A stretch of 64,000 nucleotides of DNA from Rhodospirillales bacterium. Lineage in GTDB: Bacteria > Pseudomonadota > Alphaproteobacteria > Acetobacterales > Acetobacteraceae. A program made the position numbers and the translations under genes. The stretch is taken from positions 1-64,000 of the forward strand of contig CANFKS010000004.1 of assembly GCA_947447625.1 (NCBI GenBank), read 5' to 3'. The notes below the pieces were generated by a model that was not told the origin of the DNA, did not search any database, and worked only from the letters and a program-made list of their open reading frames with translations. This document shows, piece by piece, positions 1 to 64,000 of the stretch (positions within the stretch are counted from its first letter, which is position 1; every line of letters starts with the position of its first letter).

Positions 1-1247
1 ATTTGCTGGCGCTCACCATACACAACAAGCTTCGGCGATATGGTACGCTGGTTGCCGGCCGAGAAATCGAGCCCGCCGGTGAAACCGGTGGTTTTCCGGT
101 TCGAGCCCTGCAGGGTCTTGAGGAATTTCTGCAACGCCTGCTGCATTGCGCCCGGATTTTCCAGCGAGAATGTGCCTTGTGCCTTCTGATCGGCGATGAA
201 GCTCGAAATCAGGAGGCCTGCGTCATAGCCGTAGGCATAGGCCCAGCTTGGGTCGTTGCCGTCATGCTCGCCGCGGTACATGTTGATGAAGCGCTGGCTT
301 TCCGAACTGGCAACGCTCGGAGTGAAGGGTACCAAACTCACGATACCGTTTGAATAGAAGCCCAGCTTGAGCGCTTCGCGGGGCTCGTCCTTGAACCGTT
401 GGGCAAAGAATTCCAGTGACGATTCGCCTTCGGTCATGATTGGGCCGGCGTAGCCGAAGTCCCGCAACTGCTTGACCGCAATGACGGCGGCGTCCATCGG
501 CAGTGAGATCACGATTGCGTCGCTGTAGATGGCTCGGGAGATCAGCTCATCGACTGCCGATTCGGTGGGTTGCGCGGGCCAGGTCAAGCGGCTTTGATTG
601 GAAGACGAGACATTTCCATTGGACCTGACATCTCTGTAGGACGAAACGAGACCGTTCCAGAACCCTTCATCCGACGTGCCGTCCGCGACCAGTTGAACGA
701 TCGCCGGCCCATCGGTGATCCGCTGCACCATGCGCCCGAGCATGAAGCCGTTTTTGAACGCCTCGGGCTGCAGAGTGAACATCCAATCGCCATTGGCGGT
801 CTCGGTTGTGTTGCCGATCGGAGCCAGCGCAACAACCGCACCCTCATTGGCCGCATCGCGAACCCCCGCGAACCCCATCGGTTCCGTCGGGCCGACGATG
901 GCCAAGGTATGAAAGCCGGCTGCCGATCCCTGAGCCAGCGCAACGGCGGCCGCGGCGCGGCCTTCGTCATTGCGGATCACCATGCGCACGTCCCGGTCGG
1001 CACCGCCGGCCCGGATGGCGTCCTCGAAGCCCGCGCCCATGTCTTTGCCGATGAACTGGGTCGGCCCTGATGTGTCGGTGATCAAGACGACATCGAGCGG
1101 CGCCAGTTTTTCTCCGTCGGTCCGGCGCTCGACAATCCGATCGCGCAGGCCGACCAGCCAGGGTGTGACGATGTAGCCGGCCTGAACCGACAGCAGCAGG
1201 CTTATCGCCAATGCGATAAACCCGGTATGACGCGAGGCAATCTGCAT
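1..1247 (-). CDS. Periplasmic binding protein-like (branched-chain amino acid ABC type), partial at left edge
   Basis: Reading the minus strand from ATG 1247 gives at least 415 residues with no stop before the window edge. The N-terminus has one hydrophobic segment (about residues 9-28) followed by a positively charged stretch, then a Leu/Ile/Val-type periplasmic binding fold: VVLITDTSGPTQFIGKDMGAGF, GFHTLAIVGPTEP and YAYGYDAGLLISSF resemble Peripla_BP_6. No clear signal-peptidase site is seen, so the segment may be an uncleaved anchor. Since the end is missing, this could be a free ABC substrate-binding protein or the extracellular sensor half of a larger receptor. Base composition is less GC-rich than in the rest of the window. 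Confidence 0.7.
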   Translation of the reverse strand, partial: MQIASRHTGFIALAISLLLSVQAGYIVTPWLVGLRDRIVERRTDGEKLAPLDVVLITDTSGPTQFIGKDMGAGFEDAIRAGGADRDVRMVIRNDEGRAAAAVALAQGSAAGFHTLAIVGPTEPMGFAGVRDAANEGAVVALAPIGNTTETANGDWMFTLQPEAFKNGFMLGRMVQRITDGPAIVQLVADGTSDEGFWNGLVSSYRDVRSNGNVSSSNQSRLTWPAQPTESAVDELISRAIYSDAIVISLPMDAAVIAVKQLRDFGYAGPIMTEGESSLEFFAQRFKDEPREALKLGFYSNGIVSLVPFTPSVASSESQRFINMYRGEHDGNDPSWAYAYGYDAGLLISSFIADQKAQGTFSLENPGAMQQALQKFLKTLQGSNRKTTGFTGGLDFSAGNQRTISPKLVVYGERQQ

Positions 1248-1302
1248 GTGACTAGTTTCGACCTGCGGGCCGACGGGACCCGATACTGCGGTAAAGCATC
1301 TC

Positions 1303-2139
1303 CTAGGCTTCTGTCCCGATGGCTTCGAGCTCGTGCTTGCGGGTGGCTTTATCGAGAGACGCGAGCGGAAGGCTGACGAAAATGCCGATCCGGCTGTGCA
1401 GGCGGCCATAAAGTGCGTTGAGTGCCGTGGTCTCGGCGTCATCGATCAATGCATCGGCCCATTGGCCACCCAAGGGCCAGTTCGCCATGACCGGTCGGCC
1501 AGGAAACTGGGCGGTGATCCAGGGATCGACCGGTTCGTCGAGCCAGATGACGAAATCCATCGATGGAGCCTCTGGCAGCGCGAGGTCACGCCAGGATTTA
1601 CAAGCCAGGCGCGTGACATCATGACCGAGCGCGCGGAGTTTTGCGACCACTGTTGGCCGTGGGGCGGCGGCCGGGGCCAAGCCGGCCGAGAAGGCGCGAA
1701 ACATGCCGTGACCCACTTCGTTCAGGATGCATTCAGCAATCAGCGAGAGACCATCATTGCTCCGGCACAAGAAAAGAATGTTGAACGGTTGAATAGCGGG
1801 GCCGTTGCCGAGCCTTGACGGCGCCAAAGTCGGATGCAGTGCTGCCGTGATCGTGCTGGCCAAGCCCAGTTCGACGGTAAGAAAATCAATCGCCGCACCC
1901 AGCACCGCGGAATTTATCGTGTAGCATACAAAGCGGCCCCGGCGTTCGGAGCGGACCACGCTCTGGCTTTCAAGTGCGGCGATATGAAAGGATAGGGTTG
2001 TGATGGGGAGCCCCAGCCTCTCGGCGGCGATGCCCAGCGACAATCCGCTCCCCTCTGCCTGAGCCAGGAGACGCAAAAAATCGAGCCGTATTTTATTTCC
2101 GAGGGCATCGAGCAACAGGGCCGCAGATGATGTTTTCAT
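1303..2139 (-). CDS. ArsR-family HTH regulator fused to a degenerate LMW phosphatase/arsenate-reductase-like domain
   Basis: About 278 residues from ATG 2139. Residues ~1-85 are an ArsR-type winged helix (LLLDALGNKIRLDFLRLL, then LPITTLSFHIAALESQSVV as the recognition helix). Residues ~118-265 resemble low-molecular-weight tyrosine phosphatase/ArsC, with ILFLCRSNDGLSLIAE at the P-loop and AFSAG after it. The P-loop keeps its Cys, but the arginine of CX5R is Leu, and the usual Asp general acid is not visible near MANWPLGGQ. Catalysis is therefore doubtful and a sensory role is more likely (inference). An in-frame ATG at 2178 lies inside the predicted -35 region, so 2139 is preferred. Confidence 0.8.
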   Translation of the reverse strand: MKTSSAALLLDALGNKIRLDFLRLLAQAEGSGLSLGIAAERLGLPITTLSFHIAALESQSVVRSERRGRFVCYTINSAVLGAAIDFLTVELGLASTITAALHPTLAPSRLGNGPAIQPFNILFLCRSNDGLSLIAECILNEVGHGMFRAFSAGLAPAAAPRPTVVAKLRALGHDVTRLACKSWRDLALPEAPSMDFVIWLDEPVDPWITAQFPGRPVMANWPLGGQWADALIDDAETTALNALYGRLHSRIGIFVSLPLASLDKATRKHELEAIGTEA

Positions 2140-2148
2140 GATACGGGT

Positions 2149-2195
2149 ATTATCGTTTTTGCCAGATTTTTCCAGCAATTAAATGTCGTTAATTG
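2149..2195 (-). promoter_or_regulatory. Predicted promoter and ArsR-type operator of the ArsR fusion gene
   Basis: On the minus strand a -35-like TTGCTG (2173-2178) and a -10-like GATAAT (2149-2154) are 18 bp apart. An inverted repeat CAATTAA, 6 bp, TTAATTG (2176-2195) overlaps the -35, the usual arrangement for ArsR autorepression. Only 9 bp separate the -10 from ATG 2139, so the transcript should have almost no leader, and no Shine-Dalgarno is visible. The rest of 2196-2509 shows nothing I can name. Confidence 0.5.
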
Positions 2196-2509
2196 ATAAC
2201 CGACGTAGAGACCCGAGCCGGACACGCGCTCAGGTTGTCGGCCTGCTCGCGGTAGAATCCAAAGGCCTGCTTGGTGGTCAGAGCGTTTGTCATATGCCGG
2301 AAACGGGATGAAGGGGCGGGCGTTGCAGCGACCGCTCCGCGGTTCGACGCGATTTGACTTCTGGGTTCGCTTATCGCGGCGAGCGTATTGCAAGTTCGAT
2401 CTCGGTTGACCGGAAGATGGCTGCTGGATATCTTAATGCCCTGGCCAAGTCGATTCGTTGGATTTCAGCGAAGAGCGACGTGCCTCCTTTTTCGAAAGTA
2501 GAAGATCTT

Positions 2510-3955
2510 ATGAAACTTGACGCAATCCAGTTTTGGGCAAGGCACCGTCCAAACGCGATAGCATTGAGCAGCAATGGCGAGATCACCTATCGGATTTTCG
2601 ATCAGTCCATCAATAAGGTCGCGGCCGGTTTGCAGAGGTTCGATCTGCCCAAGAGTGGTATCGTTGCTGTTCAGGCCGGATCTTTGTCATATTTATATTT
2701 AATCGAACGTGCGCTTGATCGGATGGGTCTGACCACTGCGATCGCTCCAAACGGGGTCTCACCAGCCGATCCGTTCCGGTTTTTGGAACCGGAGTTTTTT
2801 TTGACATTCGAAGAGGCGCACCTCAAATCGCATCCGAAAGCCGCACTCCTGTCCCGCGAATGGATAAGCGATGTCATGAACGGGCCGGCAGTTCCGCCGC
2901 CAGCATATAAGCAACGCCCCCAGGATATTATTCGGATCATGCTTTCTTCAGGGACGACGGGAAAGCCCAAGAAGATACCGATCACGCGCGCCGCCCAGGA
3001 ATACCGGCTCAGCAAGGCCAGCGTCGGCATACGAAATGGATATAACGCAGACGAGAGAATTGTCGTAACCATGGGACCTGACAGTGTTGCTGGGTTCTTA
3101 TGGCCGATTTGGTGCTGGTCTACGGGCGGCTGTGTTGTAAATATTGACTTCCAAGAAATATATAGAGAAATCGTTCGTCTTCAGCCAAACAATGTATTTA
3201 TGTCAACCGGGCAGATGGAAGCGTTGCTCAAGACAATTCCAGATAATGCAAAACCTCTGGATGGCGTTAGATTTACGGTCGGTGGGAGCCCTGTAACCAA
3301 ACCCATTGCGCTGATGGTTGCGGAGAAGCTGACGAAAGATTTTTATATCATGTATGGGTCTGCCGAATTGGCCGCAATCTCCTTTGGACACGCTGACGTC
3401 CTCAATCGCAATGAACGCGCGGTTGGTTATGTTATGGCCGGGCGCGATGTGGAAGTCGTTGACACCGACGGAACAGCGCTCCCTGCGAGCAAGATTGGTA
3501 TTGTGCGGATACAGCAGGACGAGGCGTTCGTTGGCTATCTTGATGAGGACGATCAGACAGCGTCGTCGTTGCGGGATGGTTGGTTTTATCCGGGCGACCT
3601 CGGTGCGCTCAGCGAAGATGGCCTGCTGGTGATTGTCGGCCGCGTATCGGAAATCATGAATCTGGGCGGCACGAAAATCGATCCCGTGCTCATCGACGAA
3701 TTCGCCAAAACCATCGCTGGCGTCCGTGATGCGGCGGCTTTTTCGGTGCTGAACGATGCCGGCGTGGAATTCCCATGGATTGCCGTTGTGCGCGATGAGA
3801 GTTTTGATGCAGCCGAATTGCGGGCTCTGGTTCACGCCAAATGGCCCGTTTTGTCGACCGTGAGGCTCGCCTTCATCGATGCGATACCGCGCAACGGGAT
3901 GATGAAGGTCGAACGGGAGAAACTCAAGCGGCTGATTGCCGCGCCCCAACAATAA
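2510..3955 (+). CDS. AMP-dependent acyl-CoA synthetase/ligase family protein
   Basis: Adenylate-forming (ANL) enzyme: activates a carboxylate with ATP, usually passing it to CoA or a carrier thiol. From ATG 2510 it has 481 residues, shorter than typical 500-550 residue acyl-CoA ligases. Visible core motifs are LSSGTTGKPKKIP (P-loop), YGSAELAA, GWFYPGDLG, and a C-terminal PRNGMMKVEREKLK whose lysine matches the catalytic A10 Lys. The frame is open upstream with possible starts at TTG 2354 and ATG 2417; 2510 is chosen because family-like sequence (LDAIQFWARHRPNAIAL) begins there. Much of it is visibly AT-richer than neighbours, suggesting different ancestry. Substrate unknown. Confidence 0.82.
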   Translation: MKLDAIQFWARHRPNAIALSSNGEITYRIFDQSINKVAAGLQRFDLPKSGIVAVQAGSLSYLYLIERALDRMGLTTAIAPNGVSPADPFRFLEPEFFLTFEEAHLKSHPKAALLSREWISDVMNGPAVPPPAYKQRPQDIIRIMLSSGTTGKPKKIPITRAAQEYRLSKASVGIRNGYNADERIVVTMGPDSVAGFLWPIWCWSTGGCVVNIDFQEIYREIVRLQPNNVFMSTGQMEALLKTIPDNAKPLDGVRFTVGGSPVTKPIALMVAEKLTKDFYIMYGSAELAAISFGHADVLNRNERAVGYVMAGRDVEVVDTDGTALPASKIGIVRIQQDEAFVGYLDEDDQTASSLRDGWFYPGDLGALSEDGLLVIVGRVSEIMNLGGTKIDPVLIDEFAKTIAGVRDAAAFSVLNDAGVEFPWIAVVRDESFDAAELRALVHAKWPVLSTVRLAFIDAIPRNGMMKVEREKLKRLIAAPQQ

Positions 3956-3981
3956 GCGCGCGCATCGCCGCTCTCGTCGGA

Positions 3982-4953
3982 TCAGGCAGCGCGGACGGTC
4001 GAGCGGGCCAGCAGATCGCCAAGATAGACCGCAAGCGCCCCCATGCCGGAGCGCGCGGTGCCGGCAATGCCCGCGCGGGTCTCGGCGTCCGGGTTGTAGT
4101 TGGTGTTGGTATTCACGTCATAGACCAGTGGTAATCCATCGGCGCCGACGATGAATTCGATGCCGGCGACATCGACGCCGGATCGTTCGAGAAAGGTTTC
4201 CAGACCGGCGCGCAGGCCAGGATCGATGCCATCGATGACCGTGAATTTATGGGCCGGACGATCCGCCTCCCCGCCGACGGGGCAGGCAAGGTCGCCGATG
4301 GCGCAGACATCGGCCGGGCAGAGTTCGAAACCCTCGCTGGTGTCGACCTCCACGGCATAGGTGAAGCGCCCCCCGGTGAATTCCGCACGGGTGATCACCG
4401 GGCGGGGCGCCTTGATATAGGCTTGGAGGAGTTGGATGCCATCGACGGGTTCGACATAATCGCTGCTCGCGGCGTATTCGCGCAGGCCCTCGATGGTATG
4501 GAAGAGTTGCACGCCGAGGCCCTTGCCGCCGCGGTTGGGCTTGAGGATGACGGGTTGGCCCGGAAAATGGCGGATTGCGCCGTCAACAATGGCATCGCGA
4601 CCGGCGATCATCACGGTGCGCGGCGTGCGGATGCCGGCGGCTTCGAGGGCCGCGTATTGGCGGATTTTGCTGATTTCCAGATCGAGCGCGGCCGGGCCAT
4701 TGACGACGATGCGGCCCCAGCGGACCAGCCAGGCGAGCACGCAGGCGGTGAATTCAGCGGAAAAGCGATGATCGCGGGTGTGCGAGGAGGCACTCATGCG
4801 GTTGTAGAACACGCCCTCGGGGGGCGGGGCGGACAGGTCGAAGGCGCCAGTGTGGAGGAACCACTCGGTCCAGGGCAGGGCGCTTGCATCGAGCGCATCG
4901 GCCAGGGGGGGAAGCCAGGCGGGATTTTCGTGGAGGACGTGGATGCGACTCAT
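3982..4953 (-). CDS. ATP-grasp enzyme, RimK/glutamate-ligase-like
   Basis: A 323-residue ATP-grasp protein: VILKPNRGGKGLGVQLF is the ATP-binding strand-loop and YDVNTNTNYNPDAE near the C-terminus supplies metal/ATP ligands. The family makes amide or peptide bonds through acyl phosphates; the substrate cannot be read here. The start at 4953 is supported by AAGGA seven bases upstream; the frame opens further upstream but without family resemblance. It is divergent from the CoA-transferase operon, with an AT-rich control region between. Confidence 0.78.
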   Translation of the reverse strand: MSRIHVLHENPAWLPPLADALDASALPWTEWFLHTGAFDLSAPPPEGVFYNRMSASSHTRDHRFSAEFTACVLAWLVRWGRIVVNGPAALDLEISKIRQYAALEAAGIRTPRTVMIAGRDAIVDGAIRHFPGQPVILKPNRGGKGLGVQLFHTIEGLREYAASSDYVEPVDGIQLLQAYIKAPRPVITRAEFTGGRFTYAVEVDTSEGFELCPADVCAIGDLACPVGGEADRPAHKFTVIDGIDPGLRAGLETFLERSGVDVAGIEFIVGADGLPLVYDVNTNTNYNPDAETRAGIAGTARSGMGALAVYLGDLLARSTVRAA

Positions 4954-5036
4954 GGGGTGTTCCTTCACGATTGTGGGTCGTGGTTTTAAATCCGGTTTCC
5001 ACGATATGAAGCTGATCATTGAATTCCACAAGCTTT

Positions 5037-5046
5037 GTGATATCAC
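5037..5046. promoter_or_regulatory. Palindrome GTGATATCAC in a divergent promoter region
   Basis: A perfect 10-bp palindrome inside an AT-rich island (about 4980-5065) between the ATP-grasp gene (start 4953) and the CoA-transferase gene (start 5149). The location suits an operator controlling both directions. No regulator gene is adjacent. Confidence 0.35.
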
Positions 5047-5148
5047 TAATTTTAATCGTGTTTCTGCGCGCGCCATCAGGCGGCTTTGTCAAAGCCGCGA
5101 AGGCTGCTTAACTCGCCGCCGTCCAGGACATCACAAAGAGCGAACCGC

Positions 5149-6315
5149 ATGACCCGCCCCCTCGCCTCCATCCGCGTGCTCGATCTCGCCACCACCATCG
5201 CCGGCCCCTATTGCGCGCGGCTGCTGGCCGATGCGGGGGCGGAGGTCATCAAGATCGAGACCGCCGAGGGCGAGTTGATGCGCAACCGGCCGCCCTATCG
5301 CAATGGCGCCAGCACCGCGTATGGGCAACTCAACGCCGGCAAGCGCAGCCTGGTGCTGGATCTGAAGCGGCCCGAGGCGGTCGCGATCGTCAAGCGCATG
5401 GTGGCGGAGGCCGATGTGCTGGTGGAGAATTTCCGCCCCGGCGTGATGCGGCGGTTCGGGCTCGATTACGCGGTGCTGCGGGCGATCAATCCGCGCCTGG
5501 TCTACACGGCGATTTCAGGCTTCGGGCAGACCGGTCCGTCCTCGGGGCTGGCCGCCTATGCGCCGGCGGTGCATGCCTCGTCCGGCTATGATCTGGCCCA
5601 TCTCAGCTACCAGCCGGGCCGGACGCGGCCGGATAATTGCGGGATCTATACCGCCGATGTGCTGACCGGCACCTATGCCTATGGCGCCACGATGACCGCG
5701 TTGTATCAGCGCCAGGTGACGGGGCGGGGGCAGATGGTGGATGTCTCCATGCTGGAATCGATGCTGACGCTGACGCTGGGCGAGGTGCAGGCGGCGCAGT
5801 TCCCGGTGCCGCCGCCGGGGCGGCCGATGTTCGGGCCGGTGGCGAGTGCGGATGGCTGGGTGATGCCGGCGGTGGCGAGCGAGCGGAGTTTCCAGAACCT
5901 TGCGGCCGCGGCCGGGCGGCTCGACTGGATCACCGATCCGCGCTTTGCCGAATATGGCGACCGGCGCGCGAATTGGGGGCAGTTGGTGGAGGAGTTGGAG
6001 GTGTGGTCGACCACCATGGCAACGGCGGAGGTGGAGGCGGCGCTCAATGCGGCGGGGGTGCCGTGTTCGGCCTATCGCAGCGTGGCCGAGGCGATCGCGG
6101 ACCCGCAGATCGCGCATCGCCAGGCGCTGGCCGAGGTGAAGGATGGCGGCGGGAGTTTCAAGGTGATCAATCCGCCCTATCGCCTGTCGGAGGGGGAGAC
6201 GTCCGTGCAGGGTTTCGCGGCGGCGCTGGGCGAGCACAGCCGGGTTGTGCTGGCGGAACTCGGCTATGACGCGGCGGCGATCGAGGCGCTGATCGCCTCC
6301 GGCGTCGCGGCTTGA
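5149..6315 (+). CDS. Family III CoA-transferase (CaiB/BaiF type)
   Basis: A 388-residue CoA-transferase that moves CoA between carboxylic acids. The N-terminal Rossmann-like block is typical (IRVLDLATTIAGPYCARLL, then GAEVIKIE), followed by LVLDLKRPEA, ADVLVENFRPGVMRRFGLDY and SGFGQTGP. The length fits the family. The start at 5149 fits where similarity begins; upstream in-frame codons lie in the divergent control region. First gene of a four-gene plus-strand operon (CoA-transferase, crotonase, FAD oxidoreductase, DMT transporter) with 26, 7 and 82 bp gaps. Substrate unknown. Confidence 0.9.
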   Translation: MTRPLASIRVLDLATTIAGPYCARLLADAGAEVIKIETAEGELMRNRPPYRNGASTAYGQLNAGKRSLVLDLKRPEAVAIVKRMVAEADVLVENFRPGVMRRFGLDYAVLRAINPRLVYTAISGFGQTGPSSGLAAYAPAVHASSGYDLAHLSYQPGRTRPDNCGIYTADVLTGTYAYGATMTALYQRQVTGRGQMVDVSMLESMLTLTLGEVQAAQFPVPPPGRPMFGPVASADGWVMPAVASERSFQNLAAAAGRLDWITDPRFAEYGDRRANWGQLVEELEVWSTTMATAEVEAALNAAGVPCSAYRSVAEAIADPQIAHRQALAEVKDGGGSFKVINPPYRLSEGETSVQGFAAALGEHSRVVLAELGYDAAAIEALIASGVAA

Positions 6316-6341
6316 TCCGCTCAGTTCAGGGAATTCGACAC

Positions 6342-7124
6342 ATGACCTCCTATGCCGATATTGCGGTTTCGCTGGATGACCGGGTTGGGCTCGTGGAAAT
6401 CCGCAAGCCGCCGCATAATTTTTTCGACGTCGCGCTGATCCGGCAGATCGCCGAGGCGTTCGAGGCCTTCGATGCCGACCCGGCGTGTCGGACCGTGTTG
6501 CTGGCGGCGCAGGGCAAGGCGTTTTGCGCCGGGGCGGATTTCAGCAGCCGCGGGGAGGATGGGGTGGAGCCGTCGGGCGGCGGGCCGGCGAAGCATCTCT
6601 ACAAGGAGGCGATCCGCCTGTTTCGCACCCGCAAGCCTGTGATCGCTGCGGTGCAGGGGGCAGCCATCGGCGGCGGGCTTGGGCTGGCCTTGGTTGCGGA
6701 TTTTCGGATCACCTGCGCCGAGGCCCGGTTTTCCGCCAATTTCAACCGGCTTGGGTTTCATCCCGGGTTCGGCTTGACCACCACCCTGCCGCGTCTGGTG
6801 GGGCCGCAGCAGGCGGCGCTGCTGTTCTATACCGGCCGGCGCATCGGCGGCGCGGAGGCGGTGTCGCTCGGGCTGGCGGATCAATTGGTGGCTGAGGGCG
6901 CGGTGCGCGATGTCGCGCGCGCCCTCGCGGTCGAGATCGCCCAATCCGCCCCGCTGTCGACGCAATCGACGCGGGAGACCCTGCGGCGCGGGCTCGCCGA
7001 TGCCATCGAAGCCGCGACCGAGCGGGAACTGGTGGAGCAGGAGTGGCAGCGCAAGACTGCCGATTTCCGCGAAGGTGTGAAGGCGATGGCGGAGCGCCGG
7101 CTGCCCGATTTCCAGGGGCGTTGA
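6342..7124 (+). CDS. Enoyl-CoA hydratase/isomerase (crotonase) family protein
   Basis: A 260-residue crotonase-fold protein. Oxyanion-hole regions are visible (KAFCAGADFSS and AAIGGGLGLALVADFRI). Aligning ARFSANFNRLGFHPGFGLTTTLPRLVG-type sequence by eye to hydratases, the two catalytic glutamates appear replaced (Phe and Phe), so simple hydration is unlikely; isomerase, decarboxylase or hydrolase activity is possible. The start at 6342 has AGGGA upstream; ATG 6312 would overlap the CoA-transferase stop. Its product is presumably the CoA ester made by the neighbouring transferase. Confidence 0.85.
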   Translation: MTSYADIAVSLDDRVGLVEIRKPPHNFFDVALIRQIAEAFEAFDADPACRTVLLAAQGKAFCAGADFSSRGEDGVEPSGGGPAKHLYKEAIRLFRTRKPVIAAVQGAAIGGGLGLALVADFRITCAEARFSANFNRLGFHPGFGLTTTLPRLVGPQQAALLFYTGRRIGGAEAVSLGLADQLVAEGAVRDVARALAVEIAQSAPLSTQSTRETLRRGLADAIEAATERELVEQEWQRKTADFREGVKAMAERRLPDFQGR

Positions 7125-7131
7125 GCCGGCC

Positions 7132-8424
7132 ATGACCCGCCTCGCCTTCCCCGATTATCCCGATCTGTGCGGCTGGAACGCGCTGTTGGCGAAGCGCGCG
7201 CCCAAGCCGCGGGCGGAGGGCGCGATGGCAGTGAAATATGCCGTCGTCGGCGCCGGCTATACCGGGGTTGCGGCGGCGCGGCGGCTGGCGGAGCTTGATC
7301 CGCACGCAGAGATCGTGGTGCTGGAAGCGAGCGATGTGGGCGAGGGGTCGGCCGCGCGCAACTCGGGCTTCGCCAGCCCGCGCGACATCCCGGCCACTGC
7401 CTCCGAAGCCGAGCAGCGCCACACCGCAGCCCTCAACCGGTTCGGTGAAGAGGGGTTCGGTTGGCTGGTCGGTCTGATGGCGGAGCATGGCATCGATTGT
7501 GGCCTTGAGCGGACCGGCCGTCTGAAGGGGGCCGCCACGGCGGCTGGCGCGCGGGTGGTCGAGGGGTTGCGCGCAAGCGCGCGCGATCTCGGTGTGCCGC
7601 ACGACTATCTCGACGCCGCCGGGATGGAACGCCGGATGGGCAGCCGCTACTACGGGTGCGGGCTCTATACCGAGGAAGGACATCTGTTGCAGCCCGCAGC
7701 GCTGATCCGCGGGCTTGCGGATTCGCTGCCGCCGTCGGTGCGGTTGTTCGAGCACAGCCCGGTGCGCGCGCTGCGCCGGGACACCAAATGGCGGCTCGCG
7801 ACGGAGGATGCGAGCATCACCGCGGAGTGCGTGGTGCTGGCGACCAATGCGGCGGTGAAGCAGTTCGGCTATCTGCGCGATCGCCTGGTGAGCATCTACA
7901 CCTATGCCGCCATCACCGAGGCGATGGCGCCGCAGGACGCAGCCCAGCTCGGCGGCATGGCCAATTGGGGCCTGCTGCCATCGCACCGCCTTGGCACGAC
8001 ACTGCGCCGCGTGGGGCCGGATCGGCTGATGGTGCGCTCCCTCTATGCCTATGAGCAGGGGCTCGATGCGCGACGCGTGCAGGAGACCCTGCGCGCCTGC
8101 TTCCATCGGCGCTATCCGGGTCTGCGCCATGTCGGTCTCGACTATGTCTGGGGCGGCACCACGGCGCTGACGATGAACGGCGCGCCGTGGTGGGGCAAAC
8201 TCGATGACGGGCTCTACGCCTCGGCGGGCTGCAACGGCGCCGGGATCGTCAAAGGCACCGTGCTGGGCAAGCGCCTCGCGGAACACATCACCGGCCATGG
8301 CACGCACGCCGATGTCGGCGCCACCTATGGCAGCGCGAGCCGGTTGGTGCCCGAGCCGTTCCGCCGGATCGGGTTCACCATCCTCTCCGCGATCGGCCGC
8401 CGCAAGGCGGGGCGCGAAGCATAG
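7132..8424 (+). CDS. FAD-dependent amine/amino-acid oxidoreductase (DAO family)
   Basis: A 430-residue flavoprotein. The dinucleotide-binding motif YAVVGAGYTGVAAARRLAEL sits about 35 residues in, preceded by the short N-terminal extension (WNALLAKRAP) seen in gamma-glutamylputrescine-oxidase-like proteins; EGSAARNSGFASPRD follows. The C-terminal YASAGCNGAGIVKGTVLGK is the FAD-closing segment. It probably oxidises a secondary or primary amine to an imine. Seven bases downstream of the crotonase stop, so co-transcribed. The pairing with CoA enzymes suggests catabolism of an amine that becomes a carboxylate (inference). Confidence 0.85.
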   Translation: MTRLAFPDYPDLCGWNALLAKRAPKPRAEGAMAVKYAVVGAGYTGVAAARRLAELDPHAEIVVLEASDVGEGSAARNSGFASPRDIPATASEAEQRHTAALNRFGEEGFGWLVGLMAEHGIDCGLERTGRLKGAATAAGARVVEGLRASARDLGVPHDYLDAAGMERRMGSRYYGCGLYTEEGHLLQPAALIRGLADSLPPSVRLFEHSPVRALRRDTKWRLATEDASITAECVVLATNAAVKQFGYLRDRLVSIYTYAAITEAMAPQDAAQLGGMANWGLLPSHRLGTTLRRVGPDRLMVRSLYAYEQGLDARRVQETLRACFHRRYPGLRHVGLDYVWGGTTALTMNGAPWWGKLDDGLYASAGCNGAGIVKGTVLGKRLAEHITGHGTHADVGATYGSASRLVPEPFRRIGFTILSAIGRRKAGREA

Positions 8425-8506
8425 AGCGCGAGAGCCGCGCCCTCTTCTCGCGGCGCGGTTCGCATGGCACACCGACCCACCGGTGCGGCCGGAGTGGAGA
8501 AAGCGG

Positions 8507-9424
8507 ATGAACAATCGGACGCCCGGCGCGTTGGTCGGTATGGGCGGTTATCTGATGGCCAGCCTGTTCTGGGGTTGGAACATTCCGCTGACATCGAACC
8601 TCCTGCGCCAGCTCGACCCGTTCTGGATCGCGCCGCTGCGCTACATCATCGCCGCGGTGGTCCTGGGCGTCATCCTGGTGGCGCGCGAGGGATGGCGCAA
8701 TCTGCGCGCGCCGGTGGCGCATTGGCGCGTTGCGGTGCTTGGGCTGTGCTGCGCCTGTTTCCTGGTTCTGTTCAACTTCGGCCTGCTTTACTCCAACGCC
8801 ATCACCGTCGCGGCCGTGATTGCCGGATCGCCCGTCTATGTCGCCCTGATCGCGCGCATCATGATCGGTGCCCGGCTGGAACGCGGCTTTCCGCTGGCCT
8901 GTGGCTTGACGCTGCTCGGCGCCGGCATCGCGATTTATGGCCGCGCCAGCAGTGCAAGCGAGGGTATCGGGATGCAGGGTGGCGAAATCCTGACCGTGCT
9001 CGCGATCGCGTGCTGGACGGTCTATTCGATCCTGGCGCAACGCTGGTTCCCCGTCGGCATCGGGCAGTTGCGCCGCACGGTGCTGACGACGGTATGGACG
9101 ATCCCGACTCTGCTGGTGTTCTGGGCCGCAGCCCGCCTCACCGGGCTTGCGCCGTCGCCCAATCTTGATCCGGGCGCCGCGGCGTGGCGCGACCTGGTGA
9201 TCACGGCGGCGTTCTGCACGGGCATCGCCACCGTCGCCTGGAACACCGGGGTGGCGCGCCTTGGCATCGCCACCGGGGCGATATGGCAAAACATGGTGCC
9301 GGTGTTCGCGGTGCTGATATCGATGCTGTTCTACGGCATCACGCCGCTGCCGGAGCACATCGTGGGCGGCGCGCTGGTGCTGTGCGGGGTGCTCTCCATG
9401 CAGTGGCGCAAGCTGCGGGGCTAG
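8507..9424 (+). CDS. DMT superfamily (EamA) transporter
   Basis: A 305-residue integral membrane protein with two EamA repeats and about ten hydrophobic segments (ending PEHIVGGALVLCGVLSMQW). The family exports or imports small metabolites such as amino acids. The start at 8507 has GGAGAAAG just upstream and matches the family N-terminus (GYLMASLFWGWNIPL); the frame is open upstream over the tail of the FAD gene. Last gene of the CoA-transferase operon, followed at once by a hairpin. Confidence 0.85.
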   Translation: MNNRTPGALVGMGGYLMASLFWGWNIPLTSNLLRQLDPFWIAPLRYIIAAVVLGVILVAREGWRNLRAPVAHWRVAVLGLCCACFLVLFNFGLLYSNAITVAAVIAGSPVYVALIARIMIGARLERGFPLACGLTLLGAGIAIYGRASSASEGIGMQGGEILTVLAIACWTVYSILAQRWFPVGIGQLRRTVLTTVWTIPTLLVFWAAARLTGLAPSPNLDPGAAAWRDLVITAAFCTGIATVAWNTGVARLGIATGAIWQNMVPVFAVLISMLFYGITPLPEHIVGGALVLCGVLSMQWRKLRG

Positions 9425-9427
9425 ATC

Positions 9428-9456
9428 GGGATGCCTGCGCGGTCGGCAGGCATCCC
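9428..9456. terminator. Hairpin terminator, GGGATGCC family
   Basis: A perfect 11-bp stem (GGGATGCCTGC / GCAGGCATCCC) with a 7-base loop, three bases after the DMT transporter stop and before the convergent SDR stop. No long T-tract follows. The same GGGATGCC..GGCATCCC stem recurs at 35651-35679, also preceded by TAGATC. Confidence 0.6.
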
Positions 9457-9486
9457 GCTCTCAGTTCCGCAGCGTGCGGGGGGGGG

Positions 9487-10254
9487 TCAAGCCGCGTAGT
9501 AGCCGCCATCGATGATGTGCGACGCCCCGGTCATGAAGGAGGCCTTGTCCGAACACATCCATACCACGGCCTCGGCGATTTCGTCCGCCGTGCCGAGCCG
9601 GTGCATCGGCACTTTGGCCATCAGCTCGTCATACCGCCGCTGCATGGTCTCATCGGTCATCGGTGTGGCGACATAGCCCGGATTGACGCAGTTCACCCGG
9701 ATTCCGTCCTGGGCATATTCCATGGCCGCGGTTTTGGTGAGGCCGACCACGCCGTGCTTGGCGGCGACGTAATGTGACGAGGCGGGCAGGCCGATCAGCC
9801 CGGCGATCGAGGCGGTATTGACGATCGCGCCGCCGCCATGGCCCAGCATGTGGCCGATTTCGTGCTTCATGCACAGGAACACGCCGCGCAGGTTGATCGC
9901 GATCATGGTGTCGAAACTGTCCTGGCTCATCTCGTGCGTGCGCCGGCCGACCGGCCCCGCGCCGCGCCCGCCGATGCCGGCGTTGTTGAAGGCGCAGTCG
10001 AGCGCGCCGAAGGCGGCCACCGTGCGCGCCACCATGGCGGCGACATCGGCCTCGATCGCCACATCGCCACCGAGCGCGATGGCCTGGCCGCCGGCGCTGT
10101 TGATGAGGGCCACGGTGGCTGCCGCGCTGTCTTCGGTACGATCCGCGACCGCGACACGGGCCCCTTCGCGTGCCATCATCACCGCGGTTGCCCGCCCGAT
10201 GCCGGACGCGCCGCCGGTCACGAAGGCGGTCTTGCCTGCGAGAATTCCTGTCAT
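9487..10254 (-). CDS. SDR-family NAD(P)-dependent oxidoreductase
   Basis: A 255-residue short-chain dehydrogenase/reductase. Visible motifs: TGGASGIG cofactor loop near residue 12, FNNAGIGG, catalytic Ser region (TASIAG) and SHYVAAKHG with the YxxxK pair, and the C-terminal TGASHIIDGGYYAA. Start 10254 has GGGGAGA upstream. It lies 62 bp behind the rhodanese gene on the same strand, so the two are probably co-transcribed. Substrate not determinable. Confidence 0.9.
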   Translation of the reverse strand: MTGILAGKTAFVTGGASGIGRATAVMMAREGARVAVADRTEDSAAATVALINSAGGQAIALGGDVAIEADVAAMVARTVAAFGALDCAFNNAGIGGRGAGPVGRRTHEMSQDSFDTMIAINLRGVFLCMKHEIGHMLGHGGGAIVNTASIAGLIGLPASSHYVAAKHGVVGLTKTAAMEYAQDGIRVNCVNPGYVATPMTDETMQRRYDELMAKVPMHRLGTADEIAEAVVWMCSDKASFMTGASHIIDGGYYAA

Positions 10255-10316
10255 GCTAGCTCTCCCCTGCGCCGGGTCGTTGATCGCCCGGCTGTGATGA
10301 TGATGTGGCGCCTGGC

Positions 10317-11189
10317 TCAGCCGGTTTCGATCGGCAGCGACGGATCGCGCGCCCATTCGCCCATCGAGGCGTCATAGAGCGTGAGGTCGTCGTAGCCGAG
10401 TTGGTGCAGCAGAAACAAGCCGATGGTGGCCGATATGCCACCGCCGCAATAGAAGATGACGCGCTTGTCCGGCGTGATGCCCTGGGCGTCGAACTTGGCC
10501 TGGGCATCGGCCAGGGTGGTGAAGCGCTTGGTTGCGGGATCGACCAGGGTGGCGGCCGAGACCTGGACGCTGCCCGGGATGCGGCCGGGCCGGCCGTAGC
10601 GGCTGGGCGCCGCGCCGCGGAACAATTCGTCGTTGAGCGCATTGACGATCGCCGTGCCGGGCTGGTGCAGCGCGGCGCGCACGATGTCGCGCTCGACGAA
10701 CAGGCCGGGACGGGGTGCTGCGACGAAGGTGGCGGCCGGGTAGCTGCGTGGTGCGCCGGCTGCGAGCGGGCGGCCCTCGTGTTGCCAGGCGTCAAACCCG
10801 CCATCGAGGACGGCAGCCTCGCAGCCCAGCGCGCGCAGCATCCACCAGAACCGGGTGGCCATCATCATGCTGCCGCGGCTGTAGAGCACAACGCGGGCAC
10901 CAGGGCCCACACCGTGGCGGCCGAAGGCGGCTTGCATCTGGGCAAGCGGGCCCATCATGAAGCGCAACGGCGTCGTCGGGTCGGAGAATTCGCCCTGGAT
11001 GTCGAGATAGCTGGAGCCCGGAATATGGGCGGCCTCGAACACCGCCAGCCCGGACACCGCGACATAGGGGACATCGACGCCCGGAGGGGGCGGCACGGTG
11101 GTGGTGGTGCAATCGAACAGCCGCAGCGCGGGGTCATCAAGGATGGCGGCAAGGTCGCTGGTGCTGATCAGGGCCTGCGGATCCCGCAT
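10317..11189 (-). CDS. sseA: Two-domain rhodanese sulfurtransferase (SseA type)
   Basis: A 290-residue tandem rhodanese protein. The C-terminal domain holds the active loop IFYCGGGISATIG (catalytic Cys in CGGGIS), close to the mercaptopyruvate sulfurtransferase pattern; the N-terminal domain lacks a Cys at the equivalent YSRGSMMM position and is structural. LDGGFDAW and the interdomain pattern are typical. It transfers sulfane sulfur from thiosulfate or 3-mercaptopyruvate to an acceptor. Start 11189 has GGGAGAGA upstream. Upstream partner of the SDR gene. Confidence 0.85.
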   Translation of the reverse strand: MRDPQALISTSDLAAILDDPALRLFDCTTTTVPPPPGVDVPYVAVSGLAVFEAAHIPGSSYLDIQGEFSDPTTPLRFMMGPLAQMQAAFGRHGVGPGARVVLYSRGSMMMATRFWWMLRALGCEAAVLDGGFDAWQHEGRPLAAGAPRSYPAATFVAAPRPGLFVERDIVRAALHQPGTAIVNALNDELFRGAAPSRYGRPGRIPGSVQVSAATLVDPATKRFTTLADAQAKFDAQGITPDKRVIFYCGGGISATIGLFLLHQLGYDDLTLYDASMGEWARDPSLPIETG

Positions 11190-11370
11190 GGCGTCTCTCC
11201 CTCATTGCTGTGCCGGCAGGCTCGCATGTCCGCACGATCCGCGCCAGCGTGCCCGCCTTGCCATCCCGGTGCGGAACCCTGGAGCCGATCCGGAGTGCGG
11301 CGCGATTGGTCCTGCATCGTGGCGTGCCGGCGGACTTGCAGCTTCCGCCTCGTGCTGGTCATGTGTGGGG

Positions 11371-12531
11371 ATGAGCGCATCATCCGCCGGCCGTCTTCCT
11401 CTCGTGCCGCTGTTTGCCCTGCTGGCCATCCGGGCGACCGGCGCCTTCCAGTTGCAGGCTGCAGCCGTTGCCGCGGCCTCGCTGATCGCCGATCGCGGCA
11501 TCAGCTATGCCGAGGTCGGCAGCTTGATGGGCGCCTATATGATCCCCGGCATCTTCGTCACCGTCCTGGGCGGGCTGCTGGCGGCCCGCATCGGGGACCG
11601 CCCGGTGCTGCGCGGCGCGATGATCCTGATGGCGGGCGGCGCCCTGGTATGCGCTTTTGCCGATAGTTTCGCGGGGCTCCTTGCCGGGCGCGTGATCTCG
11701 GGCTGCGGCGGGGTGGTGATGCTGATGCTGGTCATCAAGATGACGACCGACCGCTACGCCGGGCCGATGCTCTCGACGGCCTCCTCGACGGTGATCCTGT
11801 CATGGCCGATCGGGTTTGCGGCGTCGCTGGTGGTGCTCGGGCCGGTGGGCGAGACGCTCGGCTGGCGCTGGGTGCTGGGCCTGTCGGGGCTGCCGGTCGC
11901 GCTGGCGCTGGGGCTGACGTTTCTGGTCGGCCACGCCCCTGCCCTGCCGCCACGCGCCATCGGGGCGGTCGATCGTCGCGTCACCTGGCGGTTCATCGCG
12001 GCGGCGACCGGCAATTGGACGCTCTACAATGCCGGGTTCGCCGTCATGGCGGCATTTCTGCCCGCGTTCCTGATCGATGCCGGATATGCCGCCGCCTCCG
12101 CCGCGGCACGAGCGAGCATCGTGACCTGGAGCTTCGCACTCGCCATGCCGTTCTGCGGCTGGATCGCGGATCGGATGATCGGGCGCTCGGCCGCGGTGCT
12201 GGTGGGCGCGTTTGCGACCGGAGGCCTGATGCTCGTGGTCGCGCCCTCGGACGGCGCGTTGTGGGCGCTCGTGCTGCTCGGCATCGCCTACGCCGTGCCG
12301 CCCGGTGCGCTGACCTCGCAGGTCGGCGATGCCACGCCGCAGCCGGCGCGCGCGCTGGTGTTCGGGTGGTATAGTGCGGGATCGTATCTCGGTGTGACCG
12401 TCAGCTTGTGGATCGCCGGCGCCCTGCGCGATCACACCGGCTCCCCCAATGCACCGCTGCTGTTCGGCGGCGTTCTGATCCTTGCGATGCTGCCCTGCTT
12501 CGCCTGGTTCCGTGCCGAGGCCCGACGCTGA
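11371..12531 (+). CDS. MFS transporter
   Basis: A 386-residue major facilitator protein with about twelve hydrophobic segments, including GGLLAARIGDRPVLRGA at the loop 2-3 signature position. The open frame extends upstream to 11098, but that part is not membrane-like and overlaps the rhodanese promoter; 11371 begins just ahead of the first transmembrane helix. Resembles CynX/NarK-like uptake permeases in layout. Substrate unknown. Stands alone between the divergent rhodanese gene and the ABC-F gene. Confidence 0.8.
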   Translation: MSASSAGRLPLVPLFALLAIRATGAFQLQAAAVAAASLIADRGISYAEVGSLMGAYMIPGIFVTVLGGLLAARIGDRPVLRGAMILMAGGALVCAFADSFAGLLAGRVISGCGGVVMLMLVIKMTTDRYAGPMLSTASSTVILSWPIGFAASLVVLGPVGETLGWRWVLGLSGLPVALALGLTFLVGHAPALPPRAIGAVDRRVTWRFIAAATGNWTLYNAGFAVMAAFLPAFLIDAGYAAASAAARASIVTWSFALAMPFCGWIADRMIGRSAAVLVGAFATGGLMLVVAPSDGALWALVLLGIAYAVPPGALTSQVGDATPQPARALVFGWYSAGSYLGVTVSLWIAGALRDHTGSPNAPLLFGGVLILAMLPCFAWFRAEARR

Positions 12532-12603
12532 GGCCACGCCCTCCTTGCCTTCCAGCGCTGCCGTGCCATAAGCGCGCCGCAACCGCACCGAGCTTTTTGA
12601 CCC

Positions 12604-14223
<1,620 letters not shown>

Positions 14224-14227
14224 ACCC

Positions 14228-15016
14228 TCACAGCCCGAACAGCGCCCCATAGGAATCGGGCCCGCCGCGAACGCCGGCCAGACGCAGGCAATGCCACAGG
14301 CTGGTCTGGTTGGCCGACAGCACGGGGCGGGCGAGGTCGCGCTCCAGGGCGGCGATGATACCGACGCAGCGAAACCCGGTGCCCGCGATCAGCACCCCAT
14401 CCGCAGCATCGGGGCAGGCCGCGCGGATCTGGGCGTAAAGCGGCTCGATCTCCTGCTCGAAGCCCATCCCCTGCGGATACAAGTCGCCCGGCGGAAGATC
14501 GCGCCATTTGCGGCCGGGATCGTAGCGCATATGGCCTGCCGGCTCGAAGCCCCGGTCGCGGTAATAGGCGATGCCGGCCTCCACCGCCGCGTCATTGAAC
14601 CACGGCGGCAGCACCACAAAGGGCCGCCGCACGGCAGAGGCCAGCAGCGCTGCCGTGCTGTCGAGCCCGTTGGTGGTGATGGCCACGCCCGGGCCGATCA
14701 CGTCGGACAATGCCGCCACCACCGCATCGTCCCAACCCGGACCACCCAGGATGCTGCTCGAACTATGCCCCACAACCACGGCGGACAGGCGCATGGCGGC
14801 GAATTGCCGTGCCCCGCGCATCAGGTCATCCTCAAGCGTGACGCCCGAACGATCCGCCCGCCACCGCGCCCAGGGCGCCCCCGCCGTCACCCGCGCGGCA
14901 TGGACCGAGACATCGCGCGGCAGCATCGCCCACCATTCGGCCTCGGGCACCGCCTCGTTGCCGACGATGAACATGCCGATGCGGGCCTGCCAACCCCAAT
15001 TGTCGCGCCGCGTCAT
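14228..15016 (-). CDS. Asp/Glu racemase/maleate isomerase/arylmalonate decarboxylase superfamily protein lacking both catalytic Cys
   Basis: A 262-residue protein of the maleate isomerase/arylmalonate decarboxylase group (WGWQARIGMFIVGNE, VLSANQTSLWHCLRLAG). The two family cysteines seem absent: the first site reads VVVGHSSSSILGG, where CTS is expected, and the second reads LIAGTGFRCVGII, where SCTGLR is expected, leaving a Cys four residues later. The chemistry may therefore differ or be lost. Start 15016 has AAGGAG upstream. Last gene of the putative six-gene operon, 69 bp after pcaG. Confidence 0.78.
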   Translation of the reverse strand: MTRRDNWGWQARIGMFIVGNEAVPEAEWWAMLPRDVSVHAARVTAGAPWARWRADRSGVTLEDDLMRGARQFAAMRLSAVVVGHSSSSILGGPGWDDAVVAALSDVIGPGVAITTNGLDSTAALLASAVRRPFVVLPPWFNDAAVEAGIAYYRDRGFEPAGHMRYDPGRKWRDLPPGDLYPQGMGFEQEIEPLYAQIRAACPDAADGVLIAGTGFRCVGIIAALERDLARPVLSANQTSLWHCLRLAGVRGGPDSYGALFGL

Positions 15017-15085
15017 GCCATGGCTCCTTCGCGGCGAACCGATCTGCCCATCCCGGATCATCCGGCGTTCTCCTTGCGGCTGCAC

Positions 15086-15607
15086 TCAGATGTCGATGAA
15101 GACGGTTTCGCTGTCGCCTTGCAAGCGGATGTCGAGTCGCCAGACGGTGCTGCCTTCAGGCCTGGCCAGCAGCGTCGCGCGGCGGGAAGGCTCCGCGATC
15201 ATGCCGAGCAGCGGGTCCGTCGTGTTGAGCGCCTCGCCCTCGAAATAGGCGCGCGTATACAGCCGCGTGATGATGCCGCGCGCCAGGATGTTGATGGCGA
15301 TATGCGGCGCTTGCTGCGTATTGCCATGCCCCGGCACCGGCCCGGGCTTGAGCGTGGTCAGCCGGAATGTGCCGGATGCATCGGTGCCGGAGCGGCCATA
15401 GCCCGGAAAACGGTCCGAAACCGGGGGGCTTGCCTGCCAGATCTCGACGCAGGCATCCGTCACCGGATCGCCATTGCCGTCCGTGATGGTGCCGATCAGG
15501 GTGATCACCTCGCCCATCGCGCCAAAGCGCGTGAGATCCGCCAGACCCGTGTCATCGATCAGGTGCCAAAAGGGCCCGATCGTTTGGGCAGCCGTTGCGA
15601 TGCGCAT
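15086..15607 (-). CDS. pcaG: Protocatechuate 3,4-dioxygenase alpha subunit-like
   Basis: A 173-residue intradiol dioxygenase subunit (TAAQTIGPFWHL, then VTDACVEIWQASP and a beta-sandwich). The alpha subunit lacks iron ligands and completes the active site made with the beta subunit; the pair cleaves catechols such as protocatechuate between the hydroxyls. ATG 15607 lies two bases after the pcaH stop, so translation is coupled. No pcaB, pcaC or pcaD is nearby, so the true substrate may not be protocatechuate. Confidence 0.85.
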   Translation of the reverse strand: MRIATAAQTIGPFWHLIDDTGLADLTRFGAMGEVITLIGTITDGNGDPVTDACVEIWQASPPVSDRFPGYGRSGTDASGTFRLTTLKPGPVPGHGNTQQAPHIAINILARGIITRLYTRAYFEGEALNTTDPLLGMIAEPSRRATLLARPEGSTVWRLDIRLQGDSETVFIDI

Positions 15608-15609
15608 CG

Positions 15610-16323
15610 TCAAATCCCCATCGGCGTTGCGTCCCGCCCGCGCAGCACCACATCGAAGCGGTAGCCCAGCGCATGATCGGGCCGGGTCACGGCAAGATCG
15701 AAGCGCGAAATCAACCGCTCACGCGCCGCCTCGTCGGGAACAGAGTGGAAAATCGGATCAAGCGCCAGCAGCGGATCACCGGGGAAATACATTTGCGTGA
15801 TCAGCCGCGTGGCAAATCCCGGGCCGAACAACGAATAATGGATATGGTTCGGCCGCCAGGCATTGGCGTGGTTGCGCCATGGATAGGCACCCGGCTTGAT
15901 CGAGGTGAACTGGTACCACCCCTCGGCGTCGGTAAAGACCCGGCCATCGCCCTTGAAATGGGGGTCAAGCGGCGCGTCATGGGTATCGAGCGGGTGGCGA
16001 TAGCGGCCGGCCGCGTTGGCCTGCCAGATCTCGATCATGGTGTGCGGCACCGCCCGGCCGTCCTCGTCGGTGATCCGCCCGCGCACGATGATGCGCTCGC
16101 CCTGCGCGGCCTTGCCGCCGGTCACGGACAAATCGGCATTGGGCGGAAAATGCAGCGGCGAGAACACAGGCCCGGCAGCCTCGGTCAGGCTGTGGGGAAA
16201 CGCGATCGCCGGGCGCAGCGGATGGCGGCTGCGGGTGCTGCCATAGGACGGCGTGTCGTTGGACGGCTGGCTGCCCGGTGCTGCCGGCCTGAAGCCGATG
16301 ATGTCGCTCATTGTGGTTCGCAT
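15610..16323 (-). CDS. pcaH: Protocatechuate 3,4-dioxygenase beta subunit-like
   Basis: 237 residues from ATG 16323, or 233 from ATG 16311 (MSDIIGF); neither has a strong Shine-Dalgarno. Iron ligands expected for intradiol dioxygenases are visible: the Tyr in AAGRYRHP, the Tyr in KPGAYPW, and the HIH pair in RPNHIHYSLFG. IEIWQANAAGRY is the family signature. It forms the catalytic Fe(III) subunit with the adjacent alpha subunit. 86 bp after the oxygenase gene on the same strand. Confidence 0.88.
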   Translation of the reverse strand: MRTTMSDIIGFRPAAPGSQPSNDTPSYGSTRSRHPLRPAIAFPHSLTEAAGPVFSPLHFPPNADLSVTGGKAAQGERIIVRGRITDEDGRAVPHTMIEIWQANAAGRYRHPLDTHDAPLDPHFKGDGRVFTDAEGWYQFTSIKPGAYPWRNHANAWRPNHIHYSLFGPGFATRLITQMYFPGDPLLALDPIFHSVPDEAARERLISRFDLAVTRPDHALGYRFDVVLRGRDATPMGI

Positions 16324-16409
16324 TGCCTGGGTTTGGGGACGCCTCGCGGCGGGGGCCAAGGATCGCAGAGAGGGCCAGCCTATCCTTGAACGGCAAGGGA
16401 TGGTCGCCG

Positions 16410-17378
16410 TCAGGCAGGGTTCTTGCGGTATTGGTAGTTCTTGTCGAGCCGTTCCATCAGATAGTCGCCATAGCGCACCGGGCGGTGCAGCGGCGGGGCG
16501 GAGGCATCGGTGCAGGTGGGCACGCAGGCGACGATGCTGTCCATCGACATGTCGAAGAAATAGGGACACGAAAACCGATCCCCGCCCGACAGGTTTTTCA
16601 CCCGGTGCGGCGTCGACTGCCAGCGCCCGTTGGTCCAGCGGCTCAGCATGTCCGCCACATTGACCACCCATGTCCCCGGCACCGGCGGCGCCTTGAGCCA
16701 GGTGCCGTCGTTGCGCCGGACTTCGAGGCCGCCGGCGGTGTCCTGGCACAGGATGGTCAGGAAGCCGTAATCGGTATGCGGCGCCGAGCCGAATGCATCA
16801 TCCGGGCTGTCCGGCGGCTGCGGCGGATAATGCAGCAGGCGCAGGAATGTCGTGGGCTGCTCGAAATGGGCTGCGAACCACTCGGGCGCCAACCCCAGAG
16901 CCAGCGCCATCGGGCGCAGCAGACGACGGCAGAACGCCAGCATGGCCGCCTCGTAGGCCGCGACCGCAGCGCGAAACCCCGGCAGCTCCGGCCACTGGTT
17001 CGGCCCGTGCACCTCGGTGCCGTAGCGCGGGTCCGACGGGTCGACCTCGTGCATGATCATCAGCGATTCCGAGAAATTCGGCCGCTTCACGCTCGCCACC
17101 GTCGAGGTCACGATCAGCGAGGAATTCGGCGCCATATAGCCGCGATGCGACGCGTTCATCGCCAAGGCCCGCTTGGCCGCCTCGGATTGGGCATGGAAGG
17201 CCTGCGAGGCCGCGAACAGCTGGTCCGTCAGCGCCGGGCTGATGCCGATGTTGCGGAAATAGCAGAAGCCGACGGTGGAGAAGATCGCGTCGAGTTCGGC
17301 CGCGATCGCCCGCTCGCCCGCTTCGCCGTCGGCCAGGCGGGACATGTCGATGATGGGGAGTTCTGTTGTCATGGTCAT
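16410..17378 (-). CDS. Isopenicillin N synthase-like Fe(II)/2-oxoglutarate oxygenase
   Basis: A 322-residue non-haem iron oxygenase. N-terminal DIOX_N-like segment (LPIIDMSRLADGE), then the facial triad: HTD in GSAPHTDYGFLTILCQD and a distal His in WQSTPHRVKN, followed by RFSCPYF whose R-x-S binds 2-oxoglutarate. Its ATG overlaps the aminotransferase stop (ATGA), so the two are translationally coupled. Enzymes of this group hydroxylate, desaturate or cyclise small molecules; the substrate is unknown. An in-frame ATG at 17372 is an alternative start. Confidence 0.88.
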   Translation of the reverse strand: MTMTTELPIIDMSRLADGEAGERAIAAELDAIFSTVGFCYFRNIGISPALTDQLFAASQAFHAQSEAAKRALAMNASHRGYMAPNSSLIVTSTVASVKRPNFSESLMIMHEVDPSDPRYGTEVHGPNQWPELPGFRAAVAAYEAAMLAFCRRLLRPMALALGLAPEWFAAHFEQPTTFLRLLHYPPQPPDSPDDAFGSAPHTDYGFLTILCQDTAGGLEVRRNDGTWLKAPPVPGTWVVNVADMLSRWTNGRWQSTPHRVKNLSGGDRFSCPYFFDMSMDSIVACVPTCTDASAPPLHRPVRYGDYLMERLDKNYQYRKNPA

Positions 17379-18658
17379 ATCCGGGTCTCGGTGGCGGGGT
17401 CGGCGAGCAGGGCATCGAGCGAGGCGCCGAAGCGCGCGATGATCTCCTCGACCACAGGATCGCTCATCGCCGTCGATGTGGCCAGCGCTGCCCGCGGCGT
17501 GGGGAACAGCCCGCTCACCAGCATCGCCATGTGATGCCGCTTGACCATCTCCAGATCCGGCCGCGTCGCGCCGAACACGCAGCCGGGGCCGGGATCGAAA
17601 AAGAACCACGACACCAGCGACCCCACCCGGCGCGTCCATACCGGCAACCCGATGGCCGCGGCCTTGTGCTTGATCGCCGCCTCGATGCGCGCAGCCCATC
17701 CCCCGATCCGGTCGATCTCGGCCTGGCCGAGATGGCGCATCGAGACCCCGCCCGCCACCATCGACAACGGATTGCCGCTGAAGGTGCCGGAGGCCAGCAC
17801 CGTGCCGCGCGTCGGGTTCGTCAAATCCATCAGGGCGCGCTTGCCGCCGACGCCGCCGATCGGAAAACCGCCGCCGATGATCTTGCCCATCATCGTCAAA
17901 TCCGGGTCGATCCCCATCAGCTTCTGATACCCGCCATCGGACACGCGCAGCGATATCACCTCATCGAGCACGAACACCGCGCCCACCGCGGCGCATGCGG
18001 CCTTCACCTTGTCGAAAAATCCGGCCTCCGCCTCGGCGAAGCCGCCGGACCCCATGATCCCTTCGACAAACACCCCGGCCAGTTCCGGCCCATGCGCACG
18101 GATCGCGGCGACGAACGCATCCGTGCCATAGGGCGCGACAAAATGGCTCGGCCCCGCCAGACCCTTCGAGCCGAGCGAGGTGTCGTACATCGAGCCATGA
18201 TAGCCGCCCTCGGCCATCAGAAACTTGTAGCGCCCGGTCGCGCCCCGGCAGATGTTGATCGCGAGGTTGAAGGCCTCGGTGCCGGAATTGTTGAACAGCA
18301 CGCGCTCGACCGAGGGCACGCGCGCCACGATCTGCTCGGCGAGATCGACCTGCGGCGCGTTGTTGGCCGACCATACGCTGCCGCGTTCGAGCTGCGCCGT
18401 CACCGCCTCGATCACCGGGCGGAACGCGTAGCCATGGATCATGCTGAAAAAATTCGAGCCGAGATCGATGTAGCGATTGCCATCGATATCATGCAGGAAC
18501 GGCCCCTCCGCCCGCGCCACCGTCACCGGATAGGGCGGATGAAACGAGATCCCGCGGGACGAGGTGATCGGCAGGGACGCAAGCCCCCGCGCTTCGAAGG
18601 CGGCGGATTGCGGGGTGCGGGCGATATAGGTGGATTCGAGGGAAATGCTATTGAGCAT
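17375..18658 (-). CDS. Class III PLP aminotransferase (glutamate-1-semialdehyde aminomutase-like)
   Basis: A 427-residue fold-type I PLP enzyme. Motifs: NNSGTEAFNLAINICRG (phosphate-binding), VFVLDEVISLR (Asp for pyridine N), and GKIIGGGFPIGG with the Schiff-base Lys. These fit GSA-aminomutase-like and beta-amino-acid transaminases. Heme biosynthesis is unlikely given the catabolic setting. It starts 15 bp after the hydrolase stop and overlaps the oxygenase start, so the three are one unit. Confidence 0.88.
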   Translation of the reverse strand: MLNSISLESTYIARTPQSAAFEARGLASLPITSSRGISFHPPYPVTVARAEGPFLHDIDGNRYIDLGSNFFSMIHGYAFRPVIEAVTAQLERGSVWSANNAPQVDLAEQIVARVPSVERVLFNNSGTEAFNLAINICRGATGRYKFLMAEGGYHGSMYDTSLGSKGLAGPSHFVAPYGTDAFVAAIRAHGPELAGVFVEGIMGSGGFAEAEAGFFDKVKAACAAVGAVFVLDEVISLRVSDGGYQKLMGIDPDLTMMGKIIGGGFPIGGVGGKRALMDLTNPTRGTVLASGTFSGNPLSMVAGGVSMRHLGQAEIDRIGGWAARIEAAIKHKAAAIGLPVWTRRVGSLVSWFFFDPGPGCVFGATRPDLEMVKRHHMAMLVSGLFPTPRAALATSTAMSDPVVEEIIARFGASLDALLADPATETRI

Positions 18659-18673
18659 GATTGTTATGTCCCA

Positions 18674-20659
18674 TCATAATTTAACCGTGTGACGCGGATG
18701 TCCCCACGCCGCCGAGCGCATCTCGGCGCGGACGACATCCTCCTCCAGCATCAGCCGCGCCGCCACCAGCGCGCGGGCGGCCGCGCCGATCGCAGCGGTG
18801 TAGCCGGCGCGGTCGGTGTAGCGGCTTTCGGCGGAGCGACGGGGATCGCCGGTCATCGCCCGTTCCGCCTCGCTGTCCGGGAACGGCAGGGTGCTGCCGG
18901 TGAATTCATGCATGGCACCCTCGCCGTGATGGCGGGCCCGCAGGTTCCAGCCGGTATAGGTCGCAAGCGGGGCTGCGACCATCGGTGCGCGCACGCCGGC
19001 GATCTCGTTGCCGTCCTCGTTCACCGCCGGGACCAGCACGGCATAGGCCTGGTCCTCCAACACGGCGGGGGGCTGGCGGTCCAGCACCCCTTCGGCCACG
19101 CGCGGCCCATAATCGAGACCGCACAACCCACTCGGCCCGCGCGGCACCGCGACGCCTGGAATGTCGGGGAACTGCGCCCGCCATGCCGCATAGGGCACCA
19201 GCGTGCCCGCCGCCACGGTGGGGATGCGGCTATCCGGCGGCGGGATGCCGGCGCTGGCCCACTGGTCCATGGCATCGAGCATCGCGCGGAACAGCGCCGT
19301 GGTCGCCACCACGTTCTCGAGGTTCTGGCAGATCCCCCGCCCTGGCGCCCCCATATGGGGCGAGGCCGCATGCTGCGAGCCCGACCACAAATAGATCCTC
19401 ACGCGCTCCGGCACGGCAAGATCATTGCCCCGCGTGTCGGTATGCACGAGCGATCCCCGGCGCTGCCAATACTCTGTCGCGGTCTGCGTATGCAGCACCA
19501 GCGGATCGGTCTCCGGCCGCTTCAGGATCGCATCGGCAACGCCGGTGTTGTGATCGGTGCACGGCGCATAGGCGAAGGGATGCACGTCGGCCGGTTCGTA
19601 ATGATCCTCATGCTGCTGCCCCGCCGGAACCGTGAGATTGGCGAAGCGGTTGAGGTTCATCCGCCCACCGCCGGAGACATGCGGCATCAACCCGTCAAAC
19701 ACCTGCCGCCCCGCGGCATCGGCGTTGAACCCGCCATGGATGAAATCGCGGATCGCCCGGCCGGTCTGCGAGCGTCCCCAGCCATAGACGCGCGCGACAT
19801 GGCCGGCGAGCGGGTTGCCGGCCTCGCCATGGCGCAGGAACGACACCAGGTCCCGCACGGCGGGATGCGCCAGGCCCAGCACCAGGGGTGCTGCGCCGGT
19901 ATAGACGAGTTCATAGATCCAGCCCGGCGCAAAGCCCTCCGGCAGATGGATATTCTCCCGCGATGGCACCACGCCCCGATCCGCCCCCTGGGCATCGAGC
20001 CCGACGCCGCCCTCGATCCGCGCGAACGACCACCGCGCGCGCGGCACCACCTCGCGCGGCGCATCCGCATAGCGCCGCCGCGTGAGCACCGCCGCCGCCT
20101 CTGTGCCAGCGACCACCGGATGGCTCCGCGTCGAGGCCCAGCCCGACAGCGGCAGCGTCGTCACCCCCGCGCGCCCGACAAACTCCACCCGCACCAGCCC
20201 CTCGACCGGCCTTCCGCCCTCCTGGGCCACCGGCAGTTCAAGCAGCATCCGTCCATCCCCGGCCAGCAGATCGCCCTGCCATGCGCCGAACACCACGCTG
20301 TAGCCGCGGCGCATCAGATACCCGTTGCCGCCATCTGCGGCACTGCGCGGATCATTGGTCGCCGTCCCGTCGTTGAAATAGATCAGCGCCCGCTTGTTGC
20401 CCCGATTGCCCCAGTCGAAAAACACGCGCCGATTGCCCCGCGCCAGATCGACCGGCTTGAGGATCGCGACATCGCCCGCGAAGTGCACCAACCCATCCGC
20501 CTTGCGCGGCACCCGCGCGAGATCGACGATCCCCGCATTGCACGCGGCCCCCGGGTCGATCGCATGGCGCGCCCGCCCGATCACCATCTCATAGGCCCCC
20601 GCACTGCCGTACAGGGTGCCCGGTGCGAAATCGAAGCGGTCCAGAATGTCGAACTGCAT
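18674..20659 (-). CDS. Alpha/beta hydrolase domain-containing protein (large, Abhydrolase_10-like)
   Basis: A 661-residue protein of a large secreted-or-cytosolic hydrolase family of poorly known function. Recognisable parts are FDFAPGTLYGSAGAYE near the N-terminus, FFDWGNRGNKRALIYFND, and YGWGRSQTGRAIRDFIHGGF, where GxSxxG supplies the probable nucleophile Ser. No signal peptide is seen. Start 20659 has GGGGA seven bases upstream; the open frame continues upstream across the promoter. It is the first gene of the putative operon and probably hydrolyses an ester, lactone or amide (inference). Confidence 0.75.
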   Translation of the reverse strand: MQFDILDRFDFAPGTLYGSAGAYEMVIGRARHAIDPGAACNAGIVDLARVPRKADGLVHFAGDVAILKPVDLARGNRRVFFDWGNRGNKRALIYFNDGTATNDPRSAADGGNGYLMRRGYSVVFGAWQGDLLAGDGRMLLELPVAQEGGRPVEGLVRVEFVGRAGVTTLPLSGWASTRSHPVVAGTEAAAVLTRRRYADAPREVVPRARWSFARIEGGVGLDAQGADRGVVPSRENIHLPEGFAPGWIYELVYTGAAPLVLGLAHPAVRDLVSFLRHGEAGNPLAGHVARVYGWGRSQTGRAIRDFIHGGFNADAAGRQVFDGLMPHVSGGGRMNLNRFANLTVPAGQQHEDHYEPADVHPFAYAPCTDHNTGVADAILKRPETDPLVLHTQTATEYWQRRGSLVHTDTRGNDLAVPERVRIYLWSGSQHAASPHMGAPGRGICQNLENVVATTALFRAMLDAMDQWASAGIPPPDSRIPTVAAGTLVPYAAWRAQFPDIPGVAVPRGPSGLCGLDYGPRVAEGVLDRQPPAVLEDQAYAVLVPAVNEDGNEIAGVRAPMVAAPLATYTGWNLRARHHGEGAMHEFTGSTLPFPDSEAERAMTGDPRRSAESRYTDRAGYTAAIGAAARALVAARLMLEEDVVRAEMRSAAWGHPRHTVKL

Positions 20660-20755
20660 GGCAAATCCCCGGCGCAAATCTCGCCTCACTCTCCGGCCGG
20701 GCCGATGCCCCGTCAATCCGCCCCCCTCCCCAATGCCGCCATCCCGCTCTAGGGT

Positions 20756-20771
20756 CGTTCGAAATCGAACG
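20756..20771. promoter_or_regulatory. Candidate operator CGTTCGA-AA-TCGAACG between divergent genes
   Basis: A perfect inverted repeat with 7-bp arms and AA spacer. It lies 97 bp upstream of the hydrolase start (minus) and 16 to 61 bp upstream of the two possible starts of the DMT transporter (plus). The position suits one regulator controlling the catabolic operon and its transporter; no regulator gene lies between them. Confidence 0.5.
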
Positions 20772-20786
20772 AATCGGCTCAACACC

Positions 20787-21671
20787 TTGTCGACTTCCAT
20801 CGCGCCCCAAGCCGCCGACCGGCGCGCCCGCATGCTGGGCATCCTGCTGATCGCCTTCAGCACGTTCGTCTTTGGCTTCAGCAACGTGCTGGCGAAATTC
20901 CTCACCACCGCCTACCCGATCGGCGAGGCGCTCGTGGTGCGGAGCGGGTTTGCGCTGCTGCTCATCCTGCCCTTCATCAAACCGGCCGACCTGGCCGCCC
21001 TGGCCCGCGGCAATCCCTGGCTGCATCTGCTGCGCGTGGCGCTGTCCTCGATCGAGATCGCCTGTTTCTATATTGCGGTTGCGCAGCTGCAACTTGCGGA
21101 TGTCTCCACGTTCTATCTGGCCGCCCCCATCCTGCTGACCGCCATCTCCGCCCTTGCGCTTGGCGAACAGGTGGGCCCGGCGCGCTGGGGGGCGACGCTG
21201 CTGGGATTCGCGGGCGTGCTGATCGCGCTCCGCCCGTCCTCGGCCGCCTTCTCCGCCCCTGCTTTGATCGGCCTGCTCGGCAGCCTGCTCTACGCGATCT
21301 TTCTCGCCGTCACGCGCCGCCTGCGCGGGGCACCGAACCTCATCCTCGTGGCCCTCCAACTGGCGGGCCTGATGATCTGCGGCCTCGTCAGCCTCCCCTT
21401 CGCCTGGACACCGCCCAGCATGTCCGGCCTTGGGCTGATGATGGTGGTGGGCGCCATCGGGGTGATCGGCTATTTCTGCGTCAACCGCGCCTTGCAATTG
21501 GCACCCGCCTCGGTGGTGGCGCCGTTCCAGTATCTCTCCATCATCTGGAGCATCGCGCTGGGCTATATCGCGTTCGACGACGTCCCAGGTCTTGCCACCC
21601 TGATCGGCGCCGGCCTGATCATCGTCGCGGGCGGCTTCATCCTGCTGCTGGAACAGCGCGAAAACAGGTAA
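20787..21671 (+). CDS. DMT superfamily (EamA) transporter
   Basis: About 294 residues from TTG 20787, or 279 from ATG 20832 directly before the first helix (ILLIAFSTFVFGFSNVLAKF). Two EamA repeats with about ten hydrophobic segments are visible, ending GAGLIIVAGGFILLLEQRENR. Neither start has a clear Shine-Dalgarno. It is divergent from the six-gene catabolic operon with a palindrome between, so it may import or export that pathway's substrate or intermediate (inference). Confidence 0.82.
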   Translation: MSTSIAPQAADRRARMLGILLIAFSTFVFGFSNVLAKFLTTAYPIGEALVVRSGFALLLILPFIKPADLAALARGNPWLHLLRVALSSIEIACFYIAVAQLQLADVSTFYLAAPILLTAISALALGEQVGPARWGATLLGFAGVLIALRPSSAAFSAPALIGLLGSLLYAIFLAVTRRLRGAPNLILVALQLAGLMICGLVSLPFAWTPPSMSGLGLMMVVGAIGVIGYFCVNRALQLAPASVVAPFQYLSIIWSIALGYIAFDDVPGLATLIGAGLIIVAGGFILLLEQRENR

Positions 21672-21731
21672 GCCTATGCTGGAGCGGTTTCATGCGTCCG
21701 TAAAGCGGTCGGATGACGCGGAACCGCGCAA

Positions 21732-21758
21732 GGCGTCCTTCGATCACCCGAGGACGCC
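21732..21758. terminator. Possible hairpin terminator
   Basis: An 8-bp stem (GGCGTCCT / AGGACGCC) with an 11-base loop, about 60 bases after the DMT transporter stop. It overlaps the last codons of the convergent hydrolase gene, and no T-tract is present. Confidence 0.3.
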
Positions 21759-22505
21759 ATCGGGCGGATACGCTGCGAGGAACGCGTCCAGCACCCCGAT
21801 GAACCCCTCCGGGTTGTCCGCATGGAGCCAATGCCCGGCATTGCGCAGCACCGCAAACCGCGCCTGGGGAAACAGCGCGCGGATCACCGGGCGATGCTCA
21901 GGCAAGATATAGTCCGACCGCGCCCCTCCCAGAAACAGCGTCGGCCCCGCGTAGACCGCCCCGAAATCGGGCCAGCCCAGGATATCGTCCAGCCCCGCCT
22001 CGATCTCGGCCAGCCCCACCTTCCATGCCGGCATCGCGCCGAAGCGCATGTTCTGCAGCAGGAACCCCCGCATCCCCGCCTCCGGCACCGCACCGGCCAG
22101 CGCCGCATCCGCCTCGCCGCGCGTCATCCCCTCGCGCAATGCCATCCCCCGCATCGCCGCGATGATCGGCGCGAACCGGGGCGCGCTCGGCACCGGGGCG
22201 ATATCCGCCACCAGCACCCGCGCCACCGCATCGGGCCGCATCAGCGCCGTCGCCATCGCCACCTTCCCCCCCATCGAATGCCCGATCAGCGCGCAGGGCA
22301 GCGCGCCCATGGCCCCCAGCGTCTCCACCACATCCGCCGCCATCGCCGCATACGACATGCCGGACGCATGCAAGCTCGCCCCATGGTTGCGCAGATCGAG
22401 CGCAATCACCCGCCGCCCCGCCGATATCCGCCGCTGCACCGCCCCGAAATTGCGCGCCTGGCCGAGCAACCCGTGCAGCATCGCCACCGGAGGCCCCGCC
22501 CCCAT
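21744..22505 (-). CDS. Alpha/beta fold hydrolase (YbfF-like esterase)
   Basis: A 253-residue hydrolase: LHGLLGQARNFGAVQ (oxyanion region), GHSMGGKVAM (nucleophile elbow), and NAGHWLHADNP (catalytic His). It resembles small acyl-CoA/ester hydrolases such as YbfF. The start at 22505 has AGGGGA five bases upstream and lies 17 bp after the stop of the upstream DMT transporter gene, with which it is probably co-transcribed. Confidence 0.85.
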   Translation of the reverse strand: MGAGPPVAMLHGLLGQARNFGAVQRRISAGRRVIALDLRNHGASLHASGMSYAAMAADVVETLGAMGALPCALIGHSMGGKVAMATALMRPDAVARVLVADIAPVPSAPRFAPIIAAMRGMALREGMTRGEADAALAGAVPEAGMRGFLLQNMRFGAMPAWKVGLAEIEAGLDDILGWPDFGAVYAGPTLFLGGARSDYILPEHRPVIRALFPQARFAVLRNAGHWLHADNPEGFIGVLDAFLAAYPPDGVLG

Positions 22506-22522
22506 CTCGTTCCCCTGCAGGA

Positions 22523-23398
22523 TCACCGCCGCCGCCCCGGCCAGGCCGCCACCCCAACCCCGCCCAGGATCAACGCCGAGCCCAGCATCATATCCACCCC
22601 GAACGCCTCCCCCAGCCACAGCGTCGACATCGCAAGCCCAAACGCCGGCGTTGCCAGCATGCCGATCGAGGACACCATCACCGGCATGCTTCCCGCCATT
22701 TGCATCACACACCATGTGCCCACCGGCCCCGCGAACCCGCCGATGAACGCCAGCGACCACAGCGATGCCGCAGGCCACGCGCCCGGCCCGCCATGGCGCA
22801 GCGCCAGCGGCAGCAGCGCCATCGCCGCCACCACGAAACACCACGGCAGCAACTGCAACATCGACAGCGCCGGGGGCCGCGCCCGCACGATCACGATCGC
22901 CATCGAAAACGTGAACGCCGCCCCCAGCAGATAGAAATGTCCCAGCAGCATCCCCGGCGCCGTCCAATCGATCGACCATGGCGACATCAACACCGCCGAT
23001 CCCGCCAGCCCCAAACCCGCCGCCGCCCAGCGCCGCCCCGGAATCCGCTCACCCAGCACCAGCACCGACAAGGGCGCGATAAAAATCGTCGTCACATTGC
23101 ACAAGATCGTCGTCCGCCCCGCCGGCACATAGGCGACCGCCTCGTGCGCGAAGGCGAAAAACGCTGCCAACTGCCCAAGCCCCACCCCGAACAGTGCCGG
23201 CACATCCTGCCGCGTTGGAACCCGCAGCCGCCCCAGCACGGCCAACACACCCATCGCCACAACCGCCGACAGGCCAGCCCGCCCGACCGCGAACCACGAT
23301 GCCACCGCACCCGCTGCCAAAGCGACCTTGGTGATCGGCCATGCGGAGGAGAGCAGCACCACGGAGCCGAGCAATTGGAGCAGGCCGGCTTGGGTCAT
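22523..23398 (-). CDS. DMT superfamily (EamA) transporter
   Basis: A 291-residue membrane protein with two EamA repeats (LLQLLGSVVLLSSAWPITKVAL; GMLATPAFGLAMSTLWLGE). The start at 23398 precedes the first helix; upstream, the open frame runs through the AT-rich repeat at 23411 and is not coding there. Upstream partner of the small esterase. Confidence 0.85.
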   Translation of the reverse strand: MTQAGLLQLLGSVVLLSSAWPITKVALAAGAVASWFAVGRAGLSAVVAMGVLAVLGRLRVPTRQDVPALFGVGLGQLAAFFAFAHEAVAYVPAGRTTILCNVTTIFIAPLSVLVLGERIPGRRWAAAGLGLAGSAVLMSPWSIDWTAPGMLLGHFYLLGAAFTFSMAIVIVRARPPALSMLQLLPWCFVVAAMALLPLALRHGGPGAWPAASLWSLAFIGGFAGPVGTWCVMQMAGSMPVMVSSIGMLATPAFGLAMSTLWLGEAFGVDMMLGSALILGGVGVAAWPGRRR

Positions 23399-23410
23399 GG
23401 GGCGGGACGC

Positions 23411-23460
23411 AAGCAAGGAAGCGCTTCTTTTTTTGAAAAACAAGAAGCAAAAAAACTTTC
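23411..23460 (+). repeat. AAGCGCTTC repeat copy 1 (forward), pair 1
   Basis: Repeat unit: GGAAGCGCTTC, a T-run, an A-run, GAAGC, then AAAAAACTTT. Inside each unit GCTTC-T-run and A-run-GAAGC can pair as a hairpin. This copy sits directly upstream of the DMT transporter start and faces the reverse copy at 23534, 73 bp away. Confidence 0.8.
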
Positions 23461-23533
23461 GCGGGTTGTCCATCGGCGCATGAGGGTGAGGCCTGACGGC
23501 GAAGGCCGCCAGGTCCCTGCGCACTGACCGGAT

Positions 23534-23580
23534 GAAGGTTTTTTGCTTCTTTTTTTCAAAAAAGAAGCGCTTGCCTTCAC
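23534..23580 (-). repeat. AAGCGCTTC repeat copy 2 (reverse), pair 1
   Basis: Reverse-oriented copy of the same unit, ending at the stop codon of the quinone oxidoreductase gene. With the copy at 23411 it makes a large imperfect inverted repeat. Confidence 0.8.
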
Positions 23581-24578
23581 GAAACCTCCAACATGATCTT
23601 CCCGATATGCGCCGAACTCTCCATCAGCGCATGCGCCGCCGCCGCGTCCGCCAGCGGGAATACGGTATGGATCACCGGCCCGCAGCGCCCCTCCGCCAGC
23701 AGCGGCCACACCTTCGCCCGCAACGCCTCGGCAATCGCCCCTTTCTGCGCCGTCGTGCGCGGCCGCATGGTCGAGCCCGTCACCGTCAGCCGCCGCGTCA
23801 TGATCGGCGCGAGATCCATCGCCTCAACCTTGGCGCCGCCCAGGAAGGCGATCATCACAAGCCGCCCATCGATGGCGAGCGACCTGATATTCTTCGAGAA
23901 ATACGACGCGCCCACCATATCGAGCACCACATCGACGCCCTTTCCGCCGGTCAGCGTCTTGATCCGCTCGGCAAAATCCTCGGTCCGGTAATTGATCCCT
24001 GCATCGGCTCCAAGCCCGACGCAGGCCGCCACCTTCTCGTCCGATCCGGCCGTCGCATAGACCGTCGCGCCGAACGCCTTGGCCAGTTGGATCGCCGTCA
24101 CCCCGATGCCGGACGTGCCGCCGTGGATCAGCGCGGTTTCGCCGGCCTGCAAACGGCCATGGCCGAACAGATTGGCCCATACCGTGAAATACGTCTCCGG
24201 CACCGCCCCCGCGCGGATCGCGTCATACCCCACCGGCCACGGCAAGGTTTGCGCTTCCGGCGCCACGCAATACTGCGCGTAGCCGCCGCCATTGGTCAGC
24301 GCACAGACGCGATCGCCAACCCGGTAGCCCCGCACCGCCGCCCCTGCCATCACGACTTCGCCGGCGACTTCCAGCCCGATCAACGGGCTCGCCCCCGGCG
24401 GCGGCGGATAGGCCCCCATGCGCTGCGCCACATCGGGCCGGTTGACCCCCGCGGCGCGCACCCGGATCAAGACCTCATCGGCCCGGACCGCCGGCAGCGG
24501 CGCGGTCGCGGGCTTCAGCACCTCCGGCCCCCCGGCACCCTCGGCCGCGATGATGGTCATGGTCTGGGGCAGGGTCAT
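23577..24578 (-). CDS. NAD(P)H quinone oxidoreductase (zinc-less medium-chain dehydrogenase, PIG3-like)
   Basis: A 333-residue MDR protein: AAGVNRPDVAQRMGAYPPPPGASPLIGLE-type N-terminal domain, then the NADPH site LIHGGTSGIGVTAIQLAKAF and YATAGSDEK. The structural and catalytic zinc ligands of alcohol dehydrogenases are absent, as expected for quinone oxidoreductases. Start 24578 has GGAGA upstream. It probably reduces quinones or other electrophiles. It stands alone between repeat pair 1 and the PdeM gene. Confidence 0.88.
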   Translation of the reverse strand: MTLPQTMTIIAAEGAGGPEVLKPATAPLPAVRADEVLIRVRAAGVNRPDVAQRMGAYPPPPGASPLIGLEVAGEVVMAGAAVRGYRVGDRVCALTNGGGYAQYCVAPEAQTLPWPVGYDAIRAGAVPETYFTVWANLFGHGRLQAGETALIHGGTSGIGVTAIQLAKAFGATVYATAGSDEKVAACVGLGADAGINYRTEDFAERIKTLTGGKGVDVVLDMVGASYFSKNIRSLAIDGRLVMIAFLGGAKVEAMDLAPIMTRRLTVTGSTMRPRTTAQKGAIAEALRAKVWPLLAEGRCGPVIHTVFPLADAAAAHALMESSAHIGKIMLEVS

Positions 24579-24670
24579 GGTGCGTCTCCGTTTATGCCCC
24601 GTATTGTCCGGCGCCCCGCCACCCCCCGTCAATGCCCGGTCCAATGATTATAAACCATCACCATCATATC

Positions 24671-25360
24671 CTATACCGAAGAAGCCGCCCGCCGCTTCGG
24701 CCCGAACGCGAAGCTGAACACCCGCTCCTTTCCGAGCAGAAACGCCCGCCCCCCGATCGGAAAAAACCGCCGTATCGCCATGTCCTCCACATCGAGCCCT
24801 CCCGTATAGGCCCCGAGCGCCGGCATCACGACACGCCTGGCATCGGCCACGAAACACGGCCGTGTCACCACCGCTCCCCGCACCGGCACCGACGCCTTGG
24901 GATGATAATGCCCGCTGATTTCGCCGGCGAGCCGCCCTTCCGCCGCCTCATGCCGAAAGACGAGGTTGCCCGCCCGCCACGCCGCGACACTCGCGCCGCG
25001 CAGCCCGTTCGGCTGCTTGTCGTGGTTTCCCATCACCCAAACAAAGTCGAACTTCTCCGCCATCGAACCCAACCGCGCCGCATCCGCCCGCTGCAAGCGC
25101 CCCGCCCCGCCGTCGTCATGGAATGTATCACCCAGCGCCACCACCACCTCCGGCCCGTAGCGCCGCAACAGCACCGCGAGCACATCGAGCGTCTCCCGCG
25201 TGTCCCACGGCGGCAGCAACGAGCCCTGCCGGGCCGCGGCCGAGCCTTTCTCGAAATGCAGGTCCGAGACCACCAGCACCCGCCGCTCCGGCCAGTACAA
25301 CCCGCCGGCCGGGTCCAGGAACAGCCGCTCGCCAGCCAGATGGATCGTCGCGGCACGCAC
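24671..25360 (-). CDS. pdeM: Ligase-associated DNA damage response endonuclease PdeM
   Basis: A 229-residue metallophosphoesterase. Motifs: VVSDLHFEKG (DxH), ALGDTFHDD (GDxxHD), VMGNHDK (GNHD) and SGHYHPK. I chose GTG 25360, which overlaps the helicase TAG stop by one base and has GAGG eight bases upstream; ATG-like upstream codons lie within the helicase gene. In other bacteria PdeM is encoded with a DEXH helicase, an ATP-dependent ligase and an MBL-fold exonuclease in DNA repair. Confidence 0.85.
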   Translation of the reverse strand: MRAATIHLAGERLFLDPAGGLYWPERRVLVVSDLHFEKGSAAARQGSLLPPWDTRETLDVLAVLLRRYGPEVVVALGDTFHDDGGAGRLQRADAARLGSMAEKFDFVWVMGNHDKQPNGLRGASVAAWRAGNLVFRHEAAEGRLAGEISGHYHPKASVPVRGAVVTRPCFVADARRVVMPALGAYTGGLDVEDMAIRRFFPIGGRAFLLGKERVFSFAFGPKRRAASSV

Positions 25361-27804
25361 TACAACAACCTCATTTGCTTTGGTTTCCTTGCTTTGGGAG
25401 GCGAAGCGCAACCTTCCGCTTCAGCCACCAGCGCTTCCGCCTCGGCCAGCAGATCGTCATCGCTGAGCCCGGATCGCACACTCTCCCGCCCGATCTCCAG
25501 CAACACCGGGACCGCCAGCGGCGACACCCGCGACAACGCCATGTGCCGCACCCGGCCCTGGATCCGCGTCAGCATCCCCTGGATCCGTCCCAGATCGGTC
25601 AGCCCCCCGGCCGCATCCGCCCAGGTTGCCCGCATCAGGATGTGATCGGGCTGATGCTTGCGCAACACCTCGTAGATCAGGTCCGAATTGACCGTCACCT
25701 GCCGCCGGTTCTTTTCAGCGCCCGGTTGATGCCGCTGGATCAATCCCGCGATCACCGCGACGGTGCGGAACGTCCGGCGCAACATCGAGCTTTCCGCCAT
25801 CCATGCCTCGAGATCGTCACCCAGGATGTCCGCTTCGAACAATCTCGCAATATCATATGGTTCGAATGCGCTCCACACGGAAACCACATAGTCCGTCGCC
25901 ACGAAACCGAGCGGGTGAAAGCCAAACCGCTGCATCCGCCGCGTCAGCAGCATCCCCAGCGTCTGGTGCGCATTGCGCCCCTCGAAGCAATAGGCGACCA
26001 GAAAGAACTTGTCGCCGCGCGGGAACGTCTCCACCAGCAGATCATCCCGCCCCGGCATGCGCGACACGCCGCGCTGCAGGATCAGCCACTCCCGCACCGC
26101 CTCCGGCAGCCCGGCCCAGGACTCCGGATCCTGCAGCATCGCCCGCACCCGGTCCGCCAGATTGGTGGTCATCGGCATCCGCCCGCCGGCATAGGCCGGC
26201 ACTTTCGGCTCCCCCTCCCCGCCATCCGCGACTTCGCAAATATTCTCCTTCAAACGCAGGAACTTCAACATCCTGCCAGAGAATATGAAGGTATCACCCG
26301 GGGTCAGCATGGTGACGAAATACGCCTCCACCTCCCCCAGCGGCGCCCCGCCGCGCCCGGCATAGCGCACCTTGAGGAGCGGTTCTTCGACGATGGTGCC
26401 GATATTCATCCGATGCTGCTTCGCCACCCGCTCGCCCATCACATGCACCAGCCCCGCGCTGTCCCGGAACAGCCGGCGATACCGGTCATAGGCCGACAAC
26501 GCGTATCCGCCATCCTCGACAAAGCGCAGAACATCATCAAAATCTTTTCGTTCCAACGCACTATACGGCTGAACGGACCTCACCTCTTGATATAATTGGT
26601 CCGGGCGGAACGGCCCAGCGCATGCCACACCCATGATGTGCTGCGCCAGCACATCGAGCCCCCCGGGGCGCGGCGGATCGCCATCCAATTCCCCGGCCCG
26701 CACGCCCGCGATCGCCGCCTCGCATTCCAGCACCTCGAACCGGTTGGCCGGCACCAGGATGGCGCGCGACACCTCGTCCATCCGATGATTCGCCCGCCCC
26801 ACCCTCTGCAGCAGCCGCGATACCCCCTTCGGCGCGCCGACCTGCAACACCTGGTCCACCCCACCCCAATCGATCCCAAGGTCAAGCGACGAGGTCGCCA
26901 CCACCGCGCGCAACCGCCCCTCCGCCATCGCGGCTTCCACGCGCTTGCGCTGCTCCAACTCCAGCGAGCCGTGATGGATCGCAATCGGCAGCGTCTCGTC
27001 GTTCAACCGCCACAGCGCCTGAAACAGCAACTCGGCCTGAGCCCGCGTATTGACAAACACGATCGTCATCCCGGCAGCCCGGATCCGGTCCAATATCACC
27101 GGTGCCGCCGCCAGCCCCATATGTCCCGCCCACGGCAAGCGCCCCTGCGGCAGCATCACCGAGATATCCGGCGCAGCCCCCCCTTTCACCTCGATCACCC
27201 GCCCCGCCCCCACGAATGCCGCGATCGCGCCGCGATGCGCCACCGTGGCGGACAGCCCGATCCGCCGCACGCCGGGCGCCATCGCCATCAGCCGCGCCAA
27301 CCCCAGCGCGAACATATCGCCCCGCTTGGTGCCGGCCAGCGCATGCACCTCGTCCACAACAACGGTTCGCAACCTCCTGAACATGCTCTCACTCTCAGGC
27401 TGCGACACCATGACAGCGAGGCTCTCTGGCGTTGTCAGGAGGATGCTTGGCGGCGCCTCGCGCTGGCGCCGCCGTTCCGCCGTCGGCGTATCGCCGCTGC
27501 GCGAGCCCACCGTCACTGCCAGCCCCATATCGCCAATCGGCGCCGCCAAATTACGCGCAACATCGGCCGCCAACGCCTTGAGGGGGCTCACATAAAGCGT
27601 GTGCAGCCCGTCATGCGGCGCCTGTGCCAGCGCGACGAGACCGGGCAGAAACCCCGCCAGCGTCTTGCCTCCGCCGGTCGGCGCGATCAGCAGCACACTC
27701 TCCCCCGCCTGCGCTGCAGCCAGCACATCGAGTTGGTGCGCCCGCGGCACCCACCCGCGCGCCGCGAACCAATTGGCAAAGAGTTCTGGCAATGTTCCGT
27801 TCAT
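25360..27804 (-). CDS. Ligase-associated DEXH-box DNA helicase (Lhr-like)
   Basis: An 814-residue superfamily 2 helicase. Motif I is APTGGGKTLAGFLPGL, motif II is VVDEVHAL (DEVH), then GLSATVA (III), FVNTRAQAE and RLLQRVGRANHR (VI). The C-terminal half is an Lhr-type winged-helix region. Start 27804 has GAAGGG six bases upstream. It is translationally coupled to pdeM; the usual ligase and exonuclease partners are not in this window, since the next gene upstream is divergent. Confidence 0.9.
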   Translation of the reverse strand: MNGTLPELFANWFAARGWVPRAHQLDVLAAAQAGESVLLIAPTGGGKTLAGFLPGLVALAQAPHDGLHTLYVSPLKALAADVARNLAAPIGDMGLAVTVGSRSGDTPTAERRRQREAPPSILLTTPESLAVMVSQPESESMFRRLRTVVVDEVHALAGTKRGDMFALGLARLMAMAPGVRRIGLSATVAHRGAIAAFVGAGRVIEVKGGAAPDISVMLPQGRLPWAGHMGLAAAPVILDRIRAAGMTIVFVNTRAQAELLFQALWRLNDETLPIAIHHGSLELEQRKRVEAAMAEGRLRAVVATSSLDLGIDWGGVDQVLQVGAPKGVSRLLQRVGRANHRMDEVSRAILVPANRFEVLECEAAIAGVRAGELDGDPPRPGGLDVLAQHIMGVACAGPFRPDQLYQEVRSVQPYSALERKDFDDVLRFVEDGGYALSAYDRYRRLFRDSAGLVHVMGERVAKQHRMNIGTIVEEPLLKVRYAGRGGAPLGEVEAYFVTMLTPGDTFIFSGRMLKFLRLKENICEVADGGEGEPKVPAYAGGRMPMTTNLADRVRAMLQDPESWAGLPEAVREWLILQRGVSRMPGRDDLLVETFPRGDKFFLVAYCFEGRNAHQTLGMLLTRRMQRFGFHPLGFVATDYVVSVWSAFEPYDIARLFEADILGDDLEAWMAESSMLRRTFRTVAVIAGLIQRHQPGAEKNRRQVTVNSDLIYEVLRKHQPDHILMRATWADAAGGLTDLGRIQGMLTRIQGRVRHMALSRVSPLAVPVLLEIGRESVRSGLSDDDLLAEAEALVAEAEGCASPPKARKPKQMRLL

Positions 27805-27933
27805 CTTTGCCCTTCATAGTTCCCACCGGGGCGACCGGCAATCCGCTCGCGCCGTCTCGCGCCTCCGGGAAGGATGGACCATCCGGCCAGACCAGGCGAT
27901 GATCGGACAACACAGCGATGGCAGGAGGGAATC

Positions 27934-28779
27934 ATGAGCGAAATCAGATCAGTCTTTCAGGGCGTGACATTCACCGAAGGGCCACGCTGGCATGACGGAG
28001 AATTCTGGTTTTCCGATTTCTACACCCACCAGATCCTGCGCCTCGACGCCGCCGGCCACGCCACCAAGGTCGTCGATGTGCCGCAGCAGCCCTCGGGCCT
28101 CGGCTGGCGGCCGGATGGCACCATGCTCGTCGTCTCCATGCTCGATCGCAAACTCATGCGCCTCGACGGCACCGCTCTCGCCGAAGTGGCGGACCTCTCG
28201 GCCCATGCCGGAGGCCCCTGCAACGACATGGTGGTTGACGGCAAAGGCCGCGCCTATGTGGGCAATTTCGGCTTCGACCGCGCTGCCGGGCAAAGCGAGA
28301 AAGCCGCCGACCTCATCCGCGTCGACACCGATGGCACCGTCAGCATCGCCGCCACGGGCTTGATGTTCCCCAACGGCACCGTCATCACGCCGGACGGCAA
28401 GGGCATGATCATCGCCGAAACCATCGGCCAGCGCCTCACCTGGTTCGACATCGCCCCCGATGGCAGCCTCGAAGGCCGCCGGGTCTGGGCCGATCTCGCT
28501 GGTCACTTCCCCGACGGCATCTGCCTCGATGCCGAAGGCGCCGTCTGGATCGCCGATGCCCGCGGGCAGGACCTGCTGCGGATCGGCGCCGGCGGCACGG
28601 TTCTGCAGCGCATCGCGATGCCCTCGGGCCTCTTTGCCTTCGCCTGCGCCCTCGGCGGGGCGGACCGCAAGACCCTCTATGTCTGTTCCAGCTCCGCCAG
28701 CGGCCCCGGCCAGGCGACCAAGCGCGACGGCGGCATCCATGCTGTTCCTGTCAGCATCCCCGGGGCGGGGTGGCCATGA
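27934..28779 (+). CDS. SMP-30/gluconolactonase family lactonase
   Basis: A 281-residue beta-propeller enzyme: FTEGPRWHDGEFWFSDF (metal-ligand Glu), GPCNDMVVDGKGRAYVGNFGFD (Asn), MFPNGTVITPDG (Asn), HFPDGICLDAEGAVWIAD (Asp), giving the four ligands of this fold. It opens sugar or other lactones. Start 27934 has GGAGGGA five bases upstream. Its stop overlaps the next gene's ATG (ATGA). Confidence 0.88.
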   Translation: MSEIRSVFQGVTFTEGPRWHDGEFWFSDFYTHQILRLDAAGHATKVVDVPQQPSGLGWRPDGTMLVVSMLDRKLMRLDGTALAEVADLSAHAGGPCNDMVVDGKGRAYVGNFGFDRAAGQSEKAADLIRVDTDGTVSIAATGLMFPNGTVITPDGKGMIIAETIGQRLTWFDIAPDGSLEGRRVWADLAGHFPDGICLDAEGAVWIADARGQDLLRIGAGGTVLQRIAMPSGLFAFACALGGADRKTLYVCSSSASGPGQATKRDGGIHAVPVSIPGAGWP

Positions 28780-29579
28780 GCGACGATATGGGCCTGTCCG
28801 GCCGCGTCGCCATTGTCACCGGCGGCGGCGCCCAGGGCGAGGGTATCGGCAACGGCCGCGCCGCCTGCATCCTGCTCGCCCGCGCGGGCGCCTCGGTCCT
28901 GGTCGTTGACCGGGATCTCGCGCTTGCGGAGCGCACGGTGGCCCTGATCGCAGCCGAAGGCGGCACCGCCGCGGCCGCAGCCTTCGATGTCACGCACTCC
29001 GCCGCGTGCGAAGCCATGGTGGGCGAGGCCATCGCGCGGTTCGGCCGCCTCGACCTGCTCGACAACAACGTCGGCATCGGCAGCCGCGGCAGCGTCGTCG
29101 AGGAAAGCGAGGACACCTGGCACCGCGTGATGAACGTCAATGTCACATCGATGTTCCTCACCTCCAAGCACGCCATCCCCGCCATGATCAAAACCGCCGG
29201 CGGGGGGGCCATCGTCAATGTCTCCTCCATCTCGGCGCTCCGCCCCCGCGGCCTCACCACCTATACCGTCTCCAAAGGCGCGGTCATCGCGCTCACTCAA
29301 GCCATGGCCGTCGACCACGGCAAGGACAATATCCGCGTCAACTGCGTCGCGCCCGGCCCGGTCTATACGCCGATGGTCTATGACCGAGGCATGACCGAGC
29401 AGGCCCGCGATACCCGCCGCCGCGCCTCCGTGCTGGCCATCGAAGGCACCGGGTGGGACATCGGACACGCGGTCCGCTTCCTGCTGTCCAGCCAGGCCCG
29501 CTACATCACCGGCCATACCCTCGTGGTCGACGGCGGCACGACGCTCAGAGCCCCGGATCGGGAGTCCCAGGAGCACTGA
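28776..29579 (+). CDS. SDR-family oxidoreductase
   Basis: A 267-residue short-chain dehydrogenase: VTGGGAQGEGIGNG (an expanded glycine loop), LDNNVGIG in place of NNAG, VSSISALRPRGLTTYTVSKGAV with Ser, Tyr and Lys, and TGHTLVVDGG. An ATGA overlap couples it to the lactonase; the pair fits oxidation of a sugar or hydroxy acid to a lactone and its opening (inference). Confidence 0.88.
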   Translation: MSDDMGLSGRVAIVTGGGAQGEGIGNGRAACILLARAGASVLVVDRDLALAERTVALIAAEGGTAAAAAFDVTHSAACEAMVGEAIARFGRLDLLDNNVGIGSRGSVVEESEDTWHRVMNVNVTSMFLTSKHAIPAMIKTAGGGAIVNVSSISALRPRGLTTYTVSKGAVIALTQAMAVDHGKDNIRVNCVAPGPVYTPMVYDRGMTEQARDTRRRASVLAIEGTGWDIGHAVRFLLSSQARYITGHTLVVDGGTTLRAPDRESQEH

Positions 29580-29602
29580 GAGGGCGGAGCACAGGCACCA
29601 TA

Positions 29603-31501
29603 TCAGGTCCGGGCTATCCCTTCCCGCCTGAGTTCGGCCAATCGGTAGGGCCGCAACCCGGCGGGCAGCGCAAGCACCGCTTCAGCCATGGCGCGGCTCG
29701 TGGCCTCGGGCAAGCGGCGTTCGAGGTCCTGGCGGGCCGGGCCGATGGTGAACGCCGGCGGCGCCGGGCGGGGTATTGCGCGCACGGCATCGGTTGCAGC
29801 CGCATCGAGCGCATCGCCGCGGATGATGACGCCATAGCCGCTCCGGGCCTCCGCCGGGCTCAACAGCCCGTCCAGCACTTCGGCCAGTACCAGCGCCGGA
29901 TCGCGCGCGAACGGATCGCCGAAGCCGCCGCCGGAGGGGGTGATCATCAACAGCCGGTCGCCATGAGCGAGTTCGAGCACGTCGATCTTGCCGATGTTGC
30001 GCTCTGCCGATGTGCCGGGGTTCAACACCGTGCTGCCCGCACTGCCGCTTGCGCCGCCATGCAGGCCGAAGGGTTGGAAGCGAAACCGGTCGAGCCCGCG
30101 CACGGTGATGGTCGCGGCAAGGCCGCGGTTCTCCAATTCGATGCGCATCGCCTGGCCGCCGCGATGCAGTCCGGGCGCGGCGCGGCCGGGCTCGTAGCTG
30201 AAGCGGCGCAGCACCAGGCTGGTCTCGGACTCCACCACTTCCGCCGGCGCCGAACGCAGAAACGCGACGGGCTGGTCGATCCCGTCGAGCCCGTCGGCAT
30301 CCCGCCTGCCGCCGGAGCCGCCGATGAACGGCTCCACGACCGAGACATGCCGCCGTCCGGTGCGGCCATCGACGCCGGAGACCGCGATGATACCGGCCTG
30401 TCCCGCACCGCAGGCCGCGATGCCGCCGGGATAGGCCTGGTTGAGGCAGCCGAGGATCGCGTCGTAGCAGCGCATCACCGCCACCCAGCGATTGCCCATG
30501 GCGGCGGGAAATTCGGCGTTCATCAGCGTGCCAACCGGGGCGTGCGTGCGGATCGGGCGGATAATCCCGCCATTGACCGGCGTGGTCGGCTCGATGGTCT
30601 GGATGAAATTGATGACCGGCATGCACAGGAAGGGATGCGCCCGCTTGCCGGTCACGAAATTCATCGCCAGCCGAACTGCCGGATCGCTGCCGGTGAAATC
30701 GAGCGCCAGCGTGCCGCCCGGCTCCACCGTCATGCAGGCGTGGATGAACACGTGCCCCTCGCCGCGATAATCCTCGAGATACTCGGAGAAGCGGTATTCC
30801 CCCGGCACGAGCCGCCCCAACGCCTCCCGCGCCTTCAATTCGCCCAGCGCCAGCACATCAGAGACCGATTCCAGCACCTCCGCCGTGCCGTAGCGGGCGC
30901 ACAGCTCGTTCATCCGCGCATCCAGCAACGCGAGCCCGGCCAACATGGCCTGCAGATCGCCCCAGATCAGGTCGGGGATACGGGAATTGTCCGAGAAGAA
31001 ATTCCACATCGCGGTGTTGAGCGCCCCGGCCCGGTAGAGCAGACCGGGCCGGATGCGCACGCCTTCCTGAAACACCTCATAGCTGGTCGGCGCGATCGAG
31101 CCCGGCACCGCGCCGCCGATGTCCGAGGCATGGATGAAAGCCCAGGCGAACGCGACGATCACACCGTCGCGGAACACCGGGCGCAGCAGATGGATGTCCA
31201 TCGTGTGGGTACACAATGCATCGCCGGAGAACGGGTCATTGGTGAGGATGATGTCGCCCGGCACCAGCGTCTCGATGCCGATCTCGTCCACCACCGCGCG
31301 GACATTCTGACACACCGAGGAGGTGACGCCTGATTTCATCGGATAGGCAAAGAACGCGCCTTCGACGCTGGCCAGCGCCACCTGATAATCCTGCGTCTGT
31401 TTGACGAAGGTGGTGTAGGCGGTGCGGTAGGCAACGTTGCTGGCCTCCTCGGCGATGGCGGCGAAGCGGTTGCGCATGATTTCGGTCCGCACGGGGTCCA
31501 T
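29603..31501 (-). CDS. hyuB: Hydantoinase B/oxoprolinase family subunit
   Basis: A 632-residue HyuB-family protein (DPVRTEIMRNRFAAIAEEASN start; DIILTNDPFSGDALCTHTMDIHLLRPVF; LMMITPSGGGFGDP near the C-terminus). With HyuA it forms an ATP-dependent hydrolase of cyclic amides such as 5-oxoproline, N-methylhydantoin, or a carboxylase of the acetone-carboxylase type. It begins two bases after the hyuA stop. Last gene of the ggt-hyuA-hyuB operon. Confidence 0.9.
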   Translation of the reverse strand: MDPVRTEIMRNRFAAIAEEASNVAYRTAYTTFVKQTQDYQVALASVEGAFFAYPMKSGVTSSVCQNVRAVVDEIGIETLVPGDIILTNDPFSGDALCTHTMDIHLLRPVFRDGVIVAFAWAFIHASDIGGAVPGSIAPTSYEVFQEGVRIRPGLLYRAGALNTAMWNFFSDNSRIPDLIWGDLQAMLAGLALLDARMNELCARYGTAEVLESVSDVLALGELKAREALGRLVPGEYRFSEYLEDYRGEGHVFIHACMTVEPGGTLALDFTGSDPAVRLAMNFVTGKRAHPFLCMPVINFIQTIEPTTPVNGGIIRPIRTHAPVGTLMNAEFPAAMGNRWVAVMRCYDAILGCLNQAYPGGIAACGAGQAGIIAVSGVDGRTGRRHVSVVEPFIGGSGGRRDADGLDGIDQPVAFLRSAPAEVVESETSLVLRRFSYEPGRAAPGLHRGGQAMRIELENRGLAATITVRGLDRFRFQPFGLHGGASGSAGSTVLNPGTSAERNIGKIDVLELAHGDRLLMITPSGGGFGDPFARDPALVLAEVLDGLLSPAEARSGYGVIIRGDALDAAATDAVRAIPRPAPPAFTIGPARQDLERRLPEATSRAMAEAVLALPAGLRPYRLAELRREGIART

Positions 31502-31503
31502 GC

Positions 31504-33534
31504 TCAGCTCCGCTCCAGTATGAGATCGCCAAACACGCCGATCGTGGCCGAGAAGCCGGGCGGCACCACCACGGTCGCGGTCTCCTGCGCCACCAGCAGC
31601 GGCCCGGGCGCCGACCAGCCGGGCGGCAGGCGGGCCCAGTCATGCAGATCGACATCGCGCTCGGCGCCATCGAAGCGGGCGCGCACAAGGCGCGGCACGG
31701 CAGGCTCGGCGCCGGGCGGCAAAGCCACCGCACCCGGCTGCGGCAGCGCGCCCTCGATGCGCAGGCGCAGCGCGATGATCTCGATCTCCTGGCCGGGATG
31801 GGCATGCCCATACAGCCGGTTGTGCTCGGCATGGAAGGACGCGGCGATGGCCCCGAGGTCCCCCGCCTGAGCCGCCTCGGCAGAAATCCGGGCGGCCACG
31901 TCGAAGGACTGGCCGACATAGCGCACATCGGCGGCATACTCGTAGCCCGGCACCGCCGCGCGCGCCTGGGCGGCAAGCCAGGCCTCCGCCTCGGCCTTCA
32001 ACGCGGCATAGGCCGCCACCACATCCGCCGCAGCGAGGCTCCGCCCATGCACGGTGCGGATCACATCGTAGCGCAGGTCGGACACCAGACAGCCATAACC
32101 GCAGAACACCGAGGCCAGCCGCGGCACCACCACCCGCCCGATGCCGATTTCGGCGGCCAGCAGCGGCCCATGGATCGCGCCCGCACCGCCGAAAATCATC
32201 AGCGTCAACTCCGCCGGCGCCACCCCGAGGCGGGCGATGAACGGCAGCGCATTGGCCAGCATATTCGCGGTCGCCACGGCGATGATCGCCTCCGCCGCCG
32301 CCTCGGCCGTCCGCCCGATGGCCGCCGCGAGGGGCGCGATGACGGCTTCGGCCAGATCCCGCCGCAGCGCGAGCCCCCCCGCAAGCGGCATATCCTCCCG
32401 CAAATAGCCGCACAACACATAGGCATCCGACACCGTCGGCTGCGTGCCGCCCTTGCCATAGCAGGCCGGCCCCGGCCGCGCGCCCGCCGAACGCGGCCCG
32501 ACCTTCAGCACCGGGCCGTCCCGCCATGCGATCGAGCCGCCGCCAGCCCCGATCGCCTCGATCGCCGTCACCGGCATCATCAGCGGAAAATCACCGACCC
32601 GCCCGTCATGCGAAACCATGATGGCGCCGTCGCGGATCAGCGAAATATCCGTGCTGGTGCCCCCCATGTCCATGGTCAGAAGATTGGCCTCGCCCAGCAT
32701 GGCGCCGAGCGTCCGCGCCGCCGTCACGCCCGCCGCAGGCCCTGAAAGCAGGGTATGGATCGGCATCCGCGTTGCCTCTGCCGCCGCCATCACCCCGCCG
32801 TTGGACTTGGTGACGAGCAGCCGCGCCTGGGGCAAGCGCCGGGCGATCCATGCCTCCAGCGCCGCGAGATACCCCGACAGCGCCCGCCGCGCATAGGCAT
32901 TGAGCAGCGCCGCACTCGCCCGCTCATATTCCGATTGCTGCGGCCACACCGCGTGCGACAGCACCACATCCACCGGCCCCAGCGCCGCACGGATCGCCGC
33001 CGCCGCCTGCGCCTCATGCACCGGATTGCGATATGCGTGCAGGAAGCACACCGCGATCGCCGCTGCTCCCTGCGCCAGGGCCGCCCGCGCCGCCGTCACC
33101 ACCTCGGCGGTGTCGAGCGCGCGGTCGATGCTGCCATCGGCCAGGATGCGCTCGTCGATTTCGAACACCATCCGCCGCGGGATGATCGGCAGCGCCCGCC
33201 GGGCAAACAAATCGACCGGCCGATCCACCCGCAGCCGCGCAACATCGAGCAGGTCGCGAAATCCAGCCGTCACCAGCAAGGCCAGCGGCGGCCCGCTGCG
33301 CTCGATCACCGCATTGGTGCTCACCGTTGTGCCATGGACGATCAGCATCGGATCACCGGCTGCGATGCGCCCCTCGGCCAGCAGCACCTCCAGCCCATCC
33401 TGCACGCCGCGGGCGAAATCAGGCGGCGTCGAGGGCATTTTCATGGCGTGCACGGCGGTGTAGCCCGCCCTGTCGCCGTCCCACAACGCGAAGTCGGTGA
33501 AGGTGCCGCCGATGTCGATGCCGATACGGATCAT
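31504..33534 (-). CDS. hyuA: Hydantoinase A/5-oxoprolinase family subunit
   Basis: A 676-residue actin-fold ATPase subunit: RIGIDIGGTFTDFALWD (phosphate 1), VHGTTVSTNAVIERSG, NLLTMDMGGTSTDISLI (phosphate 2) and MIFGGAGAIHGPLLA. It partners HyuB. The ATG overlaps the ggt stop (ATGA). Coupling to a gamma-glutamyltransferase-family gene suggests processing of gamma-glutamyl compounds or 5-oxoproline (inference). Confidence 0.9.
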   Translation of the reverse strand: MIRIGIDIGGTFTDFALWDGDRAGYTAVHAMKMPSTPPDFARGVQDGLEVLLAEGRIAAGDPMLIVHGTTVSTNAVIERSGPPLALLVTAGFRDLLDVARLRVDRPVDLFARRALPIIPRRMVFEIDERILADGSIDRALDTAEVVTAARAALAQGAAAIAVCFLHAYRNPVHEAQAAAAIRAALGPVDVVLSHAVWPQQSEYERASAALLNAYARRALSGYLAALEAWIARRLPQARLLVTKSNGGVMAAAEATRMPIHTLLSGPAAGVTAARTLGAMLGEANLLTMDMGGTSTDISLIRDGAIMVSHDGRVGDFPLMMPVTAIEAIGAGGGSIAWRDGPVLKVGPRSAGARPGPACYGKGGTQPTVSDAYVLCGYLREDMPLAGGLALRRDLAEAVIAPLAAAIGRTAEAAAEAIIAVATANMLANALPFIARLGVAPAELTLMIFGGAGAIHGPLLAAEIGIGRVVVPRLASVFCGYGCLVSDLRYDVIRTVHGRSLAAADVVAAYAALKAEAEAWLAAQARAAVPGYEYAADVRYVGQSFDVAARISAEAAQAGDLGAIAASFHAEHNRLYGHAHPGQEIEIIALRLRIEGALPQPGAVALPPGAEPAVPRLVRARFDGAERDVDLHDWARLPPGWSAPGPLLVAQETATVVVPPGFSATIGVFGDLILERS

Positions 33535-35228
33535 GCTTTCGGCTTCGCACTTTCCAGCACGAAGCGTACGCCAGGCCGCGCCAATCCGCCGGAAACCCCG
33601 ATCGGCGTGCCATCAAGCCGCCAGCAGGCCGCACCGGTCATCGTGCCGTCGTCATTGAACATGATCCCGTTCATGCCGCTCGCCACCGCCGGCACCACAG
33701 CGACATCATGGCCACGCGCGGCGAGCCCTTCGCGCGTTGCGGCCGGCATGCGCGATTCGACCTCAAGCACCGGCCCCTCCGTCCACAGCCGCGGCGCCTC
33801 CACCGCCTCCTGAAGCGTCATGCCGTGATCGATGATATTGATGATCGACTGCAACACGGTGGGGAAAATTTTGCGCCCGCCGGGCAGGCCGAGGGCGAAG
33901 CGCATCCGCCCGTCGCGCAGCGCCATCGTGGGCGCCATCGACGTGGTCACGCGCTTGCCCGGCTCGATCGACAGCGCGCCGCCCGGCCTGGGATCGAACG
34001 TGTCCATGTAGTTGTTCGGCACGATCCCGGTGCCGGGAATGATGTAGCGGGCGCCGAACAGGCTGTTCATCGTCTGCGTGCTGGCCACCACGTTGCCATG
34101 GGCATCGGCCGTCGTCAGATGCGTGGTGTCATGGCCTTCGCCGGGCACGATTCCGGCCTGCCAGACCTGCCGGCGCGCCATGTCGATCGCCGCCCGGCGC
34201 TCGGCGGCATAGGCCTTGGACATCAGCTTGGCGACCGGCACCTTGATGAAATCGGGATCGCCCGACGCCACGGCACGATCGGCGAACGCAATCGCGATGA
34301 CCTCGGCCAGCAGATGGCACATATCGGTGGTGCCAAAGCCGAGCGCACGAACGTCGAACCCTTCCAGAATGGCCAGCATCTGGGCGATATGCACGCCCGA
34401 GGCGGCCGGCGGCGGCGGCGCCACAATGTCCCAGCCGCGATACTGCGTCCGGATCGGCTCGCGCAGCCGGGGCAGATTGGCCGCAAGATCGGCATGGCTG
34501 ACGAAGCCGCCGACCTTCTCCATGTGCGCGACGATGATCTGCCCGATCGAACCCCCATGAATGGCAGAGGGCCCCTCGGCCGCGAACAGGCGCAATGTGT
34601 CGGCATAATCGCCCTGGATCAGCCGGTCTCCGGCCTTGAGCGGGCTGCCCCCAGGCATCAGACGGGCGGCGATCAAGCTGTCCTTGAGCAGGTCGGGGGC
34701 GGCGACGCCGATGCAATCATGCAGAAACGGGGTGACCCGAAAGCCGCGCGAGGCATGGCGGATTGCCGGCTCCATCACATCGGCGAGAGACATCGTGCCG
34801 TATTTTTCGAGCGCCAGACACCAGGCCCGCGGCGAGCCCGGCGCGGCGACGGATTTTGGCCCCAGCGTGTTTTCGCGCTCAATCGTCCCGTAATCCTCGG
34901 GCGCTGCGCCAGGTGAGGGGCGGTACATGGTCCGGCTGCCGCCCAGCGGCGCGGCACTCATGCCGTCGATAATGACATGCTGCCCATCGGCGGTGCGGAT
35001 ATGGGCGGTGCCACCGCCGAACAGCGAAACCATCATCGGTTCGACCACCGTGAGCGCGAACTGCGTGGCAACCGCGGCGTCGATCGCATTGCCGCCGGCC
35101 GCCAGCATCTCCGCCCCCGCCGCCGAAGCGAGCGGATGGTTGGAGGCCACCATGCCACGACTGCCGATCGCCGGTTGCTTTTCGGTGCCGAATGCAAAGC
35201 CGTGCCGCACGGTGTTGGGGTCTGTCAT
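33531..35228 (-). CDS. ggt: Gamma-glutamyltransferase family protein
   Basis: A 565-residue Ntn-hydrolase precursor. SRGMVASNHPLASAAGAEML and GGNAIDAAVATQFALTVVEP are typical of the large subunit; HDTTHLTTADAHGNVVA marks the self-cleavage site, with the second Thr of the motif as likely nucleophile of the small subunit. No signal peptide is present, so unlike classical GGT it should be cytoplasmic. Start 35228 has GGAGA five bases upstream; the frame is open upstream but not family-like. First gene of the operon with hyuA and hyuB. Confidence 0.88.
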   Translation of the reverse strand: MTDPNTVRHGFAFGTEKQPAIGSRGMVASNHPLASAAGAEMLAAGGNAIDAAVATQFALTVVEPMMVSLFGGGTAHIRTADGQHVIIDGMSAAPLGGSRTMYRPSPGAAPEDYGTIERENTLGPKSVAAPGSPRAWCLALEKYGTMSLADVMEPAIRHASRGFRVTPFLHDCIGVAAPDLLKDSLIAARLMPGGSPLKAGDRLIQGDYADTLRLFAAEGPSAIHGGSIGQIIVAHMEKVGGFVSHADLAANLPRLREPIRTQYRGWDIVAPPPPAASGVHIAQMLAILEGFDVRALGFGTTDMCHLLAEVIAIAFADRAVASGDPDFIKVPVAKLMSKAYAAERRAAIDMARRQVWQAGIVPGEGHDTTHLTTADAHGNVVASTQTMNSLFGARYIIPGTGIVPNNYMDTFDPRPGGALSIEPGKRVTTSMAPTMALRDGRMRFALGLPGGRKIFPTVLQSIINIIDHGMTLQEAVEAPRLWTEGPVLEVESRMPAATREGLAARGHDVAVVPAVASGMNGIMFNDDGTMTGAACWRLDGTPIGVSGGLARPGVRFVLESAKPKA

Positions 35229-35596
35229 AACGCTCTCCGCAAACTCGATGGCGCAGCCTGCCACGCCCCGGGCGATCCGGCCATATCCACCGCGCCGGTT
35301 CAGCGGTGCGACGGGCGGCCGCTCAGAGCATCCGACAACGACGACCGTGGCGCGCGCCTCAAACCGGAACGCCGGGTGCCAGAAGCCGCTTGCGCCAGGT
35401 ATCCCCGGCCCAAGCGACAACGCGTTCTCGGGACAGGAGCCGCGGCAGCCAGGCGGCGGTCGCGGCGGTGAGCGTGGCGGCGTTCGGGGTCGTCTATCTT
35501 GCGTGGCTGACCGACGCATACTCGGATCCGCTGGCGCAGCGGTTCGAGGCTGTCGCGCAGGATTCGGCACAGGCGCTCGCCGAGCAGCCTGATGAT

Positions 35597-35616
35597 TTTT
35601 GGCGAAATCGCCAAAA
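35597..35616. promoter_or_regulatory. Palindrome TTTTGGCGA-AA-TCGCCAAAA
   Basis: A perfect inverted repeat with 9-bp arms and an AA spacer, in the region upstream of the ggt-hyuA-hyuB operon (369 bp from its start) and downstream of the MFS gene. It shares the CGAAATCG core with the palindrome at 20756. It may be an operator; its target is unclear. Confidence 0.35.
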
Positions 35617-35650
35617 GTCTGAATCAATCTATAAAACAAAGGGTTAGATC

Positions 35651-35679
35651 GGGATGCCTCGCCTGTCAGAAGGCATCCC
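35651..35679. terminator. Hairpin terminator, GGGATGCC family (second copy)
   Basis: A 9-bp perfect stem (GGGATGCCT / AGGCATCCC) with an 11-base loop, followed by GCTTTAAAGC. It lies 78 bases beyond the stop of the minus-strand MFS gene and matches the hairpin at 9428 in stem and flanking TAGATC. Confidence 0.5.
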
Positions 35680-35757
35680 GCTTTAAAGCCAGGCGGAGCT
35701 CCTCGACGCCGTCCCTGCACGGCAAGCCGTCATGGCCGCTCACCCAGACCCGATCCT

Positions 35758-36981
35758 TCAAAGTCGCGGCCAGATCGCTTGCCGCCAGCGCCACGCGATC
35801 GCAGCCGTCACGGCAACGCCCACCGCGCAATACAGCGCCCCGGTCAGCGGCAAGCCGAACCTGCCGGTCAACACTCCAGCCAGGGTCAAACCCAGCGGAA
35901 GCCCGTAGATTGCCAGCATCCGCAGCCCCATCACCCGCCCGCGGAACCGATCCGATGCCGTCCGCAGGATAACGAGGGACATCGGGATCATGCAGAAATT
36001 CTGCACAAACCCCGCCAGCGCCAGCGCCACAATCCCGAAACGCAGAGATGAAGCCATCACAAAGCCGACCAGCATCAGATGCCAGACGACCGCGGCTATC
36101 ACCATCAAGCGAGCCGGGTTCCGCCCGGCGCCGAGCAGACTCAGCACGAACGATCCCGCCAAACCGCCGAGTGCGAAGGTTGCAGACAAGGTGCCGAGCC
36201 CGTTCTGATCCAAGCCGTAAAGATCGCGCGCGATATAGGCGAGCAACCCGCCTGACAGCGGATAGGCGGTGAAATTGACCAGGAACGCCAGCAGCAAGGC
36301 TGCCAGCAGCAGCGGCGTTCCCCAGGCATAGACAAAGCCATCCCACAGATCCCCGAACGGCGAGCCCAGGACCACCGTGCGAGACCGAGCGAACTCAGCG
36401 CCCGGCCGCGGCGAAACGCGCAGCGTGCAGCCCAGGCCGATCGCATAAAATACCAGGACCGCCACATAAGCGGGACCGATCCCAAGTGCTGCAAAAATCC
36501 CGGCTCCGGTCAGCGCCCCGGACGTGCGCGCGATATCCGCGGTCATCCGGGAAATCGACAGCGCCGTCATCAAATGCTCCGCCGGCATGAGGTCGTTCAC
36601 CAAAAGATTGCGCATTGCGATATCCGATGAGCGCACCAGGCCCATCAAAGTGCCGATCACAAACACCACGAGCGGATCCAGCAGCCCGCCCAGCGCCAGC
36701 ACCATCAGCGTCGCGGCAAGGCAAACATAAACGCAACGCATCACGGCAAGCAGGTTGCGCGCCCCGATCCGCTCCGCACCCAGGCCAAAGAACGGCGCGC
36801 AGAGCGTGCCCAGCGATTGCAAGGCCCCGAACAAGGCCAGCAGCAGGACCGACTCGGTCTGCACCAAAATGAACCAACCGAGGATCAGGGTTTCCATCTC
36901 GAAGGCGCATGACGTCATCAGATCGGCGACAAACTGAAACCGAAAGGCGGCATGGCGAAGCGGCGGAGGGACAAGCATCAT
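35758..36981 (-). CDS. MFS transporter (EntS-like exporter group)
   Basis: A 407-residue protein with about twelve hydrophobic segments; FRFQFVADLMTSCAFEMETLILGWFILVQT and DLMPAEHLMTALSISRMTADIARTSGALTGAGI-like sequence resemble the MFS_3 exporters (enterobactin exporter group). No Shine-Dalgarno decides between GTG 36999, ATG 36981 and ATG 36978. It lies 131 bp downstream of the DUF2892 gene on the same strand. Confidence 0.8.
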   Translation of the reverse strand: MMLVPPPLRHAAFRFQFVADLMTSCAFEMETLILGWFILVQTESVLLLALFGALQSLGTLCAPFFGLGAERIGARNLLAVMRCVYVCLAATLMVLALGGLLDPLVVFVIGTLMGLVRSSDIAMRNLLVNDLMPAEHLMTALSISRMTADIARTSGALTGAGIFAALGIGPAYVAVLVFYAIGLGCTLRVSPRPGAEFARSRTVVLGSPFGDLWDGFVYAWGTPLLLAALLLAFLVNFTAYPLSGGLLAYIARDLYGLDQNGLGTLSATFALGGLAGSFVLSLLGAGRNPARLMVIAAVVWHLMLVGFVMASSLRFGIVALALAGFVQNFCMIPMSLVILRTASDRFRGRVMGLRMLAIYGLPLGLTLAGVLTGRFGLPLTGALYCAVGVAVTAAIAWRWRQAIWPRL

Positions 36982-37112
36982 CGGGATTGGCGTTTCCACG
37001 GCGTTGATCGCCGGTTGTCATGCCGTGTTTGACAGACGCCAGGGCGTCCGTCGATCCGCCCCGCCGCCGGGCCGGCGCACATGTCCAGGCCCAGCCCATC
37101 ACGCCGTCTGCG

Positions 37113-37316
37113 TCAGGTGAACGCGCAGCCCGGTTTCACACCCAGTTTTTTCAGGATCATCGCCGCCGGACAAAACCCGGTGAGCCCGGCCTGAAGCAGG
37201 TTCGCGCCAACGAAGGCGGTCAGCAGCAACCACCAGGGGCTGACGAACCAGCCCAAACCCAGGCTCGCAAGCACCATGACGCCAGCAAAGGATAGAACAG
37301 CCTTGTCGATGGACAT
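37113..37316 (-). CDS. DUF2892 (YgaP-like) small inner-membrane protein
   Basis: A 67-residue protein with two hydrophobic helices (LSFAGVMVLASLGLGWF; LLLTAFVGANLLQAGLTGF) and the family ending GFCPAAMILKKLGVKPG. This domain is found alone or fused to rhodanese (YgaP) in sulfur-related loci. Start 37316 has AAGGAGA eight bases upstream. It is divergent from a BigR/SqrR-like regulator; DUF2892 genes are common members of BigR regulons. Confidence 0.85.
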   Translation of the reverse strand: MSIDKAVLSFAGVMVLASLGLGWFVSPWWLLLTAFVGANLLQAGLTGFCPAAMILKKLGVKPGCAFT

Positions 37317-37419
37317 CGGGGAATCTCCTTCTCGGAAGCGGGGTCAGACCATGGCGCCGGCCGCGCCGTGCCCTCGGGGTGCCCGATGGGAAAACGGCGG
37401 ACCGATCAGCCCTCGGTGC

Positions 37420-37453
37420 TTGACTATTTATTCTAATAAACGTATATACGCAA
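37420..37453. promoter_or_regulatory. Overlapping divergent promoters with BigR-like operator
   Basis: Plus strand: TTGACT (37420-37425), 17 bp, TATATA (37443-37448), aimed at the regulator. Minus strand: TTGCGT (37448-37453), 17 bp, TAAATA (37425-37430), aimed at the DUF2892 gene. Between them are the inverted repeat TTTATT-CT-AATAAA (37427-37440) and the palindrome CGTATATACG (37441-37450). A repressor bound here would block both. The plus -10 ends seven bases before ATG 37456, so the regulator mRNA should be leaderless. Confidence 0.6.
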
Positions 37454-37455
37454 GT

Positions 37456-37812
37456 ATGAATATCAATCCCGAACACATGGCCGCCGCGGCAGGCCAGGCC
37501 AGCGACCTCCTCAAGGCAATAGGCCACCCGCATCGCCTGATGCTCCTATGCCAAATGATCGAACGCGAACGCACCGTCGGCGAACTCGCCGCCGCCCTTG
37601 GCATTCGTGAATCGACCACCTCCCAGCACCTTGCTCTGCTCCGCAAGGACGGGCTGGTCCGCCCCCGTCGCGAGGCGCAGACCATTTGGTATTCGATCGC
37701 CAGCATCCCGGCGCAGCGCATCATGGCCGTGCTGTTCGACCTCTATTGCATGCCGGCTCCCCTTTCCGGCGATGCGGATGCAACCGCGCTGCCGCCTCAA
37801 GGAAACCGATAA
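37456..37812 (+). CDS. ArsR-family thiol/persulfide-responsive regulator (BigR/SqrR-like)
   Basis: A 118-residue winged-helix repressor: ASDLLKAIGHPHRLMLLCQM, VGELAAALGIRESTTSQHLALLRKDGLV (recognition helix) and REAQTIWYSI. Two cysteines, in LLCQM and in FDLYCMP near the C-terminus, match the pair that forms the sulfur bridge in BigR/SqrR/YgaV. There is no Shine-Dalgarno before ATG 37456, consistent with a leaderless transcript. Its TAA stop overlaps the next ATG (TAATG). Confidence 0.85.
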   Translation: MNINPEHMAAAAGQASDLLKAIGHPHRLMLLCQMIERERTVGELAAALGIRESTTSQHLALLRKDGLVRPRREAQTIWYSIASIPAQRIMAVLFDLYCMPAPLSGDADATALPPQGNR

Positions 37813-38804
37813 TGTCTGCGATGAACGCCCCGGGCCTCCCATTGGCGATCCCATTGGCGATCATGCTTTCCCTCCCCGGTCTCGCCCAGGCCGAAACCCT
37901 GCTCAGCGTCACGACGCGCGACATCATCGACCAGAAGGCGGTCTTCGCCACGGTCGAAAGCCCCAATGTGGTGCCGGCCCGCGCCCGGATCGGCGGCACC
38001 GTCATCACCCTTGCCGTGCGTGATGGAGACCCGGTCACCCCCGGTCAGACCATCGCTGTGGTCGGCGATGACAAGCTCGCCTTGCAGGCTGGCGCCCTCG
38101 ACGCCCAAATCGCCGGCCTGCGCGCGCAGCTCGCCCAGGCGCAGACCGACCTCAGCCGCGCCGACACCCTGTTCCAGAAAGGCGCCGGCCCGAAGGTGAT
38201 TTTCGACCAGGCCCGCACCACGCTCGAAGTGGCCAATGCCACCTTGCGCGCCCGCACCGCCGAGCGCGCGGTGTTGCAGCAAACCATGGCCGAAGGCGCC
38301 GTGCTCGCCCCCGTCGCCGGACGCGTGCTGAGCGTGCCGGTCACCACCGGCTCGGTTATCCTGCCCGGCGACGGGCTCGCCCTGATCGCCCAGCAGGGCT
38401 TCAAACTGCGCCTGCGCGTGCCTGAGCAGTACGCAGCCACGCTCAAGGCCGGCGATCCGGTCCACCTCGATGCCGGACAACTCGGCGTCGCAGCCCCGCT
38501 CACCGGTCGCATCACCCTGGTCTATCCGCAAATCACCGAAGGCCGCGTGGTCGCCGACGCCGAGGTGCACGGAATCGGCGATTATTTCGTCGGTGCGCGC
38601 CTGCGCGTCTGGATCGCAGCCGCCAGCCGCCAGGGCATCGTCGTGCCCGCCGGCGCCGTGCTCACCCGCTTCGGCCTCGACACCATCCGCCTCCGCCGCG
38701 ACGGCGCCACGCTCGAAGTGCCGGTGCAGCGCGGCCAGGCGATGGAGGGCGGCATCGAGGTGCTCTCCGGGGTGCGCGACGGCGACATCGTGGTGATGCC
38801 ATGA
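37812..38804 (+). CDS. RND efflux periplasmic adaptor subunit (HlyD/MFP family)
   Basis: A 330-residue adaptor. N-terminal signal peptide (hydrophobic LPLAIPLAIMLSLPGLAQA), then lipoyl half-motifs (RARIGGTVITLAVRDGDPVTPGQ), a coiled-coil hairpin (QIAGLRAQLAQAQTDLSRAD), and the second lipoyl/beta-barrel part. It links an inner-membrane RND pump to an outer-membrane channel. AAGGA precedes the start; it overlaps the regulator stop by one base and the pump start by four (ATGA). No TolC-like gene is nearby. Confidence 0.88.
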   Translation: MSAMNAPGLPLAIPLAIMLSLPGLAQAETLLSVTTRDIIDQKAVFATVESPNVVPARARIGGTVITLAVRDGDPVTPGQTIAVVGDDKLALQAGALDAQIAGLRAQLAQAQTDLSRADTLFQKGAGPKVIFDQARTTLEVANATLRARTAERAVLQQTMAEGAVLAPVAGRVLSVPVTTGSVILPGDGLALIAQQGFKLRLRVPEQYAATLKAGDPVHLDAGQLGVAAPLTGRITLVYPQITEGRVVADAEVHGIGDYFVGARLRVWIAAASRQGIVVPAGAVLTRFGLDTIRLRRDGATLEVPVQRGQAMEGGIEVLSGVRDGDIVVMP

Positions 38805-41800
38805 AACTCGGTCTCTCCGGGTTCCTGACCCGTTTCAGCATCCGCTCGCCCCTCACCCCCCTCTTCCTGCTCGCCGCCCTCGCCGCCGGCATGGTCGCGC
38901 TGCTGACCATCCCGCGCGAGGAGGAGCCGCAGATCAGCGTTCCGATGGTCGATATCGCCATCAGCGCCAACGGCCTCAAGGCGACCGAGGCCGCGGAACT
39001 CGTCACCAAGCCGCTCGAGACCATCGTCAAGGCCATCGCCGGCGTCGAGCATGTCTACAGCCAGACCCAGGATGACCGCGTCATGGTCACCGCCCGCTTC
39101 CTCGTCGGCACCCGCGAGGATGACGCGGTGCTGCGCGTCCACGAAAAAATCCGCGCCAATCTTGACCGCATCCCCATCGGCATCCCCGAACCCCTCGTCG
39201 TCGGCCGCGGCATCAGCGACGTCCCCATCGTCGTCCTCACGCTTTCCCCCCGCCCCGACGCCGCCGAACGCTGGACCGGCGCCGCCCTGCACGAACTGGC
39301 GGGCAAGCTGCGCACCGAACTGGTGAAGGTCGAGGATGTCGGCACCACCGAAATCGTCGGCGCCGGCCCCGACGAAATGCGCATCGAGCCCGACCCGGAG
39401 AAACTCTCCCTCTACGGCATCACCCTGCAACACCTGATCGGCAAAATTCGCGACGCCAACCGCTCCTTCGTTGCCGGCACCATCCGCGACGGCGGGCGCA
39501 TGCGCACCCTGAGCGCCGGGCAGAGCCTGCGCGGCATCTCCGATGTCGGCCTGCTCGTGCTGAGCGCGCGCGATGGCCGCCCCGTCTATGTCCGCGATGT
39601 CGCCCGCGTCGTCGTCGGCCCCGGCACCGCCGACAGCCGGGTCTGGACTGTCGCCCCCGGCGCAAAGGGCGACTGGCAGCACACGCCGGCCGCCTCCGTC
39701 TCGCTCGCCAAGCGCGCCGGCGCCAATGCGGTGGTCGTCTCGCACGCCATCCTCGCCCGCTTCGAAACCCTCAAAGGCCGCCTCCTGCCTGATGACATCG
39801 AGGTCCGCGTCACCCGCGACTACGGGCAGACCGCCGACGACAAGGCCAACGAACTGCTGTTCCACCTCGGCCTCGCCACACTCTCCATCGTCGTGCTGAT
39901 CGCCTTCGCCATCGGCTGGCGCGAGGCGGCGGTGACGCTGGTGGTCATCCCCACAACCATCCTGCTCACCATGCTCGCCGCCCGGCTGATGGGCTACACC
40001 ATCAACCGCGTCAGCCTGTTCGCCCTGATCTTCTCCATCGGCATCCTGGTCGATGACGCCATCGTGGTGGTCGAAAACATCGCGCGCCACTGGGGCATGG
40101 CCGATGGCCGCCCCAAACTGACCGCCGCCGTCGAGGCGGTGGCCGAAGTCGGCAACCCCACCGTGGTCGCCACCCTCACCGTCGTCGCGGCCCTGCTGCC
40201 GATGCTGTTCGTCTCCGGCCTGATGGGCCCCTACATGGCGCCGATCCCGGCCAATGCCGCGGCCGCGATGATCTTCTCCTTCATCGTCGCCATGGTGGTC
40301 GCGCCCTGGATGATGCTGAAACTGGCACCCACCAAGGCCGCCATCGCCGCCGCCCATCATGACGAGGGCCGCCTGGGCCGTGCCTATCGCGCCATCGCCG
40401 GCCCGCTGATCGCCACCAAGGCACGGGCCTGGACCTTGCTGCTGCTCGTGGGCGCCGCCACCATCGCGTCCTGCGTCCTGTTCTACACCCAGTCCGTCAC
40501 CGTGAAACTGCTGCCGTTCGACAACAAATCCGAACTCCAGGTCACCGCCGACCTGCCCGCGGGCGCCACCGTCGAAGACACCGAGCGCGTCCTGCTGGCC
40601 GCCGCCGAAATCGCACGCACCCTGCCTGAAACACTCTCGATCCAGGCCTATGCCGGCACCGCCGCGCCCTTCAATTTCAACGGCCTCGTCCGCCATTCCT
40701 ACGCACGCCAGGCCCCCGAACTCGGTGACCTGCACCTTAACCTTACCCCCAAGGACGCCCGCAAACGCGCCAGCCACGCCATCGCGCTTGACCTGCGCGA
40801 GCGGCTCAAGGCCCTCCCGGTGCCCGACGGCACTTCGCTCAAGGTGGTCGAAGTCCCGCCCGGCCCGCCCGTGCTCGCCACCCTGCTGATGGAAGTCTAC
40901 GGCCCCGATGCCGCCACACGCCGCGCGGTCGCCGGCGAAATCCGCACGATGTTCGGCAAAATCCCCTCCATCGTCGACATCGACGACAGCATCGGCGAGC
41001 CCCGCCCGCGCCTGCGCGTCGCCCTCGACCAGGACCGGATCGAGTTCTTCGGCGTCGAACAATCCGACGTCTACGACACGATCCAGGCCCTGTTCGGTGG
41101 CGTCCCCGTCGGCAATTCGCAGCGCGGCGAGGACCGCGACCCCCTGCTGATCCGCATCGCCCTGCCGAAGGACCAGCAGACCTGGTCCGAACGCCTCGCC
41201 TCAACCCCGGTTCCGGCCAATACCATGCCCGGCAGCCGCACGGTGGTCGAACTCGGCCAGGTCGTTCACGTCACCCGCGAGACCGGCTCGCTTGTCCTGT
41301 TCCGCCGCGACGGCGCCTATGCCGACATGGTGACGGGCGAACTCGCCGGCGCCTTCGAGGCCCCGATCTACGGTATCCTCGCCGTCAACAAACTGATCGA
41401 GGCGCATGACTGGGGCACCCTGCCCAAGCCCATGATCCGCCTGCGCGGCCAACCCGCCGACGAGGCCACCCCTTCGGTTCTGTGGGATGGCGAATGGGAG
41501 ATCACCTACGTCACCTTCCGCGACATGGGGGCTGCCTTCGCGGTCGCCATCCTCGGCATCTACGTCCTGGTGGTCGCCCAATTCGGCAGTTTCAAGCTGC
41601 CGCTGGTGATCCTGGTGCCGGTACCGCTCACACTGATCGGCATCCTGCCCGGCCACTGGCTGCTCCATGCACCGTTCACCGCCACCTCGATGATCGGCTT
41701 CATCGCGCTCGCCGGCATCATCGTGCGCAACTCAATCCTGCTGGTGGACTTCATCCGCCACGCCGCCACCCCGGGCGGCAGCCTCGCCGAGACCGTGCTG

Positions 41801-42004
41801 CAAGCCGGCGCCATTCGCTTCAAGCCGATCCTGCTCACCGCACTTGCCGCGATGATCGGCGCCGCCACCATCCTCACCGATCCGATCTTCCAGGGCCTGG
41901 CGATCTCGCTCCTCTTCGGCCTCGCCGCGTCGACGCTGCTCACGGTGCTGGTCATCCCCGCACTCTACATTGCCCTGCGAGGCGGCGCATCCGGCCATGG
42001 CTGA
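38801..42004 (+). CDS. RND efflux pump permease (AcrB/AcrD/AcrF family)
   Basis: A 1067-residue inner-membrane proton antiporter. N-terminal helix then VPMVDIAISANGLKATEAAELVTKPLE (porter domain); central helices include GILVDDAIVVVENIARHWG with the Asp-Asp proton relay; the C-terminal half repeats the layout (IVRNSILLVDFIRH). The length fits the family. Controlled, by position, by the thiol-type repressor, so it may export reactive sulfur, electrophiles or metals (inference). Confidence 0.92.
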   Translation: MKLGLSGFLTRFSIRSPLTPLFLLAALAAGMVALLTIPREEEPQISVPMVDIAISANGLKATEAAELVTKPLETIVKAIAGVEHVYSQTQDDRVMVTARFLVGTREDDAVLRVHEKIRANLDRIPIGIPEPLVVGRGISDVPIVVLTLSPRPDAAERWTGAALHELAGKLRTELVKVEDVGTTEIVGAGPDEMRIEPDPEKLSLYGITLQHLIGKIRDANRSFVAGTIRDGGRMRTLSAGQSLRGISDVGLLVLSARDGRPVYVRDVARVVVGPGTADSRVWTVAPGAKGDWQHTPAASVSLAKRAGANAVVVSHAILARFETLKGRLLPDDIEVRVTRDYGQTADDKANELLFHLGLATLSIVVLIAFAIGWREAAVTLVVIPTTILLTMLAARLMGYTINRVSLFALIFSIGILVDDAIVVVENIARHWGMADGRPKLTAAVEAVAEVGNPTVVATLTVVAALLPMLFVSGLMGPYMAPIPANAAAAMIFSFIVAMVVAPWMMLKLAPTKAAIAAAHHDEGRLGRAYRAIAGPLIATKARAWTLLLLVGAATIASCVLFYTQSVTVKLLPFDNKSELQVTADLPAGATVEDTERVLLAAAEIARTLPETLSIQAYAGTAAPFNFNGLVRHSYARQAPELGDLHLNLTPKDARKRASHAIALDLRERLKALPVPDGTSLKVVEVPPGPPVLATLLMEVYGPDAATRRAVAGEIRTMFGKIPSIVDIDDSIGEPRPRLRVALDQDRIEFFGVEQSDVYDTIQALFGGVPVGNSQRGEDRDPLLIRIALPKDQQTWSERLASTPVPANTMPGSRTVVELGQVVHVTRETGSLVLFRRDGAYADMVTGELAGAFEAPIYGILAVNKLIEAHDWGTLPKPMIRLRGQPADEATPSVLWDGEWEITYVTFRDMGAAFAVAILGIYVLVVAQFGSFKLPLVILVPVPLTLIGILPGHWLLHAPFTATSMIGFIALAGIIVRNSILLVDFIRHAATPGGSLAETVLQAGAIRFKPILLTALAAMIGAATILTDPIFQGLAISLLFGLAASTLLTVLVIPALYIALRGGASGHG

Positions 42005-42022
42005 GCCGCCCGACCGGACCGC

Positions 42023-43255
42023 TCAGCGCTTGCCGTGCGACACCTGGTTGAACGCCTTGTCCTTGTCGACCCGGATGTCGCCGGGCAGGTTCAACACGCG
42101 CTCGGCGATGATGTTGCGCAGGATCTCATCGGTCCCGCCGGCGATCCGCAGGCCCGGCGAAAACATCAGACCTTCCTGGAACAACGCATGCAGCGGCGCC
42201 AGATCGTCATCCATCACCATCCCCGCCGCCCCCATCAGGTCAAGGCCATAGCTCGCGATATCCTGCAGCTTGCTGGCATTGACCACCTTGGCGATCGAGT
42301 TCTCCGGCCCCGGCGTCTGCCCGCGCGACAGCGCCGTCATGGTGCGGAACCGGGTGAACTTGAGCCCCTGGGTCCGGCAATGCCACTCCGCGATCCGCTC
42401 GCGCACCGCGCTGTTGTTGATCGCAGGCGCACCGTCGAGGTCGATCATCTTGGCGAGTGCGACGAGATCCGTCACATCCGGCCGCGGCACATCCCCGATC
42501 GCAAGACGCTCGTTCATCAACGTCGTGATCGAGACCTTCCACCCCGCGCCCACCGCACCGAGCCGCTGCGCGTCCGGAACCCGCACATCGGTAAAGAACA
42601 CCTCGTTGAACTGCGAGGTCCCGCTGATCTGCTTTATCGGCCGGCACTCGACACCGGGGGATTTCATGTCGAGAAAAAAGAACGTGAGCCCCGCATGCTT
42701 CGGCACCGTCGGGTCCGAGCGCGTCACGATGATCCCGAAGTCGCAGTAATGCGCCCCCGAGGTCCAGATCTTCTGCCCGTTGATCACCCAGTCCGTGCCA
42801 TCGCGCTCCGCCTTCGTGCGCAGCGCCGCCACATCCGAGCCGCCCGCCGGTTCGGAGAACAACTGGCACCACACCTCCTCGCCACGCAGCGCGGGGCCCA
42901 CGTAGCGTTCGAGCTGTTCCGGCGTCGCATAGGCCATCATCGTCGGGATGCACATGCCAAGGCCGATCTCGAACACGCCGCGCGGCACCGCATAGGCCTC
43001 CTCCTCCTGCTGGTAGATCACAGTGAAGATCGGCGGCAGTTCAAGCCCGCCCCAGCGCTTCGGCCAGGTGATGCCGGCAAACCCGGCGGCATATTTCCTG
43101 GCCTGCCAGTCCTTCGCCAGGGCGATCTCCTCGGCCCGGATATGCCGCCCGCGCGACACCGGCTTGGCCTCGGATTTGAGCTGCGCATTGGCCGCCAGAA
43201 ACGCCCGCGCCCGGCCGCGGAATGCGGCTTCGTCTGTGCTGTCTTCGAAATCCAT
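42023..43255 (-). CDS. Acyl-CoA dehydrogenase family protein
   Basis: A 410-residue flavoprotein: GITWPKRWGG, VWCQLFSEPAGGSDVAALRT (FAD/substrate site), GQKIWTSGAHYCDFGIIVTRS, and a C-terminal RIAGGTDEILRNIIAERVLNLPGD. It introduces an alpha,beta double bond into acyl-CoA. AGGAG precedes the start. Eleven bases after a second, more divergent acyl-CoA dehydrogenase; such pairs often form heteromers acting on unusual or sterol-side-chain acyl-CoAs. Confidence 0.9.
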   Translation of the reverse strand: MDFEDSTDEAAFRGRARAFLAANAQLKSEAKPVSRGRHIRAEEIALAKDWQARKYAAGFAGITWPKRWGGLELPPIFTVIYQQEEEAYAVPRGVFEIGLGMCIPTMMAYATPEQLERYVGPALRGEEVWCQLFSEPAGGSDVAALRTKAERDGTDWVINGQKIWTSGAHYCDFGIIVTRSDPTVPKHAGLTFFFLDMKSPGVECRPIKQISGTSQFNEVFFTDVRVPDAQRLGAVGAGWKVSITTLMNERLAIGDVPRPDVTDLVALAKMIDLDGAPAINNSAVRERIAEWHCRTQGLKFTRFRTMTALSRGQTPGPENSIAKVVNASKLQDIASYGLDLMGAAGMVMDDDLAPLHALFQEGLMFSPGLRIAGGTDEILRNIIAERVLNLPGDIRVDKDKAFNQVSHGKR

Positions 43256-43266
43256 CGACTTTCTCC

Positions 43267-44382
43267 TCAGGCCGCGTTGCTGGTTTGAAGCGCGTCAACC
43301 ACCCGGTTCTTCCAAAACCCGGCAGATCCGATGGTCAGGCCGAGCAGCTTGGAACGCCGGTAGTACAGATGACAATCCGCCGCCCATGTGAACCCCATGC
43401 CGCCATGGGTCTGGATGTTCTCCTTGGACGCGAGATGATACGCCTCGCACGCCGAAACCCGCGCCGAAGCCGCCGCCAGCGGCAACTCCGCCGCATCCGT
43501 CTGCAGCGCCCAGGCACCGAAATAGGCGTTGGACCGCGCAAGTTCGTTGGCGATATAAACATCCGCCAACTTGTGCTTGATCGCCTGGTAGCCGCCGATC
43601 GGCCGGCCGAACGCATAGCGCTCCTGCGCATAGGCCGTCGCCATCTCCAGACACACCGACGCCCCGCCGATCTGCTCGAACGCGATCAACACCGCCGCCC
43701 GGTTCAACACCCGCTCCAGCAGCGCAAACCCCTCGCCCGCAGCACCCAACTGCTCCGCGGCACAGCCATCGAACACCAGCCGCGCCTGCGGCCGCGCCGG
43801 ATCGACCGTCTCCAGCATCGTCCGCGTCACCCCCCCGGCCCGCAAATCCGCCAACACCAGGATCGGCTGCCCCGCCTCGTTCTGCGCGGCGACGACGCAC
43901 AAATCCGCGCTCCCGCCATCCGGCACCGGCCATTTCACCCCGCTCAACTTCCCGCCCGCCAAGCGCGGCGTAAACGCCCCCACCCGCGGATTGCCGCTGC
44001 CCTCCGCCCAGGCCAGCGTGCCGATATGCATCCCCGCCGCAAAGCCGCGCAGCAAGCGCCGCTTCTGCTCCTCGGAGCCCGCGATCATCACCGCCTCGGC
44101 CGCGAGATAGATCGACGACGAAAACGGCACCGGCGCCGCGGCCCGCCCGATCTCCTCGGCCAGCACGCAGAGCCCCTCATGCCCAAGCCCCGCCCCGCCG
44201 TATTCCTCGCCAATCGCAGCCCCCAGCCAGCCCATATCGGCCATGCCCTGCCACAACGCCCCGTCATAGGACTTCTCGCCCTCGAGCACCGCGCGCACAT
44301 GCTTGGATGTGCAGTGCTCCGCGAGATAGCGGCGCGCCTGGTCGCGCAACTGCATCAGGTCATCGGAGAATTCGAAATTCAT
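43267..44382 (-). CDS. Acyl-CoA dehydrogenase family protein (divergent partner)
   Basis: A 371-residue acyl-CoA dehydrogenase-like protein: LAVLAEEIGRAAAPVPFSSS, YAFGRPIGGYQAIKHKLADVYI (FAD-adenine contact) and THGGMGFTWAADCHLYYRRSKLL. The substrate loop is less conserved than in its downstream partner. Start 44382 has AGGA upstream. Divergent from the acyl-CoA ligase gene. Confidence 0.88.
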   Translation of the reverse strand: MNFEFSDDLMQLRDQARRYLAEHCTSKHVRAVLEGEKSYDGALWQGMADMGWLGAAIGEEYGGAGLGHEGLCVLAEEIGRAAAPVPFSSSIYLAAEAVMIAGSEEQKRRLLRGFAAGMHIGTLAWAEGSGNPRVGAFTPRLAGGKLSGVKWPVPDGGSADLCVVAAQNEAGQPILVLADLRAGGVTRTMLETVDPARPQARLVFDGCAAEQLGAAGEGFALLERVLNRAAVLIAFEQIGGASVCLEMATAYAQERYAFGRPIGGYQAIKHKLADVYIANELARSNAYFGAWALQTDAAELPLAAASARVSACEAYHLASKENIQTHGGMGFTWAADCHLYYRRSKLLGLTIGSAGFWKNRVVDALQTSNAA

Positions 44383-44507
44383 GTCGTGTCCTGCCCTTCG
44401 GCCGCCTCATCCGGGCCGCTTGATTGACAGGTTAGACACTTCGCGGTCAGGTGCAAAAGCAAACATGAGGCCGATGCGAAATCGGATCGAAAACGGGAGC
44501 GGACAGG

Positions 44508-46046
44508 ATGGCTTATCCGGGCACGATCGCCCGCGTCTCGCCGGAAAAAGCGGCATTGATCCATGCCGAAACCGGCGAGGTGCTGACCTATGGCGCGCTC
44601 GACGCCGGCTCCAACCGCCTCGCCCAGTTCTGGTTCGCCATGGGCCTGCGCCGGGGCGACCATGTCGCCCTTTTCCTCGAAAACCATATCCGGTTCATCG
44701 AAATCATCTGGGCCGCGCTGCGCTCGGGCCTGCACATCACCGCCATCAACCGCTACCTCACGGCCGAAGAAGCCGCCTACATCGTCAACGACTGCGGCGC
44801 CAAATCCCTCATCACCTCGATCGGGCGCGCCGATGTCGCAGCCCCCCTCGCCCGCCTGATCCCCCACTGCACGCTCCGCCTCATGCTCGACGGCACGCGC
44901 CCCGGCTGGGACGACTACGACGCCGCCGTTTCCGGCTATGCCGGTTTCGCCCTGCGCGAGGAATGGGCCGGCGATCTGATGCTCTATTCCTCCGGCACCA
45001 CCGGCCGCCCCAAAGGCGTCCGCCGCACGCTGCGCGACCTTCGCCCCGATGACCCCGCAGTGATCGCCCAGTTCCCGGTCGACTACGCCTTCTCGCCCGA
45101 CATGGTCTATCTCTCCCCGGCGCCGATGTACCACGCGGCCCCCCTCGCCTTCTCCATCCGCGTCCAGCGCGAAGGCGGCACCGTCGTCATGATGCCCCGC
45201 TTCGATGCCGCCGAGGCGCTCGCCTGCATCGAACGCCATCGCGTCACCCACAGCCAATGGGTTCCCACCATGTTCGTGCGCATGCTCAAACTTCCCGATG
45301 CCGCACGCACCCGGCACGACCTCTCCTCCCACCAGGTCGCCATCCACGCCGCCGCCCCCTGCCCCGTCGCGGTCAAGCACGCCATGATCGACTGGTGGGG
45401 CCCCATCATCCACGAATACTACGCCGGCACCGAAAGCAACGGCGCCACCCGCATCGACAGCACCGACTGGCTCGCCCATCCCGGCTCCGTCGGGCGCGCC
45501 CAACTCGGCATCCTCCACATCTGCGACGACGACGGCACCGAACTTCCCCACGGCGAGCCCGGCTCGATCTATTTCGAACGCGACGAAATGGTCTTCGCCT
45601 ACCACAACGACCCCGAAAAAACCCGCCGCGCCCAACACCCCCGCCACCCCACCTGGTCGACCCTCGGCGACATCGGCTATCTCGACGCCGGCGGCTATCT
45701 TTACCTCACCGATCGTAAAGCCTTCATGATCATCTCGGGCGGCGTCAACATCTATCCCCAGGCCATCGAGGACGCCCTCGTCACCCACCCCAAAGTCCGC
45801 GATGCCGCCGTCATCGGCCTGCCCAACCCGGATCTCGGCGAGGAGGTCAAAGCCGTCGTCGAACCCGCCGACGGCATCGAACCCGACGAAACCCTCGCCA
45901 GCGAACTCACCGCCTATCTGCGCACCAAGGTCGCCCGCTACATGGTGCCCAAATCCATCGACTTCACCGACGCCTTGCCCCGCCTCCCCACCGGCAAGCT
46001 CTACAAGCACGCTTTGCGTGCCCGATACCTCGCCCAGCAGCAGTAA
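44508..46046 (+). CDS. Acyl-CoA synthetase (AMP-forming)
   Basis: A 512-residue ANL ligase: LYSSGTTGRPKGVRRTL (P-loop), EYYAGTESNGAT, STLGDIGYLDAGGYLYLTDR and LPRLPTGKLYKHALR with the catalytic Lys. It loads a fatty or other acid onto CoA. First of three plus-strand genes with a DUF35 protein and a thiolase-like protein, and divergent from two acyl-CoA dehydrogenases; together they look like a beta-oxidation module for a special acid. Confidence 0.9.
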   Translation: MAYPGTIARVSPEKAALIHAETGEVLTYGALDAGSNRLAQFWFAMGLRRGDHVALFLENHIRFIEIIWAALRSGLHITAINRYLTAEEAAYIVNDCGAKSLITSIGRADVAAPLARLIPHCTLRLMLDGTRPGWDDYDAAVSGYAGFALREEWAGDLMLYSSGTTGRPKGVRRTLRDLRPDDPAVIAQFPVDYAFSPDMVYLSPAPMYHAAPLAFSIRVQREGGTVVMMPRFDAAEALACIERHRVTHSQWVPTMFVRMLKLPDAARTRHDLSSHQVAIHAAAPCPVAVKHAMIDWWGPIIHEYYAGTESNGATRIDSTDWLAHPGSVGRAQLGILHICDDDGTELPHGEPGSIYFERDEMVFAYHNDPEKTRRAQHPRHPTWSTLGDIGYLDAGGYLYLTDRKAFMIISGGVNIYPQAIEDALVTHPKVRDAAVIGLPNPDLGEEVKAVVEPADGIEPDETLASELTAYLRTKVARYMVPKSIDFTDALPRLPTGKLYKHALRARYLAQQQ

Positions 46047-46058
46047 AGGAGACCACCC

Positions 46059-46469
46059 ATGTCCGACTCCAAGCGGCCATTGCCGCAACCCACCCCCGAG
46101 ACCAAACATTTCTGGGAAGGCACCCAGGCCGGCGAAATCCGCCTGCAGCGCTGCGACGACTGCGCCAATGTCTATTTCCCGCCCCGCCCGTTCTGCCCGG
46201 GCTGCGCCTCGCGCAACGTCAGCATCTTCAAGGCCTCCGGCAAGGCCAAGCTGTTCTCCTACGTCATCCACCATCGCCCCGCACCCGGCTTCACGCCGCC
46301 CTACGCCATCGCCGTCGTCGAACTGGAGGAAGGCCCGCGCATGATGACCAACATCGTCGGCTGCCCGCAAACCCCCGAGGCCCTGCCGCTCGACATGGAA
46401 CTCGTCCCGCATTTCGAGAAAATGAACGACGACATCACCCTCCCCCTCTTCCAGCCTGCAAAGGCCTGA
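46059..46469 (+). CDS. Zn-ribbon/OB-fold protein (DUF35)
   Basis: A 136-residue protein: an N-terminal rubredoxin-like zinc ribbon (LQRCDDCANVYFPPRPFCPGC) and a C-terminal OB fold. Members bind acyl-CoA and act with thiolase-like partners, as in sterol side-chain aldolases. GGAG precedes ATG 46059. Five bases separate it from the thiolase-like gene. Confidence 0.88.
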   Translation: MSDSKRPLPQPTPETKHFWEGTQAGEIRLQRCDDCANVYFPPRPFCPGCASRNVSIFKASGKAKLFSYVIHHRPAPGFTPPYAIAVVELEEGPRMMTNIVGCPQTPEALPLDMELVPHFEKMNDDITLPLFQPAKA

Positions 46470-46474
46470 ACATC

Positions 46475-47617
46475 ATGCTCAAACAACGCGAAATCGCCGT
46501 CGTCGGCGCCGCCGAAACCACCCGGCTCGGCGTCATCCCCGACATGTCCAACATCCAGCTTCACGCCGATTGCGCCCTCAACGCCATGCGTGACGCCGGC
46601 CTCAAGCCGTCCGATATCGACGGCATCGCCTGCGCCGGCGAAAGCCCCACCAACATGGCCCATTATCTCGGCATCACCCCCTCCTGGGTTGACGGTACCG
46701 CGGTCGGCGGCTGCTCCTTCATGATCCATGTCCGCCACGCCGCCGCCGCCATCTCGGCCGGCCTGTGCAAAACTGTGCTTATCACCCACGGCGAATCCGG
46801 CAAATCCCAGATCGGCCTCAACCGCGCCCCCCCGGGCCGCTCCTCGCTCATGGGCCAGTTCGAAATGCCCTACGGCGTCTACGGCCCGCCCAGCATGTTC
46901 ACCATCCCCGTGCTGCGCATGATGAAGGAAACCGGCCTGACCGAGGAACACCTCGCCATGGTCGCCGTCATCCAGCGCGAATGGTCCTCGCAAAACCCCC
47001 GCGCCGCCATGCAACAACGCTGCACCGTCGATGACGTGCTGAACTCCCGCATGATCGCCTGGCCGTTCCGCCTGTTCATGTGCTGCCTCGTCACCGACGG
47101 CGGCGGCGCCCTGATCCTCACCGCGGCCGACCGCGCCAAGGACATGCCGCAAAAGCCGGTCTACATCCTCGGCACAGGCGAATCGGTCGAAACCCCGATG
47201 ATCTCGCAAATGGCCGACTTCACCCGCAGCCGCGCCTTCCGCGTCGCAGGCCCCACCGCCTTCAACGCCGCCGGCATCAAACACGCCGACGTCGATCACC
47301 TCATGATCTACGACGCCTTCGCCCACCTGCCGATCTACGGCCTCGAAGACCTCGGCTTCGTCGGCCGCGGCGAAGCCGGCGACTTCATCAAGGAACGCAA
47401 CACCGCACCGGGCGGCAAACTGCCGATGAACACCAACGGCGGCGGCCTGTCCTACACCCACACCGGCATGTACGGCATGTTCGCCCTCCAGGAGAGCATC
47501 CGCCAAATGCGCGGCACCGCCCCCGCACAAGTGCAGGGCGCGAAAATCTCGGTCTGCCACGGCGTCGGCGGCATGTTCGCGGCATCGGGCACGATCGTGT
47601 TTACGAACGAGGGCTGA
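46475..47617 (+). CDS. Thiolase-like protein (acetyl-CoA acetyltransferase/lipid-transfer type)
   Basis: A 380-residue thiolase-fold protein of the SCP2/Ltp group (VVGAAETTRLGVIPDMSNIQLH; NTNGGGLSYTHTGMYGMFALQESIRQMRGTA-like end). In this group classical thiolase Cys residues are often missing and partners are DUF35 proteins, giving retro-aldol or thiolytic cleavage. Here the same pairing occurs, so an acyl-CoA lyase role is likely (inference). Confidence 0.85.
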   Translation: MLKQREIAVVGAAETTRLGVIPDMSNIQLHADCALNAMRDAGLKPSDIDGIACAGESPTNMAHYLGITPSWVDGTAVGGCSFMIHVRHAAAAISAGLCKTVLITHGESGKSQIGLNRAPPGRSSLMGQFEMPYGVYGPPSMFTIPVLRMMKETGLTEEHLAMVAVIQREWSSQNPRAAMQQRCTVDDVLNSRMIAWPFRLFMCCLVTDGGGALILTAADRAKDMPQKPVYILGTGESVETPMISQMADFTRSRAFRVAGPTAFNAAGIKHADVDHLMIYDAFAHLPIYGLEDLGFVGRGEAGDFIKERNTAPGGKLPMNTNGGGLSYTHTGMYGMFALQESIRQMRGTAPAQVQGAKISVCHGVGGMFAASGTIVFTNEG

Positions 47618-47630
47618 TGCTTTTTGGGGG

Positions 47631-47692
47631 GAAGGAAGGAAGAAAGCGCTTCTTTTTTGAAAAAAAGAAGCAAAAAACTTTTATCCGTTAGG
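47631..47692 (+). repeat. AAGCGCTTC repeat copy 3 (forward), pair 2
   Basis: Forward copy of the repeat, 13 bases after the thiolase-like stop, ending AAAAAACTTTTATCCGTT. Faces the reverse copy at 47781. Confidence 0.8.
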
Positions 47693-47718
47693 CTGCACAG
47701 CGGCTGAACAAAAAGAGT

Positions 47719-47746
47719 GGCGAAGCCAAAAAAATTTGGCTTCGCC
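47719..47746. terminator. Strong hairpin between repeat copies
   Basis: A perfect 12-bp stem (GGCGAAGCCAAA / TTTGGCTTCGCC) with an AAAA loop, in the spacer of repeat pair 2, between the convergent thiolase-like and YdhR-like genes. Half of the stem (TTTGGCTTCGCC-like) also occurs in the spacer of pair 3 near 53208. Confidence 0.5.
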
Positions 47747-47780
47747 CCTTCCCTCTCCAATATCCCCCAAACAACTCCAT

Positions 47781-47829
47781 AGGATAAAGTTTTTTTGCTT
47801 TTTTTTAAAAAAAAGAAGTGCTTCCTTAC
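47781..47829 (-). repeat. AAGCGCTTC repeat copy 4 (reverse), pair 2
   Basis: Reverse copy, slightly decayed (AAGTGCTTC), whose end supplies the stop codon of the YdhR-like gene. Confidence 0.75.
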
Positions 47830-48161
47830 TCCGCCGCCACTGCGAGGAACGGCACCGGCGCATGCGTCACCTGGCTCGGCCCCTCCGTAATCGCATAAAT
47901 CTGCGTCGTCAGATTGGTGATCGTCGGTGTCGACTTGATCCGCGCCACGATCGGCCCCGCCAGATACGCCTCCGCATCCGCCCGCGAGGCAAAACAATAC
48001 AGCCCACCCACCTTCGGCCCGCCCCCGGTGTTGAGCCAGATTTTCCACAACAACCCCTGCACCGACAGGAACGGCGCGGCCCGCTCGGCCGCCCCATTCG
48101 CCGCGTGCAATTCGGGCGACATATTCGTGTATTCGAAATTAACCTGAAGCATGACGGCCAT
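47826..48161 (-). CDS. YdhR-like putative monooxygenase
   Basis: A 111-residue dimeric alpha/beta barrel protein: VNFEYTNMSPELHAANGAAERAAPF, LWKIWLNTGGGPKVGGLYCFASRADAEAYLAGP and TITNLTTQIYAITEG. The YdhR family is thought to modify aromatic or polycyclic compounds without a cofactor. Start 48161 has GGGAGG five bases upstream; the frame is open far upstream but over the glycosyltransferase gene on the other strand. Confidence 0.8.
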   Translation of the reverse strand: MAVMLQVNFEYTNMSPELHAANGAAERAAPFLSVQGLLWKIWLNTGGGPKVGGLYCFASRADAEAYLAGPIVARIKSTPTITNLTTQIYAITEGPSQVTHAPVPFLAVAAE

Positions 48162-48227
48162 CGAAGCCTCCCTCGTTTTTTGCCGCGTGGCGCGGATGCA
48201 CCGCAGCCTAGAAGCGCGGACCCGTCG

Positions 48228-49388
48228 ATGACAACCGGGATCGCGGCTATAGACGCTCCCACCTCTCACGCCGGAGCCGCCGTGCCGCGTCCTTATGCCG
48301 CCATCATCCTCCCCCCGCGCGAAGCCTTCGCCCCCGGCCACGCCGGCGCCATCGCCCTGCTCGCCCGCCGCATGGCCGGCCCGGACGATGTCGTCTACGG
48401 CATGGCGCATCCCACCCCCTTCGCCGACGTCGCCTTCCGCCCGATCCGCCCCACCTGGTTCCCAGGCCCCCTCGCCCGCCGCTATGCCGGCGGCGCCGCA
48501 CGCGCCTTGCGCGCTGACCCGCCGGGCCTCGTCGAGGTCCACAACCGCCCCGACATTGCCCTCTTTCTCGCCCGCCGCCTTCCCGCCATCCCCGTCACCC
48601 TCTTCCTCCACAACGACCCGCAAGGCATGCGCGGCGCCAAAACCCCCGCCGAGCGCGCGGCCTTGCTCGCCACCCTCGCCGGCGTCGTCACCGTCTCCCA
48701 CCACCTCAAATCCCGCTTCATCGAGGGTCTCCCGCCCCTCCCCACCGCACCTCGCGTGCTGCCCAACAGTCTCGATCTTGCCGAAATCCCCCGGGGCCTG
48801 CCCCGCACCCGCATTATCCTCTTCGCCGGCCGCGTCGTCGCCGACAAAGGGGCCGACAGTTTTATCGCGGCCTGCGCCCTCGCCTTGCCCCACCTCCCCG
48901 GCTGGACCGCCGAATTGATCGGCGCCGACCGCTTCGGCCCCGACAGCCCCGAGACCCCCTGGCTTGCCGCCCTGCGGCCCCACGCCGCCGCCGCCGGCAT
49001 CGCCATGCGCGGCTACCAGCCCCATGCCGAAATCCTCCGCGCCATGGCACAAGCCGCCATCGTCGTCGTCCCCTCGCGCTGGCCCGAACCCTTCGGCCTC
49101 ACCGCGCTCGAAGCCATGGCCACCGGCGCCGCCCTCGTCGCCTCCGACCGCGGCGGTCTGCCCGAAGTCTACGGCGACGCCGCCGTGGTGATCGACCCCG
49201 AAAACCCCGCCGGCATCGCCGCCGCCCTCATCGCCTTGGCCCAGGACCCCGCCCGCCGCGCCGCCCTCGCCACCGCCGGCCTCGCCCGCGCCCGGTCCTT
49301 CAGCCGCCCCGCCGGCGCCGCACGTCTCGCCGCGCTGCGCTCCGATGTGCTGGCCGCATGGTCGAAACCCGGCATTCACCCTATATAG
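48228..49388 (+). CDS. Glycosyltransferase family 4 protein
   Basis: A 386-residue GT-B enzyme: the donor-site region reads LFAGRVVADKGADSFIAAC, then PSRWPEPFGLTALEAMATGAALVASDRGGLPEV with the E-x7-E pair. The N-terminal acceptor domain is less conserved. It adds a sugar from a nucleotide donor to a surface polysaccharide or lipid acceptor. The open frame extends upstream to 47736 across repeats and the opposite gene; 48228 is the credible ATG. First gene of a plus-strand run with CobW. Confidence 0.85.
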   Translation: MTTGIAAIDAPTSHAGAAVPRPYAAIILPPREAFAPGHAGAIALLARRMAGPDDVVYGMAHPTPFADVAFRPIRPTWFPGPLARRYAGGAARALRADPPGLVEVHNRPDIALFLARRLPAIPVTLFLHNDPQGMRGAKTPAERAALLATLAGVVTVSHHLKSRFIEGLPPLPTAPRVLPNSLDLAEIPRGLPRTRIILFAGRVVADKGADSFIAACALALPHLPGWTAELIGADRFGPDSPETPWLAALRPHAAAAGIAMRGYQPHAEILRAMAQAAIVVVPSRWPEPFGLTALEAMATGAALVASDRGGLPEVYGDAAVVIDPENPAGIAAALIALAQDPARRAALATAGLARARSFSRPAGAARLAALRSDVLAAWSKPGIHPI

Positions 49389-49422
49389 CGGCAACAGTTC
49401 AATTTGCGTTGGAGACATGGTC

Positions 49423-50403
49423 ATGGCCGAAGCCGTAAACCCCGAGGGCCAGGTGCCCGTCACCGTGCTGACCGGCTATCTCGGTGCGGGCAAAACAACT
49501 TTGCTCAACCGCATCCTCTCCGAAAACCACGGCAAGAAATACGCCGTCGTGATCAACGAGTTCGGCGAACTCGGCGTCGACAACGACCTCGTCGTCGACA
49601 CCGACGAGGAAGTCTTCGAAATGAACAACGGCTGCATCTGCTGCACCGTGCGCGGCGACCTCATCCGCATCGTCACCGGCCTGATGAAGCGCCGCGGCAA
49701 GTTCGACGGCATCATCATCGAAACCACCGGCCTCGCGAACCCCGCCCCCGTGGCGCAGACCTTTTTCGTCGATGACACCGTCAAGGAAAAAACCCGCCTC
49801 GACGCCATCATCACCGTGGTGGACGCCCTCAACCTGCCGCAGCGCCTGATCGACAGCGCCGAGGCCGAGGAACAAATCGCCTTCGCCGACGTCATCGTCC
49901 TCAACAAGGTCGATCTCGTCACCACCGAGGCGCTCAGCGCCGTCGAGGCGCAAATCCGCAAAATCAACAAATACGCCAAAATCCACCATGCCACCAAAGG
50001 CTCGGTCCCGATCACCGAACTGCTCAACCAGGGCGCCTTCGACCTCAACCGCGTTCTGGTCCACGCCCCCGAATTCCTCACCTCCGACGAACACGAGCAC
50101 AACGACGAGATCCGCTCGATGTCCTTCGAGGCCGAAAAGCCGATCGACGCCGAACGCTTCAACGCCTGGATCGGCGCCCTGCTGGCCGAAAAAGGCGGCG
50201 ACATGCTGCGCACCAAGGGCATCCTCTCCTACGAAGGCGATGACCGCCGCTTTGCCTTCCAGGCCGTTCACATGATGGCCGACGGCGATTTCATCGGCGC
50301 TTGGAAAGCCGGCGAACCCCGCACCAGCCGCATCGTCTTCATCGGCCGCAACCTCAACCGCCCGCAACTGCGCCGCGGCTTCGAATCCTGCCAGGTGGCC
50401 TGA
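49423..50403 (+). CDS. CobW/G3E-family GTPase metallochaperone
   Basis: A 326-residue G3E GTPase: VTVLTGYLGAGKTTLLN (Walker A), NNGCICCTVRGDL (CxCC metal site), IIIETTGLANPAP (Walker B/switch), VLNKVDL (NKxD) and a C-terminal CobW_C domain. The short His/Glu stretch EHEHNDE may bind Zn. Members deliver zinc or cobalt to client proteins. I chose ATG 49423, eight bases after GGAG, over ATG 49417, which is too close to it. Three bases ahead of the WD40 gene. Confidence 0.9.
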   Translation: MAEAVNPEGQVPVTVLTGYLGAGKTTLLNRILSENHGKKYAVVINEFGELGVDNDLVVDTDEEVFEMNNGCICCTVRGDLIRIVTGLMKRRGKFDGIIIETTGLANPAPVAQTFFVDDTVKEKTRLDAIITVVDALNLPQRLIDSAEAEEQIAFADVIVLNKVDLVTTEALSAVEAQIRKINKYAKIHHATKGSVPITELLNQGAFDLNRVLVHAPEFLTSDEHEHNDEIRSMSFEAEKPIDAERFNAWIGALLAEKGGDMLRTKGILSYEGDDRRFAFQAVHMMADGDFIGAWKAGEPRTSRIVFIGRNLNRPQLRRGFESCQVA

Positions 50404-50406
50404 AGC

Positions 50407-51441
50407 ATGAGCGAGACCGCCGAAAAAATCCTGCAAACCCGCGGCAAGACCACCGAACTCGACGCCTACGTCGTCAAGGCCAGCTTCGACCGCGCCGGCA
50501 CCGCCTGCGCCTTCGCCCTCGGCGACGGCACGGTGGCGATCAAGCCTCTCGCCGGCGAGGCGTGGCACCGCGTCCCGACCCATGAAGGCGCCATCCTCGC
50601 CCTCGCCACCGACGCCGCCCCTCAAGGCTGGATCACCGGCGGCGACGATGGCCACTTCATGCGAATCGGCCCCGACGGCGCCATCACCCTCATCGCCCCC
50701 TTCGGCATGCGCTGGGTCGACACCGTCACGAGTTTCACCGACGGGCGCACCCGCCTCGTCGCCTGCTCGTCCGGCAAAAAACTGATGGTGTTCGACGCCG
50801 CAAACACCAAGCTCAAAACCCTCGAACACCCCTCCACCGTCACCGGCATGGTGTTCGACGGCAAAGGCAAGCGGATCGCCGCCTCGCATTATGACGGCGC
50901 CAGCGTCTGGCTCGTCGCCTCGCGCAGCGACAGCCCACGCAAACTCGATTGGAAAGGCAGCCATATCGGGATCGTCATGAGCCCGGACGGCGACAGCGTC
51001 GTCACCGCCATGCAGGAAAACGCCCTGCATGGCTGGCGCCTGTCCGACAACCAGCACATGCGCATGACCGGCTACCCGTCCAAAACCCTGGGCCTCTCGT
51101 TCAGCAAAAGCGGCAAATGGCTGGCCTCCTCGGGCGCGGATTCCGTCGTCCTGTGGCCCTTCTTCGGCGGCGGCCCGATGGGCAAACCCCCCACCGAACT
51201 CGCCGGCGGCGACGGCATCACCTGCACCTATGTCGCCTGCCACCCCAAGGACGACCTCGTCGCCGCCGCCTTCGAGGATGGTCTCGTCGTCATCGCCGAC
51301 ATCGGCTCCGCCCGCATCCTGCCCGTCGCCGGCCCCGGCCGCGGCCCCGTGACCACTTTGGCCTGGAGCCCCGACGGCTCGCATCTGGCCTTCGGCACCG
51401 AAGGCGGTTTTGCCGCCGTTATCGACCTCTCCAAGACATAA
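50407..51441 (+). CDS. WD40 repeat protein
   Basis: A 344-residue beta-propeller with about seven degenerate WD40 blades (HEGAILALATDAAPQGWITGGDDGHFMRI; LGLSFSKSGKWLASSGADSVVLW; LAWSPDGSHLAFGTEGG). No catalytic motif or signal peptide. It starts three bases after the CobW GTPase stop, so the two are co-translated; by position it may be a scaffold or partner of that GTPase (inference). Confidence 0.85.
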   Translation: MSETAEKILQTRGKTTELDAYVVKASFDRAGTACAFALGDGTVAIKPLAGEAWHRVPTHEGAILALATDAAPQGWITGGDDGHFMRIGPDGAITLIAPFGMRWVDTVTSFTDGRTRLVACSSGKKLMVFDAANTKLKTLEHPSTVTGMVFDGKGKRIAASHYDGASVWLVASRSDSPRKLDWKGSHIGIVMSPDGDSVVTAMQENALHGWRLSDNQHMRMTGYPSKTLGLSFSKSGKWLASSGADSVVLWPFFGGGPMGKPPTELAGGDGITCTYVACHPKDDLVAAAFEDGLVVIADIGSARILPVAGPGRGPVTTLAWSPDGSHLAFGTEGGFAAVIDLSKT

Positions 51442-51451
51442 AGGCCCGCTC

Positions 51452-52270
51452 ATGCAGTCCCTCACCTCCCATGGCCTGACCTTCCCCAAACTCGGCCTCG
51501 GCACCTGGCGCCTCTCCGGCGAAGACTGCACCACCGCCGTGCTCGGCGCGCTCGATCGCGGCTACCGCCACATCGACACCGCCCAGATGTACGCCAACGA
51601 AGCCGCCGTCGGCGACGCCATCGCCAGCACCGCCGTCCCGCGCGGCGACATCCACCTGACCACCAAGGTCCGCTGGGACCATCTCGCCCCGGCCGACATG
51701 CGCCGCTCCATCGAGGCCTCCCTCAGCCAACTCAAGACCAGCTATGTCGACCTCTACCTCATCCACTGGCCCGCCCCCGGCATGGACCTTGCGGCCAGTC
51801 TGGGCGAGCTCGTCCGCCTCAAGGAGGAGGGCCTCGCCCGCCATATCGGCGTCTCCAACTTCACCGTCGCTCTGCTCAAGCAGGCCGTCGAGGAGATCGG
51901 CGCCCCCATCGCCGCCAACCAGGTCGAATACCATGTCCTGCTCGGCCAGACTCCTTTGCTGGCCTACATGCGCGCGCGGGGGATCGCCCTGACCGCCTAT
52001 TGCCCTCTCGCGCAGGGCCGCCTCGCCGAACATCCGGCGCTCGATGCCATCGCCGCCAAGCACAATGTCAGTGCCGCCCAGGTTGCGCTCAAATGGCTGC
52101 TGGACCAGGACGGTGTCGGCGCCATTCCCAAGGCCGGCCGCGCCACCAGCCAGCAGGCCAACCTCGACGCCTGGACCCTGACCTTGGACGATGCCGACCG
52201 CGCCGCCATCGCAGCGCTTCCCAAAGACGTCCGCTGCGTGAACCCCGCCCACGCCCCCGCCTGGGACTAA
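51452..52270 (+). CDS. Aldo/keto reductase (2,5-diketo-gluconate reductase-like)
   Basis: A 272-residue (beta/alpha)8 NADPH reductase with the tetrad Asp-Tyr-Lys-His visible in HIDTAQMYANE, LTTKVRW and LYLIHWPAP, and the C-terminal IPKAGRATSQQANLDAW for NADPH phosphate. It reduces small aldehydes and ketones. Ten bases after the WD40 stop; the same run as CobW and WD40. Confidence 0.9.
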   Translation: MQSLTSHGLTFPKLGLGTWRLSGEDCTTAVLGALDRGYRHIDTAQMYANEAAVGDAIASTAVPRGDIHLTTKVRWDHLAPADMRRSIEASLSQLKTSYVDLYLIHWPAPGMDLAASLGELVRLKEEGLARHIGVSNFTVALLKQAVEEIGAPIAANQVEYHVLLGQTPLLAYMRARGIALTAYCPLAQGRLAEHPALDAIAAKHNVSAAQVALKWLLDQDGVGAIPKAGRATSQQANLDAWTLTLDDADRAAIAALPKDVRCVNPAHAPAWD

Positions 52271-52278
52271 ACCCCTAA

Positions 52279-52331
52279 CAGGAAAAAGTTTTTTGCTTCT
52301 TTTTTCCAAAAAAGAAGCGCTTCCTTACCTT
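52279..52331 (-). repeat. AAGCGCTTC repeat copy 5 (reverse, unpaired)
   Basis: The only copy without a facing partner, between the aldo/keto reductase and hydratase genes that run in the same direction. Reads AAAAAGTTTTTTGCTTC to GAAGCGCTTCC. Confidence 0.8.
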
Positions 52332-52378
52332 CTGAAAAACAAACAAAAATCGCCCCCCACAAAAGGGAGACCCCATCC

Positions 52379-53149
52379 ATGGACCATCCGGCCCTCGCCG
52401 CCGAACTGCTGCGCCAGCATCACGCCCGCGAACAATCCCGCGCCCTGCCCGGCCTCGCCCGCACCGATGTCGGTGCCGCCTATGCCATCCAGCGCGACCT
52501 CGTCCGCCTCCTGCGCGCCGAGGCCAACGCCGCCCCCGTCGGCTATAAAATCGGCCTCACCTCGGCACGCATGCAGGCCATGTGCGGCATCGATCACCCC
52601 ATCGGCGGCGTCGTCCTCGCCCATCGCGTCCATGCCTCCGGCGTCAAACTCAACGCCGCCGCCTTCGGCCGCATCGGCCTCGAATTCGAAATCGGCATGA
52701 AAATCACCCGCGATGTCACCGGCCCCTTCGATCTCGCCTCCGTCGGCGCCTGCGTCGGCGCCGTTTGCGCCGCCGTCGAAGTCGTCGATGACCGCCGCGC
52801 CGACTACAAGACCCTCGAAGTCGCCTCCCTCGTCGCCGACAATTCCTGGAACGCCGGCATCGTCCTCGGCGCATGGCGCACCACCTGGCCCGACCTGGAA
52901 TCCGTCCGCGGTGTGGTTCACCTCAACGGCGCTGAAGTCGATTCCGGCCACGGCCGCGACGTCCTGGGCCACCCCTTCGCCCCCCTTATCTGGCTCGCCG
53001 AACACCTTGCCAACGCCGGCGAAGGCCTTCGAGCCGGCGATATCGTCCTCACCGGCAGCCTCGTGACCACACGCTTCCCCGCCATCAGCGAAGCCTACCG
53101 CTTCGACGTCGCAGGCATCGGCAGCGTCGCGATCGACGTGGAGGTCTGA
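52379..53149 (+). CDS. 2-keto-4-pentenoate hydratase-like (FAH superfamily) protein
   Basis: A 256-residue MhpD-like protein: VGYKIGLTSARMQAMCG, RIGLEFEIGMKI (metal ligand Glu-x-Glu), AAVEVVDDR and AGDIVLTGSLVTT. It hydrates 2-hydroxypentadienoate or decarboxylates oxalocrotonate in meta-cleavage pathways. GGGAGA lies about ten bases before ATG 52379. No other meta-cleavage genes are adjacent. Confidence 0.88.
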   Translation: MDHPALAAELLRQHHAREQSRALPGLARTDVGAAYAIQRDLVRLLRAEANAAPVGYKIGLTSARMQAMCGIDHPIGGVVLAHRVHASGVKLNAAAFGRIGLEFEIGMKITRDVTGPFDLASVGACVGAVCAAVEVVDDRRADYKTLEVASLVADNSWNAGIVLGAWRTTWPDLESVRGVVHLNGAEVDSGHGRDVLGHPFAPLIWLAEHLANAGEGLRAGDIVLTGSLVTTRFPAISEAYRFDVAGIGSVAIDVEV

Positions 53150-53154
53150 CAACA

Positions 53155-53215
53155 AGGGAAGGCAAGCGCTTCTTTTTTGAAAAAAAGAAGCAAAAAACTT
53201 TTATCCGTTTGGCTT
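53155..53215 (+). repeat. AAGCGCTTC repeat copy 6 (forward), pair 3
   Basis: Forward copy directly after the hydratase gene, ending AAAAAACTTTTATCCGTT. Only 25 bp separate it from the reverse copy. Confidence 0.8.
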
Positions 53216-53240
53216 CGCCGCTCTCCGCCCCGAAATCCTT

Positions 53241-53292
53241 GTCGGATAGGGTTTTTTTGCTTCTTTTTTTTCAAAAAAAGAAGCGCTTGCCT
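53241..53292 (-). repeat. AAGCGCTTC repeat copy 7 (reverse), pair 3
   Basis: Reverse copy ending one base before the stop codon of the second Lin0512 gene. Confidence 0.8.
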
Positions 53293-53293
53293 C

Positions 53294-53638
53294 CTACATC
53301 TCAAAACTCACCACAATCGCCGCACTCGCAATCACCGCCAGATCGTGCCCCCCCTCGCTCGGCACATCGAGCCCGCCCTTCACCACCCTCACCGTCACCT
53401 GCCCATACGGCAACGACGTCCTGACCCGTTCGGCATCGACGCGCGAGGGCTCCTGCACCCCGATCGTCACTGCCACCTGCATGGCATGGATGTCGAGTTT
53501 CAATGACCGGATAAACGCGAGCGACGAGTGATGCAGCGCGTCCTGCACCGCCCGCAGCGCGGCCTTGGTGTAGTCCCCGCCATGCAGATCATTGCCGGCG
53601 CCCATTTCGAGAATGATGCGTTTGACGGCCATATCCAT
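53294..53638 (-). CDS. Lin0512-family protein, copy B
   Basis: A 114-residue protein of the Lin0512 conserved family (function not established). KRIILEMGAGNDLHGGDYTKAALRAVQDALHHSSLAF is parallel to the copy just upstream, with the same spacing of DxTKAAxRAxxDAxxHxSL. Its ATG overlaps the stop of copy A by one base (TGATG), so translation is coupled. Last gene of the ABC importer operon. Confidence 0.8.
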   Translation of the reverse strand: MDMAVKRIILEMGAGNDLHGGDYTKAALRAVQDALHHSSLAFIRSLKLDIHAMQVAVTIGVQEPSRVDAERVRTSLPYGQVTVRVVKGGLDVPSEGGHDLAVIASAAIVVSFEM

Positions 53639-53982
53639 CACTCCGCGACGTCGAGCCGCACGATGGCGGCAGCATGGGCCAGGATCGTGCCGCCGGTGCC
53701 GGCCTCGTTGGGGATTTCGAGCCCGCCTTGCACGCAAGTCACGGTGCCGCGCCCATGCGGCAGGATTTTCAGCACCTCGGCATGGTCGACCCGTTCAGGG
53801 TGCGGCGTGCCGATCGTGATATCGACCACCATGCTGTCGATATCGACGCCGAGCGCCGATGTGATGCTGAGCGAATTGTGCCACAGCGCGTCGCGCAGCG
53901 CCCGCACCGCCGCCTTGGTGTCGTCGAGCCCCCTGATATCGGTGCCCATGCCGAGTTCGAGCACCATGCGTTTCATCGCCAT
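53638..53982 (-). CDS. Lin0512-family protein, copy A
   Basis: A 114-residue Lin0512 protein (MVLELGMGTDIRGLDDTKAA; RALRDALWHNSLSI; LKILPHGRGTVTCVQGGLEIPNE). No signal peptide or membrane helix, so probably cytoplasmic. AGGAG lies seven bases before ATG 53982, 12 bp after the permease stop. The tandem arrangement suggests a hetero-oligomer (inference). Confidence 0.82.
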   Translation of the reverse strand: MAMKRMVLELGMGTDIRGLDDTKAAVRALRDALWHNSLSITSALGVDIDSMVVDITIGTPHPERVDHAEVLKILPHGRGTVTCVQGGLEIPNEAGTGGTILAHAAAIVRLDVAE

Positions 53983-53994
53983 TGTCGTCTCCTC

Positions 53995-54828
53995 TTAAGA
54001 GCGCTGCCGCGGATCGAGCAGATCGCGCAACGCATCGCCCAACATATTGGTCCCGAACACCGCAAGACTGATCGCCAGCCCCGGGAAGATCACCAGCCAC
54101 GGCGCGGTGCGCATATATTCCGCGGCCGAATCCGACAGCATCCGCCCCCAGGACGGATAGGGCTCCGGCACCCCGAGGCCGAGAAACGACAGCGACGCCT
54201 CGGTCAGAATGGTCGAGCCCAGCTGTGCCGTGGCGATCACGATCAGCGGTGCGAGCGTATTGGGCAGGATATGCCGGATCGCGATCCGCCAGCGCGTCAT
54301 CCCCGTCGCCTCGGCCGATTCCACAAACGCCAATTCCCGCAACGCCAACGTATTCGCCCGGATCACCCGCGAGACATAGGGGATCAACGGAATCGAAATC
54401 GCAATGATGGTGTTGGGCAGCGAAGGCCCGAGTGCGGCCGACATCACGAGCGCCAGGACCAGCACCGGCAGCGCCTGCAAAATATCGGTCAGGCGCTGCA
54501 CCACAAGGTCGAACCACCCTCCGATGAACCCCGAGGCGATCCCGATGGTGACGCCGAACAGCGCCCCGATCATGGTCGAGAAAATCCCCACCGCCAGCGA
54601 TATCCGCGCCCCGTGCAGAATGCGGCTCAGGATATCGCGGCCCATCGCATCCGCGCCAAACGGGTGCAGCGCATCGGGCCGGGCCAGCGACAGCGCCGGA
54701 TTGGTGGTCAGCGGCGAAAACGGCGCCACCACATCGGCGCAGATCGCCGCGCCCACGAAGACCACCATGATCACCGCACCCACCGCGCCCAGCGGAAACC
54801 GCCGTGCCAGATCGAGCGGACGCGCCAT
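53995..54828 (-). CDS. Peptide/nickel-type ABC transporter permease (DppC-like)
   Basis: A 277-residue permease with the DppC-type N-terminal region (FAPFSPLTTNPALSLARPDALHPFGADAMGRDILSR) and the EAA-type loop EATGMTRWRIAIRHILPNTLAP that contacts the ATPase. Its ATG overlaps the DppB-like stop (TGATG). The frame is open upstream over the DppB-like gene but is not membrane-like there. Confidence 0.9.
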   Translation of the reverse strand: MARPLDLARRFPLGAVGAVIMVVFVGAAICADVVAPFSPLTTNPALSLARPDALHPFGADAMGRDILSRILHGARISLAVGIFSTMIGALFGVTIGIASGFIGGWFDLVVQRLTDILQALPVLVLALVMSAALGPSLPNTIIAISIPLIPYVSRVIRANTLALRELAFVESAEATGMTRWRIAIRHILPNTLAPLIVIATAQLGSTILTEASLSFLGLGVPEPYPSWGRMLSDSAAEYMRTAPWLVIFPGLAISLAVFGTNMLGDALRDLLDPRQRS

Positions 54829-55775
54829 CACCCGCCCACCCGGATACGCGGATCGAGCGCCGCATACATCAGATCGACAACGAAATTGATTGTCACGACA
54901 AGAAAGGCAATCAGCATCACCAGGTTCTGCACGATCGGATAATCCCGGTTGCGGATGCTCTCCACCAGGAAGCGCGCAAGCCCCGGAATGTTGAACACCG
55001 TTTCGGTCACGATCAGCCCGCCGGCCAGGAACGCCGCCTCCATGCCGATCACCGTCACCACCGGCAGCATCGCATTGCGCAGCGCATGGCGGTAGTTCAC
55101 GGCTCGGGGATACGCCCCCTTGGCATGGGCCGTGCGGATATAGTCCTGCCGCAACACCTCCAGCATCGCCGATCGCGTCAGCCGCATAATCAGCGCCGAG
55201 GAGCGAAACCCCACGGTTGCCGCCGGCACCAGCACCAGCAGGATCGCTTCCGTCCAGGTCCGGGACTCCTGCGTGTAGATCGGCATCGCGCCGAACAGGG
55301 CGACAAACGCCATCAGCACGAGCAGCCCAAGCCAGAACGAGGGCACCGACAGGCCCGACAGGCTCATCACCCTGAGCGCATAATCGAGCGCCGAATTCTG
55401 CCGCACTGCGCTGATCACGCCGAGCGGCACGCCGATGGCGATGGCGAACAGCAGCGCCGTGCCGGCAAGCCGCGCCGAGACGGGAATGCGCGGCCCGATC
55501 TCGGCCCACGCCGATTTTTCCGACACGTAGGAAAACCCGAGATCGCCCTGCACCATGCCGCCGATCCAGGCGGCATATTGCATCGGCAAGGATCGGTCGA
55601 GCCCGAGTTCCTGCTCGATGCGCGCCTTGTCCGCCGGGTTCACCATGCCGGCGCTGTCGAACAGGATATCGACGATATTGCCCGGCACCAGGCGCAGCAG
55701 CACGAAGATGATCAGCGATATGCCGAACAGCGTCAGCAGCATCAGCCCGAAGCGGCGAACCAGATAGGCCCCCAT
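54828..55775 (-). CDS. Peptide/nickel-type ABC transporter permease (DppB-like)
   Basis: A 315-residue permease: MGAYLVRRFGLMLLTLFGISLIIFVLLRLVPG is the typical N-terminus, and GAYPRAVNYRHALRNAMLPV the EAA loop. Together with the DppC-like protein it forms the membrane channel. Eight bases after the binding-protein stop. Confidence 0.9.
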   Translation of the reverse strand: MGAYLVRRFGLMLLTLFGISLIIFVLLRLVPGNIVDILFDSAGMVNPADKARIEQELGLDRSLPMQYAAWIGGMVQGDLGFSYVSEKSAWAEIGPRIPVSARLAGTALLFAIAIGVPLGVISAVRQNSALDYALRVMSLSGLSVPSFWLGLLVLMAFVALFGAMPIYTQESRTWTEAILLVLVPAATVGFRSSALIMRLTRSAMLEVLRQDYIRTAHAKGAYPRAVNYRHALRNAMLPVVTVIGMEAAFLAGGLIVTETVFNIPGLARFLVESIRNRDYPIVQNLVMLIAFLVVTINFVVDLMYAALDPRIRVGG

Positions 55776-55783
55776 CGACCGGC

Positions 55784-57376
55784 CTAGCGGTTGAGCCAGA
55801 GTTCGTCGAAGCGGTAGCCGTTGTAGACCGAGTTGACCATCTGCGTGTAGCCCTTGAGCGCGGGGCCGGTGCAGGTTGCCTTGCGGTCATGCAGAATGAT
55901 CGGCCGCGCCACGTCGTTTTGCAGCTTGCGGTCGATCTCCCACACCATCGCCTTGCGCTTGGCCGGATCGGTCTCCTGGGATTGCGCGTCGAAGGCTTTC
56001 TCGAGTTCCTTGTTGCAGTAGCCCGTCACATTGCGCTCGGAGCCGCAGGAATAGTTTTCGTAGAACGCCTGGTCCGGATCATCGACCGCATTGCCGGTGA
56101 GGTTGAGGCCGACCGCATAATCCTTGCGCGCCAGCTTGGCGAACCACACCGAGGTCTCCACCACATCAAGCTCGCCCTCGATGAAGATTTCCTTCAGGTG
56201 GTCGATCAGGATCACCGCGGGGTCGCGATAGGTCGCGATGTTGCGCGTGCTGATCTTCACTTTCAGCATCTTGTTCGGCCCGTAGCCGAGATCCGCCATG
56301 ATTTTGCGGGCCTGTGCACGGTTGGCCGCGATATCGGGCCCGTAGCCCGTCATGGTCGCCAGCATCTCCTTGGACATGCCCCACACGCCCTCCGGCCCCG
56401 GCAGCATGGTGCCGCCGATATCGGCTTCGCCCTCGGAGAGGATATCGACGAACGCCTTGCGGTCCATGGTCAGCGCCATCGCGCGGCGCACATCGGCGTT
56501 GTCGAAGGGCGGCTTGTCGCGATTGACGATGAGGTTGGTCGACACATTGAGCGGCGCCGTGAAGCACTGCGCACCCGGCGCCTGCGCCTTGATGTCGCGC
56601 AGGATCGGCGGTGTGATTTCAAGCGGAAATGTCATGTCGAACTTGCCGGCGATGAAACCGAGCACCGCGGTCGAGCGGTTGGTCACGATGGTGTATTCGA
56701 TCCCGTCGAGATAAGGCCGCCCCGGTTTCCAGTAATCAGGATTGCGCGCGAGGGTGATCGATTCGTTCTGCTTGAAGGAGACGAACTTGAACGGCCCCGT
56801 GCCGATCGGTGCGGTGCGCTGGACCTGTGCCGAGGTGTGGCACGGATAGATCGGGGCATAGCCCGAGGCGAGCAGCGCGAGCAGCGCGGGTTGCGGCCGC
56901 TCGAGATGGAAGGTGACTTCGTTGTCGCCTTGCACCGTGATGTCGCGGACAGTGCTGAACCACGCCTTGCGCGGATTTTTGCGGAACTTGTCCTGTGTCA
57001 GATCGCGCACCTTGTCGAAGGTGCATTTCACGTCGTTGGCCGTGAACGGCTTGCCGTCATGCCACTTCACGCCGGGGCGGGTCTTGAAGGTGAGGTCCTT
57101 GTTGTCGGCACTCCACTGCCAGGAGGCCGCGAGTTCGGGGACGATGCTGTCCATCGAATTCTGCGCCACATCCTGCTTGTAGATCACCAGGTTGCTGAAC
57201 ACGCCCATGAAGGGGAAGTTGGTCGAATACGTGGCTTCCTCATGGATCGAGGCGCTGCCGGGGCTGTCGCGCTGCCAGGCGCGCATGATGCCGCCCTGCT
57301 TGGGCGTTTGGGCACCGGCGGCGGCGGCCGTGGCCAGGATGGCGGTGGCGAGTGAAAGCGACAACCAGCGTTTCAT
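55784..57376 (-). CDS. Peptide/opine-type ABC transporter substrate-binding protein (family 5)
   Basis: A 530-residue periplasmic protein with signal peptide (MKRWLSLSLATAILATAAAAGAQ, cleavage likely after AGA/Q) and the SBP_bac_5 signature TRPGVKWHDGKPFTANDVKCTFDKVRD. It captures peptides, opines, glutathione or nickel complexes. GGAGG is eight bases before ATG 57376. First gene of a five-gene operon that carries both permeases but no ATPase, so it must borrow DppD/DppF-type ATPases encoded elsewhere. Confidence 0.9.
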   Translation of the reverse strand: MKRWLSLSLATAILATAAAAGAQTPKQGGIMRAWQRDSPGSASIHEEATYSTNFPFMGVFSNLVIYKQDVAQNSMDSIVPELAASWQWSADNKDLTFKTRPGVKWHDGKPFTANDVKCTFDKVRDLTQDKFRKNPRKAWFSTVRDITVQGDNEVTFHLERPQPALLALLASGYAPIYPCHTSAQVQRTAPIGTGPFKFVSFKQNESITLARNPDYWKPGRPYLDGIEYTIVTNRSTAVLGFIAGKFDMTFPLEITPPILRDIKAQAPGAQCFTAPLNVSTNLIVNRDKPPFDNADVRRAMALTMDRKAFVDILSEGEADIGGTMLPGPEGVWGMSKEMLATMTGYGPDIAANRAQARKIMADLGYGPNKMLKVKISTRNIATYRDPAVILIDHLKEIFIEGELDVVETSVWFAKLARKDYAVGLNLTGNAVDDPDQAFYENYSCGSERNVTGYCNKELEKAFDAQSQETDPAKRKAMVWEIDRKLQNDVARPIILHDRKATCTGPALKGYTQMVNSVYNGYRFDELWLNR

Positions 57377-57518
57377 CGAGCGTTCCTCCGAACCGGGCGC
57401 CGTTGTGCGCCTTATCTGGGTTTGGTTTATCACATGCCGGTCAGACCCGCCAAGAAAGAGCACGCGCCTTTCCGGCTGCCCTGGGCCGGGGGCGGATGCT
57501 TGGCGGATCGGGGAGCGG

Positions 57519-58400
57519 TCATCGCCGGGGCAAGCGGGATTCCTGGCGGATGTTCCAGACGATGCCGGCTGCGGTCACGACGGCGCCGAGCATCACCAGC
57601 GGATCGAAAGCCTCGCCGTAGAGGAGGATGCCGACGACGGTGACGAGGGGGATGCGCATGAAATCGATCGGCACGACGACGATGGCATCGCCGTGGCGGA
57701 AGGCGTTGGTGACGCAGAGATGGGCCGAGAGGCCGGCGATGCACAGGATGACGACGCCCGGCAGGGTGGCGGTGGTGAGGTAGGGGAAGATCAAGGGGGG
57801 GCGGCCGGTGAGGGAGGCGGTGATGAGATACATCGGCAGTTGCATCACGTTCATCCAGAACAGGATGTTGAGCACCGAGTTGCTGCCGGTCAATCGTTTG
57901 GTGGTGGTGAGTTGGACCGCGAACATCATGGCGGCGAAGAGCACGATGAGGCCGGCGGGGTCGAAGGCGGTGAAGCCCGGGCGCAGGATGATCAGGATGC
58001 CGACGAAGCCGAGGATGACGGCCAGGATGCGGCTCGCGGTGAGGCGTTCGCCGAGGAACAGGACGCAGAGCACGACGGTCCAGGCCGGGGCGGTGAATTC
58101 AAGCGCGAAGACGGTGGCGATGGGCAGGATGGTCAGGCCCGTGGTCCAGGCCCATTGGCCTGCGAAATGGAAGACATTGCGCGTGGCGTGCAGCCACAAG
58201 GGGCGCGGCAGGCCGATGCGCTGGCGTTTCGTCAGCAGGGCGTAGAGGCCGAGGATGAGGATGCCGCCGAGATTGCGCAGAGCGAGGATCTCGAACACCG
58301 TGAGGCTCGCGGACAAGGCGCGGATGGCGACGGCGAGGAGGACGAAGGAGGCCAGAGCGCCGGTCATCCAGAGGATGACTTTGCGCAGGTCGGTTTGCAT
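57519..58400 (-). CDS. DMT superfamily (EamA) transporter
   Basis: A 293-residue membrane protein with two EamA repeats (LRNLGGILILGLYALLTKRQR; GDAIVVVPIDFMRIPLVTVVGILLYGE). Its ATG overlaps the arsC stop by one base (TGATG), so the two are co-translated. Pairing with an ArsC-type reductase suggests export of a toxic or thiol-bound compound, though the usual arsenite exporters are unrelated (inference). Confidence 0.85.
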   Translation of the reverse strand: MQTDLRKVILWMTGALASFVLLAVAIRALSASLTVFEILALRNLGGILILGLYALLTKRQRIGLPRPLWLHATRNVFHFAGQWAWTTGLTILPIATVFALEFTAPAWTVVLCVLFLGERLTASRILAVILGFVGILIILRPGFTAFDPAGLIVLFAAMMFAVQLTTTKRLTGSNSVLNILFWMNVMQLPMYLITASLTGRPPLIFPYLTTATLPGVVILCIAGLSAHLCVTNAFRHGDAIVVVPIDFMRIPLVTVVGILLYGEAFDPLVMLGAVVTAAGIVWNIRQESRLPRR

Positions 58401-58744
58401 CAGATGATCTCGAGCACGGCCTCCGGCGGGCGGCCGAGGCGGACGCCTTTTGCGGTGACGACGATGGGGCGTTCGATCAGTTCGGGGTGGCTGACCATGG
58501 CGGCGAGGTAGCAGAATTCGGGCACGCCGGACTGGTTGAGGCCGAGTTCGGTGAAGAGGCTGGCTTTGCGGCGCATGAGTTGCGAGGGCTGGAGCGCCAG
58601 GCCTTCGAGGAGGGTGGCCAGGGTCGCCTTGCTGGGCGGGGTTTTCATGTAGTCGATGATGGTGGGTTCGACGCCGTTTTCGCGCAGCAGCGCGAGGGTG
58701 CGGCGCGAAATGGAGCATTTGGGATTGTGGTAGATCGTTGTCAT
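58400..58744 (-). CDS. arsC: Arsenate reductase (glutaredoxin-dependent ArsC family)
   Basis: A 114-residue thioredoxin-fold reductase: YHNPKCSISRRTLALLRENG holds the catalytic Cys, and ERPIVVTAKGVRLGRPPE the anion-binding arginines. Length and motifs fit the true ArsC group. AAGGA lies about ten bases before ATG 58744. Confidence 0.88.
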   Translation of the reverse strand: MTTIYHNPKCSISRRTLALLRENGVEPTIIDYMKTPPSKATLATLLEGLALQPSQLMRRKASLFTELGLNQSGVPEFCYLAAMVSHPELIERPIVVTAKGVRLGRPPEAVLEII

Positions 58745-58851
58745 CCGGGGTGTTCCTTGTCTGGCGGCAGTTAAGCACCGGAGCGGAGGGCGGGGAAGCG
58801 GCTGGCTTGATAACCAATCGTAACGAATAGAGCGTGGGTTGGCGTGGGGGC

Positions 58852-59448
58852 TCAGAGAATTCTGACGAAATGGACGAAGCGGGCGCGGGCGGGTTGGGGC
58901 TGGGATTGAGGTGCAGAGGATTCGGCCGGGGAAGATTCGGCCGGGGGGGGCGGAGGCGGTTTGACCGGGCGCGGGGTGTGGCCGATGCCGAGTGCGCGGC
59001 GCAGCGGGTTGAGCAGGCGTTGCAGCGTGGGGGCCTCGGCCAGGAGATCGGCGATGCCGGGTTCGGCCAGGAGGGTTTCGAGATGCATCCGGGTGAGGGC
59101 TGCTTCGTGCTTGAGGGCGCGCAGAAGCCAGCCGGGGCTGGTGGGGAGGCCCTTGGCGGGATTGTGAGGATGCGGGGTGGGGGGGTGCGGGGTGTGGGAG
59201 CGGGCGCGGTTGCGGCGCAGGTCGATCCGCGGGCGGCGGCCCTGGGCGAGGCGCGCCATCATCCGGGTGATGATGCGGGCGGCGCGGTTGAGGCGGTTGC
59301 AGAGCATCGGGGTCAAGGAGGCGAGCCTGGGGTGGCGGCCGAGGCGCAAGGCGATGAAGCCGATGAGTTGCGTGACGAGCGCGCTGAAGCGGGCCGCGAA
59401 AACCGGGGCCAAAAGGCGCAGCTCTGCCGGGAGGGGTGCTGCCGTCAT
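58852..59448 (-). CDS. Unrecognised protein with hydrophobic N-terminal half and proline-rich tail
   Basis: A 198-residue protein I do not recognise. The N-terminal ~100 residues contain a moderately hydrophobic, arginine-rich helical region (LAPVFAARFSALVTQLIGFIALRLG); there follow TPHPPTPHPHNP, a helical segment and a proline/serine-rich tail with KPPPPPPAESSPAESS. It lacks a Shine-Dalgarno and its start codon lies inside a 23-bp palindrome, so it is probably regulated and may be translated from a leaderless mRNA. Confidence 0.6.
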   Translation of the reverse strand: MTAAPLPAELRLLAPVFAARFSALVTQLIGFIALRLGRHPRLASLTPMLCNRLNRAARIITRMMARLAQGRRPRIDLRRNRARSHTPHPPTPHPHNPAKGLPTSPGWLLRALKHEAALTRMHLETLLAEPGIADLLAEAPTLQRLLNPLRRALGIGHTPRPVKPPPPPPAESSPAESSAPQSQPQPARARFVHFVRIL

Positions 59449-59468
59449 GTTATAAACGTTATAACATG
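59446..59468. promoter_or_regulatory. 23-bp palindrome over the start codon of the unrecognised gene
   Basis: Perfect 10-bp arms CATGTTATAA and TTATAACATG separated by ACG. The left arm contains the complement of the start codon, so a bound dimer would cover the transcription or translation start. Confidence 0.55.
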
Positions 59469-59489
59469 CGTTAGTTCGGCGCAAGAGGT

Positions 59490-61172
59490 TTATGCGACCC
59501 TGTCGAGCGCCATGGCGAGGCCGTCGCGGCGGGGGTCGGCGGCGGCGTGCCACATCGCGCCATGGCGCTGGATCAGTTGGGTGGCGCCGTCGAGGCGGCG
59601 CAGGCTGGTCCAGTGGCCGCGGGCGACGAGGGCGGGGATGTGGGCGGCGTGTTCGGGTTCAAGCTCGGTCATGCCGGACCAGTTCATGGCGTGGGGGGCG
59701 GCGAGGATTTGCTGCGCGTCCTGGATGGGGCCGGCGAGGCGGAGCAGGGCGTTGGCGACGTAGCCGATGATGCGGTAGCCGCCGCCGGCGCCGAGTGCTG
59801 CGACGGCGCGCCCGGTGGCGTCGGTGACGATGCAGGGGGCGATGGAGGTGCGCGGGCGCAGGAAGGGGCCCATGGCGTTGGGCTGGGGTTTGCCGTGGCG
59901 GACCGGGTGAATGGCGAAGTTGGTGAGCACGTTGTTGAGGTAGAAGCCGCCGACGGCGATGCGGGCGCCGAAATTCTGGTTGAGCGTGGTGGTCATGGAG
60001 ACGACCTGGCCGGTGGCGTCGGCGATGCAGAGATGGCTGGTCATGGAGCCGCCGAGGCCGTCATTGTGGCGGTCGGCATGGCCGGGGGGGATTTTTTCGT
60101 TGCGGTGGCGCGGGTCGATATGGCGGGCGCGGCGGGCGAGGTAGGCGGGGTCAAGCAGATGGGCGACGTCGATGGCGCCGGTGGCGGGGTCGGCGTAGGG
60201 GTCTCGATCGGCGAAGGCGACGCGGCCGGCTTCGGCGAGGAGGTGGATGGTGTCGGCGTCGAGTTGGGCGCCGATGGCGGTCAGGCCGTGATGGCGGGCG
60301 AGGCCGATGAGTTGGCCGGCGGCGATGCCGCCATAGGCGGGCAAGGGGGCGGTGGCGACGGTGAGGGCGCCGAGGGGGAAGCGGGGCGCGATGCGTTCGA
60401 TGGCGCGGTATTGCGCCATGTCGCGCATGGTGATGGTGCCGGAGAAGGGGTCGGACTGGACGGCGCGGGCGATGTGCTCGGCGATGTCGCCCTCGTAGAA
60501 GGCGCGGGCGCCGTGCTCGGCGATGATGCGCAGCGTGCGGGCGAGGGCCGGGTTGTGCAGATGTGTGCCGGGGGGGAGCGGGGCGTCGGTGCCGCCGCAG
60601 TAGAGGGCGCGGGCGAAGGGTTCGTCGCGCATCGAGGGGTTTTCGAGCAGGGTGCGCACGAGATAGGGCGAGAGGGCGAAACCGTCGGTGGCGAGTGCGA
60701 TGGCGGGTTCGAACAGGGTTTTCCAGGGCAGGCGGCCGAAGCGGCGGTGCGCGTCGTCGAGCGCGCACAGCGCGCCGGGGACGCCGGCGGTGCGCCCGCC
60801 GAAGGCGGCGCGGTCGGTGGGGATGGTGCGGCCGTCGAAATCGGTTTCGAGGCGCGCCGGCACGCGCGCGGGGGCGGCGGAGATGCCGTCGATGGCGGTG
60901 ATGGCGGTGCCGTCATGGATCAGGAGGAAGGCGCCGCCGCCGAGGCCGGAGGCGTTGGGTTCGACCAGGGTGAGAACCATCTGGCCGGCGATGGCGGCAT
61001 CGATGGCGCTGCCGCCCTGGCGCAGGATGGTGGCCGCGGCCCAGGAGGCGAGGGGGTTGGCGGTGGCGACGGCCTGGCGGCCGCAGGCGGGGCGGGTGCG
61101 GGAGAGGTCGAGATCGAGCCAGGGCTCCGGGGCGCGGCCGAAGGCGAGATGGGCGCCGCTTGGGCGGAGCAT
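59490..61172 (-). CDS. Gamma-glutamyltransferase family protein
   Basis: A 560-residue Ntn-hydrolase precursor: ATANPLASWAAATILRQGGSAIDAAIAGQMVL, ASGLGGGAFLLIHDG and SMTSHLCIADATGQVVSMTTT with the probable nucleophile Thr (TSH). No signal peptide. ATG 61172 is chosen; GTG 61181 has AGGA eight bases upstream and is a good alternative. It is divergent from a second family member, with repeat pair 4 between. Confidence 0.85.
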   Translation of the reverse strand: MLRPSGAHLAFGRAPEPWLDLDLSRTRPACGRQAVATANPLASWAAATILRQGGSAIDAAIAGQMVLTLVEPNASGLGGGAFLLIHDGTAITAIDGISAAPARVPARLETDFDGRTIPTDRAAFGGRTAGVPGALCALDDAHRRFGRLPWKTLFEPAIALATDGFALSPYLVRTLLENPSMRDEPFARALYCGGTDAPLPPGTHLHNPALARTLRIIAEHGARAFYEGDIAEHIARAVQSDPFSGTITMRDMAQYRAIERIAPRFPLGALTVATAPLPAYGGIAAGQLIGLARHHGLTAIGAQLDADTIHLLAEAGRVAFADRDPYADPATGAIDVAHLLDPAYLARRARHIDPRHRNEKIPPGHADRHNDGLGGSMTSHLCIADATGQVVSMTTTLNQNFGARIAVGGFYLNNVLTNFAIHPVRHGKPQPNAMGPFLRPRTSIAPCIVTDATGRAVAALGAGGGYRIIGYVANALLRLAGPIQDAQQILAAPHAMNWSGMTELEPEHAAHIPALVARGHWTSLRRLDGATQLIQRHGAMWHAAADPRRDGLAMALDRVA

Positions 61173-61223
61173 GGTGTGCACGGATGGGATCCTGACGGGG
61201 GTTTCCGGAGGGTAAGGGAAGGG

Positions 61224-61280
61224 CAAGGGAAGGCAAGCGCTTCTTTTTTTGAAAAAAAAGAAGCAAAAAAACTTTGGCCG
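61224..61280 (+). repeat. AAGCGCTTC repeat copy 8 (forward), pair 4
   Basis: Forward copy between two divergent gamma-glutamyltransferase-family genes, so not a shared 3' terminator. Faces copy 9 across 43 bp. Confidence 0.8.
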
Positions 61281-61323
61281 TTTTGGGGGGGGGCGCGGCG
61301 CGGTCGGCGGGGCATCATCCCTA

Positions 61324-61380
61324 AACGGATAAAAGTTTTTTGCTTCTTTTTTCCAAAAAAGAAGCGCTTGCCTTGCCTGC
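61324..61380 (-). repeat. AAGCGCTTC repeat copy 9 (reverse), pair 4
   Basis: Reverse copy, beginning AACGGATAAAAGTTTT and ending GAAGCGCTTGCC, 56 bp upstream of the plus-strand gene start. Confidence 0.8.
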
Positions 61381-61435
61381 CTTGATACCCACCCCCCCTT
61401 TGGTGCCTAATAGCCCGGAATCAGGAGATGCAGTG

Positions 61436-63214
61436 ATGTTCACGACCCGCCCAGAGATTGCCGGCACGTTCGGTGTTGTCGCCACGACGCATTGGATCGC
61501 GTCGCAGGTGGGGATGGCGATATTGGAGCGGGGCGGCAATGCGTTCGATGCGGCCTGTGCGGCGGGGTTCACGTTGCAGGTGGCGGAGCCGCATTTGAAC
61601 GGGCCGGGCGGGGATGCGCCGATCATCGTGCATGATGCGATGGCCAATACGCAGCATGTGATTTGCGGGCAGGGGCCGGCGCCGGATGGGGCGACGGTGG
61701 CGAAGTTCGCTGAACTGGGGCTCGATCTGATCCCGGGGACCGGGCTGTTGCCAGCGACGGTGCCGGGGGCGTTCGATGCGTGGGCGCTGATGTTGCGCGA
61801 TTTCGGGACGATGGAATTGTCGGAGGTGATGTCCTACGCGATCGGTTACGCGCAGAAGGGTATTCATATCGTGCCGCGGATTTCGGCGGCGATCGAGAGT
61901 GTGCGCCCGTTGTTCGAGCAGGAGTGGCGGAGTTCGGCCGCGGTGTTTTTGCGCAACGGCAACACGCCCGCGCCGGGGAGCCTGTTTGCGCGCCCGGCGC
62001 TGGCGGAGACCTGGCAGAAGCTGCTGGGCATGGCCACGGGGAGCACGCGGGAGGCGCGGATCGATAGTGCGCGGAACGCCTGGTATCGCGGGTTTGTGGC
62101 GGAGGCGATCGGGAATTTCTATCAGAACAACGAGATCCTGGATTCCTCGGGCCGGCGGCACCGGGGGTTGTTGACGGCGGACGACATGGCGCGCTGGGCG
62201 GCGGGCGTGGAGGAGCCGGTGGGGATCGATTATCACGGGCATCGCGTGCTGAAGGTGGGGCCGTGGAGCCAGGGGCCGGCGCTGTTGCAGCAATTGGCGA
62301 TTTTGAAGGGGTTCGATATCGCCTCGATGGATCCGTTGGGGGCGGATTTTGCGCATGTGATGATCGAGAGCATGAAATTGGCGTTCGCGGATCGGGAGGC
62401 GTACTACGGCGATCCGGAGCATGTGGAGGTGCCGCTCGGGTATTTGTTGTCCGAGGAGTATAATGCGGGGCGGCGGGGGTTGATCGGGGATAGCGCGAGC
62501 CTGGATTTGCGGCCAGGCGCGGTGCCGGGGCGGACGCCGGATGTGGATCACGAGGCGTGGCGGCGGGCGGATTTGTTGACGCGGGCGCCGGGGGTGGGGG
62601 AGCCCACGGTGGCCAGGCTTGGGGCGATCGGGGGGGATACGTGCCATGTCGATGTGATCGACCGGTGGGGCAATATGGTGAGTGCGACGCCGTCGGGCGG
62701 GTGGTTGCAGTCCTCGCCGGTGATCCCCGAGCTGGGGTTTTGCATTTCGACGCGGGCGCAGATGTTTTGGACGAAGGCGGGGCATCCGAATTCGGTGGCA
62801 CCGCGCAAGCGGCCGCGCACGACGTTGTCGCCGAGCATGGTGTTGCGCGATGGCAAGGCGTGGATGAGTTTCGGCACGCCGGGCGGGGAGCAGCAGGACC
62901 AGTGGCAGCCGATCATGCTGTTGCGGATGTTGCATCACAATATGACGATCCAGCAGGCGATCGATGCGCCGTCGTTTCATACGGAGCATTGGCCGTCGAG
63001 CTTCTGGCCGCGGGTGTCGCGGCCTGGGAAGGTGGTGCTGGAGGGGCGCTACGATGCCGGCGTGCTGGCGGAGTTGCTGCGGCGCGGGCACAAGGCGGAG
63101 ATGGGCGACGCCTGGAGCGAGGGGCGGCTGTCGGCGGCGCGGCTGGAGGATGATGGGCAGATGTTTGCCGGCGCCAATCCGCGCGGGATGCAGGGGTATG
63201 CGGTCGGTCGATGA
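61436..63214 (+). CDS. Gamma-glutamyltransferase family protein
   Basis: A 592-residue member: VVATTHWIASQVGMAILERGGNAFDAACAAGFTLQVAEPHLNGPGGDAP-type large subunit and IGGDTCHVDVIDRWGNMVSATPSGG, where Thr before CH is the likely processing nucleophile. HLNGPGGDA replaces the usual GLGGG. No signal peptide. AGGAG precedes ATG 61436. The third such gene in the window; acyl-transferase or acylase activity on an unknown amide is likely. Confidence 0.87.
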   Translation: MFTTRPEIAGTFGVVATTHWIASQVGMAILERGGNAFDAACAAGFTLQVAEPHLNGPGGDAPIIVHDAMANTQHVICGQGPAPDGATVAKFAELGLDLIPGTGLLPATVPGAFDAWALMLRDFGTMELSEVMSYAIGYAQKGIHIVPRISAAIESVRPLFEQEWRSSAAVFLRNGNTPAPGSLFARPALAETWQKLLGMATGSTREARIDSARNAWYRGFVAEAIGNFYQNNEILDSSGRRHRGLLTADDMARWAAGVEEPVGIDYHGHRVLKVGPWSQGPALLQQLAILKGFDIASMDPLGADFAHVMIESMKLAFADREAYYGDPEHVEVPLGYLLSEEYNAGRRGLIGDSASLDLRPGAVPGRTPDVDHEAWRRADLLTRAPGVGEPTVARLGAIGGDTCHVDVIDRWGNMVSATPSGGWLQSSPVIPELGFCISTRAQMFWTKAGHPNSVAPRKRPRTTLSPSMVLRDGKAWMSFGTPGGEQQDQWQPIMLLRMLHHNMTIQQAIDAPSFHTEHWPSSFWPRVSRPGKVVLEGRYDAGVLAELLRRGHKAEMGDAWSEGRLSAARLEDDGQMFAGANPRGMQGYAVGR

Positions 63215-63268
63215 GGCGGAGCTGGTCCCCCCGGTGGGGGGATCGCTGTGTTCGGGCGGAAGGGACGA

Positions 63269-63994
63269 TCAGGGACGCGGGGGCTCGGGCCAACTGCCCC
63301 AGGTCATGGCGTCAGGGTCGAGGCGTTCGCCCATATGGTCCTCGACGGCTTTGACGCCGGGGATGTTGAGGGCGGCGACGGTCATCGCCTTGCGGATTTC
63401 GGGCGAGCGGACCGCGCCCCACAAATGCACGACGCCGGTATCGACGATGACGTTGCCTTCGTCGGGCAGGTCGGCCCAGGCTTGCGCGCGGATTTCGGCG
63501 AGATAGGCGTCGCGGATGCGGGTGTCGCTGTCGCCGCTTTGGTATTTCGGCGGCTGGGCGCGGGCGACGAGGGCTTGGAGCAGGTTGGCGCGGCTGACGA
63601 TGCCGACGACATGGCCGCCGATATCGACCACCGGAACGCGCTTGATGCGCTTGCTTTCAAGGATGTCGACGATATCGCCGAGCGGGGTGTCTTCCATGAC
63701 GGTGATGGGGGTGCGGGTCATGATCTGGCGGGCCGTGCGGGCGTGGGCGTGGATATATTCGGCGGCGAGGGTGTCGCGCGAGAAGAAGAGTTCGAGCCAT
63801 TTCGGCTCGCGCGGGGCGCCGGGCTCGATCTGACGGAGCAGATCGCCTTCGCTGACGATGCCGATGGGGCGGTTGTTCTCGACCACCGGGACGGCGCTGA
63901 TGCGGTTGGCGATCAGCAGTTTGGCGATGTCGGTGACGGATGTGTCCGGGCTGACGGTGATGACGCGTTTGGTCATGATGTCGGCGGCGATCAT
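63269..63994 (-). CDS. CBS-pair and BON domain protein
   Basis: A 241-residue cytosolic protein: two CBS motifs (VITVSPDTSVTDIAKLLIANRISAVPVVENNRPIGIVSEGDLL; TPLGDIVDILESKRIKRVPVVDIGGHVVGIVSRANLL) then a BON domain (DEGNVIVDTGVVHLWGAVRSPEIRKAM). CBS pairs sense adenosyl nucleotides. ATG 63994 lies six bases from the window end, so its Shine-Dalgarno cannot be checked. Convergent with the GGT-family gene. Confidence 0.88.
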   Translation of the reverse strand: MIAADIMTKRVITVSPDTSVTDIAKLLIANRISAVPVVENNRPIGIVSEGDLLRQIEPGAPREPKWLELFFSRDTLAAEYIHAHARTARQIMTRTPITVMEDTPLGDIVDILESKRIKRVPVVDIGGHVVGIVSRANLLQALVARAQPPKYQSGDSDTRIRDAYLAEIRAQAWADLPDEGNVIVDTGVVHLWGAVRSPEIRKAMTVAALNIPGVKAVEDHMGERLDPDAMTWGSWPEPPRP

Positions 63995-64000
63995 GGCGGG

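Follow-up and report, generated by a model that had tools for sequence, protein, structure and literature searches.

The gene at positions 1303-2139 (minus strand) of the window, the whole 64,000-nt stretch of DNA that was analysed, encodes a 278-residue protein. With a probability of about 0.53, we regard it as related to, but diverged from, the ArsR-ArsC fusion repressors, and as a protein that has abandoned arsenic chemistry, carries a pseudo-enzyme domain, keeps DNA binding and controls its neighbours. The protein is probably reused to control other genes, because its shape and DNA-reading part are kept while most of the residues that sense or reduce arsenic are lost. Its preliminary description as an ArsR regulator fused to a phosphatase/arsenate reductase domain is well supported by the HTH_20 score, the match to the ArsC fold and end-to-end homology to known fusions. 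The reading frame is intact, with zero internal stops, and the codon-position G+C (0.631/0.495/0.677) keeps codon periodicity. Homologues align from the ATG at 2139, which was chosen as the start over a longer alternative, the TTG at 2178.

Residue counts given below refer to 183 homologues, consisting of 130 loci, 29 further loci from a class search and 24 from a phylum search. The class and phylum additions are the best-scoring fetched loci of those searches, some weaker or partial matches of the other searches are not among the fetched loci, and two loci without a strong match (L033 and L034) are excluded from the counts. Three of the 183 loci are identical, some are ArsC-only partial matches, and in 10 the matched stretch is interrupted by a stop, probably because arsR and arsC are distinct genes lying side by side. 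The analysis of near-invariant columns was limited to 143 full-length, stop-free homologues.

Residues 1-90 (1870-2139, minus strand) form the ArsR-type winged-helix DNA-binding domain. Residues 13-64 match Pfam HTH_20 with 35.4 bits (cutoff 27), and the N-terminal part matches the As(III) repressor AfArsR (6j05) at E 3.4e-10. The NCBIfam HTH_metalloreg score, 45.1 bits, is below the cutoff of 55, while an intact relative in the same genome scores 58. VIA-align 2 placed residues 1-102 of the predicted model on 6j05 with a Z of 14.7 and an rmsd of 2.7 over 99 aligned residues. Seven of the eight near-invariant residues of the DNA-binding domain are retained, and the recognition helix is almost identical to that of arsenic-sensing relatives. 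The winged helix would thus still bind DNA as a dimer, as the retained residues suggest.

The hinge that follows (residues 88-117; 1789-1878, minus strand) has no cysteine, and the As(III)-binding CC...C motif is absent. Three cysteines are found in this region in 113/143 homologues and none in 15/143, so that loss of the As(III) site in the ArsR part is also met in a minority of homologues.

Profile and predicted-fold matches assign residues 118-275 (1315-1788, minus strand) to the thioredoxin-type ArsC / LMW-phosphatase fold. Sequence profiles are of limited use in this region. The C-terminal part scores 16.8 bits against Pfam LMWPc, under the curated cutoff of 23.2, and profile scores discriminate poorly here because the intact relative likewise falls short of the NCBIfam ArsC cutoff (41 vs 174.3 bits). 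A sequence match to 8p5n was obtained at E 1.4e-05. The AlphaFold model, which used 49 sequences and leans on aligned active homologues, has a mean pLDDT of 88.9 and a low-confidence linker at residues 103-113. With VIA-align 2, residues 118-258 of this model superpose on D. indicus ArsC2 (8p6m; Z 19.0, rmsd 1.6, 130 aligned residues), and residues 117-257 on pI258 ArsC with a Z of about 17.

The active site of this fold is altered at several places. A profile alignment to the B. subtilis and pI258 ArsC proteins equates residue 125 with the P-loop Cys, residue 131 with the P-loop Arg and residues 201 and 209 with the redox-helix cysteines. The P-loop, CRSNDGLS (residues 125-132; 1744-1767, minus strand), keeps Cys125, Asn128 and Ser132, and Arg131 is replaced by Leu (codon 1747-1749). 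Arg occupies this column in 130/130, 29/29 and 24/24 homologues, 183/183 in all; the joint alignment of the 183 has 182 rows with Arg, the remaining row being partial and gapped there. The preliminary description had noted a kept Cys and a missing essential Arg, which Cys125 and Leu131 bear out, and the loss of the P-loop Arg recurs in none of the 183 homologues surveyed. Losses that it had not mentioned are those of both resolving cysteines and of the As(III) cysteines. In the redox-helix region (residues 201-209; 1513-1539, minus strand), Asp201 and Thr209 stand in columns that the joint alignment fills with Cys in 183/183 homologues and in 182/183 with one gap, respectively. Pairwise alignments had hinted that a few homologues lack a resolving Cys; this was dismissed, as the joint alignment has Cys at 201 in 183/183.

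The Pro-Asp-Pro loop is replaced by Gly-Gly-Gln (residues 224-226; 1462-1470, minus strand). Column 226 is Pro in 181/183 homologues and Gln here, whereas column 225, Gly here, is more variable, with Asp in 169 rows, Gly in 12, and one row each with Lys and with a gap. The acid Asp is therefore absent, as had been proposed, but its absence is not distinctive, since 12/183 homologues with normal cysteines carry Gly at that place. These twelve fusions (L003-L005, L009, L035, L036, L038-L040, L043, L044 and L054) have normal redox cysteines and feature Pro-Gly-Pro instead of the Pro-Asp-Pro acid loop, an active-site change that is not discussed in the excerpts of the ArsC and fusion literature cited here. 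Neither an Arg nor an Asp is present at the active-site positions of the 1303-2139 protein, and the dead-enzyme reading stands. That the ArsC domain would be catalytically dead is well supported by these replacements.

Asn128, Ser132, Glu136, Ser151 and Lys181 are also retained. In pI258 ArsC these residues lie close to the P-loop, and the loop may therefore still form. Lys181 belongs to a column that is invariantly Lys in the fusion family (130/130). The corresponding position of pI258 ArsC is an Asp that helps bind potassium; in the fusions, the Lys may stand in for the metal ion.

The 1303-2139 protein shares 29-46% identity with the fetched relatives. No orthologue was found in the genus (5 genomes, including its own), family (200), order (395), class (385) or phylum (398) sets, which overlap and are samples above the genus level; the best match besides the protein itself is 46% identical. 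A contig scan with the protein yielded no confirmed relative among 74 pattern matches, in a set from which the window's own and very near genomes may be absent. Matches in a plasmid search all fall under 60% identity, and reach at most 38.3% among the 40 of 1562 records listed. The lack of an orthologue in these sets counts against the reading as a reused regulator. The terminal branch is 3.3 in the IQ-TREE phylogeny (median 0.15), in which the placement of the protein is not fixed, and 1.67 in the FastTree phylogeny (median 0.13). A branch of such length is what relaxed selection would also give.

One other match (E 0.001 or better) occurs in the same genome, a full-length fusion at G000:C17:1666-2490 that is 41% identical and carries normal motifs. 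Of its six cysteines (residues 91, 92, 99, 125, 201 and 209), the 1303-2139 protein, the cysteines of which are residues 72, 125, 137 and 180, with none beyond 180, shares Cys125 only. In this locus (L002, on G000:C17), the intact ArsR-ArsC fusion (1501-2325) is followed by GAPDH and an ArsJ-like transporter frame (2340-3825), as NCBIfam models show for the latter two. The GAPDH matches the ArsJ-associated GAPDH model with 528.1 bits (cutoff 450), and the next frame, incomplete in the fetched stretch, matches the ArsJ model with 176.2 bits over 128 residues (whole-protein cutoff 400). The GAPDH/ArsJ arrangement has been described in arsenate resistance (PMC6205960), and the locus of the intact relative is an arsenate-resistance operon of this kind.

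The visible neighbours of the gene at 1303-2139 are not ars genes. Upstream, and divergently oriented, lies an AMP-binding / acyl-CoA-ligase-type gene assigned by domain matches (2417-3955, plus strand). On the other side, a gene for a periplasmic-binding-protein-like product (Peripla_BP_6; 3-1247, minus strand) runs off the contig end; if started at the ATG at 1247, which we chose, it lies 55 bp downstream of the regulator gene. The other 4 genomes of the genus contain nothing that matches the binding-protein gene at E 1e-20, and 59/59 other genomes nothing that matches the ligase-type gene at E 1e-60. The closest ligase relative in the genome collection, from a Caulobacteraceae MAG, is 48% identical, and no homologue of the regulator or of the binding protein was found within the fetched flanks of 79 ligase relatives (best 80 of 301). 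The G+C content is 51-62% from base 1 to about 4000, and 64-70% from about 4000 to 14000. Because the ligase and binding-protein genes are without matches in the relatives searched, and the G+C content is low, we infer that the regulator, binding-protein and ligase genes make up a recently acquired or strain-specific segment. Next to the ligase gene, positions 3982-4962 encode a RimK-like ATP-grasp protein that scores 47.8 bits with NCBIfam rimK_fam (cutoff 143.4) and has no Pfam match.

The divergent intergenic region contains a perfect inverted repeat with 7-bp arms and a 6-bp spacer (2176-2195), a weak candidate operator. The repeat is unique in the genome at up to 1 mismatch, and an arm of equal or greater length arose in 145/1000 Markov samples; with a single genomic site and this Markov frequency, a role as a regulon-wide operator is unsupported. 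One promoter-like match for the regulator gene was detected, which is weak and overlaps the start codon. Some intact fusions, including those of L004, L011, L014, L015, L025 and L047, carry a TTTC...GAAA dyad in the last 22-26 bases before the start, plausibly the operator of the family. A typed consensus of this dyad falls within 3 mismatches in 18/49 of the relatives' upstream regions, and the upstream region of the own-genome relative is 7 mismatches away from it. Even with 3 mismatches allowed, the consensus does not occur in the window, an absence that says little, because it fits just 18/49 relatives and misses the own-genome relative by 7.

The altered protein might be the product of an incipient pseudogene, in which a redundant gene is decaying neutrally and no stop codon has arisen so far. 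The long terminal branch, the lack of a detected orthologue, the intact fusion encoded elsewhere in the genome and the equal divergence of both halves are all in keeping with such a copy. That the ArsC half decays faster than its HTH counterpart was considered and rejected, as the two halves are nearly equal in their identity to the consensus (0.467 and 0.468), with a C/N divergence ratio of 0.997 vs a mean of 0.82 (sd 0.21). The frame, in contrast, is intact at a divergence that would usually have broken it: among neutral point-mutation simulations run without indels to the same amino-acid divergence, about 59%, with the own-genome relative as ancestor, only 17/2000 are without a stop. Codon periodicity is also kept, and so are 24 of the 32 columns that are at least 97% invariant among the 143 full-length fusions, more than uniform retention would leave (p 0.001). 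The next most deviant row loses 5/32 columns, which were defined on those very rows. Two of the eight lost columns are conservative changes (L61V and V121I), the others being R131L, C201D, D202E, C209T, P210A and P226Q. The strict catalytic columns (125, 131, 201, 209 and 226) are kept in 1/5 cases vs 23/27 for the others (Fisher p 0.0086), and a wider catalytic set in 3/9 vs 21/23 (Fisher p 0.002), both sets having been picked from ArsC chemistry after the alignment was seen. Since the losses are centred on catalytic residues, and frame and codon periodicity are intact, a folded, de-arsenicated regulator is favoured over a decaying copy. Reuse is more likely than neutral decay, and we consider the incipient pseudogene unlikely.

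If the protein is such a reused regulator, its C-terminal ArsC fold would be a pseudo-enzyme that, from the chemistry of the family, should not bind and reduce arsenate, as it has neither the P-loop Arg nor either of the resolving cysteines. Release from DNA on As(III) in the AfArsR manner would not be expected either, because the CC...C hinge is missing. The retained ArsC fold would most likely serve as a structural or effector-binding module, and the regulator would most likely control its own gene together with its two neighbours, the divergent ligase gene and the binding-protein gene, as their position suggests. A Leu (Leu131) and Asp129 stand in the P-loop where an oxyanion would sit, and a phosphate or arsenate ligand is therefore disfavoured. 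The preliminary description had suggested that the domain may have become a ligand or redox sensor. With neither resolving cysteine left, a disulfide redox relay of the ArsC type is ruled out; Cys125 may still act as a lone-thiol sensor, or the pocket may take a non-anionic ligand. Tentatively, and with a probability well short of even, the pseudo-arsenate-reductase might thus be a sensory domain in which a non-anionic ligand, or a reaction at the lone Cys, switches the ArsR domain within an acquired metabolic module. The ligand may be, for example, a compound tied to the adjacent acyl-CoA-ligase-type enzyme or to the binding protein.

A narrower proposal is that of a thiol or redox sensor, in which oxidants or electrophiles would modify Cys125, by itself or together with Cys180 or Cys137, and so alter DNA binding. 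Cys125 is indeed the sole cysteine retained of the relative's six, residues 128, 132, 136, 151 and 181 are kept around it, and the potential partners are rare in the family (Cys at 137 in 3/130 and at 180 in 6/130). Both classical resolving cysteines are gone, however, and so is Arg131. The P-loop Arg helps lower the pKa of the nucleophilic Cys. We consider a thiol sensor decidedly unlikely. The protein could also be a dominant repressor that is blind to arsenic, one that has kept its hold on the ars operator and sets a floor for the operon of the intact fusion. The closeness of its recognition helix to that of arsenic-sensing relatives would suit this role, but the window has no copy of the dyad of some relatives within 3 mismatches, a comparison of little power given that 18/49 relatives fit; we hold such a repressor, too, to be decidedly unlikely.

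ArsR-ArsC fusion proteins have already been described (PMC6205960, PMC6514093). A literature search of titles and the beginnings of abstracts retrieved neither an ArsR-ArsC fusion whose P-loop Arg had been lost nor a fusion member missing the As(III) site together with the catalytic residues. The kind of fusion is thus known, and the variant stripped of its As(III) site and catalytic residues appears to be new and comes from one genome. If the protein still regulates, a sensor-enzyme fusion can shed its sensing and catalytic chemistry yet keep its architecture, the outcome being a regulator with a pseudo-enzyme effector domain, for which the intact fusion of this genome offers a natural control. 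Should the protein only be decaying, the case is ordinary.

Three known systems provide the closest comparisons. The winged helix is common to the 1303-2139 protein and to AfArsR, the As(III) repressor of Acidithiobacillus ferrooxidans (6j05; Z 14.7, 32% identity), whereas equivalents of Cys95, Cys96 and Cys102, which bind As(III) in AfArsR (PMC8470949), are missing. The predicted fold of the C-terminal half is like that of the thioredoxin-type ArsC proteins of S. aureus pI258, B. subtilis and D. indicus (ArsC2; 1ljl, 1jl3, 8p5n and 8p6m; Z 16.5-19.0). Cys10, Cys82 and Cys89 are the three redox-active cysteines of ArsC (PMC2714181); the nucleophilic Cys and the P-loop Asn and Ser are retained, while the equivalents of Arg16, Cys82 and Cys89 (PMC2714181) and of the Asp-Pro pair are gone. 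Although it lacks the As(III) cysteines, P-loop Arg, resolving cysteines and Asp-Pro of the ArsR-ArsC fusions, and its visible neighbours are not ars genes, the protein equals these fusions in domain order and length, and is homologous to them from end to end in one frame.
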